Below, in pieces: positions 1-57,237 of a stretch of 57,237 nt of DNA (positions are counted from its first letter, which is position 1; every line of letters starts with the position of its first letter). The position numbers were made by a program, and so were the translations under genes. Where the stretch lies: the NCBI GenBank assembly GCA_937926445.1, contig CALBAK010000060.1, positions 1 to 57,237 on the forward strand. The letters are read 5' to 3'. The stretch comes from an uncultured Alphaproteobacteria bacterium (lineage in GTDB: Bacteria > Pseudomonadota > Alphaproteobacteria > Geminicoccales > Geminicoccaceae). The notes under the pieces were generated by a model. That model was not told the DNA's origin. It made no database searches and saw only the letters and a program-made list of their open reading frames with translations.

Positions 1-286
1 ACCGCCTCGCAGAAGGGCCGGCCGAAGCAGCGCGCCGGCCCGTCGGGCTCCTCCCCGCATCGGGCGAGGAGATGGCTCGCGAAACGCTGCCAGAAGCCGT
101 GCGGCAGGCGTCGGCCCCGCGCCGGCACACGGGCTCCTCGAGGGGAAGCCGGCCGTCCACCTCGCGTCGGAGCGCGCAGGCTTCCTCGAGGCGCGGGGCG
201 AGCTCCGGCAGCTCGGCCCGCAGCCGTTCCAAAACCCGGGCGGCGGTCGCCGCCCCCTCGAACACCGCGGCCAGGATCTCGGCCAT
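1..286 (-). pseudogene. Unrecognised partial gene with an apparent frameshift
   Basis: The ATG at 286 is preceded by a good ribosome binding site (AGGGAG, 7 bases upstream). The frame opens with a helical, charged N-terminus ([20 protein letters not shown]...) of about 52 residues that looks genuinely coding. Downstream of about position 130 that frame becomes implausible ([14 protein letters not shown]). From about 115 to the window edge a different frame has GC-rich third positions and protein-like content ([17 protein letters not shown], then a Cys- and Phe-containing stretch). The simplest reading is one gene with a frameshift near 100-130, either real or a sequence error. The 3' end lies outside the window. 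I do not recognise the family. It is divergent from pccB across about 190 bases that hold no other gene. Confidence 0.4.
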
Positions 287-477
287 GCTCGGCTCCCTGC
301 TCGCAGGCGCGATATGGGAATCGGCCGCCCGGGCTGCAGCCCGAGGATGCGGTCCCCGTCGCCGCAGGACCGGCCTCGCCGAGCGCGCCGTCTTTGCCGC
401 CGCGCCGCGAGCTGCTAGCCGGGCGCGCACGGAACGGTCACGGTCGGTCGACGGCGCTTCGGGCGGAGGTGCGGACG

Positions 478-2010
<1,533 letters not shown>

Positions 2011-2047
2011 GGCGGCCGCGGCCGACCGGCGCGCGGCGGCGCGGCAT

Positions 2048-3109
2048 TCAGACGAGCCGGCGGACGAGCCACCAATTGCCGGCCGCGACCAGGCCCAAGA
2101 GCCCGACCAGGCGGCGCTGCAGGGCGCTCTTCAAGAGCCCCGGGGCGATCGGCAGCGGTCCGTCGACCAGAAGCGCCCGGTCGGGCAGCCGCCGTCGCGC
2201 CTGGATCCAGCGGCGGCGGACGGCGAGGGCGCGCCATCGGGCGAACAGCGAGGTCCAGGCCGCCCACCAGTCTCGTCCCCAGCCGTGCAGGAGGGAGAGG
2301 ACGAGGCTCGCCGCCTCGTAGGCGAGAAGCGTGGGGAGAAGCGCGAGGATCGTACCGGTGGCGAAGTGCGTCGCGACGATCCGCAATCGGTTGCGCATGA
2401 GCAGAAAGGCGCGCTCGCGCGGGTAGGGGCCCTCGCCGCGGAAGGCGAGCGCGCTGCCGCGGCCCCGGTCGTGGAAAGCCACCGCCGCGGGCTCGCAGAG
2501 GATGCGGTAGCCCATCAGTCGCAATCGCAGCGAAAGTTCGAGATCCTCGAGATAGAAGAAAAAGCTCTCGTCGAAGCCGCCCGCCGCCTCGATCGCCCGC
2601 CGCTCGACCAGCATGCATCCCGAGGGTGCGGCATCGACATAGGCGGCCCCGTGCTCGCCGATCGCGTCGAGCGGCGTGAAGCCGTGGCGCAAAAGGAGCG
2701 TGCCGACGACGTGCGGGGCACCGCCGTCGCACTGCACCACGTCGCGCTCGGGATGCAGGCGGATCCGCGGCAGCACCACTTCCGCCGGCATCCGAACACG
2801 GGCCGCGAGCATCCGCTCGAGGGCATCGGGTTCGAGGTAGATGTCGTGGTCGACCCAGAGCACGAGCTCGCCCTCGACCGCGGCGAGGCCGCGATTGCGT
2901 GCCGCGCCGGGACCGAGATTGACGGGCAGCTCGAGGACCCGGACCGCCGGGAAGGCCGCCCGCACCCGACGAGGCGTGCCGTCCTTCGACCCGTTGTCGA
3001 CGAGCAGGACCTCGACCGGGGGGACGGTTTGGCGAGCGAGGGCGGCGAGGCAAGCGAGCACCCGCTCACCGCCGTCGTGGCTCACCACCACCGCACCGAC
3101 GGTCGTCAC
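2048..3109 (-). CDS. Family 2 glycosyltransferase with membrane-associated C-terminus
   Basis: An inverting GT-A glycosyltransferase that probably transfers a sugar from a nucleotide donor to a cell-surface glycan; donor and acceptor are unknown. Visible signatures are the N-terminal VGAVVVSHDG strand, LLVDNGSKDGT, the metal-binding acidic motif in LWVDHDIYLEPDAL, and the acceptor-side GGFDESFFFYLEDLELSLRL. The last ~120 residues carry a hydrophobic stretch and Arg/Trp-rich amphipathic segments, as in rhamnosyltransferase-like GT2 proteins that sit on the membrane. The GTG at 3109 is preferred: GGAGG is 5 bases upstream and the GT-A fold begins immediately. The in-frame ATG at 3205 has no proper ribosome binding site. 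It lies antisense between the two carboxylase genes. A link to the rml operon 47 kb away is possible but unproven. Confidence 0.85.
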   Translation of the reverse strand: MTTVGAVVVSHDGGERVLACLAALARQTVPPVEVLLVDNGSKDGTPRRVRAAFPAVRVLELPVNLGPGAARNRGLAAVEGELVLWVDHDIYLEPDALERMLAARVRMPAEVVLPRIRLHPERDVVQCDGGAPHVVGTLLLRHGFTPLDAIGEHGAAYVDAAPSGCMLVERRAIEAAGGFDESFFFYLEDLELSLRLRLMGYRILCEPAAVAFHDRGRGSALAFRGEGPYPRERAFLLMRNRLRIVATHFATGTILALLPTLLAYEAASLVLSLLHGWGRDWWAAWTSLFARWRALAVRRRWIQARRRLPDRALLVDGPLPIAPGLLKSALQRRLVGLLGLVAAGNWWLVRRLV

Positions 3110-3321
3110 CGTTTCCTCCCGGGCCTCGAGGCCCACCTCGATCGTAACCTCGAAGCGGCCTCCGGTCTCCCGGAATCGGCGCGAGATCGACGCATCCCGG
3201 GACATCCTGGGCGCGAGCGCTGCGGCGCGGTATCGAAGAGCGAGCGCGCGGCCGCGCTGCTTCTGGCTCTCGCGAGCGCGAGATGCTAGGCCACCACCGT
3301 CCTTCGTTCCGGGACCGGTCG

Positions 3322-5307
3322 ATGTTCGAGACGCTCCTCATCGCCAATCGCGGCGAGATCGCCTGCCGCGTGATCAAAACCTGCCGAAGGCTCGGCATCC
3401 GCACGGTCGCCGTCTATTCCGACGCCGATGCCGACGCCTTGCACGTGGCGATGGCCGACGAGGCCGTCCGCATCGGTCCGCCGCCCGCCGCCCTGAGCTA
3501 TCTTTCGATCGAGGCGATCCTGGACGCCTGCCGGCGGACCGGGGCCCAGGCGGTCCATCCGGGCTACGGCTTCCTCTCCGAGCGGGCGGCGTTCGCCCGA
3601 GCACTCGAGGCCGCCGGCATCACCTTCGTCGGCCCGCCCGTGAGCGCCATCGAAGCCATGGGCGACAAGATCGAGAGCAAGCGCCTCGCGCGTGCCGCCG
3701 GGGTCTCGACCGTCCCCGGCACGCTCGATGCGATCGCCGATCCCGACGAAGCCCGGCGGATCGCCCGCGAGATCGGCTACCCCGTCATGGTCAAGGCCTC
3801 CGCGGGCGGCGGCGGCAAGGGCATGCGGATCGCCCGCGACGAGCGAGAGCTCCTCGAAGGCCTCGCCCGCGCCCGCTCCGAGGCCCGCTCGGCCTTCGGC
3901 GACGAGCGGGTGTTCCTCGAGAAGTTCGTCGAGGAGCCGCGCCACATCGAGATCCAGGTGCTCGGTGACAAGCACGGCAACATCGTCCATCTGGGCGAGC
4001 GCGAATGCTCGATCCAGCGTCGGCACCAGAAGGTGATCGAGGAGGCGCCCTCGCCCTTCCTCGACAAGGCCACCAGACGGGCGATGGGCGAGCAGGCGGT
4101 CGCGCTCGCCCGAGCGGTCGGCTACTACAGCGCCGGCACGGTCGAGTTCATCGTCGACCGCCACCGCAACTTCTACTTCCTCGAGATGAACACCCGGCTC
4201 CAGGTCGAGCATCCGGTGACCGAGCTCGTCACCGGCCTCGACCTCGTCGAGCTCATGATCCGGGTGGCCGCCGGCGAGCCGCTGCCCTTCCGGCAGGAGG
4301 ACGTCCGGCTCGAGGGCTGGGCGATCGAAGCCCGCGTCTACGCCGAGGACCCCTCGCGCGGCTTTCTGCCCTCCGTCGGTCGGCTGGTCCGCTACCGCGA
4401 GCCGGTCGGCAAGGAGATCCGCGTCGACAGCGGCGTCTACGAGGGCGGCGAGGTCTCGATCCACTACGACCCGATGATCGCCAAGCTCTGCGCTCGCGGC
4501 CACGACCGGCGGGCGGCGATCGCCGCCGCCCGCGAGGCGCTCGACGCCTTTCTGATCCGCGGGCCGGTGCACAATATCGGCTTCTTGTCCGCGCTCCTCG
4601 CCCATCCCCGCTTCCAGGAGGGGAGGCTCTCGACCGGTTTCATCGCCGAGGAGTTCGGCGAGCGCTTCCGCGGCGGCGAGCTCCCGCTCGCCCGCCTCGA
4701 GGAGATCGCCGCGGTGGCGGTGCGGCTCCGGCTCGAGCGGGCCCGCCGCGACGCCCGGGCGGGCGGCAAGCTGCCCGGCTGGCGCTATCGGCCGGAGCGC
4801 GACTGGGTGGTCCAGCTGGGCGGTGTCTGTTTCCCCGTAACCGTGCTCGCCGACGAGGAGGAGCAGAGCGTGCTCCACATCGTCGACCGCCATCTCGAGG
4901 TGACGGCCGACTGGCGGCCGGGCGATCCGGTCGTGCGCGTGCGGGTCACGGGCTCGAGCTTCACCCTCCAGGCCGATCCTCTGCCCGAAGGCTGGGTGAT
5001 CCGCCACGGTGGCGCCGAGCTCGAAACGCTCGTCCGCTCGCGCCGGGCGGCCGAGCTCGCGGCTCGGATCCCCGAGAAGGTGCGGGCGGATGCCGGCAAG
5101 ACCTTGCGCTCGCCCATGCCGGGGCTGATCGTCTCGGTCGCGGTGCAGCCCGGCGACGAGGTGAAGGCCGGTCAGGATCTCTGCATCCTCGAGGCAATGA
5201 AGATGGAGAACGTGCTCAAGGCCGAGCAGGACGGCCGAGTCGAGGAGGTTCGGGTGCGGCCGCGCGACACGGTGGCGGCCGACCAGGTGCTGATCACCTT
5301 CGGCTGA
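3322..5307 (+). CDS. pccA: Acyl-CoA (propionyl-CoA) carboxylase, alpha subunit (biotin carboxylase + BCCP)
   Basis: Carboxylates its own biotin using ATP and bicarbonate, then hands CO2 to PccB. About residues 1-450 form the biotin carboxylase (ANRGEIACRV start, the Gly-rich ATP-grasp loop KASAGGGGKGMRIA, EMNTRLQVEHPVTE). A linker domain and a C-terminal biotinyl domain follow, with the LEAMKM motif; the biotinylated Lys is residue 627, exactly 35 residues from the C-terminus as is usual. The 661 residues match PccA length. The ATG at 3322 is chosen because MFETLLIANRGEIA is the canonical N-terminus; the upstream ATG at 3283 would add 13 non-conserved residues. Methylcrotonyl-CoA or another acyl-CoA specificity cannot be excluded. 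Confidence 0.92.
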   Translation: MFETLLIANRGEIACRVIKTCRRLGIRTVAVYSDADADALHVAMADEAVRIGPPPAALSYLSIEAILDACRRTGAQAVHPGYGFLSERAAFARALEAAGITFVGPPVSAIEAMGDKIESKRLARAAGVSTVPGTLDAIADPDEARRIAREIGYPVMVKASAGGGGKGMRIARDERELLEGLARARSEARSAFGDERVFLEKFVEEPRHIEIQVLGDKHGNIVHLGERECSIQRRHQKVIEEAPSPFLDKATRRAMGEQAVALARAVGYYSAGTVEFIVDRHRNFYFLEMNTRLQVEHPVTELVTGLDLVELMIRVAAGEPLPFRQEDVRLEGWAIEARVYAEDPSRGFLPSVGRLVRYREPVGKEIRVDSGVYEGGEVSIHYDPMIAKLCARGHDRRAAIAAAREALDAFLIRGPVHNIGFLSALLAHPRFQEGRLSTGFIAEEFGERFRGGELPLARLEEIAAVAVRLRLERARRDARAGGKLPGWRYRPERDWVVQLGGVCFPVTVLADEEEQSVLHIVDRHLEVTADWRPGDPVVRVRVTGSSFTLQADPLPEGWVIRHGGAELETLVRSRRAAELAARIPEKVRADAGKTLRSPMPGLIVSVAVQPGDEVKAGQDLCILEAMKMENVLKAEQDGRVEEVRVRPRDTVAADQVLITFG

Positions 5308-5376
5308 ACCCGGTCGGCTCGGCTGGAGGCGCGCCGGGGAAGGGACCATATCGCCACCCGTCCTCGTCCGGAGATC

Positions 5377-6240
5377 GTGGGAACACCGATGGTCGCCGTC
5401 GTCGAACCGTCCTGGCGGACCCGTCTGCGCGAGCTCGTCGACGCCGAGCCGTTCGATCGGCTGGTGACCGGCGTGATCGTCCTCAACGCGATCACGCTCG
5501 GGCTCGAGACCTCGTCGACCGCCACCGCACTCGCCGGACCGTTGTTGTTTGCCCTCGACTACCTCGCGCTGTTGTTCTTTTGTGTCGAGCTCGCCATTCG
5601 CATCGCGGCGCACGGGATCGCCTTCTTTCGAAGGCCCTGGAACCTGTTCGATTTCGCGATCGTCGCGGTATCGCTCGCACCCGCGAGCGACGGGTTCCAG
5701 GTGCTCCGGGCGCTGCGCATCCTGCGCGCGCTGCGTCTGCTCTCGGTCGTGCCGCAGATGCGGCGGGTGGTGGAGGCCCTCCTCGCGGCCCTTCCCGGGA
5801 TGGGCTCGGTCGTCGCCCTGTTGATGCTGGTGTTCTACGTGTTCGCGGTGATGGCGACCAAGCTGTTCGGTGACGACTTCCCGGAGTGGTTCGGCTCGCT
5901 CGGCGCGTCGCTCTATTCGCTCTTCCAGATCATGACGCTAGAGAGCTGGTCGATGGGCATCGTCCGGCCGGTCATGGAAAAGCACTCCATGGCTTGGCTG
6001 TTCTTCATCCCGTTCATCCTGATCACGACCTTCGCCGTCCTCAACCTCTTCATAGCCTTGATCGTCAACGCCATGCAGAAGGTCCACGAGAGCGAGGCGA
6101 TCGGCGAGACGATGCGGATCGATCACGCCGAGGTCATGGCCGAGCTGCGGGCGCTGCGCGCCGAACTCGCCGAGCTCCGGCGCGGGACCCCGGCACGCGA
6201 GCCGATCGAGAGCCTGGCTCGCGCGTCCAGCAGCGGCTAG
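5377..6240 (+). CDS. Voltage-gated sodium channel, NaChBac/BacNav type
   Basis: A one-repeat (six transmembrane segment) ion-transport protein that would assemble as a tetramer in the inner membrane. The voltage sensor S4 is clear at about residues 109-131, with Arg at 111, 114, 117 and 120 spaced every third residue. The pore loop holds TLESWS at residues 187-192, the Na+-selective filter of characterised BacNav channels. A hydrophobic S6 (about 208-232) leads into a Leu/Glu/Arg coiled coil (about 244-270), the family's tetramerisation tail. The length of 287 is close to NaChBac (274). The start is GTG 5377 or ATG 5389; neither has a strong ribosome binding site. Neighbours give no functional clue. 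Role (motility, pH or Na+ homeostasis) is inference. Confidence 0.9.
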   Translation: MGTPMVAVVEPSWRTRLRELVDAEPFDRLVTGVIVLNAITLGLETSSTATALAGPLLFALDYLALLFFCVELAIRIAAHGIAFFRRPWNLFDFAIVAVSLAPASDGFQVLRALRILRALRLLSVVPQMRRVVEALLAALPGMGSVVALLMLVFYVFAVMATKLFGDDFPEWFGSLGASLYSLFQIMTLESWSMGIVRPVMEKHSMAWLFFIPFILITTFAVLNLFIALIVNAMQKVHESEAIGETMRIDHAEVMAELRALRAELAELRRGTPAREPIESLARASSSG

Positions 6241-6275
6241 GCTTTCCGCGCGAGCGACCGCGAGACCCCCGCCCC

Positions 6276-7055
6276 TTGCCGACGATCGCGAGCTTCAACG
6301 TCAATTCGATCAACGCGCGTCTGCCGAACCTCTCGGCCTGGCTCGGCGCGGTCCGGCCCGACGTGGTCTGCCTGCAGGAGACCAAGTGTCTCGATGCCGC
6401 CTTCCCGCGCGAGCCGATCGAGGAGCTCGGTTACAACCTCGCGACCTTCGGACAGAAGAGCTACAACGGAGTAGCGATCCTCTCTCGCTTCCCGATCGAG
6501 GATCCTCTCTCGGGCCTTCCCGGCGATCCCGAGGACGGCCAGGCGCGCTACCTCGAGGTCTTCACGGGCGGGCTTCGGGTCGCCTCGATCTACGCCCCCA
6601 ACGGCAATCCCGTCGGCAGCGAGAAGTTCGCCTACAAGCTCGCTTGGCTCGAGCGGCTGCGGGCGCACGCCGGCCGGCTCCTCGAGCTCGAGGAGCCGGT
6701 GGTGCTGGCGGGCGACTTCAACGTCGTCCCCGAGCCGATCGACTGCCACGACCCGGCCGCCTGGGCCGAGGATGCGCTGTTCCGGCCGGAGAGCCGGCGG
6801 GCCTTCCGGGCGCTCCTGCACCAGGGCTGGACCGACGCCTTCCGCGCCCTCCACCCCGGCGAGCGGAACGCCTATACCTTTTGGGACTATCAGGGCGGGG
6901 CGTTCCAGCTCGATCACGGGATCCGCATCGACCACCTCCTGCTCTCGCCACAGGCCGCCGACCGGCTCGAGCGGTGCTGGATCGACAAAGAGCCGCGCGG
7001 CCGGCCCAAGGCTTCCGACCACACGCCGATCCTCTGCAGCCTGCGCGATGGGTGA
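6276..7055 (+). CDS. xth: Exodeoxyribonuclease III / AP endonuclease
   Basis: Cleaves abasic sites and trims 3' ends in base-excision repair. The endonuclease/exonuclease/phosphatase fold is shown by the N-terminal SFNVNSINAR, the metal-binding Glu in CLQETKC, IYAPNGNP, the AGDFNVVP motif, the WTDAFR segment, and the C-terminal RIDHLL plus SDHTPI histidine motif. The 259 residues fit the XthA family (about 260-270). The TTG at 6276 is chosen because LPTIASFNVNSI aligns with the usual N-terminus; no ATG exists nearby in frame. It overlaps the next gene by 8 bases, so the two are probably translationally coupled. Confidence 0.93.
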   Translation: MPTIASFNVNSINARLPNLSAWLGAVRPDVVCLQETKCLDAAFPREPIEELGYNLATFGQKSYNGVAILSRFPIEDPLSGLPGDPEDGQARYLEVFTGGLRVASIYAPNGNPVGSEKFAYKLAWLERLRAHAGRLLELEEPVVLAGDFNVVPEPIDCHDPAAWAEDALFRPESRRAFRALLHQGWTDAFRALHPGERNAYTFWDYQGGAFQLDHGIRIDHLLLSPQAADRLERCWIDKEPRGRPKASDHTPILCSLRDG

Positions 7056-7509
7056 ACCGGAAGAGCCGGCGGGCCCGCCGCTCGAGCGGGCCCGGCCGGG
7101 CGAAGAGGAAGTGGTGACCTTCGCCGCCGGCCGCTTCGCATCGGCCGCACCGCCTTCCTGGTACGGTGCCGCGGTCGAGGCCGCCGACCGGCGCGGCGTG
7201 CCCTGGCCGCTGGCGGTGACCGATGCCACGGGCTGCACCGAGCCGCGCGTGCTGCCGATCGAGCCCGAATCGCGCAGCGACCTCGCGGTCTGGTGCTGGC
7301 TCACCCCCGAGGGCGGCCGCTATGTCGAGATCGTGGATGCGACCGCTTGCCAGCTCGCCGTCTACGTCCCCGACCCGGCCGACTGGCCGACCTTCTGGGC
7401 GGGCTGGGTGGTGCCGGCGCTCGAGCTCCAGCTCCTGGCCTCGCTGCGCCGGGCGCTGCTCGCGAGCCGGCGCCGGGCCCGCCGGAAAACCGCCGCCAGA
7501 GCCGGCTGA
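7048..7509 (+). CDS. Uncharacterised protein coupled to exonuclease III
   Basis: A 153-residue soluble protein of unknown family. Its ATG lies 8 bases inside the end of xth, so it is almost certainly in the same transcript. The middle is protein-like and rich in aromatic and acidic residues (PSWYGAAVEAADRRG, LAVWCWLTPEGGRYVEIVD, WPTFWAGWVVPALE). The C-terminus is a basic tail (LLASRRRARRKTAARAG) that could touch nucleic acid. No catalytic motif is visible. Pairing with a repair nuclease is suggestive only; a check is whether the pair is conserved in related genomes. Confidence 0.7.
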   Translation: MGEPEEPAGPPLERARPGEEEVVTFAAGRFASAAPPSWYGAAVEAADRRGVPWPLAVTDATGCTEPRVLPIEPESRSDLAVWCWLTPEGGRYVEIVDATACQLAVYVPDPADWPTFWAGWVVPALELQLLASLRRALLASRRRARRKTAARAG

Positions 7510-7513
7510 GGGT

Positions 7514-8287
7514 TCAGCCCAGGACCGTGTCGAGCAGCATCATCACGACGAAGCCCGCGAGCAGGCCCAGGCTGTTGACCGCCGGCGGGCCGTTGCGGTT
7601 GATCTCCGGGATCACCTCCTCGCTGATCACGAACAGCATGGCGCCGGCCGCGAAGGCCATCGCCCAGGGCAAAAAGGGCGCCGAGATCCCGACGAGACCG
7701 GCACCCAGAAGACCGCCCACGGGCTCGACCGCGCCCGACAAGAGGCCCACCCGGAAGGCCCGGCCCGGGGAATCGCCCGCCGCCCGGGCGGCGAGCGCCA
7801 CCGCGAGCCCCTCGGGCATGTTCTGCAGCCCGATGGCGATCGCGAGCGTGGTGCCGTTGGCGATGTCGCCCGAGCCGAAGCCCACCCCCACCGCGAGCCC
7901 TTCCGGGAAATTGTGCAGCGTGATCGCGAGGATGAAGAGCAGCACTCGGGCGCGGCCGGCGACGTCTTCGCCATAGGGCCCCGAGCCCAGCTGGTGCCGC
8001 TCGAGCCAGCGGCCGAGCCGGGCGAGGACGATCCCACCCGAAAGGATGCCGGCGGCCATCACGAGGGCGGCGCCGAGCCGGCCGTTGCCGAGCCGTTCGG
8101 CCGCCTCGAGGCCCGGCAGGATGAGCGAGAAAGCGGTCGCCGCGAGCATGACCCCGGCACCGAAGCCGAGCAGCAGGTTCTCGAGGTCGCGCTCGACCCG
8201 CACCGCGAACAGGACGGGAAGGGCACCGACGCCGGTCAGCAGGCCGGCGATCGTACTGCCGATGAGACCGAGCCAGAGCGGGTCCAA
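7514..8287 (-). CDS. zupT: ZIP-family divalent metal transporter (ZupT-like)
   Basis: A 257-residue inner-membrane carrier of the ZIP (IRT-like) family that imports Zn2+ and possibly Fe2+ or Mn2+. Eight hydrophobic segments are visible. The metal-site motifs of transmembrane helices 4 and 5 are present as HNFPEG (in ITLHNFPEGLAVGV) and QNMPEG (in IGLQNMPEGLAVAL). The short loop between helices 3 and 4 contains His (LERHQLG). It ends 4 bases after the convergent gene upstream. The symbol is by family resemblance; the substrate is not resolved from sequence. Confidence 0.85.
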   Translation of the reverse strand: MDPLWLGLIGSTIAGLLTGVGALPVLFAVRVERDLENLLLGFGAGVMLAATAFSLILPGLEAAERLGNGRLGAALVMAAGILSGGIVLARLGRWLERHQLGSGPYGEDVAGRARVLLFILAITLHNFPEGLAVGVGFGSGDIANGTTLAIAIGLQNMPEGLAVALAARAAGDSPGRAFRVGLLSGAVEPVGGLLGAGLVGISAPFLPWAMAFAAGAMLFVISEEVIPEINRNGPPAVNSLGLLAGFVVMMLLDTVLG

Positions 8288-8374
8288 GCGGTGTTTCTCC
8301 GGTCGCCCGCTGCGCTTGCGCGCTCGCGGCCGGCCTGTCTAGGGTCCACCCGCCGCTGGAGGAGGTGTGTGGCG

Positions 8375-8761
8375 ATGCGACGGCGGATCGACCGGGCGAT
8401 GGCGGGCGGCTGTGCCCTCGGCATCCTGCTGCTCGCCGGTCTTTCGGGCTGCGGCCCGGCGACCGGCGGCCGGCTGCTGGCCGATGCCCGGGTGCTGCGG
8501 GCGATCCGCGCCCATTACGATGCGCACGCGCGCGAGGGCGAAGCCTGCGGCGAGCCCTTCATGACCCGTATTCGGAGCGGCCGGATCACGGGTGACGCCG
8601 CCTTCGCGGCCCCCGCCCGGGCCCTGATCGTCTACGAATGGGAAGCGCCCCCGGCCACGGCCGGCGGGCCGCGCTGCAAGGGCGAGGGGCAGCGGACCTT
8701 CTCGATCCTGCGGGGCCCCGACGGCCCGATCGTGACCGCGATGAGCGGCCCGACCCGCTGA
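8375..8761 (+). CDS. Small predicted lipoprotein of unknown function
   Basis: A 128-residue protein with a basic N-terminus, hydrophobic core and a lipobox-like GLSGC, so it is likely processed at Cys and lipid-anchored. A strong GGAGGAGG lies 9 bases before the ATG at 8375; a GTG at 8369 is a less likely start. The mature part has two further Cys (GEACGE and PRCKGE), which could form a disulphide in the periplasm. No domain is recognised. It is convergent with an Lgt-family gene 7 bases away. Confidence 0.7.
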   Translation: MRRRIDRAMAGGCALGILLLAGLSGCGPATGGRLLADARVLRAIRAHYDAHAREGEACGEPFMTRIRSGRITGDAAFAAPARALIVYEWEAPPATAGGPRCKGEGQRTFSILRGPDGPIVTAMSGPTR

Positions 8762-8767
8762 ACCGGC

Positions 8768-9694
8768 TCAGCCCGGCGCGGGCGGCGCGACGCCCCGCTG
8801 CTCCCTGAGCTCGCGCAGATGGACCTGGGTCCAGCTGGTGGGAATCAGCAGCGGTAGCAGGACCAGGACCAGCAGGACGACCGGCCGGACGAGCCCGATC
8901 GGAGCGGCCGGGGCGATGCGTGGCGGCGCCGGCCGGGCGTTGCGCCAGCCGATCAGGACGACGAGGCCGAGGGCGGCGGTGGCGAGGTTGAGCCACTGGC
9001 CGGGACCCTGGCCCCAGAGCACCGATTCGTAGTCGCGCACCTGGTCGATCGCGAAGCGCAGCCCGCCATAGAGCACCAGGAACGCGCCCGTGGCGGTCCC
9101 CGTGCCGGCCGGCCGGCGGCGCAGGAGGAGCGCCAGCACTGGCACCAGGAGCAGGTTCTTGAGCCCGTCGTAGAGCGCCACCGGATGGCGGCAGCCGGTG
9201 ATCGAGGGCAGCCGCACCGACCAGGGTACCGTGGTCTCGGTGCCGACCACGCCGCCCTCGAGGAAGTTGCCGAGCCGGCCGATGCCGAGGAAGAGCGCGG
9301 CCGCCGGGGCGAGGGTGTCGGTCACCTCGAGCAGCCGGCGCCGGCTCCGCCGGGCCTGCACGAGGCAGGCGGCGACGCCGCCGAGCAGCAGCCCGTGGGT
9401 CGCCATCCCGCCGAGCCAGACGGCCGGGATCAGCTGCGGGTGCGCGCGGTAGAAGGCCCATTCGTAGACCGTCACCTCGACCGCCCGGCCGCCCAGAAGG
9501 ATCAGCGCCGCCGCCAGGATCGCGAAGCCGAGCGCTTCGCGCGCCGACCAGCCGCCGCGGCGCCACGCCAGGAGCCAGAGGGCGAGCCCGGCGAAGCCGA
9601 GGCTGTAGGTCGCGCCGTACCAGGAGAGCGGCCAGCCGGCGACCGCCGCGAAGACGTTGTCGACCGCGAGGGTGAAGCCGCAGTCCTCGCTCAA
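8768..9694 (-). CDS. Prolipoprotein diacylglyceryl transferase family protein (Lgt-like, divergent)
   Basis: Lgt transfers diacylglycerol from phosphatidylglycerol to the lipobox Cys of prolipoproteins in the inner membrane. The 308-residue protein has seven or so hydrophobic helices and the signature region GRLGNFLEGG with Arg and Asn in place. An SWYG segment, a His (GMATHG) and an Arg in the LRFAIDQVR segment are also present. It departs from the canonical GRIGNF-NGE and HGG motifs (NFLEGG and HGLLLGG), so it may be a paralogue rather than the housekeeping enzyme; a second lgt elsewhere in the genome would support that. The TTG start at 9694 overlaps the stop of the upstream exporter by 4 bases (TTGA), so the two genes form an operon. 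Confidence 0.75.
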   Translation of the reverse strand: MSEDCGFTLAVDNVFAAVAGWPLSWYGATYSLGFAGLALWLLAWRRGGWSAREALGFAILAAALILLGGRAVEVTVYEWAFYRAHPQLIPAVWLGGMATHGLLLGGVAACLVQARRSRRRLLEVTDTLAPAAALFLGIGRLGNFLEGGVVGTETTVPWSVRLPSITGCRHPVALYDGLKNLLLVPVLALLLRRRPAGTGTATGAFLVLYGGLRFAIDQVRDYESVLWGQGPGQWLNLATAALGLVVLIGWRNARPAPPRIAPAAPIGLVRPVVLLVLVLLPLLIPTSWTQVHLRELREQRGVAPPAPG

Positions 9695-10908
9695 GCTTGG
9701 TCTCCGCCGCGACGGCCGAGCGCCGGGCGGACCAGCAGGAGCGCGCCGGCGCCGACGGCCACCAGAGCGCCCATCATCGATACCGCCGTCCGATCGTAAA
9801 GGGCGCTCACGGCGAGCCCGACGAGTGCCGCGAACAGGAGCTGCAGGAAGCCGAGCAGCGCCGAGGCGAGCCCCGCCTTCTCCGGGTGGGGCCCGATCGC
9901 GAGCGCCATCGCGGTCGGCAGGGTGAACCCGGCACCCGCCATGAAGACGAACATCGGGCCCACCACGGCCGGCCAGGAGGGCGGGGCGGCGAGCGCCAGG
10001 GCGAGCCCGGCGAGGCCGCCCGCCGCGGCGAGCCGCGTACCGACCCGCAAGAGGCCGGCGAGGCCGAGCCGGCGGTTGAGTTTGCCGGCGGCGAAGGTGC
10101 CGGCCATCCAGCCCGCCACACCGGCGGCGAAGCAGAGCCCGTAGCGGTCGGGGCTCAGCCCCACGGCGTCGATGAGGACGTGGGGGCTGCCCGAGATGAA
10201 GCTGAAGATCCCGGCATAGCCGAGGGCCGCGATCGCGACCCGCGCGAGGTAGAGCCGATCGCGCAGGAGGCCCGCGTAGTTGGCGGCGAGCACCGCCGGC
10301 CGGGTGGCGGTCGGGTCCTTGCGCCGGTTGGTCTCCGGCACGGCGAGCAGCACGCCCGTGAACGCGATCGCGCCGAACAGCGCGAGCGCGGCGAAGGTCG
10401 ATCGCCAGCCGAACAGGAGGGTGAGCCAGCCCCCCGCCACCGGGCCCAGGATCGGGGCGAGCGCCATGGCGGTGCCGAGAAAGGCCAGCACGCGCGCCGC
10501 CTCGGCCGGCGGGAAGAGGTCGCGGACCACGGCCCGGCCGAGCACAACCCCGGAGCAGGCCGCCACCGCCTGGACGACGCGGGCACCGACGAGCGCTTCG
10601 ATCGTCGGTGCCGCCATGCAGGCGAGGCTCGCGAGCACGTAGAGCCCTGTGCCGAGGAGAAGGGGCGGCCTTCGGCCGATCCGATCGGAGACCGGTCCCC
10701 AGGCGAGCTGCGCCACACCGAAGCCCACGAGAAAGAGGGAGAGGGTGAGCTGGACCCGTTCGACACCGGCCCCGAGCGCGGCGCCGATCGCCGGTAGAGC
10801 CGGCAGATAGAGGTCGGTCGAGATGGCCTGGAAAGCGACGAGGGCCGGCAGGACCAGGAGGAGGCCGCGCGGGACGGGGGAGGAGGCTGCGCTCTCGGCT
10901 CCGGCCAT
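9691..10908 (-). CDS. Bcr/CflA-family multidrug efflux MFS transporter
   Basis: A 405-residue, 12-helix proton-driven exporter. Family marks are the N-terminal FQAISTDLYLPALPAIGAAL of the Bcr/CflA (drug resistance 1) group and the loop 2-3 motif A around WGPVSDRIGRRPPLL. The conserved GRAVVRDLFP and LGPVAGGWL segments of helices 4-5 are also present. The ATG at 10908 is preferred over the upstream TTG at 10944: GAGG lies 7 bases before it and the product then has normal length. It is upstream of, and overlaps, the Lgt-like gene. Substrate is unknown. Confidence 0.87.
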   Translation of the reverse strand: MAGAESAASSPVPRGLLLVLPALVAFQAISTDLYLPALPAIGAALGAGVERVQLTLSLFLVGFGVAQLAWGPVSDRIGRRPPLLLGTGLYVLASLACMAAPTIEALVGARVVQAVAACSGVVLGRAVVRDLFPPAEAARVLAFLGTAMALAPILGPVAGGWLTLLFGWRSTFAALALFGAIAFTGVLLAVPETNRRKDPTATRPAVLAANYAGLLRDRLYLARVAIAALGYAGIFSFISGSPHVLIDAVGLSPDRYGLCFAAGVAGWMAGTFAAGKLNRRLGLAGLLRVGTRLAAAGGLAGLALALAAPPSWPAVVGPMFVFMAGAGFTLPTAMALAIGPHPEKAGLASALLGFLQLLFAALVGLAVSALYDRTAVSMMGALVAVGAGALLLVRPALGRRGGDQA

Positions 10909-10958
10909 GGCCGCGCCTCTAGCAGCCGGAGCGCGACCCTCCAAGCCGGGGGAAGCGC

Positions 10959-10987
10959 TTGCGACGCCCGTCCCCGGCGGTTAGCGT
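10959..10987 (+). promoter_or_regulatory. Candidate sigma-70 promoter of the solute-binding protein gene
   Basis: TTGCGA (10959-10964) and TAGCGT (10982-10987) are separated by 17 bases. They lie about 30 bases before the ATG, which has its own ribosome binding site (GGGAGG near 10999). The match is moderate (4/6 and 3/6). Confidence 0.3.
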
Positions 10988-11017
10988 CGAGACGTTCGGG
11001 AGGCAAGGGAGAGCATC

Positions 11018-12607
11018 ATGAGGAACGCGGGCAGGGGCCTGACCGGGCTCGCGCTGAGCGCGGCGCTTCTCGCCGGAACCGGCCTCGCGAGCGCGCAGAC
11101 GCTCAAAGTCGTGCCGCAGGCCGACCTCAAAAATCTCGATCCGATCTGGACCACGGCCGCGATCACCCAAAATCACGGCTACATGATCTACGACACGCTC
11201 TACGCGCTCGACGAGAAGCTCGAGCCGCAGCCGCAGATGATCGAGAAGCACACGGTGAGCGACGACGGGCTCACCTGGACCTTCACGCTGCGCGAAGGTC
11301 TGCTCTTCCACGACGGCACGCCCGTGGAGGCCAAAGACGCGGTGGCCTCCCTGAAGCGCTGGAACGTCAAGCGGGCAGGCGGTCAGGCGCTGGCCGCGCG
11401 CGCCGAATCGATCACCGCGAAGGATTCCCGGACCTTCGAGATCAAGCTCAAGGCCAAGTTCGGGCCGATGCTGACGGTGCTGGCCGATCCCTCGCTGCCG
11501 ACCTTCGTGATGCGCGAGAAGGACGCGCTCACCGACCCCAACACCCAGGTGACGGAGACGGTGGGCTCGGGTCCCTTCCTCTTCGTCAAGGAGGAGTGGA
11601 AGCCGGGCGACACCGTCGTCTACAAGAAGAACCCGGCTTACAAGCCGCGCAACGAGCCGTCCTCGGGCTTCGCCGGCGGCAAGGTGGCCAAGGTCGAGCG
11701 GGTGGAGTGGAAGTACATTCCCGACACCAACACCGCCACCCAGGCGCTGATCGCGGGCGAGGTCGACGTCTACGAGATCCCGCCGATGGATCTCTTGCCG
11801 ATGCTCGAGGCCGACCCGAACATCGTGGTCAAGGTCCTCGACCCGCTCGGCAAGATGGGCCACATCCGGCCCAACAATCTGCATCCGCCCTTCAACGATC
11901 CGAAGGCGCGGGCGGCCCTCCAGCTTCTCGTCGACCAGCGCGAGTTCCTCGCGGCCCAGGTCGGCAATCCCAAGTACGAGAAGGTCTGCTACGCCGTCTT
12001 CATGTGCGACGCGCCCTTCACGACGCTCGCGCACGCCGAGCCCTGGACGAAGCAGGACAAGGCGAAAGCCAAGCAGCTCCTCGCCGAGGCCGGCTACGAC
12101 TTCAAATCGCCGATCGTCGTGCTCGTGCCGACCGATCAGCAGATCATCATGAACAACGTGCTCGTCATGATCGGGCTCCTCAAGGAGATCGGGGTGAACG
12201 TCGACGCTCAGTCGATGGACTGGTCGACGCTCACCTCGCGGCGGACCAAAATGGAGGACCCGAACAAGGAGCCCAAAGTCGGCTGGCACATCTTCCCGAC
12301 CTGGTGGACGGGCATCCCGATGTCGAGCCCGATCACCAACGCCCCGCTCGTCGCCACCGGCGATCCCAAGACCGCCTGGTTCGGCTGGCCGAAGGACGAC
12401 GTGATCGAGGAGCTGCGCGCCAAGTTCCTCGAAGCATCGACCAAGGAAGAGCAGATGAAGATCGTCGACGAGCTGCAGAAGCGCTACTACGAGACCTTCC
12501 CCTACATCAACACGGGCCAGTTCGTCACCCCGGTCGCCTGGCGCAAGTCGATCAAGAACGTGCCGAACGCGCTGCTCTTCGTGGCCTGGAACGTCGAGAA
12601 GGGGTGA
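11018..12607 (+). CDS. ABC transporter periplasmic substrate-binding protein (family 5, dipeptide/oligopeptide/nickel type)
   Basis: A secreted 529-residue binding protein that would deliver a peptide-like or other organic solute to an ABC permease. It has a Sec signal peptide (basic start, hydrophobic core, cleavage after LASA, about residue 26). SBP_bac_5 landmarks follow: LDPIWTTA, the TWTFTLREGLLFHDGTPVEAKD region, the TNTATQALIAGEVDVYE segment, and ITNAPLV near the C-terminus. No permease or ATPase gene is adjacent, so it is an orphan here. It converges on epmA with only 21 bases between. Ligand cannot be predicted. Confidence 0.9.
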   Translation: MRNAGRGLTGLALSAALLAGTGLASAQTLKVVPQADLKNLDPIWTTAAITQNHGYMIYDTLYALDEKLEPQPQMIEKHTVSDDGLTWTFTLREGLLFHDGTPVEAKDAVASLKRWNVKRAGGQALAARAESITAKDSRTFEIKLKAKFGPMLTVLADPSLPTFVMREKDALTDPNTQVTETVGSGPFLFVKEEWKPGDTVVYKKNPAYKPRNEPSSGFAGGKVAKVERVEWKYIPDTNTATQALIAGEVDVYEIPPMDLLPMLEADPNIVVKVLDPLGKMGHIRPNNLHPPFNDPKARAALQLLVDQREFLAAQVGNPKYEKVCYAVFMCDAPFTTLAHAEPWTKQDKAKAKQLLAEAGYDFKSPIVVLVPTDQQIIMNNVLVMIGLLKEIGVNVDAQSMDWSTLTSRRTKMEDPNKEPKVGWHIFPTWWTGIPMSSPITNAPLVATGDPKTAWFGWPKDDVIEELRAKFLEASTKEEQMKIVDELQKRYYETFPYINTGQFVTPVAWRKSIKNVPNALLFVAWNVEKG

Positions 12608-12628
12608 GCCCGCAGCCGTCGCGGTCTT

Positions 12629-13687
12629 CTAGAGCGGATCGAGCGGCACCGGCGCCCAGAGCACCTGCTCGATCCGCTCGGCCCCGCTCGCCAGCATGAC
12701 GAGCCGCTCGAGCCCGAGGGCGATGCCGCAGCTCTCGGGCACGAGCGCGAGCGCGTCCAAGAGCTCCTCGTCGATCGGGTGGCGCTCGCCGTAGAGCCGC
12801 TCCTTGAGGTCCATGGCGGCCTCGAAGCGGGCCCGCTGCTCGACCGGATCGGTGAGCTCCCCGAAGGCGTTGGCGAGTTCGACCCCACAGGCGTAGAGCT
12901 CGAAGCGCTCGGCCGTGCGCGGCTCGGCCGGGCTCCGCCGGGCGAGCGCCGCTTCCGGGATCGGATAGGCGTCGAGGATCGTCGCCCGGCCGCGGCCCAG
13001 TTCGGGTTCGATCCGAGCCGTCAGGACCCGCGCGAAGAGATCGGACCAGCCGTCGTCCGCGGCGACCCGCAGACCCGCCGCTTCGACTTGTCGGGCGAGC
13101 GCGTCGCGGTCGGTCGTTCCGTCGGCCGCCACCGTGGTCAACAGATCGATACCGGCGAACCGCTCGAACGCTTCGGCCACGGCGAGCCGCTCGGGCGGCC
13201 GGAACGGGTCGACCTCGACGCCGCGGAAGACCAGCCGGCGGGATCCCGCGGCCTCGGCCGCGGTGGCGAGCAGCTCGGCGCAGTCGGCCATCAGCGTCGT
13301 GTACGGCTCTTCCGCTCGGTACCATTCGACCATGGTGAATTCGGGATGGTGCAGCGGACCGGCCTCGCGGTCGCGGAAGACCGGGCCGATGGCGACGATC
13401 CGCCGCTCGCCCGCCGCCAGGAGTTTCTTGCAGGCGAACTCCGGCGAGGTGTGCAGAAAGAGCGGCCGGACCGGCCGCCCGGCGGTATCCCGGAGCGTGG
13501 TGCGCAAGCCGTGCAGGTGCGGCTCGTTGCCGGGCGAGGCCTGCAGGCACGAGGGTTGCACCTCGAGGAAGTCGCGCTCCTCGAAGAAGCGGCGGAGCGC
13601 CGCGAGGATCCGCGCCCGCGCGACCAGGAAGGGCCGCCGGTCGGCGTGCCGGTCGGGGTGCCACCAGGGCCTTGCCGGGGTGCTCAT
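12629..13687 (-). CDS. epmA: EF-P beta-lysine ligase EpmA (class II aminoacyl-tRNA synthetase paralogue)
   Basis: Activates (R)-beta-lysine and attaches it to the conserved Lys of elongation factor P. The 352-residue protein is a LysRS-like catalytic core without an anticodon-binding domain. Class II motif 2 is visible ([22 protein letters not shown]) and motif 3 as [12 protein letters not shown]; the [14 protein letters not shown] substrate segment is typical of GenX/PoxA. The ATG at 13687 begins [20 protein letters not shown], matching the alphaproteobacterial family. Upstream frame continuation past this ATG is antisense to efp and not coding. Its divergent neighbour is efp itself, whose product retains Lys34, so the enzyme-substrate pairing is well supported. 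Confidence 0.9.
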
Positions 13688-13771
13688 CGCCGGCACTGCC
13701 CGCTCTGGACCGGGAGGCCGCCAGCGGGTAAGAGGCCGGCCCGGATTGCCGCGGCGCGGCGAAGGAGCCTC

Positions 13772-14341
13772 ATGCCCAAGGTCATCGCGAGCTCGCTCAG
13801 AAAGGGCAACGCCGTCGAGATCGACGGCAAGCTCTACGTGGTCCTGACCGCGCAGAACATCCACCCCGGCAAGGGCACCCCCGTCACCCAACTCGAGCTC
13901 CGGCGGATCACCGACGGGGTCAAGATCTCGGAGCGGTTCCGCACGACCGAGATGGTCGAGCGCGCCTTCCTCGACGAGCGGGAATACACTTTCCTCTACG
14001 AGGACGGCGAGGGCTGCCACTTCCTCAATCCCGACAACTACGAGCAGATCACGGTCCCGAAGGACGTAATCGGCGAGCAGGCGGTCTACCTCACCGACGG
14101 CATGACGGTGACGATCGCCACCCACAACGGCGTGCCGCTCGCCGTCACCCTGCCGCCGCGCGTGGTGCTCGAGGTGGTCGAGACCGAGCCCGTGACCAAG
14201 GGCCAGACCGCCGCCTCCTCCTACAAGCCGGCCAAGCTCTCGAACGGTGTCCGCACGATGGTGCCGCCGCACATCCAGGTCGGCACCCGGGTCGTCGTCT
14301 CGACCGAGGACGGCTCCTACCTCGAGCGCGCCAAGGACTGA
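13772..14341 (+). CDS. efp: Elongation factor P
   Basis: Relieves ribosome stalling at polyproline by binding between the P and E sites. The 189-residue product has the KOW-like N-domain, two OB-type domains, and the modification loop HPGKGTP with Lys at position 34, the residue beta-lysylated by EpmA. GGAG in GAAGGAGCCTC precedes the ATG. It is divergent from epmA (84 bases between starts) and followed by cysS. I see no epmB (lysine 2,3-aminomutase) in the window. Confidence 0.96.
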
Positions 14342-14423
14342 GCCGCGGCGGCCCCTCGGGGCCGGTGGACCGGGGCCCGGGGCTCTGCTAACCGCTGCCG
14401 CATCGCACCAGGGAGCCAGCCGG

Positions 14424-15818
14424 TTGACCAGCGGCCTGCGCCTGTTCGACACGCTCTCCCGACGCAAGACGCCGTTCGTCCCGCTCGATCCGGCGCGGGT
14501 GCGCGTGTACGTGTGCGGCCCCACGGTCTATCAGCGCATCCACGTCGGGAATGCCCGGCCGCTCGTCGTCTTCGACGTCCTGTTCCGGCTCCTGCGCCGG
14601 CGCTACGGCGCCGAACGTGTCGTCTATGTCCGCAACATCACCGACGTCGACGACAAGATCATCGACCAGGCGCGCAAGAACGGCGAGCCGATCGAGGCCC
14701 TGACCGAGCGAACGATCCGCGACTTCCGGGCCGACGCCGAGGCACTCGGGTGCCTGCCGCCGACGCACGAGCCGCGGGCGACCGAGCACATCGGCGAGAT
14801 GATCGGGTTGATCGAGACCCTCCTCGCCAAGGGCCACGCCTATGTGGCGGAGGGCCACGTCCTCTTCCACGTGCCCTCGATGCCGGCCTACGGGCGGCTC
14901 TCCGGCCGCGACCGCGAGGAGCAGATCGCCGGCGCCCGGGTCGAGGTCGCACCCTACAAGAAGGACCCGGCCGATTTCGTCTTGTGGAAACCCGCCGCGG
15001 CGGACGAGCCGGGTTGGCCGAGCCCTTGGGGTCGCGGCCGGCCGGGCTGGCACATCGAGTGCTCGGCCATGGCCGAGCGCTATCTCGGGCCCTTGCCGTT
15101 CGATGTCCACGCGGGCGGCCAGGACCTGATCTTTCCCCACCACGAGAACGAGATCGCTCAGTCCTGCTGCGCCCGCGACCAGGAGCTCATGGCCCGCTTC
15201 TGGCTGCACAACGGCTTCGTCCAGATGGCCGGCGAGAAGATGGCGAAGTCGCTCGGCAACGTCGTCCGGGTGGCCGAGGTCCTCGAGCGCTATCCGGGCG
15301 AGGCGGTCCGCCTCTGGCTGCTTTCGGCACACTATCGCCAGCCGCTCGACTGCAGCGAGGAGGCGCTGACCGAGGCGCGCGACGCCTTGCGCCGCTGGTA
15401 CCGGGTGCTGGCCGACAACCGGATCGCGACGGACGATCCCGGCACGTGCGAGGGAAGGGTCGAGGACGCCCTCTGCGACGATCTCGCGACACCCGCGGCG
15501 ATCGCCGCGCTCCACGGGCTCGCCACCCGCGCCAACAAGGCCGAGAGCGCGGGCGAGCGGGAGGAGGCGGCGCGCGCCCTCAAGGGCGAAGCGGCCCTTT
15601 TGGGCCTGCTCGGTGCCGATCCGGCGGGCTGGCTCAAGCACGCCGCGCCTGCCGGAACCCTGAGCGAGGCCGAGGTCGAGGCGCGGCTCGCCCGGCGGCG
15701 AGAGGCCCGCAAGGCGCGCGACTTCGCGACCGCCGATGCGATCCGGGCCGAACTCGAGGCGGCCGGCATCGTCCTCAAGGATCGCCCCGACGGTCGCACC
15801 GACTGGGAGCGGCGCTGA
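14424..15818 (+). CDS. cysS: Cysteinyl-tRNA synthetase
   Basis: Charges tRNA-Cys. The 464-residue class I synthetase shows the zinc ligand Cys in VYVCGPTVY, the HIGH-equivalent HVGNARP, the zinc motif in GWHIECSAM and FPHHENE, and KMSKS as KMAKS. A C-terminal ARKARDFATADAIRAEL helical segment is typical. The start is TTG 14424, with GGGAG nine bases upstream; no ATG is available. The cimA start follows 14 bases after the stop, implying one transcript cysS-cimA-trmJ. Confidence 0.95.
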   Translation: MTSGLRLFDTLSRRKTPFVPLDPARVRVYVCGPTVYQRIHVGNARPLVVFDVLFRLLRRRYGAERVVYVRNITDVDDKIIDQARKNGEPIEALTERTIRDFRADAEALGCLPPTHEPRATEHIGEMIGLIETLLAKGHAYVAEGHVLFHVPSMPAYGRLSGRDREEQIAGARVEVAPYKKDPADFVLWKPAAADEPGWPSPWGRGRPGWHIECSAMAERYLGPLPFDVHAGGQDLIFPHHENEIAQSCCARDQELMARFWLHNGFVQMAGEKMAKSLGNVVRVAEVLERYPGEAVRLWLLSAHYRQPLDCSEEALTEARDALRRWYRVLADNRIATDDPGTCEGRVEDALCDDLATPAAIAALHGLATRANKAESAGEREEAARALKGEAALLGLLGADPAGWLKHAAPAGTLSEAEVEARLARRREARKARDFATADAIRAELEAAGIVLKDRPDGRTDWERR

Positions 15819-15832
15819 GCCGGGAGCGGGCG

Positions 15833-17449
15833 ATGGCGGGCGAGCGGATCCGGCTCTACGACACCACGCTCAGGGACGGCGCCCAGACCCAGGGCGTCGA
15901 TTTCTCGATCGCCGACAAGCGACGGATCGCGCTCCAGCTCGACCGGCTCGGGATCGACTGGATCGAGGGCGGCTGGCCCGGCGCCAACCCGACCGACGAG
16001 CGCTTCTTCGCCGAACCGCCGCGGCTCGCCCGGGCCCGGCTCGCGGCCTTCGGCATGACGCGAAGGGCCGGCCGGAGTGCCGCCAACGATCCGGGCCTCG
16101 TGGCCGTGCTTTCGGCCGGTGCGCCGACCGTCACCCTCGTGGGCAAGGCTTCGGCGCGGCAGGCCGAAGGCGCGCTCGGTGTGACGCGCGAGGAGAACCT
16201 CGCGATGATCGCCGATTCGATCCGCGCGGCGCGCGCCCGCGCTGCCGAGGTCATGCTCGATGCCGAGCATTTCTTCGACGGCTTCAAGGAGGATCCGGGC
16301 TACGCCATGGCCGCCCTCGAAGCGGCCGCGGAAGCGGGCGCCGACTGGCTCGTGCTGTGCGACACGAACGGCGGCACCCTGCCGCACGAGGTGGCCCGGA
16401 TCTGCGAGCGGGTGCTGGCCCGTTTCCCCGGCGAAAGGCTCGGCATCCACGCCCACGACGACACCGGCAATGCCGTCGCCAACAGTCTGGCGGCGGTGCT
16501 GGCGGGTGTCCGCCAGGTTCAGGGCACCTTGAACGGGCTCGGCGAGCGCTGCGGCAACGCCGATCTCGTGACCCTCTTGCCCACCCTCGTCTTGAAGCTC
16601 GGCTTCGAGACCGGCGTGTCGGTCGAAGCGCTCGGGGGCCTCACCCGGCTCTCGCGGACCTTCGACGAGGCCTTGAACCGGACCCCGGACCGGCACCGGC
16701 CCTATGTCGGGGCTGCCGCCTTCGCCCACAAAGCGGGCCTGCACGCCTCGGCCGTGCTGCGCGATCCCTCATTCTACGAGCACATCGACCCGGCCGCGGT
16801 CGGCAACGAGCGCGACATCCTGGTCTCCGACCAGGCCGGCCGGGCCAATCTTTTGGCCCGGCTGCGCGAGCTCGGGCTGCCGCTCGAGCCCGACCCGGAG
16901 CAGACCGCGGCCCTGCTCGCCGAGCTCAAGGCGCGCGAGGCAGAGGGCTTCGCCTACGAGGGGGCGGCGGCGTCCTTCGAGCTCCTGGTGCGCCGCAAGC
17001 TGCACCGGGTCCCGGACTATTTCGAGCTGCTCTCCTTTCGCGTCATCGACGAACGGCGCCGCAACGCCAAGGGCGAGCTCGTCACGCTCTCCGAGGCCAC
17101 CACCAAGGTGCGGATCGGCGAACGGCGCTTCTTCACCGTGGCCGAAGGCAACGGCCCGGTGAACGCGCTCGATGCCGCGCTCCGCCAGGCCCTCGCCCCG
17201 GTCTATCCCTCGCTCGGCCACATGCGCCTGCTCGACTACCGGGTGCGAATCCTGGCCCCGGAGCGTGGTACCGCCGCCGTCACCCGCGTGCTCATCGAGA
17301 GCGGCGACGACGAGGGCCGGATCTGGCAGACCGTCGGCGTCTCCGGCAACATCATCGACGCCTCCTACATGGCGCTGCACGACGCGATCACCTGGAAGCT
17401 CGTGGTCGACGGCGCTCGCCCGGCGGACGGCGCGGGCCCGGCCCCGTGA
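15833..17449 (+). CDS. cimA: (R)-citramalate synthase
   Basis: Condenses pyruvate with acetyl-CoA to citramalate, the first step of the threonine-independent route to isoleucine. The 538-residue protein has an HMGL-like TIM barrel (about 1-270) with LYDTTLRDGAQTQG and the metal-binding IHAHDDTGNA. A C-terminal LeuA-type allosteric domain (about 390-525) ends in the DASYMALHDAITWKL region typical of CimA. GGGAG precedes the ATG. Its stop overlaps the trmJ start (GTGA). The alternative, isopropylmalate synthase, is less likely given the LYDTTLRDGAQTQGVDFS start and C-terminal form. Confidence 0.9.
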   Translation: MAGERIRLYDTTLRDGAQTQGVDFSIADKRRIALQLDRLGIDWIEGGWPGANPTDERFFAEPPRLARARLAAFGMTRRAGRSAANDPGLVAVLSAGAPTVTLVGKASARQAEGALGVTREENLAMIADSIRAARARAAEVMLDAEHFFDGFKEDPGYAMAALEAAAEAGADWLVLCDTNGGTLPHEVARICERVLARFPGERLGIHAHDDTGNAVANSLAAVLAGVRQVQGTLNGLGERCGNADLVTLLPTLVLKLGFETGVSVEALGGLTRLSRTFDEALNRTPDRHRPYVGAAAFAHKAGLHASAVLRDPSFYEHIDPAAVGNERDILVSDQAGRANLLARLRELGLPLEPDPEQTAALLAELKAREAEGFAYEGAAASFELLVRRKLHRVPDYFELLSFRVIDERRRNAKGELVTLSEATTKVRIGERRFFTVAEGNGPVNALDAALRQALAPVYPSLGHMRLLDYRVRILAPERGTAAVTRVLIESGDDEGRIWQTVGVSGNIIDASYMALHDAITWKLVVDGARPADGAGPAP

Positions 17450-18204
17450 GCGGGGCGGACGCCGCCCCGATCGTCGTCCTCGTCCGCCCGCAGCTCGGCG
17501 AGAACATCGGCACCGCCGCTCGGGCGATGCGCAATTTCGGCCTCACCACGCTGCGGCTCGTCGCACCCGAATGCGGCTGGCCCTCGGCCAAGGCGGTGGT
17601 GGCGGCCTCGGGCGCGCACCAGGTGCTGGGGGCCGCCACGCTCCACCGCAGCACCGCCGAAGCGGTGGCCGACCTCGAGCATCTGTTCGCCACCACCGCT
17701 CGCGGCCGCGGGCTCGAGCTGCCCGTGCTCACCGCCGCGGCGGCGGCCGCCGAGGCGCGCCGGCTCGTCGCTGCCGGCCGGCGGGTGGGCTTTCTCTTCG
17801 GCCCCGAGCGGACCGGTCTCGAGAACGAGGACCTGCGGCTAGCCGATGCGCTCGTGACGATCCCGACCGATCCGGGCTTCGCCTCCTTGAATCTCGCCCA
17901 GGCCGTGTTGCTGCTCGCCTACGAATGGCACAAGGCGGGCGACGCGCGCGCACCCGTGCTCGATCCGGTGGCGGGCGAGCCGCAGGCCACGAAGGCCGAG
18001 CTCGAGGGGCTGCTCGACCAGCTGATCGCGGCGCTCGAGGCGGTCGACTTCTTCAAGAGCCCGGACCGGCGGCGCAGCCTTCGCCCGGCGATCGAGGTGA
18101 TGCTCACCCGCCGCGGCCTCGGCCGCTCGGAGGTCCACCTGCTGCGCGGCATCGTCAAGGAACTGGCGGCGGGTGGCGCGCGGCGGACGGCCGGCGGGGT
18201 TTGA
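17446..18204 (+). CDS. trmJ: tRNA (cytidine/uridine-2'-O-)-methyltransferase TrmJ-like (SPOUT)
   Basis: A 252-residue SpoU/TrmH-fold enzyme that would 2'-O-methylate the wobble-side position 32 of tRNAs using S-adenosylmethionine. SPOUT motifs are [20 protein letters not shown], the knot segment [15 protein letters not shown], and [21 protein letters not shown]-terminal helical extension with [13 protein letters not shown] and [13 protein letters not shown] is the TrmJ-type tail. The GTG start overlaps the cimA stop (GTGA). The rpsD promoter -35 element overlaps its stop codon. Confidence 0.88.
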
Positions 18205-18228
18205 CAGAGCCGCCGGCTCGGTTATAAG
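18201..18228 (+). promoter_or_regulatory. Strong sigma-70-type promoter of rpsD
   Basis: A perfect TTGACA (18201-18206) and TATAAG (18223-18228, 5/6) lie 16 bases apart, about 60 bases before the rpsD ATG. The -35 hexamer contains the TGA stop codon of trmJ, so the coding region and promoter share bases. Confidence 0.75.
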
Positions 18229-18289
18229 CGGTGCGCTCGCGCTCCGAGGGAGCGCCGGATGTCGTTCGTCCCCATCGTCCCGAGGCCCG

Positions 18290-18904
18290 ATGAGCAAGCG
18301 CGCCGCCGCCAAGACCAAGATCTGCCGCCGTCTGGGGGTCAATCTCTGGGGTCGCAGCAAGGACCCGCTCGCCCGGCGCAACTACGGTCCCGGTCAGCAC
18401 GGCCAGAAGCGCAAGAAGCTCTCCGGCTTCGCCACCCAGCTCATGGCCAAGCAGAAGCTCAAGGGCTATTACGGCGACGTCGGCGAGCGGCAGTTCCGTC
18501 GGATGTACGAGCTCGCCACGCGGATGCGCGGCGACACGGCCGAGAATCTGATCGGCCTGCTCGAGCGCCGCCTCGACATGGTCTGCTACCGGCTCAACTT
18601 CGTGCCGACCATCTTCGCCGCCCGCCAGCTCGTCAACCACGGCCATGTCAAGGTCAACGGCAAGCGGGTCAACATCCCCTCCTACCTGGTCGAGGAGGGC
18701 GACGTGATCGAGCTCACGGAGCGCGCCAAGACCATCCCCATGGTTCTAGAGACCCAGCAGCGGCCGGAGCGCGAGGTGCCGGACTATCTCGAGCTCGACA
18801 CCCGCAACCTCAAGGGCAAGTATCTGCGCGTGCCGAAGATGGGCGACGTGCCCTATCCCGTGCAGATGGAGCCCAACCTCGTCATCGAGTTCTACTCCCG
18901 CTGA
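18290..18904 (+). CDS. rpsD: 30S ribosomal protein S4
   Basis: Primary 16S rRNA-binding protein that nucleates assembly of the small subunit. The 204-residue product begins [16 protein letters not shown] and contains [15 protein letters not shown], the S4 RNA-binding domain ([11 protein letters not shown]...[22 protein letters not shown]) and the C-terminal NLVIEFYSR. Length matches bacterial S4. It has its own promoter just upstream rather than sitting in the alpha operon, a common alphaproteobacterial arrangement. Confidence 0.97.
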
Positions 18905-18935
18905 CCGACCGGCGCTTCGACCGCTCGCTGTTGTC

Positions 18936-18954
18936 ACCGGGCGCGGCACCCGGT
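18936..18954 (+). terminator. GC-rich hairpin after rpsD
   Basis: ACCGGG (18936-18941) and CCCGGT (18949-18954) form a 6-bp stem with a 7-base loop, 32 bases after the rpsD stop. There is no T-run, so intrinsic termination is only a possibility. Confidence 0.3.
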
Positions 18955-19004
18955 CGCGCCCTCTCCCGCTCGACGAGACGAGGTGGCGACCGATCTGGAG
19001 CGCC

Positions 19005-19877
19005 ATGGACGCGTTCCTCTCGACCCACGAGCCGCTCGTCCGAGCGGCCGTCTTTTTCATGGTCCTCGCCGCCATGGCCGCGGCCGAGGTCGTTTCCCCG
19101 CGCCGGCGGCGCGAGATCCCGCGCCTGCTGCGCTGGACCAACAATCTCGCCCTCGTCGTCCTCGACACGGCTATCCTGCGCCTACTCTTCCCCGTCCTCG
19201 CGGTCGGGCTCGCCGGCATCGCCCAGGCGCGCGGCTTCGGCCTCTTCAACATGGTCGAAGCCCCGCCCTGGCTCGCGATCCTCGCCTCGATCGTGCTCCT
19301 CGACCTCGTCGTCTATCTCCAGCACGTGCTGTTCCACGCCGTGCCGGCCCTCTGGCGGCTGCACCGGGTCCACCACGCCGACCTCGAGATCGACGTCACC
19401 ACGGGCCTGCGCTTCCACCCGATCGAGATCCTGCTCTCGATGGTGATCAAGCTCGCCGCGGTGGCGGCGCTCGGCGCCCCGCCCGTGGCCGTGCTCCTGT
19501 TCGAGGTGATCTTGAACGGCATGGCCATGTTCAATCACGCCAACGTGAAGCTGCCGGGTCGAGTCGACCGGCTGTTGCGCCTCGTCCTCGTCACCCCCGA
19601 CATGCACCGGGTCCATCATTCGATCGTCCCGGCCGAGACCAATTCCAACTTCGGTTTCAACCTCTCCTGGTGGGACCGTTTGCTGGGCACCTACCGGCCG
19701 CAGCCGGCCGCCGGCCACGAGGGGATGACGATCGGTATCGAGCTCTTCCGCAGCCTGCGCGAGCTCTGGCTCGACCGGATGCTCACCCAACCCTTCCGCG
19801 GCCCGGCCTCGGGCCATGCGCTCGATCCCGGGCCGCAGCCCGGAGCGGCGGGCCGAGCGGCCCGCGAAGGCAGCTGA
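19005..19877 (+). CDS. Sterol desaturase / fatty acid hydroxylase family membrane protein
   Basis: A 290-residue integral membrane di-iron oxygenase of the fatty acid hydroxylase superfamily, likely hydroxylating or desaturating a lipid. The histidine clusters that bind two irons are present in order: HVLFH (in YLQHVLFHAVP), HRVHH (in LHRVHHADL), FHPIE, FNHAN, and a final HRVHHS (in DMHRVHHSIV). Four hydrophobic segments precede or separate them. GGAG lies just before the ATG. The last 95 bases overlap the end of the opposite-strand alginate-lyase-like gene. Lipid substrate is unknown. Confidence 0.87.
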   Translation: MDAFLSTHEPLVRAAVFFMVLAAMAAAEVVSPRRRREIPRLLRWTNNLALVVLDTAILRLLFPVLAVGLAGIAQARGFGLFNMVEAPPWLAILASIVLLDLVVYLQHVLFHAVPALWRLHRVHHADLEIDVTTGLRFHPIEILLSMVIKLAAVAALGAPPVAVLLFEVILNGMAMFNHANVKLPGRVDRLLRLVLVTPDMHRVHHSIVPAETNSNFGFNLSWWDRLLGTYRPQPAAGHEGMTIGIELFRSLRELWLDRMLTQPFRGPASGHALDPGPQPGAAGRAAREGS

Positions 19878-21051
19878 GATTACCGCCTGCGAACTCGTCG
19901 ACGAGCGGCCGCGGATCGCCCGCCCGGAAGAGCAGCGCCTCGAGCTGCGCGGTCTCGGGCCGGGTCGGGAAGCGGGCCCGATAAGCCTCGACCCAGGCCA
20001 TGTAGTGCCGCCCGTGGCCGCGCCGCTCGAGGAAGGAGAGGTCCTGCCGCCGCCAGTCGGCCGACGGCCCGGGGCTCCGGTTCTCGGCCGCGTAAGCGAG
20101 GACCTGGGCGGGATCGTCGATCGCATCGAGCAGGAAGCGGATCGCCCGGTGCAGGCTCCTGCCCTCGATCTCGAGGCCCCAGAGGTCGTAGCCCTGGAGG
20201 GCGGCGAGCTCGGCGATCGTGACGAGCGAAGCGATCGCCTGGCGCTGGTACCAGAGCGCCCGCGCTCCCCGCGCCGTCTCGGCGGGCAGGCTGCCGTCCG
20301 GCCGCATCCGGGCGAGGGCTCGCCGATAGGTCGAAAGGCCGAGGGCGAAGGCGGCATCGTCGCCCGAAAGCGCGCCCACGGCCATGACCGCGCTCGCCGC
20401 CAGATAGGCGTGGTTGTTGTCGGCGGTCGGCTCCTCCGGCCGCTGCCCCTCGAGCCGGGCGCGGGCGGCGGCGGCGAGCCGGGCGAGCCAGGCCTCGACG
20501 CGCCGACGGAGTGCCGGGCTCGCCTCGGGCGCGTCGCGGACGACGGCCCAGGCGACCACCGCCGGCAACAAGAAACGGTTGATCGCGAAACGGGTGTTGG
20601 CATCCGCCGAAGCCGGAGCCTCGAGCGCGGAGGCCCGCGCCCAGCGATCGAGCGCCTCGACGAGGGTGGCGCGGGCCTCGGGCTCGTCTTCGGCCAGGAC
20701 CACCCCCGCCGCCCGCATCAGGAGCCAGGCCACGGGGTTGAGCCGTGTGTCGGTGGCGTTCCCGCCCGTCGGCCCGAGGGGACCCGGGGCCGGCCAAGTG
20801 CGGAGCCGGAGGTCCTCGGCGGCGCAGAGGGAAAGCGCCCCGGGACCCGCCGCCCGCAGCTCGGCCCGTCGCGCCACCGGATCGATCAGCACGAGCCCCG
20901 GCCGCCGGACCAGGCGCGGCCCGCCCTCCTGTGCGGCCGGAGCGGGGGCGCCGGACAGCGAGCAGCCGCCCGAGAATGCGGCGAGGGCGAGCGCGAGTCC
21001 GAGCGTGGCCCGCCTGGACAGCGGACACGGGGAAGTTAGCTTGACCGCCAT
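19783..21051 (-). CDS. Alginate lyase family exported protein
   Basis: A 422-residue predicted polysaccharide lyase (family 5-like, AlgL fold, alpha/alpha toroid). The diagnostic catalytic-site motif of this fold is seen as TADNNHAYLAAS (Asn-Asn-His-x-Tyr), with FAINRFLLPAVVAW upstream and an ALWYQRQAIASLV helix downstream. The N-terminus has SRRATL followed by a hydrophobic stretch ending GGC, consistent with a Tat-targeted lipoprotein, though the lipobox is weak. GGAG precedes the ATG by 7 bases. Its start codon shares bases with the divergent DUF3108 gene, and its 3' end overlaps the sterol-desaturase gene by 95 bases. The true substrate may be another uronate polymer. Confidence 0.8.
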   Translation of the reverse strand: MAVKLTSPCPLSRRATLGLALALAAFSGGCSLSGAPAPAAQEGGPRLVRRPGLVLIDPVARRAELRAAGPGALSLCAAEDLRLRTWPAPGPLGPTGGNATDTRLNPVAWLLMRAAGVVLAEDEPEARATLVEALDRWARASALEAPASADANTRFAINRFLLPAVVAWAVVRDAPEASPALRRRVEAWLARLAAAARARLEGQRPEEPTADNNHAYLAASAVMAVGALSGDDAAFALGLSTYRRALARMRPDGSLPAETARGARALWYQRQAIASLVTIAELAALQGYDLWGLEIEGRSLHRAIRFLLDAIDDPAQVLAYAAENRSPGPSADWRRQDLSFLERRGHGRHYMAWVEAYRARFPTRPETAQLEALLFRAGDPRPLVDEFAGGNLSCLRGPLGPPLRAAARDRAHGPRPGRGRVG

Positions 21052-21892
21052 GGCTCGCTCCGCACCGTCGTCTTCCGCCCGACCGCGCCGGCCCGTCGCA
21101 GCGACGGCCCTCCTGATCGCCGCGCTTTTCCCGGCCGCCCCTCCAGCCGCCCGCGCGGACGGCCTCGATGCCCGTTACGAGCTGAGCGTCGCGGGCATCC
21201 GCATCGCCGAGCTCGCGCTCACGCTCGCTCCGGAAGCCGACCTCACCCGGGCCAGGCTCGCGATGGAATCGGTCGGTCTCGCCGCCGCCTGGAGCGGCGC
21301 CCGCTCCGAGCTCGTGGCAGCGATCCGCCGCGACGGCACGGGCGAGCCCGTGCCGCAGCGCTTCGATTCGCGGCTCACCAAACGGGACCGCGAGCGCGCG
21401 GTCACCCTTCGCTACGATGCGGGAGGTGCGATCGCCAGAATCGAGATCCGAAGCCAGGGGCGCCCGCGCGAGAGCGAGGTGCCGCCGGCGCTGCGTCTCG
21501 GTACGGTCGATCCCCTCACCGCCTTCGAGCGGCTGCGAGCCTGGCTGCCGCGGGCGGCCGAGGGGCGCGGGCCCCAGCTGATCACGGTGCCGATCTTCGA
21601 CGGCCGCAAGCGGCTCGACCTCGAGGCCCGCTATGTCGGCCGCGGCACGAACGGTGCGGGCGAGCCCGTGCACGAGCTCGCCGTCCGGTTGATCGGCCTC
21701 TTCGGCTTCGACGAAGACGACGGTTTCGTCGCGCTGCCGAACGGCGAGCGGCCGGAGCCTCTGCGCGTGCTCGTGCGGGCCGATGGCAGCCTCTTGCCCC
21801 TCCGGATCGACGTGCCCGGCCGGCGGACCGGTCCCGTCGTCGAGCTCGCGCGCGATTGCCGGCAGCTGGCCTGTCCGGCTCCCGGCGGCTGA
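21050..21892 (+). CDS. DUF3108 domain exported protein
   Basis: A 280-residue protein with a signal peptide (basic start, hydrophobic core, cleavage near AARA) followed by a DUF3108-like beta-rich domain. The domain begins DGLDARYELSVAGIRIAEL, and its later part carries GPQLITVPIFDGRKRLDLEARYVG and a closing LVRADGSLLPLRIDVPG. This family is found in Proteobacteria as a periplasmic or outer-membrane-associated protein of unknown function. The ATG at 21050 overlaps the divergent neighbour's ATG in the sequence CATG. A TTG at 21041 with GGGGAAG 5 bases upstream is an equally credible start. Confidence 0.82.
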   Translation: MARSAPSSSARPRRPVAATALLIAALFPAAPPAARADGLDARYELSVAGIRIAELALTLAPEADLTRARLAMESVGLAAAWSGARSELVAAIRRDGTGEPVPQRFDSRLTKRDRERAVTLRYDAGGAIARIEIRSQGRPRESEVPPALRLGTVDPLTAFERLRAWLPRAAEGRGPQLITVPIFDGRKRLDLEARYVGRGTNGAGEPVHELAVRLIGLFGFDEDDGFVALPNGERPEPLRVLVRADGSLLPLRIDVPGRRTGPVVELARDCRQLACPAPGG

Positions 21893-21899
21893 GGGCAGC

Positions 21900-22232
21900 T
21901 CAGGCGGCGGTCGCCACACCCTTCTCGGCGAAGAGCTGCTCGAGCTCGCCGCTCTGCGCCATCTCGGTGACGATGTCGCAGCCGCCCACGAGCTCGCCCT
22001 TGACGTAGAGCTGGGGGAAGGTCGGCCAGTTCGCGAATTCCTTGAGACCCTGGCGCAGTTCCGGGTCGTCGAGGACGTTGTAAGACTGGAATCGGACCCC
22101 GGCGTTCGTGAGGATCTGCACCACCCGGGCCGAGAAGCCGCACATCGGAAAGACCGGCGTGCCCTTCATGTAGAGGACCACGTCGTCGGCCGCGAGCTGC
22201 TCGCGGATCCGCTCGAACACCGTCTCGCTCAT
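21900..22232 (-). CDS. grxD: Monothiol (CGFS) glutaredoxin, Grx4/GrxD type
   Basis: A 110-residue glutaredoxin that carries a [2Fe-2S] cluster with glutathione and passes it to acceptor proteins, often in complex with BolA. CGFS is at residues 31-34, after VVLYMKGTPVFPM. WPTFPQLYVKGELVGGCDI provides the glutathione-binding Trp-Pro and GG-Asp segments. AGGGAG precedes the ATG. The bolA-like gene is just upstream on the same strand, a conserved pairing that supports a role in iron-sulphur trafficking or iron sensing. Confidence 0.93.
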   Translation of the reverse strand: MSETVFERIREQLAADDVVLYMKGTPVFPMCGFSARVVQILTNAGVRFQSYNVLDDPELRQGLKEFANWPTFPQLYVKGELVGGCDIVTEMAQSGELEQLFAEKGVATAA

Positions 22233-22323
22233 TCCTCGTCTCCCTCGCCGACCGGCTTCGTCTCCCCCGCCGAGTGGTCCGGCGCGACCGGCCGCGGCTC
22301 CGCTCTCCGGAAAGTCCCGGCCT

Positions 22324-22578
22324 TCACGGGCCGCTCGAAGGTCCCGGGCCGGGTACGCGTGTCTCAAGGGCGAGCGCGTGGAGAGCCCCGCCCATCGCCT
22401 CGCCGAGCGCCTCGTAGACGAGCTGATGCTGCTGCAGCCGCGTTTTGCCGCGGAACGCCTCGCTCGTCACGATCGCCCGATAATGGTCGCCGTCGCCGGC
22501 GAGATCCTGGATCTCGACGCGCGCGTCGGGAAGCGCCGCACGAATGAGCCGTTCGATCGCCTCGGCCGGCATCGGCAT
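22324..22578 (-). CDS. BolA/IbaG family protein
   Basis: An 84-residue BolA-like protein that pairs with the CGFS glutaredoxin encoded next. The fold is recognisable from IERLIRAALPDARVEIQDLAGDGDHYRAIVTSEAF and the RLQQHQLVYEALGEAM helix; His is present for cluster coordination. ATG 22578 (GAGGG upstream) is preferred over an upstream GTG at 22632 that would overlap purL. The gene starts 20 bases after purL, so it is likely co-transcribed purQ-purL-bolA-grxD. Confidence 0.88.
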   Translation of the reverse strand: MPMPAEAIERLIRAALPDARVEIQDLAGDGDHYRAIVTSEAFRGKTRLQQHQLVYEALGEAMGGALHALALETRVPGPGPSSGP

Positions 22579-22598
22579 GCGTTCGGATCCCTCGGGTC

Positions 22599-24799
<2,201 letters not shown>

Positions 24800-24803
<4 letters not shown>

Positions 24804-25474
24804 GGGCGACCCCCGCCGTCGATCGCCGAAAGCAGCGAGGCGAAGAGCGGCCTTCCGTCCACGCCGCCCAGAAGCGGTTCGACCGCCCGCTCGGGATGCG
24901 GCATCAATCCCAGAACCCGGCCGCGGGCATCGAGCACGCCCGCGATATCGGCCGTCGAACCGTTCGGATTGTCGAGATAGCGAAAGGCGATCCGCCCCTC
25001 GCCCTCGAGCCGGGCGAGACCCTCGGGGTCGATCACGTAGTTGCCGTCGTGATGCGCCACCGGGATCGTGATCGGCTCCGCACCGTAGGCGGCGGTAAAC
25101 GGCGTGTTGCGGTTGACGACCGAAAGGCGCACCGGCCGGCAGACGAAGCGGAGGCCGGCGTTGCGGATCAGCGCCCCGGGCAGGAGGCCCGCCTCGGTCA
25201 AGATCTGGAAACCGTTGCAGATGCCGAGCACGTAGCCGCCGCGCTCGGCGTGCCGGCGGACCGCGGCCATGATCGGGGCACGCGCGGCGATCGCCCCAGA
25301 GCGCAGATAATCGCCCCAGGAGAAGCCGCCCGGCAGGCCCACGAGATCGACCGGGGGGAGCTCGCTGTCGGCGTGCCAGACCCGCGCCACGGGCCGGCCG
25401 AAGCAGGTCTCCATCGCCACCGCGAGGTCGCGGTCGCAGTTCGAACCGGGAAAGGTGATCACGGCGGCGCGCAA
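24800..25474 (-). CDS. purQ: Phosphoribosylformylglycinamidine synthase, glutaminase subunit
   Basis: A 224-residue class I glutamine amidotransferase that supplies ammonia to PurL. The nucleophile elbow is GICNGFQ (Cys in [13 protein letters not shown]), with the catalytic His-Glu pair in [13 protein letters not shown]. The TTG at 25474 is chosen because it makes [16 protein letters not shown], the family N-terminus; GGAG lies about 10 bases upstream. It begins 75 bases after the stop of piuC, so it may be transcribed partly from the piuC promoter instead of directly after purS, as in most relatives. Confidence 0.95.
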
Positions 25475-25548
25475 GGCCGGGCGCTCCGAGAGGGCAGGCA
25501 GCCGCTCGATAGCCGGCGGTCCGACGCGCCGCAAGCGACCCGACCGGC

Positions 25549-26211
25549 TCAGAGCTCGGCCCACATCCGCAACAGATTGCGGAAGCTCTTGTCGACCAGA
25601 TCGAAGACCTCGCCCTTGCCGCGCTCGTCGAACAGGCGGCGCCGGGCGGTGTCGAGCTCGAACAGGAGCTCGCGCCGCTCCGCCTCGCGCACCCGGCTCT
25701 GCAGCCAGCCCACGAGCGCGAGCCGGATCCCGCGCGTCACGGGCTCGACCCGGTGCAGCGTGGTCGAGGGGTAGAGGACGAGGTGGCCGGGTGCGAGCTT
25801 GAAGCCCTGCTCGCCGGCCGCGCTCTCGATCACGAGCTCGCCACCCTCGTAGGCCGCCGGGTCGGCCAGGAACAGGGTGAAGGAGCAGTCCGAGCGGATC
25901 CCGCCCATGATCGCGTCGTCGACGTGCCGGCCGTAGCTCATGCCGGGCCCGTAGCGGCTGAGGAGCAGCGGGCCGAAGCGGTGCGGCCGGGCGGCCATGG
26001 CGAGCACGGGATGACTCTCGAGCCGCCGCCGCGCGCGGGCGAGGATCGCCTCGGCGAGCGGGTCGTCGGCCGCTGCCTGGGCATTGTCCTTGACGCCCCG
26101 GGCCGCCCAGCCTGCCGTTGTTCTGCCGTCGAGGAACCGAACCTGCTCCAGGCGCGCACAGAATTCTTCCACATCGGCCGAGCTTAGAACTTCTCCAATG
26201 CAAATGATCAT
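25549..26211 (-). CDS. piuC: Fe(II)/2-oxoglutarate-dependent PKHD-type dioxygenase, PiuC/YbiX family
   Basis: A 220-residue non-haem iron oxygenase usually found beside TonB-dependent iron-siderophore receptors and repressed by iron. The iron triad is visible: His96 and Asp98 ([10 protein letters not shown]) and His153 ([10 protein letters not shown]), with Arg163 for 2-oxoglutarate (GIRLAL). ATG 26211 has GGAGGT eight bases upstream and gives typical family length; an upstream start at 26250 is weaker. No receptor gene is present here. Instead a divergent gene encodes a secreted Gly-Gly-Glu repeat protein. It sits inside what is normally a contiguous purS-purQ-purL cluster. Confidence 0.88.
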
Positions 26212-26303
26212 CGGCACGCTACCTCCGCTATCGACGATCTCGCTCATCAACGACTATAGTTCGCTTGCGATCGGCGCAAGGATCCTCGAGGCGGAGAACT
26301 GAA
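26212..26303. promoter_or_regulatory. Divergent promoter/operator region between piuC and the GGE-repeat gene
   Basis: This 92-base gap is less GC-rich than its surroundings. It contains the self-complementary ACTATAGT (26253-26260), which could serve as a -10 on either strand. Next to it is a perfect inverted repeat CTTGCG-atcgg-CGCAAG (26264-26280), positioned near the -35 of the piuC direction. The arrangement resembles an operator controlling both genes. The regulator is not identified; iron control is inference from PiuC. Confidence 0.35.
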
Positions 26304-27119
26304 ATGATTCGAAGAAGGATCTGGTTGGGCGTAGGCGCTTCGGTGTTGGTTCCCGGACTCGGCGGGCTCGACGAGTGGGATCGGGGCCGGCTCGCCCGTC
26401 TCGCCCGGGCGGCCGGTGGCGAGGGCGGCGAGGGCGGCGAGGGTGGCGAAGGCGGCGAGGGGGGCGAGGGCGGGATCGACCCCGAGGCGGCGCGGCGGGA
26501 TCCCGTCGTCTTCGGCACCGCCCTCGCCCTGGTCGACGCGCATCTCCTGGCCGGGTTGGCGGCGATCGAGGCGGGCGAGCGCACGCTCGGCGCCACGCTG
26601 TTCGGCCACGCCATCGCCGAGGTCTATGTCGAGCTCGAGCCGATCCTCGAGGCGCGCGGGGTGAAGCCGTTCCTCGCCGAACTCGAAGCCGCCCAGGCCG
26701 CGGCCGAGCGGGCCTCGGGCGAGGCGGTCCGCGCGGCGGTCGACCGGGTCCTCGCCGTCACCGCTGCGGCCGCGGCGAAGGCGCCTTCCGACGGCCGCTC
26801 GCCGCTCGCCGTCGAGGCCGGCGTGCTCGCCGAATGCATCGACCGCGCCGCGCTCCAGTACCAGTCGGCGGCGGCGCGTCCAGACGACCTCGAGGCCTGG
26901 CTCGACGGGGTCGGTTGGAAGCTCGTGGCCGAGCGCAGGGCAGCCGCCGTATTGCCCGAGCTCGCCCGCCGCGACGCCGATGCCGCGAGTGCCGTTTCGA
27001 CGGCGCTCGCCGCCCTGAAGCCGCTCTATCCCTCGGCCCGCCCGGGTGCGCCCGACGATGCCGGTGCGGCGCTCGCCGCTGCTGCCCGGGCCAAGCTCGC
27101 CGCGGCCGCGCTCCGCTGA
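26304..27119 (+). CDS. Secreted protein with Gly-Gly-Glu repeats, unknown function
   Basis: A 271-residue protein with an N-terminal Arg cluster and hydrophobic segment (IRRRIWLGVGASVLVPGLGG) that fits a signal peptide or anchor. Six tandem Gly-Gly-Glu units follow at residues 38-55, then a largely alpha-helical Ala/Glu-rich region with conserved-looking segments (FGTALALVDAHLLAG, FGHAIAEVYVELEPILEARG, LAECIDRAALQYQSAA). GGAG precedes the ATG. The acidic flexible repeat could bind metal ions or act as a spacer. Divergence from piuC across a shared promoter suggests a part in iron handling; this is inference. I do not recognise a named domain. Confidence 0.75.
   Translation: MIRRRIWLGVGASVLVPGLGGLDEWDRGRLARLARAAGGEGGEGGEGGEGGEGGEGGIDPEAARRDPVVFGTALALVDAHLLAGLAAIEAGERTLGATLFGHAIAEVYVELEPILEARGVKPFLAELEAAQAAAERASGEAVRAAVDRVLAVTAAAAAKAPSDGRSPLAVEAGVLAECIDRAALQYQSAAARPDDLEAWLDGVGWKLVAERRAAAVLPELARRDADAASAVSTALAALKPLYPSARPGAPDDAGAALAAAARAKLAAAALR
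26415..26468 (+). repeat. 9-bp tandem repeat (six units) encoding Gly-Gly-Glu
   Basis: Six in-frame copies of a nine-base unit close to GGCGGCGAG, with synonymous third-base differences between copies. The synonymous variation argues for selection on the protein sequence rather than recent slippage. Confidence 0.9.
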
Positions 27120-27185
27120 GCTCGCCCAGGCCGGCCGCCGGGAGCGTCGCGGCTCCGGGCGGCCGAGTCCTCGGCCCCCTGCTGC

Positions 27186-27434
27186 TCACCCGCCTTCGAC
27201 GATCTCGACCGTCCAGCGCTCGATCACGGGGTTGGCGAGGAGCTGCTCGCACATCGCCTCGACCCGGGCGCTTGCCGCCTCCGGATCCTCACCCGCGAGC
27301 TCGAGCTCGATCACCTTGCGCCGCCGCACCGCCTGCACTTCCGCGAAGCCCAGGCCCGCGAGGGCGCGACCGATCGCCACGGCCTCCGGGTCCAGCACGC
27401 CCTCTTTGAAGCCGATCGTGACGATCGCCCGCAT
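27186..27434 (-). CDS. purS: Phosphoribosylformylglycinamidine synthase subunit PurS
   Basis: The small bridging subunit of the FGAM synthase complex, needed to dock PurQ onto PurL. The 82 residues begin MRAIVTIGFKEGVLDPEAVAIGRAL and end NPVIERWTVEIVEGG, matching PurS throughout. It stands alone on the minus strand. Upstream is the divergent sensor gene, and between it and purQ lie the convergent GGE-repeat gene and piuC. It must therefore have its own promoter in the ~125 bases before it. Confidence 0.93.
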   Translation of the reverse strand: MRAIVTIGFKEGVLDPEAVAIGRALAGLGFAEVQAVRRRKVIELELAGEDPEAASARVEAMCEQLLANPVIERWTVEIVEGG

Positions 27435-27559
27435 CACGACTCCGTGTCCGTCCGTGACCACCTTACGCAGGGTCGTTGCACTGGCAAGGGCCGGCGTTAA
27501 GGATCCCGCAATATTGGGGCGCGAGAATGTCGGGCCGTAGGGTCCCCAAGGGCTGAACG

Positions 27560-30500
27560 TTGGATCACGCGTGCGCATCTCGCGGGTCGGTGCCGGGCGG
27601 GAAGCCGGGCTCCCTCGATTCGATCGTTCGGCTGCTCGCGCATCTCCTGCGCGTGCCGATCGCAGCCGCGACGATCGCCGAACGGGATCGGCTCGTCGTG
27701 GTGGCCAGCATCGGCTGCCCGTTCGACGAGCTGCCGCGGCACGGCTCGCTGCCCGGGTGCACGCTCGACCGCGGCGGACTCGAGCTGATCGAGGACCTGC
27801 TCGCTCTCGAGCCGCCCTTTCCGGTGCCGGTGATCGACGGGCGGCCGCTGCGCTTCTATGCCGGCCTGCCGATCCGCGGACCCGAGAGCCAGCTCGTCGG
27901 CACGCTCTGCGCCGCCGATTTCGCGCCGCGCCGGCTCGACGAGGGCGAGACGGCACAGCTTCGAATGCTCGCCGACCTCGCCGCCGATCAACTGCTCCTC
28001 GCGCGCGAAGCCGACGAACATCGACGCCTGGCGGCGGCGCTCGCGGAGAGCGAACGTCGCTTGGTGGATTTCGCCGAGACCGCCTCGGACTGGTTCTGGG
28101 AGATGGACGCCGAGCTGCGCTTCTCCTGGCTGTCCGAAGCGGTGCGCACCCGTTTCGGGATCGCCCCGGATTGGCATTACGGCAAGACCCGGCTGGAGCT
28201 CGCCGCCACCGAGGCCGACCGCGAGGTCGCGCAGCGGGTCCAGGAGCTCATGCTTCGGCGCGAGCCGTTCCGCGACTTCGAATACTGCCGGCGCGGCCCG
28301 ACCGGTGACCATTGGCTCCGGATCTCCGGCAAACCGGTCTTCGACGAAGCCGGACGGTTCCTGGGATATCGCGGGACGGGCCGCGACGTCACCGAGCTCA
28401 GGCGCGTGGAGGCCGAACGGCGCGAGGCGGAAGAGCGCTATCGCACGCTCTTCGAGCTCTCGCCGGACGGTCTCTTCGTCAAAGATCGGGAGCATCGCAT
28501 CCTCTACGCCAACCGTGCCGCGGCCGCGCTGTTCGGCGTAGCGAGGATCGCGGATCTGACCGGACGCTCGAGCCTCGAATTCGTGGCGCCGGAAGATCGT
28601 CGGCTCGTCCGCGAAAGGACGGGCCGACTTCTGGAGGAGGGCGGGGTCGTTCCGCCGACGCGCCTGCGCATCCGGCGAGCCGACGGTGCCGAGCGGATCG
28701 TCGAGGCGGCGGCGACCAGGTTCGAGGAGGATGGCGAGCCGCGCGTCCTCGTCGTCCAACGCGACGTGAGCGAGCGCGAGCGGGCGGAGCAGGCGCGCCG
28801 CGAGGCCGAGGAGCGCTATCGTACGCTCGTCGAGCTGAGCCCGGACGCGCTCCTCGTCCTGCAGGACGGCCGGTACGTCTTCGCCAACCGCCGCGCCCTC
28901 GAGCTTTTGGGCGCCAAGGAGGTGGCGGAGATCGTCGGCAAGCGGCCGCGCGACCTCTACCCCCAAGACTACGTGCCCTCGATCGAGGCCCGCGTCGAAC
29001 GGCTGCTCGCGCAGGGGGGCACCCTACCGCCGCTCGAGGTTCGGATCCGGCGGCTCGACGGCGAGCTCCGCGACATCGAGACGAGCGGGGCCGCCATCCC
29101 GTTCGACGGCAAGCCCGCGATCCAGGTGGCGATCCGCGACATCACGGAACGCAAGCGAGCCGAGGCGGCGCGGCGCGAGGCCGAGGAGCGCTATCGAGCC
29201 CTGGTGGAGCTCAACCCCGACCCGGTCGTCCTGGTCGAGGACGGCCGGTTCGTGTTCGCGAGCGAGCCCGCCGCGCGGCTGTTCGGGGTGGCCGACGCCC
29301 GCGAGCTGATCGGTCGCTCGATCTTCGAATTCGTACCCGAAGCGCTGCACGCCGCGATCCGAGCCCGCCATGCGACCGAGCTGCGAGAGGGCGAGGTCCT
29401 GCCGCCGCTCGAGCTCGAGATCGTCCGTCCCGACGGCACCCGGGTCGAGGTCGAGGCCAAGGGTTCGCGCGTGGTGGAGGGCGGGCGGCGGATGCTGCTC
29501 GGCGTGCTGCGCGACATCTCCGAGCGCAAGCGGGCGGAACGAGCGATCCGCGAGGCCGAGGAGCGGTACCGCCTGCTGGTCGAGCTGGCGCCGGTCGGCA
29601 TCCTCCTTTTTCAGGACGGCGTCTACCGTTTCGCCAACCGCGCCGCGGCGACCCTTCTGGGCGCACGGGACCCGGACGAGCTGATCGGCCGCGATCCCTT
29701 CTCTCTGATCCTCGAGCCCTATCACGAGCGGATCCGGGCGCGTGCGGAGCGGCTACTCGCGGGTGGAGGGCCGGCCGAGCCGATCGAGATCGAGATGCGC
29801 CGGCTCGAAGGCGAGGTGGTGACGATCGAGACCGTGGGCGCGGCGATTGTCGCGGGCGGGCGGCCGGCGATCCAGATCCTGATCCGCGACATCACCGAAG
29901 CGCGACGCGCCCGACGCGCTCTCGAGGAGGCCGAGGCGCGCTGGCGCAGCCTGCTCGAACTCGCTCCGGACGCGGTCCTGCTGATCGAGAACGAGACCTA
30001 TGTCTACGCGAACCGTCGCGCCGCCGAACTCTACGGTGCGGCCGATCCGGCCGAGCTCGTCGGTCGTTCGCCCTTCGATTTCATCCTCGAGGAATTCTGG
30101 CCGCGCATTCGCGAGCGCGCCGCCCGGCTCCTCGCCCACGGCGAGAGGCTGCCGCCGATCGAGATCCGCATCCGACGCCTGGACGGAACGATCCTCGACG
30201 TCGAGACGACCGGGGCGGTGATCGAGGACGGCGGCCGGCGGGTGATCCAGAGCGTGATCCGCGACATTTCCGAGCGCAAGGCGCTCGAGGCCGAGCTCTG
30301 GCGACGGGCCCACCACGACCCGCTGACCGGGCTACCGAACCGGCTCCTGTTCTTCGACCGGCTCGGACAAGCCCTGCACCGCTGTCGGCGCGAGGGCCGG
30401 AGCGGCGCCCTCCTCTCGCTCGACCTAGACGGCTTCAAGCTGGTCAACGACGGCCACGGCCACGACGCCGGCGACGCGCTCCTGGTCGAGGTCGCCCGGC

Positions 30501-31669
30501 GGCTCCGGGCGCAGGTTCGTCGGGTCGACACGGTGGCCCGGCTGGCGGGCGACGAGTTCGCCCTGGTCCTCTATCCGGTCGAGGGCGCGGCCGCGGTAGA
30601 GGCGGTCGGGCGGCGGATCCTGCGCGCGCTCCGCGACCCGATCGAGCATCGCGGGCGCCGCCTGCAGGTCGCCGCCAGCCTCGGCGCCACGCTCTTCCCG
30701 CACGACGGCGATCGGGCCGACGCGCTCCTCAAGAAAGCCGACCTCGCCCTCTACCGCGCCAAGGACCGCGGTCCCGGCAGCCTCGTCTTCCTCGACCGGA
30801 ACATGCACCTCGAGATCGAGGAGAGCGAGCGGCTCGGCGACGAGCTGCGTGCCGCCCTCGACGGGGACCAACTCGCGCTGCGTTTCGAGCCGCGGCTCGA
30901 CCTCGCGAGCGGAAGCCCTGTCGGCTTGCAGGCCCGCCTGCTCTGGAACCACCCGCGGCTCGGTCCGCTCGACGAGGAGGCCTTCGCTCGGCACGCCGAG
31001 GACGCCACCCTCGGCGTCGAGCTGGCACGCCGGACCGTCGCGCTCGCCCTCGAACGGATGACCGCCTGGCGGGCTGCAGGCGTGCCGTTCGGCCGGGTCC
31101 TGGTGCGCGCGCCGCCGACGCTCCTCGCTGCCGAGGACTGGGCGGCGGGCCTTTTGGACGAGCTCGCGGCCCGCGGCCTCGGGGCCGACACGCTCGCTTT
31201 CGCGATCGGCGGCTCGGCACTTCTCGGTCGGCACGCCGAGGCTGCCAGCGCCGCGTTGCGGCGGCTGCGCGAGGCCGGTGCCGCGGTGCAGCTCGACGAT
31301 CTCTCGATCTGCCGGGCGGCGCTGGTCGAGCTCTCCCGGCGGCCGGTCGACGCGGTACGACTCTGCGCCGAGCGGGTGAGGGCGCTCCGGGCCGAGCGCG
31401 AGGGCGGGGCGGTTTGCGAGGGGGCGGTCGTGGCACGGATCGTGGTCGCGGTCGCCCGCGAACTCGGCCTTTCGGTCGCGGCCGAGGGGATCGAGGATCG
31501 CACCGCCCTCGAGGCGGTGCGCGCGCTCGGCTGCAGCGAAGGGCAGGGCGCTCTCTGGGCCGATCCGCTCCCGGCCGAGGCGGTACCCGGCTGGCTCGCG
31601 GCCCGGGCGACGAACGGCCGGGCAGAGCGAGCCCGAATCGCCGCTACTGGATCGCCTCGGGGCCCTTGA
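27560..31669 (+). CDS. GAF/multi-PAS sensor diguanylate cyclase with degenerate EAL domain
   Basis: A 1369-residue cytoplasmic signalling protein. Order: GAF-like (about 20-150), PAS1 (165-283), five further PAS domains (about 293-405, 420-528, 544-653, 669-780, 795-903) joined by near-identical REAEERYR-type linkers, GGDEF (915-1080), EAL (1085-1350). The cyclase signature is AGDEF (996-1000), a variant compatible with activity. The inhibitory site RxxD is intact at 987-990 (RRVD). In the EAL domain the signature is QAR (1124-1126), the usual DDFGTG loop reads LDDLSI, and metal-binding Asn/Glu positions are lost, so phosphodiesterase activity is unlikely. No transmembrane segment is seen. 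The start is TTG 27560 with a weak ribosome binding site; a downstream start is possible. Its end overlaps purC by 26 bases. Confidence 0.9.
28436..30268 (+). repeat. Five tandem PAS-domain coding repeats
   Basis: Five units of about 120-126 codons each repeat the same layout: an R(Y/W)R-L-ELxPD opening, a RxFAN-like core, an LPPxExRIRRxDG strand and an IRDI(S/T)ERKRAE close. The similarity between units 3 to 6 is high enough to indicate internal duplication. The units are diverged, so this is not a simple DNA repeat. Confidence 0.8.
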
Positions 31670-32408
31670 GGTCGCGCGGGCCCGCCTCGGGGAGGATCCC
31701 GAGGCGGCGGGCGATCTCGGCATAACCCTCCTGGACATTGCCGAGATCGCGGCGGAAACGGTCCTTGTCGAGCCGCTCGTTGGTCCGGGCGTCCCACAGC
31801 CGCATGTTGTCGGGGCTCAGCTCGTCGGCCACGACGATCCGCATGTCCTCGTCTTCCCAGAGCCGGCCGAACTCGAGCTTGAGATCGACCAGCCGGAGGC
31901 CGGCGCCGGTGAACAGGCCGAGCAGATAGTCGTTGATCCGCAGGGACAGGTTGAGGATCTCGTCGAGCTCCTGATAGGTCGCCCAGCCGAAGGCGGTGAT
32001 GTGCTCCTCGGTGACCATCGGATCGCCGAGCTGATCGTTCTTGTAGTAGTACTCGACGATCGAGCGCGGCAGGGGCGAACCCTCCTCGAGGGCGAAGCGC
32101 TGCGCCAGGCTGCCGGCGGCGACGTTGCGGACCACAACCTCGAGCGGGATGATCTCGACCTCCTTGATGAGCTGTTCGCGCATGTTCAGTCGACGCAGAA
32201 AATGCGTCGGGATCCCGATCTCGCCGAGCTTTATCATCAGATACTCGGAGATCCGGTTGTTGAGCACGCCCTTGCCAGTGATGACGGCGTGCTTCTTGTT
32301 GTTGAACGCGGTGGCGTCGTCCTTGAAGTACTGGATGAGCGTGCCGGGCTCGGGCCCCTCGTAGAGGATCTTCGCCTTGCCCTCGTAGACCTGCCTGCGT
32401 CGGGCCAT
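31644..32408 (-). CDS. purC: Phosphoribosylaminoimidazole-succinocarboxamide synthase
   Basis: SAICAR synthetase: joins aspartate to CAIR with ATP in purine synthesis. The 254-residue protein has the family start [18 protein letters not shown], the nucleotide segment [29 protein letters not shown], and LVDLKLEFG with [19 protein letters not shown]. Its promoter lies about 77-105 bases upstream. It is the first of the scattered purine genes here; purS is 4.2 kb further on the same strand. Confidence 0.96.
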
Positions 32409-32484
32409 GTCCGATCAGCCTCGTGCGCGGAAGAGGGCGCCGCAACCGACGCCGACCGGCTCGCGTGACGGCCGGCCCCCGCTG

Positions 32485-32513
32485 CATATAGGTGGCGATG
32501 GCGCAGCGCACAA
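32485..32513 (-). promoter_or_regulatory. Candidate promoter of purC
   Basis: Reading the minus strand, TTGTGC (32513-32508) and TATATG (32490-32485) are exactly 17 bases apart, about 77 bases before the purC ATG. This is a reasonable sigma-70 match, and the AT-rich patch stands out in this GC-rich DNA. Confidence 0.45.
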
Positions 32514-32539
32514 CGCGCCGCCGTCCCCCGGGCCGCCTC

Positions 32540-34600
32540 TCAGGCGCGGCCCTCGCGCCACCAGGCAGCGGCCGCCGCGGCGAGCAGCAGGAGGAGCGCG
32601 AGCCAGGGCGGCAAGAGCGCCGTGCGGCTCGCCCCGCTCACGGTGTAGGCCTCGTGGGCGACTATCCCGAGCCAGCCGCGCCCGGCCGTGCGCCGCTCCT
32701 CGGCCACCCGGCGGAGTTCCGGTACGCCCTCCTGGGCGAGCCAGAGCGCCGCCCCGCCCGTGGCCTCCACCATCGGCCGCAGCCGCTCGGCGCTCGCTCG
32801 CAGCTCGGCGAGCTCGGCCGCCGCCAGGAGCCGCGGCATCACCTGTGCCACCCGCGCCCCGTCCTCGACCCGCCAGAGCCCGTCCTCCTCGGCTGGCAAC
32901 CGCAACCGGGCGATGCCGTCGGCATCGGGGGTCAGGGTCGCCCGACTCTGCGCGCCCGAGGGTGCGGTGATCACGACCTCGACCGGTTTCGGCTCGAGCG
33001 AGCGGCGGACGATCTCGATCCCCCCCTCGTGGGGTGCCGCCTCGAGCGTCTCCTCTTCGAGTTCCGGCTCCTTCATGAGCCAGTGCACGAGCCGACGCAG
33101 CAGCTGGGCCTGCGGCCCGCCGCCCTCGAAGCCGCGTTGCCAGAGCCAGTGGTGGTCGGAGAGGAGCTGGGCGACGCGGCCTTCGCCCACCCGCTTGAGG
33201 AGGAGGAGCGGCCGCTCGCCGGCCCCCATCATGAGCACCGTGGCGTCGCCCGGGTCGACATCGATCTGCCGCAACCAGCGGCCCCAGCCGGGCTCGGCCG
33301 GGTCGGCCGCGAGCCCGCTCGTCACCGGATGCCGTCGGCCGGTATCGGTGAGCCGCGGCAGGAAGGGCCGCTCGATCACCTCGCCCGAGGGTCGGCCCGG
33401 CAACACGCGGGCGAGCGGCGTGCGGTAGAGGCCGGTGGGCGTCGCGAACTCCGGCCCCGCCGCCTCGAGCAGCGCTCCGCCGCGCTCGACGTAGCGGGCG
33501 ACGTTCTCGAGATAGGGCAGTGGCAGGAGGCCCCGGCGGTTGTAGCGGTCGAAGATGACGAGGTCGAACTCGTGCAGCTTGACCTCGAACAGCTCGCGCG
33601 AGGGAAAGGCGATCAGCGCGAGCTCGCGGATCGGCGTGCCGTCCTGCTTCTCGGGTGGCCGCAGGATCGTGAAGTGGACGAGGTCGACGGCGGCATCCGC
33701 CTTCAGGAGATTGCGCCAGACCCGAAGGCCCGGATAGGGCTGGCCCGAGACCAGGAGCACCCGCAGTCGGTCGCGCACGCCGTTGATCGTCACGGCGGTG
33801 CGGTTGTTGAGGGTGGTGAGTTCGCCCTCGCGCGTCGCCACCTCGACCTCGAGCACGCTCTTGCCGGCCCGATCGAGGGTGAAGGGGACCTCGGCCCGCT
33901 CGCCCGGCAGCGCGTCGAGCTCGGCGAGCAGCCTTCCGTCGCGCCGCACCGTGATCCGGGCGGGCCCGCCCCGGTCGGCCGGCAGATCGTCGAAGCCCAG
34001 GACGAGCCGCTGCGGCTCGCCCACCATGGCGAAGCTCGGCGCCTGCTCGACCACGAGCCGACGGTCGACCTCGTCCGGCCGACCGACCAGAAGCGCGTGC
34101 ACGGGTGCACCGATCGCCCGTGCCCGCTCGGGATCGGTGGGCGCATCGTGGATCACCCCGTCGGTCACCACGATCACCGCACCGAGCCGGGCGCGGTCGA
34201 GCCGGCCGAGCGCCTCGTCGAGCGGGGCCAAGAGGCGGGTGCCCTCGGGCCCGCCCGGAAGCTCGATCTCCTTGACGTCGACCCCGCTCAGGGCGGCGAG
34301 CCGGGCGCGCAAGGCGGCCGCCGCCTCCTCGAGGCGGGCGGTCCGGTCGGCGAGGCGCATGCTCGGCGAGCGGTCGAGGGCGAGCACCACGACGTCGTCC
34401 AGCGGGGCCCGCTCCTCCCGCCGGAGCACCGGGTTGGCGAGAGCCAGGAGGAGGAGGCCCGCGAGCGAGAGGCGCAAAAGCGAGCCGCGCGCCCGGCGGA
34501 AGAGCCCGTAGCCGATCGGCGCGGCGGCCAGGACCGCGAGGGCGGCGAGCAAGGGCCAGGGCAAATGGGGTTCGAAGGCGAGGGCGACGCTGGCGGTCAT
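32540..34600 (-). CDS. Membrane protein with von Willebrand A-like domain, last gene of MoxR cluster
   Basis: A 686-residue protein with two N-terminal hydrophobic helices and one near the C-terminus (ALLPPWLALLLLLAAAAAAWW). A VWA-like domain lies at about 65-170: the metal-ion site DRSPS in VVVLALDRSPSMRLAD and a VIVVTDGVIHD strand. Next is a beta-sandwich-like region, then a glutamine-amidotransferase-like Rossmann segment (RVLLVSGQPYPGLRVWRNLL and FDLVIFDRYNRRG) without the catalytic Cys. This layout is known for membrane partners of MoxR AAA+ ATPases. It starts 16 bases after the DUF4159 gene. Function is unknown; a role in envelope maturation or stress is inference from the family. Confidence 0.78.
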   Translation of the reverse strand: MTASVALAFEPHLPWPLLAALAVLAAAPIGYGLFRRARGSLLRLSLAGLLLLALANPVLRREERAPLDDVVVLALDRSPSMRLADRTARLEEAAAALRARLAALSGVDVKEIELPGGPEGTRLLAPLDEALGRLDRARLGAVIVVTDGVIHDAPTDPERARAIGAPVHALLVGRPDEVDRRLVVEQAPSFAMVGEPQRLVLGFDDLPADRGGPARITVRRDGRLLAELDALPGERAEVPFTLDRAGKSVLEVEVATREGELTTLNNRTAVTINGVRDRLRVLLVSGQPYPGLRVWRNLLKADAAVDLVHFTILRPPEKQDGTPIRELALIAFPSRELFEVKLHEFDLVIFDRYNRRGLLPLPYLENVARYVERGGALLEAAGPEFATPTGLYRTPLARVLPGRPSGEVIERPFLPRLTDTGRRHPVTSGLAADPAEPGWGRWLRQIDVDPGDATVLMMGAGERPLLLLKRVGEGRVAQLLSDHHWLWQRGFEGGGPQAQLLRRLVHWLMKEPELEEETLEAAPHEGGIEIVRRSLEPKPVEVVITAPSGAQSRATLTPDADGIARLRLPAEEDGLWRVEDGARVAQVMPRLLAAAELAELRASAERLRPMVEATGGAALWLAQEGVPELRRVAEERRTAGRGWLGIVAHEAYTVSGASRTALLPPWLALLLLLAAAAAAWWREGRA

Positions 34601-34616
34601 CGGCCGGGGTCCTCCC

Positions 34617-37376
34617 TCACTGCCCGAGCCGCTCGAGCAGCGCCGGGATGTGGACCTGGTCGGTCTTGTAGTTGCCGGTCAAGGCGTACATCACGAGGTT
34701 GACCCCGAAGCGGCGGGCCATCTCGCGCTGCAGCTCGCCGCCCGGCACGACCGGGAACAGCGTGCGGCCGCGCCCGTCCTCGGCCCAGGCGGCGGCCCAG
34801 TCGTTGGCGCCGATCACGAGACTCGACACACCGTCGTTGACGGCGGGCGAAGCCTGGTCGACCCAGAGCGGCTGGCCCGCGAAGCGGCCCGGGAAGTCCT
34901 GCAGCAGGTAGAAGGAACGGCCGATCACGTGGTCGGGCGGCACCCGCACGAGCGGCGGCAGATCGAGGCCGGCCAGAAGGCTCGCGAGGCGCCGCTCGCC
35001 CGGCCCGCCACCCTCCTGGCCGGGCAGCAGCGCGCCGGCGTCGCGGGTGTCGAACAGGATCATCCCGCCGCTCTCGAGGTAGCGCTGGACCCGCTGCAGG
35101 GCCTCGACCGGCAGATCGCGATGGTCGGGCGGCACGGTCCAGTAGAGGAGCGGGTAGAGCGCCAGATCGTCGCGCACCGGATCGACCGGTACAGGATCGC
35201 CGACCTCCACGCTGGTGCGCTCGATCAGCACCCGGCCGAGCCCGCGCAAGCCCGCCTCGGTCACCTCGTCGACGTCCGGCCGGCCGGTCAGTACATAGGC
35301 GAGCCGGGTCTCCAAGGCCGCGCCCCAGCGGTGATCCTCGGCCGCACCCTGGGCGATCGCCGCCCCGGCCGTGCCGGCGAGGAGTCCGAAGGCGAGCGCC
35401 GCCGCCGGCGGCAGCGGACGCAGCGCGGGCAGCGGCAAAAGGCCGCGCAGCACCCAGCCGATCACGAGATCGACGAGTGCAAGGAGCAGGGCCGCGAGCA
35501 GCAGCCAGGGGCCGAGATCGAGCTCGCGGGCCCGGCCGTAGCCGCGGACCGCCTCGCCGAGCGCGCTCGCGCCGAGCGGCAGGAGGTCGGGCACGGCGGG
35601 CTGCAGGTTGAGTGCCACCCGGGCGGGCGCGGCCTCGGCCGCCCCCGTTGCGGACACCGGCGCCCAGAGCCCGGGCGGAGTGCGCGGGCTCGCGCGCGCC
35701 TCGCGGAAGGCGGCGGCTTCGATCGGCAGGAGATCGGCGGGCGGTGCCCCGAGAACGCCCGTGGCGGAGAGCGCCCGGTGCAGCTCGAGCGGCCCTTTCG
35801 GGACGAGGCCGGCGCCCGGGCCGAGCGCCAGGGTGCGGCGCAGCATGTCGACGAACAGGCCCGAGAGCGGCAGGTTGCTCCAGCTCGTATTGGCGGTGGT
35901 GTGAACCAGGAGGAGCCAGCCGGCGCCCAGCCGACGGCCGGTGACGATCGGCGTCCCGTCGACCAGGGCGGCGAGCGTGGCACGGGCGAGCTGCGGGCCG
36001 GGCTCGGCCAGCACCTGGCGGCGGACCACCGTTTCGGCCGTCGGCACGAGCCCGGCGAAGGGGCCGTCGGCCGGGAAGGGGGCGATCGGCAGGGGCTCGG
36101 ACCAGGAGAGCGCCCCGCCGAGCTCGCGATCGCCCGCCCGAAGCGGCACCGGGAGCAGCGAATCGCCGCCCGCGGCGAGCTTCGGGCCGGCGAAGCGCAG
36201 CACCACCCCGCCCTTCTCGATCCACCCCGCGAGCCGCTCGCGGTCGGGATCGGCGAGCTTGCCGACATCGGGCAGGATCAGGAGCGAGAGCTCGCCCTGG
36301 AGGAGCTCGCCGAGCGAGCCCCGGCGGACCTCGGCGAAGGGCAGGAGGGCCCGTTCGAGGAAGTAGACCTCGGACAGGAGCGGCTGGTCGACGGCACCCG
36401 CGGGTGCCCCCACGATGCCCACACTGCGCCGCCGCCAGCGCTCGTCGAGCAGAACGACCCCACCGATCCCCGCGCCCGGGATCTCGAGCCGCGCCACCCG
36501 GTTGCGCAGATCGGGCGGCAGCGGCAGGCGCGTGTGCGCCCGCCGTTCGCCCTCGGCGAAGGCGAGCTCGCCGAGGGCGAACACCTCGCCCTCGGGGCCG
36601 AGCGCCCGCACCGTCCGCCGCTCGGCCTCGCCGGCTGTGGCCCGCAGCGCCGCCACCTCGAGCCCCTCGCCCGTGAGCTCGGGCGGCAGGAGGAGGGGCG
36701 GCAGCCGCTCGGCCGGCGGGGCGAGCACGGTCGTGGGCCCGAGCGCGCGAAGCGCCTCGGCGAAGCTCGCGGCCGCACTCTGCGCGGCCGCGTCGGCGGC
36801 GAGCCCGTCGCAGAGCCAGAAGATCGAGACGGGCGTGCCGGCGAGGCTTTCGAGGGCCGTCCGGGCCGCGCCGCGGTCGACCGGCCAAGGGCGCGGCTCC
36901 CACTCCGCCACGCGCTTCCTGAGCTCGGCCGCGAAGCCGCGCTGGAGGGCCGGTGGGCCGGGGCCCGGCGCGGTGCGCAACAGGATCGCCTCGCGGCCCT
37001 CGCGCTCGGCCCGCTCGAGGATGCCGTCGAGCGTGGCGAGCCGCTCCTTCCAGTCGGGTGCTGCGGCCCAGCCGTCGTCGACCGCCACGAGCACCGGACC
37101 CTCGCCGCCGAGCCGGGCGGCCGGCTGCACAACCGGGCCCGCGAGAGCGAGCACGATCAGCCCGGCGAGGAGGGTCCGCAGGAGGAGGAGCCACCAGGGG
37201 GTGCGGGCCGGCGTCTCCTCCTGCCGCTCTAGTCGGAGCAGCAGGCGAAGAGGCGGGAAGGGCTCTTGCCGGGGCGCCGGCGGCGTCACCCGCAACAGGA
37301 GCCAGATCGCCGGCAGGGCGGCGAGGGCGGCGAGGAGCCAGGGCTGGGTGAAGGCCAACAGGCCGAGATCGAGCAT
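34617..37376 (-). CDS. BatA N-terminal domain / DUF4159 membrane protein
   Basis: A 919-residue protein. The N-terminus is the BatA-type region (FTQPWLLAALAALPAIWLLLR, then a second helix ending LALAGPVV). A VWA-like remnant follows (GPVLVAVDDGWAAAPDW), with no intact DxSxS motif, so metal binding is doubtful. Two helices lie near residues 630-700, and the C-terminal ~210 residues form the DUF4159 domain (RLAYVLTGRPDVDEVTEAGLRGL, then ILFDTRDAGAL, ending MYALTGNYKTDQVHIPALLERLGQ). The ATG at 37376 lies 2 bases after the DUF58 stop (TGAgcATG) and lacks a ribosome binding site, so translation is coupled. The protein probably faces the periplasm between membrane anchors. Confidence 0.85.
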   Translation of the reverse strand: MLDLGLLAFTQPWLLAALAALPAIWLLLRVTPPAPRQEPFPPLRLLLRLERQEETPARTPWWLLLLRTLLAGLIVLALAGPVVQPAARLGGEGPVLVAVDDGWAAAPDWKERLATLDGILERAEREGREAILLRTAPGPGPPALQRGFAAELRKRVAEWEPRPWPVDRGAARTALESLAGTPVSIFWLCDGLAADAAAQSAAASFAEALRALGPTTVLAPPAERLPPLLLPPELTGEGLEVAALRATAGEAERRTVRALGPEGEVFALGELAFAEGERRAHTRLPLPPDLRNRVARLEIPGAGIGGVVLLDERWRRRSVGIVGAPAGAVDQPLLSEVYFLERALLPFAEVRRGSLGELLQGELSLLILPDVGKLADPDRERLAGWIEKGGVVLRFAGPKLAAGGDSLLPVPLRAGDRELGGALSWSEPLPIAPFPADGPFAGLVPTAETVVRRQVLAEPGPQLARATLAALVDGTPIVTGRRLGAGWLLLVHTTANTSWSNLPLSGLFVDMLRRTLALGPGAGLVPKGPLELHRALSATGVLGAPPADLLPIEAAAFREARASPRTPPGLWAPVSATGAAEAAPARVALNLQPAVPDLLPLGASALGEAVRGYGRARELDLGPWLLLAALLLALVDLVIGWVLRGLLPLPALRPLPPAAALAFGLLAGTAGAAIAQGAAEDHRWGAALETRLAYVLTGRPDVDEVTEAGLRGLGRVLIERTSVEVGDPVPVDPVRDDLALYPLLYWTVPPDHRDLPVEALQRVQRYLESGGMILFDTRDAGALLPGQEGGGPGERRLASLLAGLDLPPLVRVPPDHVIGRSFYLLQDFPGRFAGQPLWVDQASPAVNDGVSSLVIGANDWAAAWAEDGRGRTLFPVVPGGELQREMARRFGVNLVMYALTGNYKTDQVHIPALLERLGQ

Positions 37377-37378
37377 GC

Positions 37379-38273
37379 TCAGCGGACCGCGTCGGGAGCC
37401 AAAGCCTGGTAGAGGGCGAGCAGGGCGGTCTGGGCGCTCGCATCGGTCCGGTGGCGCAGAGCTCGCCAAGCCTGGCGACCGGCCAGCCGCTCGACCTCCT
37501 CGCGATGCGCAGACCAGATCTCCCGCCAGCGGCTGCGGACATGGGCGACGTTGCCCACCAGCACCCGACCGTCGTTCTCGAGACCCTCGAACAAGACGCG
37601 CCCGCCATAGGGCAGGAGCTCCTCGGCCGGGTCGGCGATCTGGACGATGCAGCCGCGCACGCCGGCCGCGACCCAGGGGCCGAGCCGCGCGGCGAGCTCC
37701 TCGACCGGCTCGAGGAAATCGGAGAGCAGCACGAGGGTGCAAAAGCGCGGCAGCTCGGCCGCCGGCGGCAGCCGTTCGCGGCGGGTGCCCGCGGCGGCGA
37801 GCGCCCGCGTCATCCCCTCGAGCCCGGCGCGGCCGGAGCGCGGCCGCTCGCCCGACCCCAGAAGTGCCACTCGCTCGCCGCCGCGCACGAGGAGTGCTGC
37901 GAGAGCGAGCGCGAGCAGCACCGCCCGATCGGCCTTGGACGGCAGTCGGCGGTCGGAGCGGAAGCGCATGGAGGGCGAGAGGTCGCACCAGACCCAGACG
38001 CTCTGCGCCGCCTCCCATTCCTGCTGGCGGATGAAGAGATGGCGCGAGCGCGCCGACTGGCGCCAGTCGATGTCGGTCCGGTCGTCACCGGGCTGGTAGG
38101 GGCGGAACTGCCAGAACGTCTCGCCCGTGCCCGTCCGCCTGCGGCCGTGCACCCCCTGGGCGACCGTCGCCGCCACCCGTTCGGCCTCGACGAGCAGCCC
38201 CGGGAGCCGGGCGGCGAGGCTCTCCGCGGCTCGCCGCAGCCCGGTCGGATCGGCCGCCGGAACGGCCGCCGCC

Positions 38274-38284
<11 letters not shown>
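37379..38284 (-). CDS. DUF58 domain protein, MoxR cluster
   Basis: A 301-residue DUF58 protein; such proteins are the usual partner of MoxR ATPases and carry a VWA-like core. Visible are the DUF58 signature FRPYQPGDDRTDIDWRQSARS and the metal-site-like WCDLSPSMRF (D-S-S), with VLLSDFLEPVEEL further on. No membrane helix is clear, unlike some relatives. It overlaps the end of moxR by 11 bases and is coupled to the next gene. Likely role: adaptor between the ATPase and the membrane subunits (inference). Confidence 0.9.
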
Positions 38285-39281
<997 letters not shown>

Positions 39282-39388
39282 CGCTGCTCCACAGGCCCGG
39301 CGGTTCCGCCTGGAACCGTCCCACGATCTTCTTACATAGAGGGCGCGGATGCAATCGACATGCCCGGCGATCGACGGGAGGTGGACGG

Positions 39389-39913
39389 GTGCGGCGGCCC
39401 TTCGATCCAAAGGCTGCCCTCGAGGCGCTCTCGCGCGGCGAGCTTTCGGTCGACGACCTCGCCATCGCGATCGACCGGGACGGCACCTGGCGGCATCGGG
39501 GCGAGCCGATCCGCCGCATCGAACTCGTCCGGCTCTTGGCGAGCGTGCTCCATCGTGACGCGAATGGCGCCTATTGGCTGATCACGCCGGTCGAGCGGGG
39601 CCGGGTCGAGGTCGCGGACGTCCCCTTCCTCGTGGTCGAGCTCGAGAGCCTCGGCACGGGTCGCGCGCGTCGCCTGCGCTTTCGCACCAATCTCGACGAA
39701 TGGATCCCGCTCGACCGCGGACATCCGCTTCGGATCGCTCCCGGTCCCGTGCCCTATGTCGGGGTCCGCGACGGCCTCGAGGCGCGCCTCCTGCCGAGCG
39801 TCTATTACGAGCTCGCCGAGCTCGCCGAGCCCGGCCCCGAGGACGGCCGCCTCGGGGTCTGGAGCGCCGGCTTCTTCTTCCCGCTCGAGCCCGAGGCGGA
39901 GCCCGCCCCTTGA
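39389..39913 (+). CDS. DUF1285 domain protein
   Basis: A 174-residue DUF1285 protein. The typical core is visible: DDLAIAIDRDGTWRHRGEPIRRIELVRLLASVL, then YWLITPVERGRVEVADVPFLVVEL. The family is soluble, small and uncharacterised, and is commonly found beside MoxR clusters and CoA pyrophosphatase in Alphaproteobacteria. The GTG at 39389 has GGAGG eight bases upstream. Its stop overlaps the next start (TTGA). It is divergent from moxR across ~107 bases. Confidence 0.88.
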   Translation: MRRPFDPKAALEALSRGELSVDDLAIAIDRDGTWRHRGEPIRRIELVRLLASVLHRDANGAYWLITPVERGRVEVADVPFLVVELESLGTGRARRLRFRTNLDEWIPLDRGHPLRIAPGPVPYVGVRDGLEARLLPSVYYELAELAEPGPEDGRLGVWSAGFFFPLEPEAEPAP

Positions 39914-40539
39914 TCCTGTCCGACCGCCGCACGAACCTGCCCGATCGCCTCGACCGCATCTGGCTGCGCGAGCGCCTCTCCGCCTGTCGCGGCCGTCCCG
40001 CACCCTTCCCGGGCGATCAGGCGGAACCAGAGGAGATGTGCGGCCCCGCTACCCCGGCCGCCGTGTTGATCGGCCTTGTGCCTGCGGCCGAGGGACCACG
40101 GATCCTGCTCACCCGGCGGACCGCGCATCTGAAGGACCATGCCGGCCAGATCAGCTTCCCGGGCGGCCGGATCGAGCCCTTCGATCCCGACCCGGTGGCA
40201 GCGGCGCTGCGCGAGGCCGAGGAGGAGATCGGCCTCGAGCCCTCCCGGGTCGAGGTCCTGGGCGAGATCGCCCGGTACCGGACCCGCACGGGCTTCCTCA
40301 TCCATCCCGTGGTGGGCTGGATCGAGCCGCCCGCCACCTTGAGGCCCGACCCGTTCGAGGTCGCCGAGGTGTTCGACGTCCCCCTGGCCTTCGCCCTCGA
40401 CCCCGCCAACCATCGCCGCGACAGTTACGAGCGCGACGGGCGGCGGCGCGAGTTCTGGGTGGTGCCGTACGAGAGCCGCTACATCTGGGGGGCGACGGCC
40501 GGCATCCTCGTCAACCTCGCCCGGCTGGTCGGGGGCTGA
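39910..40539 (+). CDS. CoA pyrophosphatase, NUDIX hydrolase
   Basis: A 209-residue Nudix enzyme that cleaves coenzyme A or its derivatives to phosphopantetheine and adenosine 3',5'-bisphosphate. The CoA-specific UPF0035 motif LLTRRTAHLKDHAGQISFPGG precedes a Nudix box with GGRIEPFD...REAEEEIGL (catalytic Glu cluster at about 101-106). The TTG start overlaps the DUF1285 stop. The following small gene begins 4 bases after its stop. Confidence 0.92.
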   Translation: MILSDRRTNLPDRLDRIWLRERLSACRGRPAPFPGDQAEPEEMCGPATPAAVLIGLVPAAEGPRILLTRRTAHLKDHAGQISFPGGRIEPFDPDPVAAALREAEEEIGLEPSRVEVLGEIARYRTRTGFLIHPVVGWIEPPATLRPDPFEVAEVFDVPLAFALDPANHRRDSYERDGRRREFWVVPYESRYIWGATAGILVNLARLVGG

Positions 40540-40543
40540 GCGC

Positions 40544-40810
40544 TTGCCCCGGATCGCCTTCCTCGAGCTCCTGGCCTTCCTCCTGCCCTTCGCCGCCTGG
40601 GTCGCTTGGCGGCTGCTCGTGACCCGCGCCGGGAGGCTCCTGGAGAGCACCCCCTGGTTCGCCCTCGCCGTGGCGGGGCTCCTCCTCGTCTGCGCGAGCT
40701 TCCTCTTGCTCGTCTGGATCGAGCCCGGCGCACCCCCGGGGGCCGCCTACGTCCCGCCGCACCTCGAGGACGGCCGGCTCGTGCCCGGCGCGTACCGCCG
40801 TGCGCCCTGA
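40544..40810 (+). CDS. DUF6111 family small membrane protein
   Basis: An 88-residue protein with two hydrophobic helices (ELLAFLLPFAAWVAWRLLV and FALAVAGLLLVCASFLLLVW) and a short extramembrane tail ending GAYVPPHLEDGRLVPG-like sequence. The same small protein is seen between CoA pyrophosphatase and cca in other Alphaproteobacteria. The start is TTG 40544. It overlaps cca by 11 bases. Function is unknown. Confidence 0.82.
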   Translation: MPRIAFLELLAFLLPFAAWVAWRLLVTRAGRLLESTPWFALAVAGLLLVCASFLLLVWIEPGAPPGAAYVPPHLEDGRLVPGAYRRAP

Positions 40811-42098
40811 CCGCTCTCCGGCAGCGGCCGGCACCGGCGAGCCGATCGACGAGCGGCCGCTCGCCGGGGCCCGTTGGCTGCTGGCCCCCGAGAGCCGCCG
40901 GCTGCTCGACGCGCTCGAGGCCGAGGGCAGGGAAGCCCGCTTCGTGGGCGGCTGCGTGCGCGACACCCTGCTCGATCCGACCCTCGACCCGCAGGACCTC
41001 GACATCGCCACGCAAGAGAAGCCGAAGCGGCTGATCGCGCGATTGCCGGCCATGGGCTTCCACGTCGTGCCGACCGGCTTGAAGCACGGCACGGTCACCG
41101 TGATCGTCGAACATCGACGTTTCGAGGTCACCACGCTGCGCCGCGACGTGGCCTGCTTCGGTCGCCACGCCGAGGTCGAATTCTCCGACGACTTCGAAGA
41201 AGACGCCGCTCGGCGCGACTTCACTATCAACGCCATGAGCTGCGATCGCGAAGGACGCTTGTTCGACTATTTCGGTGGTCGGGCCGATCTCCTGGCCGGC
41301 CGAGTGCGCTTCGTGGGCGATCCGGAGCAGCGAATCCGCGAGGACTATCTGCGGATCCTCCGCTTCTTCCGCTTCTGGGCCCGGTTCGGCCGGCCGCCGG
41401 CCGACTCCGGCGCACTGGCCGCCTGTGCCGCACTCGCTGCCGGGCTCGACCGACTATCGGGCGAGCGGATCCGGGGCGAGCTCCAGCGGCTCCTGCCCGC
41501 CCCGGGTGTCGTGCCGGCGCTCCGCCTCGTCGAGGAGACCGGCGTGCGCGCCCACGTCGTCCCGGTGCCGCTCGATCTCGATCGGCTCGCCCGGCTCGTC
41601 GCGATCGCCCCCGGCACCGACTGGCTCCTGCGCCTCGCCGCCCTGGTGCGCGGCAGGCTCGACCGCGACGGCCTGTTCGCACTGGCCGTACGGCTGCGCC
41701 TGTCGAACGCCGAGCGCGACCGGCTCGCGGCACTCGCGACCCTCCCGCTGCCCGACCCCTCTGCCTCCAGGGGCGAGCAGGAGCGGGCGATCTACCGGCT
41801 CGGCTTTCCCCTCTGGCGCGACCTTCTGCGGCTTTCCGCCACCGAGCGCGGCCTCGATACCGAGGCGCTCGCTGCCGCGATCGAGGCCATGGCGGGCTTT
41901 CGCCCGCCCGCCTTCCCGCTCGGCGGTGCCGACCTCCTGGCCCGGGGCGTGCCCGAGGGCCCGCGACTCGGCCGACTCCTCGAGGCGGTCCGTGGCTGGT
42001 GGGAGGCCGAGGGTTTCCGGCCCGACCGGGCCGCCTGTCTCGCCCGCCTCGACGCTCTCCTCGCCGCCGACGCCGAGCTGCGGCCCTCGGCGGGTTGA
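40800..42098 (+). CDS. cca: CCA tRNA nucleotidyltransferase
   Basis: Adds or repairs the 3' CCA of tRNAs (or acts as a bacterial poly(A) polymerase; class II head domain). The 432-residue protein has the nucleotidyltransferase motif FVGGCVRDTLLDPTLDPQDLDIAT (G-G, D-x-D), the RRDFTINAM basic motif, and the RNA-binding EDYLRILRFFRFWARFG segment. A GTG start at 40800 overlaps DUF6111. The next gene downstream is a tRNA, with a promoter overlapping the cca stop codon. Confidence 0.93.
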   Translation: MRPDRSPAAAGTGEPIDERPLAGARWLLAPESRRLLDALEAEGREARFVGGCVRDTLLDPTLDPQDLDIATQEKPKRLIARLPAMGFHVVPTGLKHGTVTVIVEHRRFEVTTLRRDVACFGRHAEVEFSDDFEEDAARRDFTINAMSCDREGRLFDYFGGRADLLAGRVRFVGDPEQRIREDYLRILRFFRFWARFGRPPADSGALAACAALAAGLDRLSGERIRGELQRLLPAPGVVPALRLVEETGVRAHVVPVPLDLDRLARLVAIAPGTDWLLRLAALVRGRLDRDGLFALAVRLRLSNAERDRLAALATLPLPDPSASRGEQERAIYRLGFPLWRDLLRLSATERGLDTEALAAAIEAMAGFRPPAFPLGGADLLARGVPEGPRLGRLLEAVRGWWEAEGFRPDRAACLARLDALLAADAELRPSAG

Positions 42099-42124
42099 CA
42101 AGGGGGGAGGGGGCTCCCTATCTG
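42095..42124 (+). promoter_or_regulatory. Promoter of tRNA-Gln
   Basis: A perfect TTGACA (42095-42100) contains the TGA stop of cca, and TATCTG (42119-42124) lies 18 bases further (CTATCT gives a 17-base spacer). The tRNA begins about 10 bases after. This repeats the rpsD arrangement, where the -35 hexamer also covers a stop codon. Confidence 0.65.
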
Positions 42125-42134
42125 CCGCCGGCGT

Positions 42135-42210
42135 TGGGGGATGGTGCAGCTGGTAGCACGCCTGACTCTGGATCAGGAGGTCCTAGGTTCGATCCCTAGT
42201 CCCCCAGCCA
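42135..42210 (+). tRNA. tRNA-Gln (anticodon CTG)
   Basis: 76 nucleotides folding as a complete cloverleaf: acceptor TGGGGGA pairs with TCCCCCA. The D stem GTGC/GCAC, the anticodon stem CCTGA/TCAGG with loop CTCTGGA (anticodon CTG, reading CAG), and the T stem CTAGG/CCTAG all pair. Discriminator G and encoded CCA close it. Confidence 0.96.
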
Positions 42211-42299
42211 CCCTTCGAACGGGTCGATCGCCTCCGACCATCAGCGAAAACTGTCGCAAGCGACCGCGCATCGGGCGCGGTCGGCGAGGGGGTTCGACC

Positions 42300-42761
42300 G
42301 TGGCCCACGAGCGCTCGCGTCGTCTGGCCGTCCCGGCACTCGCCGGTGCCGCCGCCCTGCCCGCTGCCGCTGCCGGCGCGGCGACCGGCCCCTTCGAGGT
42401 CGTCTACCGCCCGAACCAGCCGGGCGGCGAAGATTTCGCCTGCTACGAGCAGATGCTCGCCAACATTCAGAACCGTCCGAGCATCGCCCCGCCCTGGGGC
42501 CTCGAGATCCGGGTCGTGATGCACGGGCCGGGCGTCGACCTGTTGCGCCGGGCGGCCCCGGCCGACAAGCAGATCACCGCCACGATCGACGATCTCGAGG
42601 CAGCGGGCGTGCAGTTCCGGATCTGCGCGATCACCTCGAAGCGCGGCGACATCCCCCTGTCCCGGCTCTGCGACGCGGAAGAGGCCGACCTCGTGCCTTT
42701 GGGCGTCTTCGAGATCGCCCGGCTGCAACGGCGCGAAGGCTTCGCCTACCTCAAGATCTGA
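42300..42761 (+). CDS. DsrE/DsrF-like exported protein
   Basis: A 153-residue protein with a twin-Arg-containing N-terminal signal (SRRLAVPALAGAAALPAAAAGAA) followed by a DsrE-like domain. The domain shows FEVVYRPNQPGG, then EIRVVMHGPGVDLLRRA, and VQFRICAITSKRGDIPLSRL, where the single Cys sits at the place used for sulphur relay in some family members. The GTG at 42300 has AGGGGG upstream. It has no dsr or tus genes nearby, so a direct sulphur-relay role is unproven. It begins 89 bases after tRNA-Gln. Confidence 0.8.
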   Translation: MAHERSRRLAVPALAGAAALPAAAAGAATGPFEVVYRPNQPGGEDFACYEQMLANIQNRPSIAPPWGLEIRVVMHGPGVDLLRRAAPADKQITATIDDLEAAGVQFRICAITSKRGDIPLSRLCDAEEADLVPLGVFEIARLQRREGFAYLKI

Positions 42762-42788
42762 CGCCGGGCCGGCCAGGGCGGAGGGCTG

Positions 42789-42905
42789 GTGCCCGAGCGG
42801 CGCATGCCGGTCCACAGCGCCCGGGTGGTTCGCCGCTTCGAGGACCGCCTCCAGGATCTCGGCCCGACGCGCGGCCGGGCGCGCGCGGGGCGGGGACCCG
42901 GGTGA
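42789..42905 (+). CDS. Candidate 38-residue small protein
   Basis: GTG 42789 is preceded by GGAGG at 4 bases and opens a 38-codon frame with third positions almost entirely G or C. The product is MPERRMPVHSARVVRRF... and is very basic. It occupies part of the 281-base gap between the DsrE-like gene and tRNA-Ala, which otherwise holds nothing I can name. GC-rich third positions are weak evidence in this DNA. Confidence 0.3.
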   Translation: MPERRMPVHSARVVRRFEDRLQDLGPTRGRARAGRGPG

Positions 42906-43042
42906 GCCTGGTCTCCGGGGCGACGATCGTCGGCACGGCGGCCGGGGCGCGTCGCCCGGAGCGGACCGGCCCGGTGCGCCGAGAGATCCGTCTCGAGCAA
43001 GGGAGCGGGCGGTGGAAGGGCCGGCGCGGACCGCGGGGAAGT

Positions 43043-43118
43043 TGGTGGAGCCGAGCGGAGTCGAACCGCCGACCTCCTGAATGCCATTCAGGCGCTCTCC
43101 CAACTGAGCTACGGCCCC
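43043..43118 (-). tRNA. tRNA-Ala (anticodon GGC)
   Basis: 76 nucleotides on the minus strand: acceptor GGGGCCG with CGGCTCC (one G-T pair), the D arm GCTC/GAGC, anticodon stem CCTGA/TCAGG with loop ATGGCAT (anticodon GGC, reading GCC), a GTTCGACTC T loop, discriminator A and encoded CCA. It is downstream of the FYDLN-acid gene on the same strand. Confidence 0.96.
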
Positions 43119-43136
43119 AAACGATCGGCGCGCGCA

Positions 43137-43165
43137 CAGGTAAGGCGTCGCCTGCGTGCGCGCAA
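43137..43165 (-). promoter_or_regulatory. Candidate promoter of tRNA-Ala
   Basis: On the minus strand TTGCGC (43165-43160) and TACCTG (43142-43137) are 17 bases apart. The -10 ends 18 bases before the tRNA 5' end. The match is modest, and read-through from the upstream gene is an alternative. Confidence 0.35.
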
Positions 43166-43173
43166 GGGGAATG

Positions 43174-43566
43174 TCAGCGCCGCTCGTCGTCCGGCTCGAT
43201 CCCCTCGTCGAGCACCGTACCCACGGTCTCGTCCTCGCCGAGATCGCCCGCGTCCTCGAGGATGACGTCCTCCTCGACGACCTCCTCGACGACCTCCTCG
43301 GCCTCCTCGAGTTCGGGCTCCGCCTCGAGCTCGTCGAGCTCGACGGCCTCCTCCTCCACGACCTCGTCGACATCGGCCGGAACGGCCGCCTCGGGCTCGG
43401 CCACGCCGGCCCGACCGGCCGGCCGCGCCCGCCGCGCCCGGCCCGCCGCCTCGACGTCGAACTCCGCCCCGCAGGCCGGGCAGAGGATCGGCGATCGCGA
43501 GAAATCGTAGAATTTGGCCCCGCACGAAAGGCAGGTCCGTTTGGTGCCCCACTCGGGCTTGGCCAC
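43174..43566 (-). CDS. TIGR02300 family (FYDLN acid) protein
   Basis: A 130-residue protein with an N-terminal zinc-ribbon-like module (two CxxC: CLSCG and CPACG flanking FYDFSRSPIL). A long, highly acidic low-complexity tail follows, with strings of Glu/Asp broken by Val and Leu, typical of the family. The GTG at 43566 gives the standard start VAKPEWGTKRTCLSCGAKFYD. The family is nearly restricted to Alphaproteobacteria and has no assigned function. Zinc binding is inferred from the four Cys. It is divergent from aroA, a conserved arrangement. Confidence 0.9.
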   Translation of the reverse strand: MAKPEWGTKRTCLSCGAKFYDFSRSPILCPACGAEFDVEAAGRARRARPAGRAGVAEPEAAVPADVDEVVEEEAVELDELEAEPELEEAEEVVEEVVEEDVILEDAGDLGEDETVGTVLDEGIEPDDERR

Positions 43567-43717
43567 GGCCGCGTCTCCAGGAGGGAAAGAGAAGGGGGAT
43601 CGCAGAGTGCGGCGGCAATTGCCATGCCGGCCCGGGCCTGTCAAAAGCAAATTCCGTCGCGCACCGGGCGAGGCCCGGCGCCCGCTCGTCCCCGTCCGTT
43701 CCGGAGCCGTCCCGCGC

Positions 43718-45055
43718 ATGGAGATGCAAGCCCTTCCGCACGGCCCGCTCGAGGGCGAGGCCCGCCCGCCCGGCGACAAGTCGATCTCGCACCGGGCGCT
43801 GATGCTCGCCGCCCTCGCCGTCGGCGAGAACCGGATCGAGGGCCTGCTCGAAGGCGAGGACGTGCTCGCGACCGCGGGGGCGCTGCGGGCCCTCGGCGTC
43901 CCGCTCGAGCGGCGCGGGCCCGGCGCCTGGACCGTCCACGGCGTTGGGGTAGGCGGCCTCGCCGAGCCCGACACGGTGCTCGATCTCGGCAATGCCGGCA
44001 CCGGCGTCCGGCTGCTCATGGGCATTCTCGCGGGCCACCCCTTCACGAGCTTCCTTTCGGGCGACGCCTCGCTCCGTCGCCGGCCGATGGCCCGGGTGGC
44101 CGAGCCTCTCCGGGCCATGGGTGCGGCGGTCCTCGCCCGCTCGGGCGACCGGCTCCCGGCCGCGATCACCGGCACGAGCCGGCTCCTGCCGATCACCTGG
44201 CGCTCGAAGGTCGCCTCGGCCCAGGTCAAGTCCGCGATCCTCCTGGCCGGTCTGCACGCCCCGGGCGAGACCACGGTGATCGAGCCCCTGGCCTCGCGCG
44301 ACCACACCGAGCGGATGCTGGCCGGCATGGGAGCGGTCGTGCGGACCGCCCCGGCCGAGGGCGGCGGGGTGGCGGTGACCGTGGTGGGCCAGGTCGAGCT
44401 CCTGCCCCAGAGCTTCACCGTGCCGGCCGATCCCTCCTCGGCCGCCTTCCCGGCGGTCGCCGCCGCCGCCCGGCCGGGCTCGCGCATCCGCCTCCTCGGT
44501 GTGGGCCTCAATCCTTCGCGGACCGGGGCCTACACCACGCTCTCCGAGATGGGCGCCCGGATCGAGATCCTCGAGCGCGGGCTCGCCGGCGGGGAGGAGG
44601 TCGGCACGCTCCTGATCGAGGGAGCCGAGCTCGCCGCGGTCGACGTGCCGGCCGAGCGCGCCCCCTCGATGATCGACGAATATCCCGTCCTCTTCGTGGC
44701 GGCGGCCCTCGCTCGCGGGCGGAGCCGCTTCCGCGGCCTCGGCGAGCTCCGGGTGAAGGAGAGCGACCGGCTCGCCGTGATGGCCGAGGGCCTCGCCGCC
44801 AGCGGGGTGCGCTGCTGGATCGAGGGCGACGACCTCTGGGTCGAGGGCGGCGACCGGCCGGCCGGCGGGGCGCGCATCGACGCCCGCCTCGACCACCGCA
44901 TCGCCATGAGCTTCCTCGTCCTGGGCGGGCTCGCGAAACAGGGGGTGCGGGTCGCCGGGGCGGAGACCATCGCCACGAGCTTCCCGGGCTTCGCCGACCT
45001 CATGAACGGGCTCGGCGCTCGGATCGGGACCCTGCCCGAGGAGGGCCTCGGGTGA
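43718..45055 (+). CDS. aroA: 3-phosphoshikimate 1-carboxyvinyltransferase (EPSP synthase)
   Basis: Transfers enolpyruvyl from phosphoenolpyruvate to shikimate-3-phosphate in aromatic amino acid synthesis. The 445-residue product has GDKSISHR (19-26), LLEGEDV (typical of the class II, CP4-like group), GNAGTG (91-96), the SAQVKSAILLAGL segment, and ERAPSMIDEYPVLFVAAA near the second active-site part. The residue equivalent to CP4 Ala100 is Gly94 here, as in glyphosate-sensitive enzymes. ATG 43718 or 43724 are both possible. The stop overlaps the cmk start. Confidence 0.95.
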   Translation: MEMQALPHGPLEGEARPPGDKSISHRALMLAALAVGENRIEGLLEGEDVLATAGALRALGVPLERRGPGAWTVHGVGVGGLAEPDTVLDLGNAGTGVRLLMGILAGHPFTSFLSGDASLRRRPMARVAEPLRAMGAAVLARSGDRLPAAITGTSRLLPITWRSKVASAQVKSAILLAGLHAPGETTVIEPLASRDHTERMLAGMGAVVRTAPAEGGGVAVTVVGQVELLPQSFTVPADPSSAAFPAVAAAARPGSRIRLLGVGLNPSRTGAYTTLSEMGARIEILERGLAGGEEVGTLLIEGAELAAVDVPAERAPSMIDEYPVLFVAAALARGRSRFRGLGELRVKESDRLAVMAEGLAASGVRCWIEGDDLWVEGGDRPAGGARIDARLDHRIAMSFLVLGGLAKQGVRVAGAETIATSFPGFADLMNGLGARIGTLPEEGLG

Positions 45056-45729
45056 GCGCCACCTTCGTGATCGCGGTCGACGGCCCGGCCGCCTCCGGCA
45101 AGAGCACGCTCGCCCGAAGGCTCGCCCGAGCCCTGGGCCTCGCCTTCCTCGATACGGGCCTGCTCTACCGAGCGGTCGGCAAGCGGCTGCTCGAGGCCGG
45201 CCGCGATCCCTCGGACGCGGCGGCGGCGGTCGCCGCGGTCGCCGACCTGCGCCCCGAAGAGGTCGACGCCGATCGGCTCGCCGGCGAGCGGATCGGCGAG
45301 GCCGCCTCCAAGGTCGCGGCCATCCCGGCGGTGCGCGAAGCCCTCCTGCCCTGGCAGCGGCGCTTCGCCCGCACCCCGCCCGGGGCGGTGCTGGCCGGGC
45401 GCGACGTCGGCACCGTCGTCTGCCCGGATGCCGATCTCAAGATCTTCGTGACCGCCGCCCTCGAGGAACGGGCGCGGCGGCGCTTCGAGGAGTTGCGGCG
45501 GCGGGGGCAGGCGCCTATGTTCGCCGCCGTCCTGGACGAGCTGCGCGAGCGCGATCGCCGCGACACCGAGCGTGCGGTCGCGCCGCTTCGCGTTGCCGAC
45601 GACGCCTGGGTGCTGGACACCACCGCGCTCGACGCCGAGGCCGCCTTCGCGGCCGCGCTCGAGCGGGCCCTTTCGGTGTCGGGCCGGCGCGCGGTGGCCG
45701 GCCCGACGGGACGCGACGCCAACCCCTGA
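45052..45729 (+). CDS. cmk: Cytidylate kinase
   Basis: Phosphorylates CMP and dCMP. The 225-residue product shows the P-loop DGPAASGKSTLARRLA, the LDTGLLYRAVG lid segment, the GRDVGTVVCPDADLKIFVTA core and ERDRRDTERAVAPL. The GTG start is in a GTGA overlap with aroA. Part of the conserved aroA-cmk-rpsA group. Confidence 0.95.
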   Translation: MSATFVIAVDGPAASGKSTLARRLARALGLAFLDTGLLYRAVGKRLLEAGRDPSDAAAAVAAVADLRPEEVDADRLAGERIGEAASKVAAIPAVREALLPWQRRFARTPPGAVLAGRDVGTVVCPDADLKIFVTAALEERARRRFEELRRRGQAPMFAAVLDELRERDRRDTERAVAPLRVADDAWVLDTTALDAEAAFAAALERALSVSGRRAVAGPTGRDANP

Positions 45730-45769
45730 CCCCGGCGGCCGAACGGCCGACCGGGCTTTCGGAGCCTCG

Positions 45770-47497
45770 ATGACCGACGCCTCGGCCTCCCTCGACCTCA
45801 AGCCCGCGCGCGACGAGTTCGCGGCCCTCCTCGACGAGCAGTTCGGCTCTTCCTCGCGCCTCGAAGGAACCGTCGTCCGCGGCACGGTCGTGGCGATCGA
45901 CGGCGAGGAGGCGCTGGTCGATGTCGGCCTCAAGTCCGAGGGCCGCATTCCCTTGAAGGAGTTCGCCCCGCCGGGCCAGACCCCGGAGGTCAAAGTCGGC
46001 GACGTCGTCGAGGTCTATGTCGAGCGCTACGAGAACCGCAGCGGCGAGATCGTGCTTTCGCGCGAGAAGGCGCGCCGCGAGGAGAGCTGGAACCGGCTCG
46101 AGCGTGCCTTCAACGAGGGCAGCAAGGTCGAAGGCCACATCTTCGGCCGGGTCAAGGGCGGCTTCGCGGTCGACCTCGGCGGCGCCGTGGCCTTCCTGCC
46201 GGGCAGCCAGGTCGACATCCGCCCGGTGCGCGACATCGGCCACCTCCTCAACAAGCCCGAGCCCTTCTTGATCCTCAAGATGGACCGCCGGCGCGGCAAC
46301 ATCGTCGTCTCCCGCCGCGCCGTCCTCGAGGAGAGCCGCGCCGAGCAGCGCAACGAGCTTCTCGCCAGCCTCAAAGAGGGCCAGATCCTCGAAGGGGTGG
46401 TCAAGAACATCACGGATTACGGCGCCTTCGTCGATCTCGGCGGGCTCGACGGCCTGCTGCACGTCACCGACATCTCCTGGCGGCGCGTCAACCATCCGGC
46501 CGACATCCTCCAGGTCGGCCAGACCGTCAAGGTCCAGGTCATCCGCTTCAACCGCGAGACCCAGCGCATCAGTCTCGGCATGAAGCAGCTCGAGGCCGAT
46601 CCCTGGGAGGGCATCGAGCTCAAATACCCGGTCAACACCAAGTTCAAGGGCCGGGTCACCAACATCACCGACTACGGCGCCTTCGTCGAACTCGAGCCCG
46701 GGGTGGAGGGCCTCGTCCACGTCTCCGAGATGAGCTGGACCAAGAAGAACGTCCACCCCGGCAAGATCGTCTCGACCTCCCAGGAGGTCGAGGTCATGGT
46801 TCTCGAGGTCGATCCCGAGAAGCGGCGCATCTCCCTCGGCCTCAAGCAGTGCCTGCCGAACCCATGGGAGAAGTTCCTCGAGCTGCATCCGCTGGGCTCG
46901 GTGGTGGAAGGCGAGATCAAGAACATCACCGAGTTCGGTCTGTTCATCGGCCTCGAGAACGACATCGACGGCATGGTCCACCTCTCCGACCTCTCCTGGG
47001 ACCAGCCGGGTGAAGAGGCGGTCAAGGCCTACAAGAAGGGCGATGTCGTCAAGGCCGTGGTGCTCGACGTCGACGTCGAGAAGGAGCGCGTCAGCCTCGG
47101 CATCAAGCAGCTCACCGGCGACCCGTTCAAGGAGGCGATCGCCGGCCTCAAGAAGGGCGACCGCGTCACCTGCACAGTCAAGGAAGTGACGCCCATGGGC
47201 ATCGAGGTCGAAACGACGACCGGTGCCCGCGGCTTCATCCGCAAGGCCGATCTCTCGCGCGACCGCGAGGAGCAGCGGCCCGATCGCTTCGCCGTCGGCG
47301 AGAAGGTCGACGCCAAAGTGGTGAACGTCGATGCCTTGAACCGCCGGCTCTCGCTCTCGATCAAGGCCCTCGAGATCGAGGACGAGAAGCAGGCCATGGC
47401 CGAGTTCGGCTCGACCGACAGCGGCGCCTCGCTCGGCGAGATCCTGGGCGCCGCCTTCCGCCAGAAGCAGGCGGAAGAGCAGGGCCGCAAGGAGTGA
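45770..47497 (+). CDS. rpsA: 30S ribosomal protein S1
   Basis: Binds mRNA at the small subunit to aid initiation. The 575-residue product has six S1 OB-fold repeats; typical repeat text such as ITDYGAFVDLGG, LLHVTDISW and RISLGMKQL is seen in each. The first two are the ribosome-anchoring type (VDVGLKSEGRIPLKEF, GGFAVDLGGAVAFLPGSQV). GGAG precedes the ATG by 5 bases. Confidence 0.96.
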   Translation: MTDASASLDLKPARDEFAALLDEQFGSSSRLEGTVVRGTVVAIDGEEALVDVGLKSEGRIPLKEFAPPGQTPEVKVGDVVEVYVERYENRSGEIVLSREKARREESWNRLERAFNEGSKVEGHIFGRVKGGFAVDLGGAVAFLPGSQVDIRPVRDIGHLLNKPEPFLILKMDRRRGNIVVSRRAVLEESRAEQRNELLASLKEGQILEGVVKNITDYGAFVDLGGLDGLLHVTDISWRRVNHPADILQVGQTVKVQVIRFNRETQRISLGMKQLEADPWEGIELKYPVNTKFKGRVTNITDYGAFVELEPGVEGLVHVSEMSWTKKNVHPGKIVSTSQEVEVMVLEVDPEKRRISLGLKQCLPNPWEKFLELHPLGSVVEGEIKNITEFGLFIGLENDIDGMVHLSDLSWDQPGEEAVKAYKKGDVVKAVVLDVDVEKERVSLGIKQLTGDPFKEAIAGLKKGDRVTCTVKEVTPMGIEVETTTGARGFIRKADLSRDREEQRPDRFAVGEKVDAKVVNVDALNRRLSLSIKALEIEDEKQAMAEFGSTDSGASLGEILGAAFRQKQAEEQGRKE

Positions 47498-47530
47498 GTA
47501 CGGCCGCTCGGGCGTGGCGTCGGGTCACGT

Positions 47531-47553
47531 AGGCGCCGCGCTCGACGGCGCCT
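47531..47553 (+). terminator. Inverted repeat after rpsA
   Basis: AGGCGCC (47531-47537) and GGCGCCT (47547-47553) form a perfect 7-bp stem with a 9-base loop, 33 bases after the rpsA stop. Only two T residues end it, so it may be a terminator or an mRNA-stabilising hairpin. Confidence 0.35.
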
Positions 47554-47649
47554 TGACGCGAGCTCTCGCGCTCTGGCACGGTCACGAAAGGAGACTCGCC
47601 GCCTGCTGCCCGATCGGTCTTCGCGCCGGCGGTCGCAGGGGAAGACGCG

Positions 47650-47934
47650 ATGACGAAATCCGATCTCGTCAAACGCATCGCCGCCGCCAATCCGCATCTC
47701 TTCCAGCGCGACGTCGAGCGGATCGTGACCACCGTCTTCGAGCAGATCGCCGCCGCCCTCGAGCGTGGCGACCGGGTCGAACTCCGCGGCTTCGGCGCCT
47801 TTTCGGTCCGCACCCGCGAGGCGCGGATCGGCCGCAACCCGCGGACCGGCCGCGAGGTCGCCGTGCCGGAGAGGCTCGCCCCCTATTTCAAGACCGGCAA
47901 GGAGCTGCGCGAGCGGCTCAACGGCGCCAGCTGA
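47650..47934 (+). CDS. ihfB: Integration host factor, beta subunit
   Basis: A 94-residue DNA-bending protein that pairs with the IHF alpha subunit (not in this window). It starts [17 protein letters not shown] and has the beta-arm signature [22 protein letters not shown] with the Pro that intercalates DNA. IhfB rather than HU is indicated by [19 protein letters not shown] at the end. Confidence 0.95.
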
Positions 47935-48022
47935 GGCCGGCTCGGGCGAACGGCGGCGGCAGGTCCGAGTCCTCAGCGCTCGGTCGCGCGCCCGGCGCTA
48001 CGGAGAAGGAGGCAAAGAGCCG

Positions 48023-48370
48023 ATGCTCAAGCTGATCCGCTCGCTCCTCGGCATCGCGGGCGTCGTTCTCGTCACTATGTTCGCGCTCGCCAATCGCGGT
48101 CCGGTCGCGGTCGACCTCCTGGCCCTGCCGGAGCCCGTCACCCTGCCGGTCTACAGCCTGTTCTTGGCCGGCCTTCTGGGCGGTGCGCTGCTCGGCGGGA
48201 TCGCCACCTGGCTCGCCGGCTGGCGTACCCGCCGCGAGGGTCGGCTCGCCCGGCGCCGGCTCGCCGCCCTCGAGGCGCGCGAGCAGGCCCGGCTCGACGC
48301 CGCGGCGGCCGAGCGTGCCGAACGGCGGGCGGAGCCCAGCCAGCGGGCGCTCGCCCAGGCCGCCGCCTGA
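48023..48370 (+). CDS. LapA (DUF1049) family membrane protein
   Basis: A 115-residue protein with two N-terminal transmembrane helices (LLGIAGVVLVTMFALANRG, then SLFLAGLLGGALLGGIATWLAG). A cytoplasmic Ala/Arg/Glu-rich coiled coil follows. This is the LipopolySaccharide assembly protein A domain family; E. coli LapA works with LapB to control LpxC. GGAGG lies about 11 bases before the ATG. It follows ihfB as in many relatives. Confidence 0.85.
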   Translation: MLKLIRSLLGIAGVVLVTMFALANRGPVAVDLLALPEPVTLPVYSLFLAGLLGGALLGGIATWLAGWRTRREGRLARRRLAALEAREQARLDAAAAERAERRAEPSQRALAQAAA

Positions 48371-48397
48371 GCCGAACGACGCGGCGGACCGGCCCGC

Positions 48398-49552
48398 ATG
48401 CGGTCCACTTCCGCGCTCGAGGTCCTGGTGGTGGGCGGCGGCATCGTCGGCCTGGCTACGGCCCGCGCGCTCCTGGCCGCGGGCCATCGGCCGGTGGTTC
48501 TCGACCAGGGCCCGATCCCGAGCCCACTCGCCGCTTCCTTCGACCGCCACCGGGCGATCCGCGTCACCTACGGCGGCGAGCGCGGTTACGCGCGCATGGC
48601 CCTCGAGGCCTTCGCCGCCTGGGAACGGCTCTTCGCCGATCTCGGCAGCCGCCATCTGGTCGAGACCGGCCAGGTGGTGCTTGGGCCCGACGAGGATCCC
48701 TGGATCGCGGGCTCGCTCGCCGATCTCGAGGCGCTCGGGGTGCCGTTCGAAAGGCTGGCGCCGGCCGAGCTCGTCCGCCGCTTTCCGCATCTGCGTGCCG
48801 AGGCCGGCGAGGCCGGTGCCTTCTGGGTACCGCGCGCGGCCGGCGCGCTGCTCGCCGACCGGATCGTGCTGGGCCTCGCCCGTTTCTTGCGCGAGCGCGG
48901 CGTGCCGCTGCTCGAGGGGCGGCGGGTGGTGGGCCTCGACCCCGAGCGGGCCCGGGTGCGGCTCGCCGACGGCGGCAGCGAGCAGGGCGACGCGCTCCTG
49001 ATCGCCGCCGGTGCCTGGCTGCCCCGCCTCCTGCCGCACCTTTCGACGCGCCTTCTGCCCTCGCGCCAGTGCGTGCTCTACGTCCGAGCACCCGCCGACC
49101 TCGAGCCCGCCTGGCGCGACGGGCCGCTCCTGACCCACAAGGACGCCGGCCGCGGGATCCTCTTCTACGCTCTGCCGGCGGTCGGCGGGGCGCCGGCCAA
49201 GCTCGGCGACCATCGCTTCACGGCCGAGGGCGACCCCGACGACGAGCGGTCGGCGCAGGAGGCGGAGATCGCCGCGATCCGGGCCCTCGCCCGCGAGACC
49301 CTGGCCGAGGCCGACGCCTACCAGCTCCTCGAGCCGCGGATCTGCTTCTACACGGTGAGCCCGGACGAGCGCTTCGTCGCGGTGGCCGAGGGCCGGATGC
49401 TCGCGGTGAGCGCCTGCTCGGGCCACGGCTTCAAGTTCGGGGCGCTCTTGGGCGAGCGGATCGCGGCAGCCCTCTCGGGCGAGCTCTCGACCGCGGCGCT
49501 CGCCTCCTGGCTCGCCGGTGCCGACGGCCGAGCCGGCCAGGGCGGCCCTTGA
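48398..49552 (+). CDS. FAD-dependent oxidoreductase, sarcosine oxidase/MTOX (DAO) family
   Basis: A 384-residue monomeric-type amine oxidase of the DAO family, expected to oxidise an N-methyl amino acid or related amine. The N-terminal dinucleotide site is VLVVGGGIVGLATARAL, followed by SPLAASFDRHRAIRVTYG, where SFD-like sequence matches the covalent-flavin region of monomeric sarcosine oxidase. The ACSGHGFKFGALLGERIA C-terminal segment has the Cys-x-x-His-Gly form near the flavin. It is the last gene of its strand run and convergent to the rml operon. Exact substrate is unknown. Confidence 0.85.
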   Translation: MRSTSALEVLVVGGGIVGLATARALLAAGHRPVVLDQGPIPSPLAASFDRHRAIRVTYGGERGYARMALEAFAAWERLFADLGSRHLVETGQVVLGPDEDPWIAGSLADLEALGVPFERLAPAELVRRFPHLRAEAGEAGAFWVPRAAGALLADRIVLGLARFLRERGVPLLEGRRVVGLDPERARVRLADGGSEQGDALLIAAGAWLPRLLPHLSTRLLPSRQCVLYVRAPADLEPAWRDGPLLTHKDAGRGILFYALPAVGGAPAKLGDHRFTAEGDPDDERSAQEAEIAAIRALARETLAEADAYQLLEPRICFYTVSPDERFVAVAEGRMLAVSACSGHGFKFGALLGERIAAALSGELSTAALASWLAGADGRAGQGGP

Positions 49553-49717
49553 GCCCGCCTCGAAGACCTCGAGCGGGGCTCAAGATCGAGGCGAGGCCGG
49601 CGGTTCGGCGAGCCCCGGCCCGGGCTGCATCGGGCTCCCGGCGCCGCCGCCCTCGCTCCGCCCCGAACGCGCCCTCGACCACCCGATCGGCCCCGCCGAC
49701 CGGGCCCCGGCGAGGGG

Positions 49718-50659
49718 TCAGTGCCGGGCGCGCCGATCGACCCCGAGATAGGGCTCGATATCGCCCGCCCGCCAGGGTTCGCGGCCCTGGACGAGCTCCA
49801 AGAGGTAGCGGCCGTAGGCCGTCTTGGCGAGCGGCCGGGCGAGGGCCTCGACCTCTTCGGCACCGATCCAGCCCTGCAGGAAGGCGATCTCCTCCGGGCA
49901 GGCGATCTGGAAGCCCTGCCGGTGCTGGAGCGTGCGGACGAACTCGGCCGCCTGCAACAGGCTGTCGTGGGTGCCGGCGTCGAACCAGGCGTAGCCGCGG
50001 CCGAGCCGCTCGACCGTGAGCCGCCCGGCCTCGAGATAGGCCCGGTTGACATCCGTGATCTCGAGTTCGCCGCGCGCCGAGGGGCGCAAGGTACGGGCGA
50101 TCGCCGGCGCCTCGGGGTCGTAGAAATAGAGCCCCGTGACAGCGTAGTTCGAGCGCGGCCGGGCCGGCTTCTCCTCGATCGCGAGCGGTCGGCCCTCCTC
50201 GTCGAGGACCACCACTCCGTAGCGCTCGGGGGCCGCCACCCGGTAGGCGAACACCGTGGCCCCCTCGCGGCGGGCGGTGGCGAGCCGCAACGCCACCCGC
50301 AGATAATGGCCGAAGAAGATGTTGTCGCCGAGGATCAAGCAGCAATGCGCGCCATCGAGGAATCGCTCGCCGATCAGCAGCGCCTGGGCGAGCCCCTCGG
50401 GCCGGGGCTGGACGGCGTAGGCGAGCGCGATCCCCCACTGGCGACCGTCGCCCAACAGCCGCTGGAAGGCCGGCTGGTCGTCGGGCGTGGTGATCACCAG
50501 GATCTCGCGGATCCCGGCCAGCATGAGCGTGCTCAACGGGTAGTAGACGAGCGGCTTGTCGTACACCGGGATCAGCTGCTTGCAGACCGCGCGGGTCACG
50601 GGATAGAGCCGCGTACCGCTCCCGCCCGCGAGCAGAATCCCCTTCCAGCGCAGGCTCAT
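49718..50659 (-). CDS. rmlA: Glucose-1-phosphate thymidylyltransferase
   Basis: Makes dTDP-glucose, the first step to dTDP-rhamnose and other dTDP-sugars. The 313-residue product has the G-G-x-G-T-R-L motif ([14 protein letters not shown]) and the [20 protein letters not shown] signature, LGDNIFFG with the metal-binding Asp, and EEKP ([14 protein letters not shown]). Its ATG overlaps the rmlB stop by 4 bases. It is the last gene of the operon and a little longer at the C-terminus than typical RmlA. Confidence 0.95.
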
Positions 50660-51729
50660 GGCCGTCCCTCCGCGCCCCTGCCGAGGCCGAGCCGGCGGCC
50701 GTCGTAGCGCGCCCGCAGCTCGGCGAGCCAGGCGCGATGGTCGAGATACCAGCGCACCGTCGCGCGCAGCCCCTCTTCGAGCGTGCGGGCGGGCCGCCAG
50801 CCGAGTTCGCCCTCGAGCCGCGAAGGGTCGATGGCGTAGCGCCGGTCGTGGCCCGGCCGATCCGCGACGAAGGTCACCAGGCGCGCGTGCGGCCGATGCG
50901 GCGAATCGGGCAGGAGCTCGTCGAGGATCGCGCAGAGGGTGCGGACGAGCTCGAGGTTGGTCCGCTCGGCCCGCGCGCCCACGAGATAGGTGGCACCGGG
51001 CCGGCCGCGACGGAGGATCTCGAGGAGAGCGGCCGCGTGGTCTTCGACGTGGAGCCAGTCGCGCACCTGATCGCCCCGGCCGTAGAGCGGGATCGGCTCG
51101 CCCGCGAGGGCCTTCGCGAGCGCGAGCGGGATCAGCTTCTCGGGGAACTGCCAGGGCCCGTAATTGTTCGAGGCGTGGGAGACCAGGACGGGCAGGCCGT
51201 AGGTGTGGCCCCAGGCGCGCACGAGATGGTCGGAAGCCGCCTTGCTCGCGGCATAGGGCGAGCGCGGGTCGTAGGCCGTGCTCTCGCGAAAGGGCGGATC
51301 GTCGGGGCCGAGGGCGCCGAACACCTCGTCGGTCGAGACGTGGTGGAAGCGGAACCGCCCCCGCTCGGGCTCGACGAGCCTGCGCCAATGGTCGAGCGTC
51401 GTCTCGAGCAGGCGGAACGTGCCGACCACGTTGGTGGCGAGGAAGGCCTCGGGCCCGTCGATCGACCGGTCGACGTGGCTCTCGGCCGCGAGATGCACGA
51501 CCGCTTGCGGCCGATGCTCGGCGAAGACTCGCCGCAGGAGCGCACCGTCGCCGATGTCGCCCACCACGAGCCGATGCCGCGGGTGGTCCCGGGCCTCCTC
51601 GAGCGCCCGCGGCTCGGCCGCGTAGCCGAGCTTGTCGAGGGTCACCACCGACCAGTCGGTCGTGCGCAGGATGCGGCGAACCAGAGCCGAGCCGATGAAG
51701 CCGCAGCCGCCGGTGACCAGGACCTTCAC
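50656..51729 (-). CDS. rmlB: dTDP-glucose 4,6-dehydratase
   Basis: Converts dTDP-glucose to dTDP-4-keto-6-deoxyglucose. The 357-residue SDR protein has [29 protein letters not shown], the catalytic STDEVFG (Asp-Glu) triad part, [11 protein letters not shown] (Tyr-x3-Lys) and [13 protein letters not shown]. The GTG start overlaps the rmlC stop. Confidence 0.94.
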
Positions 51730-52301
51730 GAGACCGCACCCTCGTAGCGGAAGGGCCAGGGGTCGAGCGCGTGCAGTCGCGGCAGCCGGCGGTCTCTCTC
51801 CGAGACGATCGGGCCCTCCACCGGCAGAGGCCAAGGAATCGCGAGCTCCGGATCGTCGAAGGCGATCCCGCCGTCGCGCTCGGGATCGTAGAAGGCGTCG
51901 ACCTTGTAGAGCACCTCGCTGCCGTCCTCGAGGGTGAGATAGCCGTGCGCGAAGCCCGCGGGCACGTAGAGCCAAGCGCCGTCCTCGGCCGAGAGCTCGA
52001 CCGCGACGTGGCGGCCGAAGGTGGGCGAACCCCGTCGCAGATCCACCGCGACGTCGAACACCCGGCCGCGCAGCACCCGCACGAGCTTGTTCTGGACCGC
52101 GGGCGGCCACTGGAAATGCAGGCCGCGGAGCGTGAAGGCCTGCGCCGAGCGGGCGAGGTTGTCCTGCACGAAGTCGCGGTCGAGCCCGAGCTCGGCGAAG
52201 CGGCGGCGGTTCCAGAGCTCGCAGAACCAGCCACGGGCATCGCCGTGCCGCACCGGGCGAACCAGACGCACCTCGGGGATCGCGGTCGCGATCAGCTCCA
52301 A
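51726..52301 (-). CDS. rmlC: dTDP-4-dehydrorhamnose 3,5-epimerase
   Basis: Epimerises the dTDP-4-keto sugar at C3 and C5. The 191-residue cupin has the GLHFQ catalytic His motif and the [14 protein letters not shown] segment with the catalytic Asp. [21 protein letters not shown] aligns well. The TTG at 52301 is chosen because GGAGG stands 6 bases before it. It overlaps the end of the upstream oxidoreductase by 10 bases. Confidence 0.92.
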
Positions 52302-53476
52302 GGCGTCCTCCCGCGCCCCGCCGCGGCGAGCGCCCGCCCGCGCACCACCGCCCAGAGCTCGAGCGCCCGGGAGGGGCCGAGCTCGACATCCTCGAAGCTC
52401 AGGATCTGCCCGGGCTCGACCCGGCGGCGGATCACGAGATCGCGGGCGAGCCCGATCGGCAGATGGTCGGGCCGCTCGGCGATCCGCACACAGATTCCCC
52501 GCAGTTCGAAACTGCCGGCGCCGCGGGCGATCCGGGTGCCCGGCTCGAGCCGGCGCTTGGCGACCGCCGCCACCGAGAGGTGCGGGCAGGAGGAGTTGTC
52601 GAGCAGCGGCCCGCGACCCTCGCGGATCCGGGCGAGCGTCTTGAAGGCCTCGAGATGAACCAGCACCTGCGGGCGCAGGAGCGTGTAGAAGGGCCCCTCG
52701 CCCATCTTGAGGTAGCGCAGTGCCGCCCGCTGCTCGTCGTGATGGCGGGCGACGAGGAAGACCCCGTGCGGGAAGCCGCGGCCCAACAGATAGTCGGTGA
52801 TCGGTCGGCCGAGCCGTTCCGCCGCCTCGGCGAGGAGGGTGGCGCCGCGGCCGAGATCCGCTTCGGCCGGGCCCGAGAGCTCCTCCTGCACGATGTCGGC
52901 GCCGAGCCCGTTGCCCACCAGGCACTGCTCGATCTGCAGCTTGGTGCCGTCGGTGAAGGCGGTGACCATGGGCAGGGAGAGCCCCTGCCGCTCGGCCCAA
53001 TGGGCCATCGCTTCGGGGCTCGGGTCGCGGTCGAGAAAGCCCTTGAGATTGCCGTAGACCAGGGGCTCGAAGCCCATCGCGCGGGCCTCCTCGGCGAGCG
53101 CCGCCGTGGAGCCCGGCTGATCGCCCTCGGCCTCGGTCAGGAGCCCCCGGCCGACCAGCGCCGAGCCGGTCGTCACGTGCAGTTCCGGGTCGTAGGTGAC
53201 CACCGGCCGGCCGGCCTCGAGCGCCCGCTCGACCACGGTCGTGGCCCAGGCGACGTCGCCCGTGCATTCGAGGACGATGTCGGCACGTTCGATCAGCCGG
53301 TCGATCTCGCGGACGAGCTCTTCGTCGGCGAAGCCCGGCACCGGCCCCGCCCGACGGGTGAGCACCGCAGCCAGCCGCCAATCCGGCCGCCGGCGCACTT
53401 CGAGCGCCAGATGCCGGCCGACGAATCCGGTACCGACCAGACCGAGCCGCGCGACCTCGCCGCCCCCCGATTCCAT
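52292..53476 (-). CDS. NAD(P)-dependent oxidoreductase with C-terminal SAF domain (COG4091-like)
   Basis: A 394-residue protein with an N-terminal Rossmann domain (LGLVGTGFVGRHLALEVRRRP) and a dehydrogenase body resembling the homoserine dehydrogenase/Gfo-Idh type (VVTYDPELHVTTGSALV, FTDGTKLQIEQCLVGNGLG). The last ~85 residues form a SAF domain (AVAKRRLEPGTRI...VIRRRVEPGQILSFEDVEL). It is the first gene of the rml operon. It carries no SDR Tyr-x3-Lys motif, so it is not an RmlD homologue. Function in sugar or sugar-acid metabolism is inferred only. Confidence 0.82.
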   Translation of the reverse strand: MESGGGEVARLGLVGTGFVGRHLALEVRRRPDWRLAAVLTRRAGPVPGFADEELVREIDRLIERADIVLECTGDVAWATTVVERALEAGRPVVTYDPELHVTTGSALVGRGLLTEAEGDQPGSTAALAEEARAMGFEPLVYGNLKGFLDRDPSPEAMAHWAERQGLSLPMVTAFTDGTKLQIEQCLVGNGLGADIVQEELSGPAEADLGRGATLLAEAAERLGRPITDYLLGRGFPHGVFLVARHHDEQRAALRYLKMGEGPFYTLLRPQVLVHLEAFKTLARIREGRGPLLDNSSCPHLSVAAVAKRRLEPGTRIARGAGSFELRGICVRIAERPDHLPIGLARDLVIRRRVEPGQILSFEDVELGPSRALELWAVVRGRALAAAGRGRTPWS

Positions 53477-53587
53477 CCCTCGTCGCCCGCGGCGGGCCGC
53501 GCCTCGTTGCGGCCCCGCGGCCCGCCATCCTCGCAGAACCGCTTGCGCGAGGCGAGGGGCACGGAGGCCCGTTCGTTCCCCGGTATG

Positions 53588-54193
53588 TCAGCCCCGCAGC
53601 TTGCGTGTGATCTCGGCCACGTGGCGGCCCTGGAAGCGGGCCATGGCGAGCTCCCTCGTCGAGGGCATGCGCTGGCCCTGGCCGCCCGCGATCGTCGTGG
53701 CGCCATAGGGCGAGCCGCCCTCGATCGCCTCGAGCGTCATCTGCTCGGCGCAGGAATAGGGCAGCCCCACATAGACCATGCCGTGATGGAGGAAGAGCGG
53801 CAGGGCCGTGACGATCGTCGTCTCGTTCCCGCCGTGCTGAGTGGCACTCGAGGTGAACATCGAGGCGACCCTTCCGATCAGCGCCCCCTGGGCCCAGAGA
53901 CCGCCGGTCTGGTCCCAGAAGGCCCGCATCTGCGAGGCCATACCGCCGTAGCGAGTCGGGCAACCGACGATGATCGCATCGTACTCGGCGAGCTCCTGCG
54001 GGCTCGCGATCGGCGCCTTCTGGTCGAGCTTGAAGTTGAACCGACGGGCGATCTCTTCGGGCACCGTCTCCGGCACCCGCTTGATGGCGACCTCCACGCC
54101 CTCGACCGAGCGAGCGCCGTCGGCGACCGCCTCGGCCATGGCCTCGACGTGGCCGTAGCTGCTGTAATACAGGACCAGGACCGCGATTGCCAT
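53588..54193 (-). CDS. wrbA: NAD(P)H:quinone oxidoreductase type IV, WrbA family
   Basis: A 201-residue flavodoxin-like enzyme that reduces quinones by two electrons and protects from oxidative stress. It begins [23 protein letters not shown] (FMN phosphate site) and has [25 protein letters not shown] and [12 protein letters not shown], all WrbA marks. It is divergent from the racemase-family gene across ~120 bases. Confidence 0.94.
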
Positions 54194-54312
54194 GTTCCCC
54201 TCCTCGAGTGCACGCTCCGCGCCAGTTGGGTAGCGGAACGGCGCCGACGAAGGGTTCGGACCGGCACCGGATTGTCGACGCGGCGGCGACGATCGAGCGG
54301 GAGCGGATCGCG

Positions 54313-55077
54313 ATGAGCGTAGGGGAGGGGCGGATCCGCGGCGGCCGGGCGGTCTACGGGGCCGCGGTCGGCATCCTGATGCTCGAGGCGCGCTTCCCGC
54401 GCATCCCCGGTGACATGGGCAACGCGCTCACGTGGCCCTTTCCGGTCCACTATCGGGTGGTGCGGGGTGCCTCGCCCGAGCGGGTGGTCCGCCGCCGCGC
54501 CGAGGGGCTTCTGCCGGCCTTTGTCGAGGCTGCTTGCGAGCTCGTCGCGATGGGATGCGACGGCATCACCACGAATTGCGGTTTTCTCGCGCTGTTCCAA
54601 CGCGAGCTCGCGGCCGCCGTGGGCGTGCCGGTGATCACCTCTTCCTTGATGCAGGCGGCCGCGATCCAGGCGCTCCTGCCGCCCGGCCGGAAGGTCGGCA
54701 TCCTCACGGTCTCGGCCGAGAGCCTCACCCCCGAGCATCTGCGCGCCGCTTGCGTGCCCGAAGGCACGCCCGTCCTGGGGACCGAGGGCGGACGCGAGTT
54801 CACCCGCGTGATCCTGGGCGATCTGCCGGAGCTCGACCCCGCCGCCGCCGAGGCCGATCTGCTCGAGGCGGCCGAGCGCCTCCTGGCCCTTCATCCCGAG
54901 GTCGGAGCGATCCTCCTCGAATGCACCAACATGTGCCCTTACGCGCGGACGATCGCGCTCCGCACCGGCCTGCCGGTGTTCGACATGGTGGGCTTCGTCG
55001 CCTGGTTCCAGAACGGGCTCAGGCCTCGCCGCTTCCTCGACCCGCAGGAGACCGATCCGCGGCTCGGCTCGGCTTGA
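54313..55077 (+). CDS. Aspartate/glutamate racemase family protein
   Basis: A 254-residue protein of the Asp/Glu/hydantoin racemase fold. The two catalytic Cys are visible in [11 protein letters not shown] and [11 protein letters not shown]. The N-terminal half has [32 protein letters not shown], a segment typical of an uncharacterised subgroup rather than MurI. ATG 54313 (GGGAGCGG upstream) is chosen because [11 protein letters not shown] starts the conserved part; an ATG at 54187 would overlap wrbA. Substrate unknown. Confidence 0.85.
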
Positions 55078-55172
55078 CCGCCCGGGGCGATCGCCTAGGG
55101 TGCGTGCTCGACCGAGCGTGCAGCCGGCGCGGAGCTTGCCCGCCGCGCCGGACGAGACCGAGGACCGCCGCC

Positions 55173-55856
55173 ATGCCCGCGCTCTCCCGTCGTCTTCTGC
55201 TCCTCGCTACCGCGCTCGCGGCCCTCCTGCCGGTCGGTGCCGCGCGCGCCGAGGGCGAGCAGCAGCGGCTCGTGGACCGCGCCCGGATCGTGGTCGAGGA
55301 GTTCTTGGCCGACCCGAATTTCCAGCGCATGCGGGTCTATGTGCAGAACGCTTACGCCGTGCTGATCGTGCCCGATCTCTTGAAGGGCGGCTTCTTTCTC
55401 GGCGCCGAATACGGGGTGGGCGTGCTGCTCGCTCGCGACATCCGCAGCGGTGCGTGGAGCGATCCCGTCTTCGTCGACCTCTACGGCGGCTCGATCGGCC
55501 TGCAACTCGGCGGCAAAACCTCGGACGTGATCTTGACGATCATGAACGCGAGCGCCCTGCAGAAGCTCCTCACCTCGAACTTCAAGCTCGGCACCGATGC
55601 GAGTGTCGCTGCCGGGCCCGTGGGCGTCGGCTTGGGCGCCGCCACCACCGTCCAGTTCGGCGAGGACATCTACGTCTTCAGCCGCTCCAAGGGCCTCTAC
55701 GGCGGGCTGAGTGCCGAGGGTTCGGCCGTGCTCCTCAAGCCCGATTGGGCCCGGGCCTATTACGGCCAGCCGGTGAGTGCGAAAGCGGTGCTCGAGGAGC
55801 GGAGCGTCACCAACCCCGGCAGCGCGGGCCTGCGCGAGGCGCTCGCCCGCTTCTGA
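55173..55856 (+). CDS. SYLF (Ysc84/DUF500) domain lipid-binding exported protein
   Basis: A 227-residue protein with a Sec signal peptide (cleavage near AARA|EG) and a SYLF domain filling the rest: AYAVLIVPDLLKGGFFLGAEYGVGVLLARD, DVILTIMNASALQKLLTSNFKLGTD, FSRSKGLYGGLSAEGSAVLL. In other organisms SYLF proteins bind phosphoinositides or other lipids; bacterial roles are not well known. ATG 55173 has a modest GAGG upstream. Confidence 0.9.
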   Translation: MPALSRRLLLLATALAALLPVGAARAEGEQQRLVDRARIVVEEFLADPNFQRMRVYVQNAYAVLIVPDLLKGGFFLGAEYGVGVLLARDIRSGAWSDPVFVDLYGGSIGLQLGGKTSDVILTIMNASALQKLLTSNFKLGTDASVAAGPVGVGLGAATTVQFGEDIYVFSRSKGLYGGLSAEGSAVLLKPDWARAYYGQPVSAKAVLEERSVTNPGSAGLREALARF

Positions 55857-56005
55857 TCCGGGCGGCCGAACGCATCCGCGCGGCCTTCGCGCGCGGCACT
55901 CACCCGCTCCTCGGCGACCGATCGAGCGCCGCGAGGTTCCGCGGTGCCGGTGCGGCCGAACGTCGGGGCGGGCGAGCGGTGCCGATCGGGCGGACCGGCC
56001 GGCCT

Positions 56006-56512
56006 TCAAGCGGCGAGGTCGAGGGGGCGGCGGCGCGGGCCGGGTTGCGGCCGGCCGCCGGGCAGCGGGCGCAGCTCCTGGCGGGCCCAGCGCAGGAGCG
56101 TGGCCTCGAGCCGCTCGGGCTCGACCGCCCCGCCGCCGAGCCCGCGCCGGTAGAGCTCGACGAACATCGCCACCGTGTCCTCCGCGTTCCAGGGCCGTCG
56201 ATCGCGGCGGGCGGCGTGCGCGATCACCGCCGCCACGAGATTGTCGCGGAACTGCTCGCCGACCCGGGCCGGTGCTCCGGCCTCGTCGAGCAGCCGAGCG
56301 ATGATCCTGAGCGCCCGGCCGGTCTCGAAGGCGGCCCTCGGCTCGACCAGTCCCGGCAGCCGCCGCATGGCCAAGACCAGGGCCTCGTTGGGCCCCACTC
56401 CCCAGGGTGCGGCGGCTTCGGCGAGCCCGGGTCCGCGCGCCGCGGGCTCCACCTCGAGTACCCCGAGCCCCGCCCGGAAGGCCCTTTGGGGATCCGCCTT
56501 CGGCTCGTTCAT
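56006..56512 (-). CDS. Unrecognised 168-residue protein
   Basis: The frame begins MNEPKADPQRAFRAGLGVLEVEP and is mostly helical, with RLPGLVEPRAAFETGRALRIIARLLDEAG and VGEQFRDNLVAAVIAHAARRDRRPWNAEDTVAMFVELYRRGLGG. No catalytic motif is evident. GC-rich third positions and a protein-like composition make it coding. It lies 124 bases downstream of the sarcosine oxidase gamma gene on the same strand. An upstream ATG at 56605 would add 31 unlikely residues. Confidence 0.6.
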   Translation of the reverse strand: MNEPKADPQRAFRAGLGVLEVEPAARGPGLAEAAAPWGVGPNEALVLAMRRLPGLVEPRAAFETGRALRIIARLLDEAGAPARVGEQFRDNLVAAVIAHAARRDRRPWNAEDTVAMFVELYRRGLGGGAVEPERLEATLLRWARQELRPLPGGRPQPGPRRRPLDLAA

Positions 56513-56636
56513 CCCCGTCCCCAACGCCTGCCGATCCTCACGTCGAGGACGATAAACCGAAAGGCGGCACAACGTTAAGGCGAAAGCGGCCGCCGGGTGA
56601 TGCAACCGCGCAACTCTGCCTCGCCGACCGAGGGGG

Positions 56637-57237
56637 TCACGCGGCGTCCGCTTCTCGCTCGAGCCGGAATCCGTACTCGCGCGCGGCGAGGGCGAGATGG
56701 CGCGCGAGATGCTCCGCGAGCGAGCGGTCGACCGAGAGCTCGACCGTCCGGCGGCCGTCGCCGGCTGCGATCGCTTCGAGCCACACCGCGACCTTGCCGT
56801 AGAGCGAGGCGGCGCAGCGGCCGGGCGGGAAGGCGGGGTCGGCGAGATCGAGCGGGCAGCCCTCGGCGAGCGTCGCCGCGACCGCCGCCTCCGGGCCTTC
56901 GAGGGCGAGCGTGGTCATGGCCTCGCTCAGATCCACCACCGCGCCACCCCGCTCGGCGAGCAGGGGCTCGAGGCCGCCGAGCAGTGTCGTTTCCGCACCG
57001 GGCGCATCGAGGAGTGCGATCCGGTCGGGCCCGAGCCGAAGCGCCCGTCGCGCGCCCGCGCCCGCCACCTCGCCCACCCGCTCCGCACCCGCGAGGCCGG
57101 CCGCGGCGAGCGCCGCTTCGAGCGCCGGGGCTCGGCCGCGCAGGAGCAGGCGGGCGCGGAACGGCCGCTCGACGAGCCGCAGCGGATCGGGGCCCGGGCT
57201 TTCGAGCGGACCGGGATCGAGGAGGGCGAGGGCGGGT
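56637..57237 (-). CDS. soxG: Sarcosine oxidase subunit gamma (C-terminal part; start outside window)
   Basis: The small gamma subunit of heterotetrameric sarcosine oxidase, which helps transfer the methylene group to tetrahydrofolate. About 200 residues are visible. The segment GCPLDLADPAFPPGRCAASLYGKVAVWLEAI and the closing REYGFRLERE are typical of SoxG. The frame continues open to the right edge (GPLESPGPDPLRLVERPF...), so the start and soxBDA should lie to the right. A GTG at 57077 is internal. Confidence 0.75.
   Translation of the reverse strand, partial: PALALLDPGPLESPGPDPLRLVERPFRARLLLRGRAPALEAALAAAGLAGAERVGEVAGAGARRALRLGPDRIALLDAPGAETTLLGGLEPLLAERGGAVVDLSEAMTTLALEGPEAAVAATLAEGCPLDLADPAFPPGRCAASLYGKVAVWLEAIAAGDGRRTVELSVDRSLAEHLARHLALAAREYGFRLEREADAA

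Follow-up and report, generated by a model that had tools for sequence, protein, structure and literature searches.

To our knowledge, no substrate is known for the PiuC/YbiX oxygenases. In Caulobacter, the PKHD-type hydroxylase CC_0027 is listed beside the receptor CC_0028, with a 26-fold rise in a fur mutant (PMC3751524), and cefiderocol-resistant Pseudomonas is reported with mutations in piuC (PMC11878004). EfeM and the imelysins are described as pairs of four-helix bundles with a site at their interface (PMC9174327, PMC3143127), and Glu93 and Glu97 are among the residues given for Site IV of EfeM (PMC9174327). On the regulatory side, Irr is described elsewhere as repressing its targets at low iron (PMC3413700), and MbfA is reported to be under Irr control (PMC3413700, PMC7762939).

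The locus considered here lies in a stretch of 57,237 nucleotides (hereafter the window), which is the whole of contig C60 in a 3.71-Mb assembly (98.6% complete) from an uncultured alphaproteobacterium of the Geminicoccaceae. As the preliminary description of this DNA had it, a piuC gene and a gene for a protein with a Gly-Gly-Glu tract (the GGE protein) diverge from exactly 92 bases. The tract of this exported-protein candidate is coded by a short tandem repeat (Table 1). The usual TonB receptor is, as had also been noted, absent: none was found within five genes of the two, and genome-wide there was a single weak TonB-barrel match (39.5 bits). That match sits in an open frame (L061, G000:C4) with TPR-like repeats before a barrel-like end, which we read as TPR repeats plus a barrel and no plain receptor.

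Table 1. Features of the piuC–GGE locus, in window coordinates
Feature	Positions	Strand	Description
piuC	25549..26211	minus	220 aa, start MIICIG
GGE gene	26304..27119	plus	271 aa; translation with basic-hydrophobic N-terminus, Gly-Gly-Glu tract and helical domain
Divergent intergenic region	26212..26303		92 bases
Gly-Gly-Glu-coding 9-base repeat GGCGAGGGC	26418..26473	plus	6.2 copies (Tandem Repeats Finder)
All-helical domain, about residues 60-268	26481..27107	plus	AlphaFold model and conservation over 27 members
Inverted repeat CTTGCG-ATCGG-CGCAAG	26264..26280		Without mismatch; probably incidental
Irr-box-like site TTAGAACTTCTCCAA	26184..26198		Within about codons 5-10 of piuC; candidate operator

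The gene pair, its recurrence and its neighbors

Profile matches to NCBIfam NF003974 (263.3 bits; cut-off 143) and to PF13640 and PKHD_C PF18331 (both above cut-off) identify the putative piuC product as a PKHD-type Fe(II)/2-oxoglutarate oxygenase, PiuC, with solved structures among its relatives (3dkq, 9ghl, 9qn0 and 9qn1-4). An HxD...H iron triad (RHVDD) and a basic 2OG-binding residue can be read directly in the sequence, their roles being those we take such residues to have. Downstream of piuC on the same strand lie purQ, purL, a BolA-like gene (33 bits, below the NCBIfam cut-off of 137) and a Grx4-type glutaredoxin gene with CGFS. This agrees with the reported order, in which bolA and the CGFS glutaredoxin had been counted as parts of an iron module. 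We rejected them as such: among the loci compared, the BolA-like and Grx4 genes recur only in four genomes of the window's genus, along with purL, and they go with the purine genes. The neighbors of the pair also include purS, and between purS and purC lies a 1359-aa open frame (27590-31669) of repeated sensor-like domains, ending in what we take to be GGDEF/EAL-like sequence.

The piuC–GGE pair is real and conserved. Relatives of the GGE gene were found in at least 8 of 60 near relatives (own genome included), at least 23 of 385 genomes of the class (three from the window's genus) and at least 13 of 398 genomes of the phylum (own included). A scan of genome contigs confirmed at least seven loci among the 587 matched stretches listed, in Parvibaculum, Hyphomicrobium, Aurantimonas, a gammaproteobacterium, Synechococcus, Lyngbya and Limnothrix. 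These counts are lower bounds because the class search missed one genome (G290), whose GGE gene beside piuC (L133) was found afterwards and entered the PiuC tree but not the 44 loci counted below. Within the window's genus, two genomes of six gave no GGE gene at the cut-off used.

piuC adjoins the GGE gene in 28 of 44 loci, spread over Alphaproteobacteria, Gammaproteobacteria and Cyanobacteria, and in 24 of the 40 outside the window's genus; at the other 16 it is not adjacent. The 28 comprise 26 of the 40 loci in which our home-made gene caller found the GGE gene, together with two (L051, L057) where the caller chose an antisense frame and adjacency was taken from coordinates. Two loci missed by the caller (L052, L059) were counted as non-adjacent, L064 was dropped as belonging to the same genome as L042, and three genomes (G204, G212, G606) contributed two GGE loci apiece. 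Of 26 scored adjacent arrangements, 20 are divergent and six co-oriented. Across the class sample, 18 of 23 GGE-positive genomes carried piuC, compared with 72 of the 362 that were GGE-negative (Fisher P 1.3e-8, not corrected for relatedness); the five GGE-positive genomes without it were G063, G154, G174, G191 and G288, three of which (G063, G191, G288) belong to one genus. Co-occurrence in other genomes, on which the preliminary description had staked its proposal of an undescribed iron-linked pair, is therefore what we find. Two irregular copies were also seen: an apparent frame-broken second GGE remnant between piuC and the intact GGE gene in a congener (L014 2095-2354, G002), and a tandem pair of piuC genes in L142 (G334:C17:25195-26592).

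Within five genes of the GGE gene, raw counts over 40 loci were two for MbfA, four for a FutA-type substrate-binding protein, two for a MauG-type peroxidase, four for a TonB receptor (in two genera) and three for a multicopper oxidase; 27 of the 40 had none of these five further iron-related genes. The families were confirmed on examples, one each for the multicopper oxidase and the MauG-type peroxidase, and the Fe(3+)-binding protein of FutA type at L092 reached 1e-109 against iron-binding proteins of solved structure. Since the pair recurs in distant bacteria and some copies lie near iron genes, it is probably a real iron-handling unit. At two cyanobacterial loci (L068 2862-5655, L070 1510-4185), genes for a multicopper oxidase, the GGE protein and PiuC follow one another on one strand. 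In a further genome (L134 5014-10624, G285), piuC closes an imelysin-DHOR-imelysin-DUF1513 run, as if imelysins stood in place of the GGE protein; DHOR and DUF1513 were identified by scan there and the two imelysins by eye.

GGE-linked PiuCs fall outside the main clade of TonB-receptor-linked PiuCs. In a tree of 49 PiuCs, whose GGE-less rows came mostly from the top of the match list and not at random, eight of ten receptor-linked PiuCs formed one clade (support 100/100) with zero GGE-linked rows. Outside it were 29 GGE-linked rows, eight others and two receptor-linked ones, with two further rows beside the clade. The GGE label needed seven changes on this tree versus 15.8 in shuffles, so that GGE-linked PiuCs are clustered, yet not a single clade.

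The GGE protein and its predicted fold

The GGE protein of the window matched no Pfam or NCBIfam family at E values up to 1, and 27 members of its family gave no credible family in either collection, with scattered weak matches of single members only. The strongest of these, to a collagen-like adhesin model (1e-4), we take to reflect the Gly-rich tract. Among the matches listed from open-licence literature we found no description of the protein, which by these searches appears to be undescribed and without an assigned family. Two congener proteins share its start and 80 and 78% identity with it. The family-conserved residues of the helical domain are His80, His102, Glu106, Tyr186, Asp201 and Gly204; of the 27 members, 26 keep His80, 26 keep His102, and 25 each keep Asp201 and an acidic residue at 106. 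The basic-hydrophobic N-terminus has no lipobox in the window's protein, and a lipobox-like motif occurs in 13 of 40 GGE members, a set with the window included. Judged from this N-terminus, the window's protein is probably exported.

AlphaFold models of the window's protein (pLDDT 84.3, pTM 0.77; 202 residues at pLDDT 90 or above) and of the Lyngbya protein (pLDDT 81.9, pTM 0.75), which share 26-27% identity, are both almost wholly helical beyond a low-confidence N-terminus containing the tract. Foldseek gave no match under E 0.001 for either model (best E 0.084). Its non-significant leading matches were EfeO, EfeM, EfeO, Algp7 and Algp7 at ranks 1, 2, 4, 5 and 7 for the window model and EfeM, EfeO and EfeO at ranks 1-3 for the Lyngbya model (prob 0.93-0.89), with weak EfeO/EfeM E values of 0.08-0.47. 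VIA-align returned mostly talin, catenin, vinculin and designed bundles at Z of about 8-12, described as common in its notes; among the 50 entries listed per model EfeO appeared once (Z 5.3 over 98 residues), and EfeM in neither.

Profile comparison weakly supports a resemblance of the GGE domain to EfeO/EfeM. Aligned by hhalign, 43 GGE rows and ten EfeO/EfeM domains gave P 0.0013 over 159 columns at a probability of only 18.8%, a score that 0 of 250 shuffled profiles matched and that exceeded the reversed profile too; the probability against a broader imelysin set was 0.2-0.3%. The alignment places HPxxELY of the GGE family on EPIAELF of EfeM, in which register His102 and Glu106 would sit on Glu93 and Glu97 of Site IV. 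PF09375 matched none of the 27 GGE members at E up to 0.1. The window's protein, which has HAIAE, carries no HxxE and does not fit GxHxxE; the family-wide pattern is HxxxE, some members additionally having an acid at the HxxE position. No M75 match was found in the six genomes of the window's genus. The idea that the GGE protein is a plain M75 protein was rejected on the lack of a Pfam match and of similarity to the imelysin set. It may nevertheless work like EfeO/EfeM, though failing the PF09375 and HxxE tests.

Candidate iron-responsive sites

At E values up to 1e-5 the genome encodes two Fur-family proteins, IrrA (equivalog NF045678, 177 bits versus a cut-off of 150) and a Zur-like protein below its cut-off, and no canonical Fur was found at that threshold. 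Sixteen of 22 other genomes gave a strong Fur-family match (E 1.7e-28 or better); the six without one are three congeners, two genomes of genus g15 and G743, and the survey did not extend to L065, L067 and L069. The best spacer match to TTGMGAATNANTTGCAA was equalled by no more than 4.6% of same-length locus stretches in 12 divergent pairs of Fur-bearing genomes and by 4.7-64% in five Fur-less pairs, a thin boundary and a separation that is partly circular because the spacers that were scored had also supplied the motif. Four Fur-bearing genomes (G166, G259, G375, G701), with co-oriented or miscalled pairs, did not enter the spacer scoring. The Fur consensus of E. coli, used, as was the ICE (Irr) consensus, in what we take to be its accepted form, did not separate Fur-bearing from Fur-less genomes. 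The spacer of the window itself showed nothing above local background, and a Fur box there was rejected. In the congeners, a Fur-like stretch covers the piuC start and overlaps coding sequence.

The single best match to the Irr consensus in the window lies at the 5' end of piuC (26183-26199; 10 of 14 positions), which is also the best Irr-like site in two congeners (L012, L013) and not in the third (L014). With up to two mismatches, TTAGAANNNTTCTAA has five sites in the genome, versus nine for the reversed control, including the piuC site and one 53 bases before mbfA. A narrower motif, TAGAAYNNNTCCAA, fitted to the piuC site, the mbfA site and that of L012, occurs exactly at ten sites in six genomes of the genus, versus nine for its reversed control: three at piuC, two before mbfA, two near katG (identified by scan in L190 only), two inside copies of one transporter-like gene and one unassigned. 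Furthermore, five of piuC codons 2-9 end in A/T in all three of the window, L012 and L013, versus 6 of the remaining 212 codons (P 5.9e-6). L014 shares two of the five, and such endings are generally somewhat commoner early (97 of 637) than later (2973 of 28702).

Because it is the best site of the window, is shared with mbfA and coincides with the early A/T codons, the Irr-box-like site over the piuC start is a good candidate operator, predicted only, and a better one than the CTTGCG inverted repeat of the intergenic region. If Irr represses here at low iron, the sign of control would be opposite to that of Fur in relatives.

A proposed iron-handling unit and its alternatives

The explanation that we consider best overall, and hold with moderate confidence, is an iron-handling unit under iron control, in which PiuC partners an exported, EfeO-like, iron-binding GGE protein. 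Our confidence is tempered by the failure of the E. coli Fur consensus to separate the genomes and by the majority of loci without a further iron gene. The GGE protein would leave the cytoplasm by a signal peptide here and as a lipoprotein in some relatives. Its acidic Gly/Glu tract would be flexible, and its EfeO-like domain would comprise two helical bundles, with the conserved histidines and carboxylates at the core of an iron-binding site. Once in the envelope, the protein could pass iron to an inner-membrane importer or, alternatively, buffer iron, with PiuC as its cytoplasmic partner oxygenase. Control of the pair would fall to Fur where that is present and here probably to IrrA, acting at the box over the first piuC codons.

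Alternatively, the unit may serve in defence against iron excess or peroxide and not in uptake, the GGE protein buffering envelope iron and the pair being switched together with MbfA and KatG in the genus. The placement of seven of the ten exact TAGAAYNNNTCCAA sites at piuC, mbfA and katG agrees with such a role, as do the Irr control of MbfA elsewhere and the mbfA gene that is the convergent neighbor of the GGE gene in two g15 genomes. The FutA-type and TonB-receptor neighbors and the Fur-box-like sites at other loci point instead to iron shortage and uptake, and the TAGAAYNNNTCCAA pattern is to be read beside the nine sites of its reversed control, gene context having been taken for the forward sites. 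On balance we regard a defence role as possible but somewhat unlikely.

A more specific version of the iron-handling unit concerns the tract, which ranges from 0 to 22 residues across loci and is longer where piuC is adjacent (28 versus 16 loci; Mann-Whitney P 6e-6, relatedness not removed). It measures 0-3 residues in all five GGE genomes of the class sample without piuC, three of them of one genus. The association retains relatedness, since only four independent pairs lie on well-supported branches; these run mostly in the same direction and are too few for significance. Exceptions are L093 (piuC adjacent, tract of 3) and L056 and L059 (no tract, though piuC is elsewhere in the genome). The pattern suggests, no more, that tract and PiuC work together. 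It is doubtful that PiuC, as a peptidyl hydroxylase with the GGE protein for its substrate, hydroxylates residues in the tract, or near the HP motif, before export and so makes new iron ligands for capture or buffering in the envelope independent of a TonB receptor.

The module could also serve another metal, such as copper, or a redox cofactor, the nearby iron genes being a chance of context. Multicopper oxidases at three cyanobacterial loci, MauG-type peroxidases at two loci and what we take to be CobW-type GTPases in some loci would fit such a role. Multicopper oxidases can be ferroxidases, and MbfA, the FutA-type binding protein and the Fur and Irr signals are signals of iron, so we find this reading distinctly improbable.

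The 92-base region had also been described as operator-like for its perfect inverted repeat CTTGCG-N5-CGCAAG. The repeat is exact where it was placed, is the sole exact copy of the motif in the 3.71-Mb genome and would lie immediately after the plus-strand promoter-like pair reported by a promoter scan (26231-26260), but about half of the successive 92-base stretches of the contig (294 of 622) contain a perfect 6+6 repeat with a spacer of 0-12, and 44 of 622 contain one with a spacer of 5; shuffling the 92 bases 2000 times gave such a repeat 403 times. The CTTGCG repeat is not kept in the three congeners that carry this gene pair, where the best matches cover 8, 7 and 9 of 12 positions (L012, L013 and L014). 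That it is a shared operator of both genes was rejected as highly improbable, on the chance-level frequency of such repeats and its loss in the congeners. Four genomes of the genus share TTGC(G/A) followed, about 16 bases on in the direction of piuC, by an ATA-containing stretch; these look like promoter elements, and the right arm of the repeat falls on the TTGCG-like stretch upstream of piuC that is common to the congeners.

An iron-handling unit of this kind would make the GGE proteins, an unannotated family, part of envelope iron handling in both Proteobacteria and Cyanobacteria, also in a genus without a detected canonical Fur or M75 and, in this genome, without a plain TonB receptor found. 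For the PiuC enzymes, a protein whose gene recurs beside piuC is a candidate substrate or partner, and Fur-type sites in some genomes with Irr-type sites in others at one gene pair would make a directly testable case of regulatory rewiring.

Three known systems come closest to the pair. In this genome mbfA and piuC share a box-like site, and MbfA is encoded next to the GGE gene in genus g15, but it is a named iron exporter with a rubrerythrin-type domain and belongs to a different family. PiuC/YbiX genes typically, though not necessarily, lie beside a TonB receptor gene, whereas the piuC of the window has the GGE gene as its partner and no receptor within five genes. Like EfeO, EfeM and the imelysins, the GGE protein is all-helical in its model, with conserved histidines and carboxylates and EfeO and EfeM as its top Foldseek matches; unlike them, it lacks PF09375 and, in the window, HxxE, and it carries an extra Gly/Glu tract.
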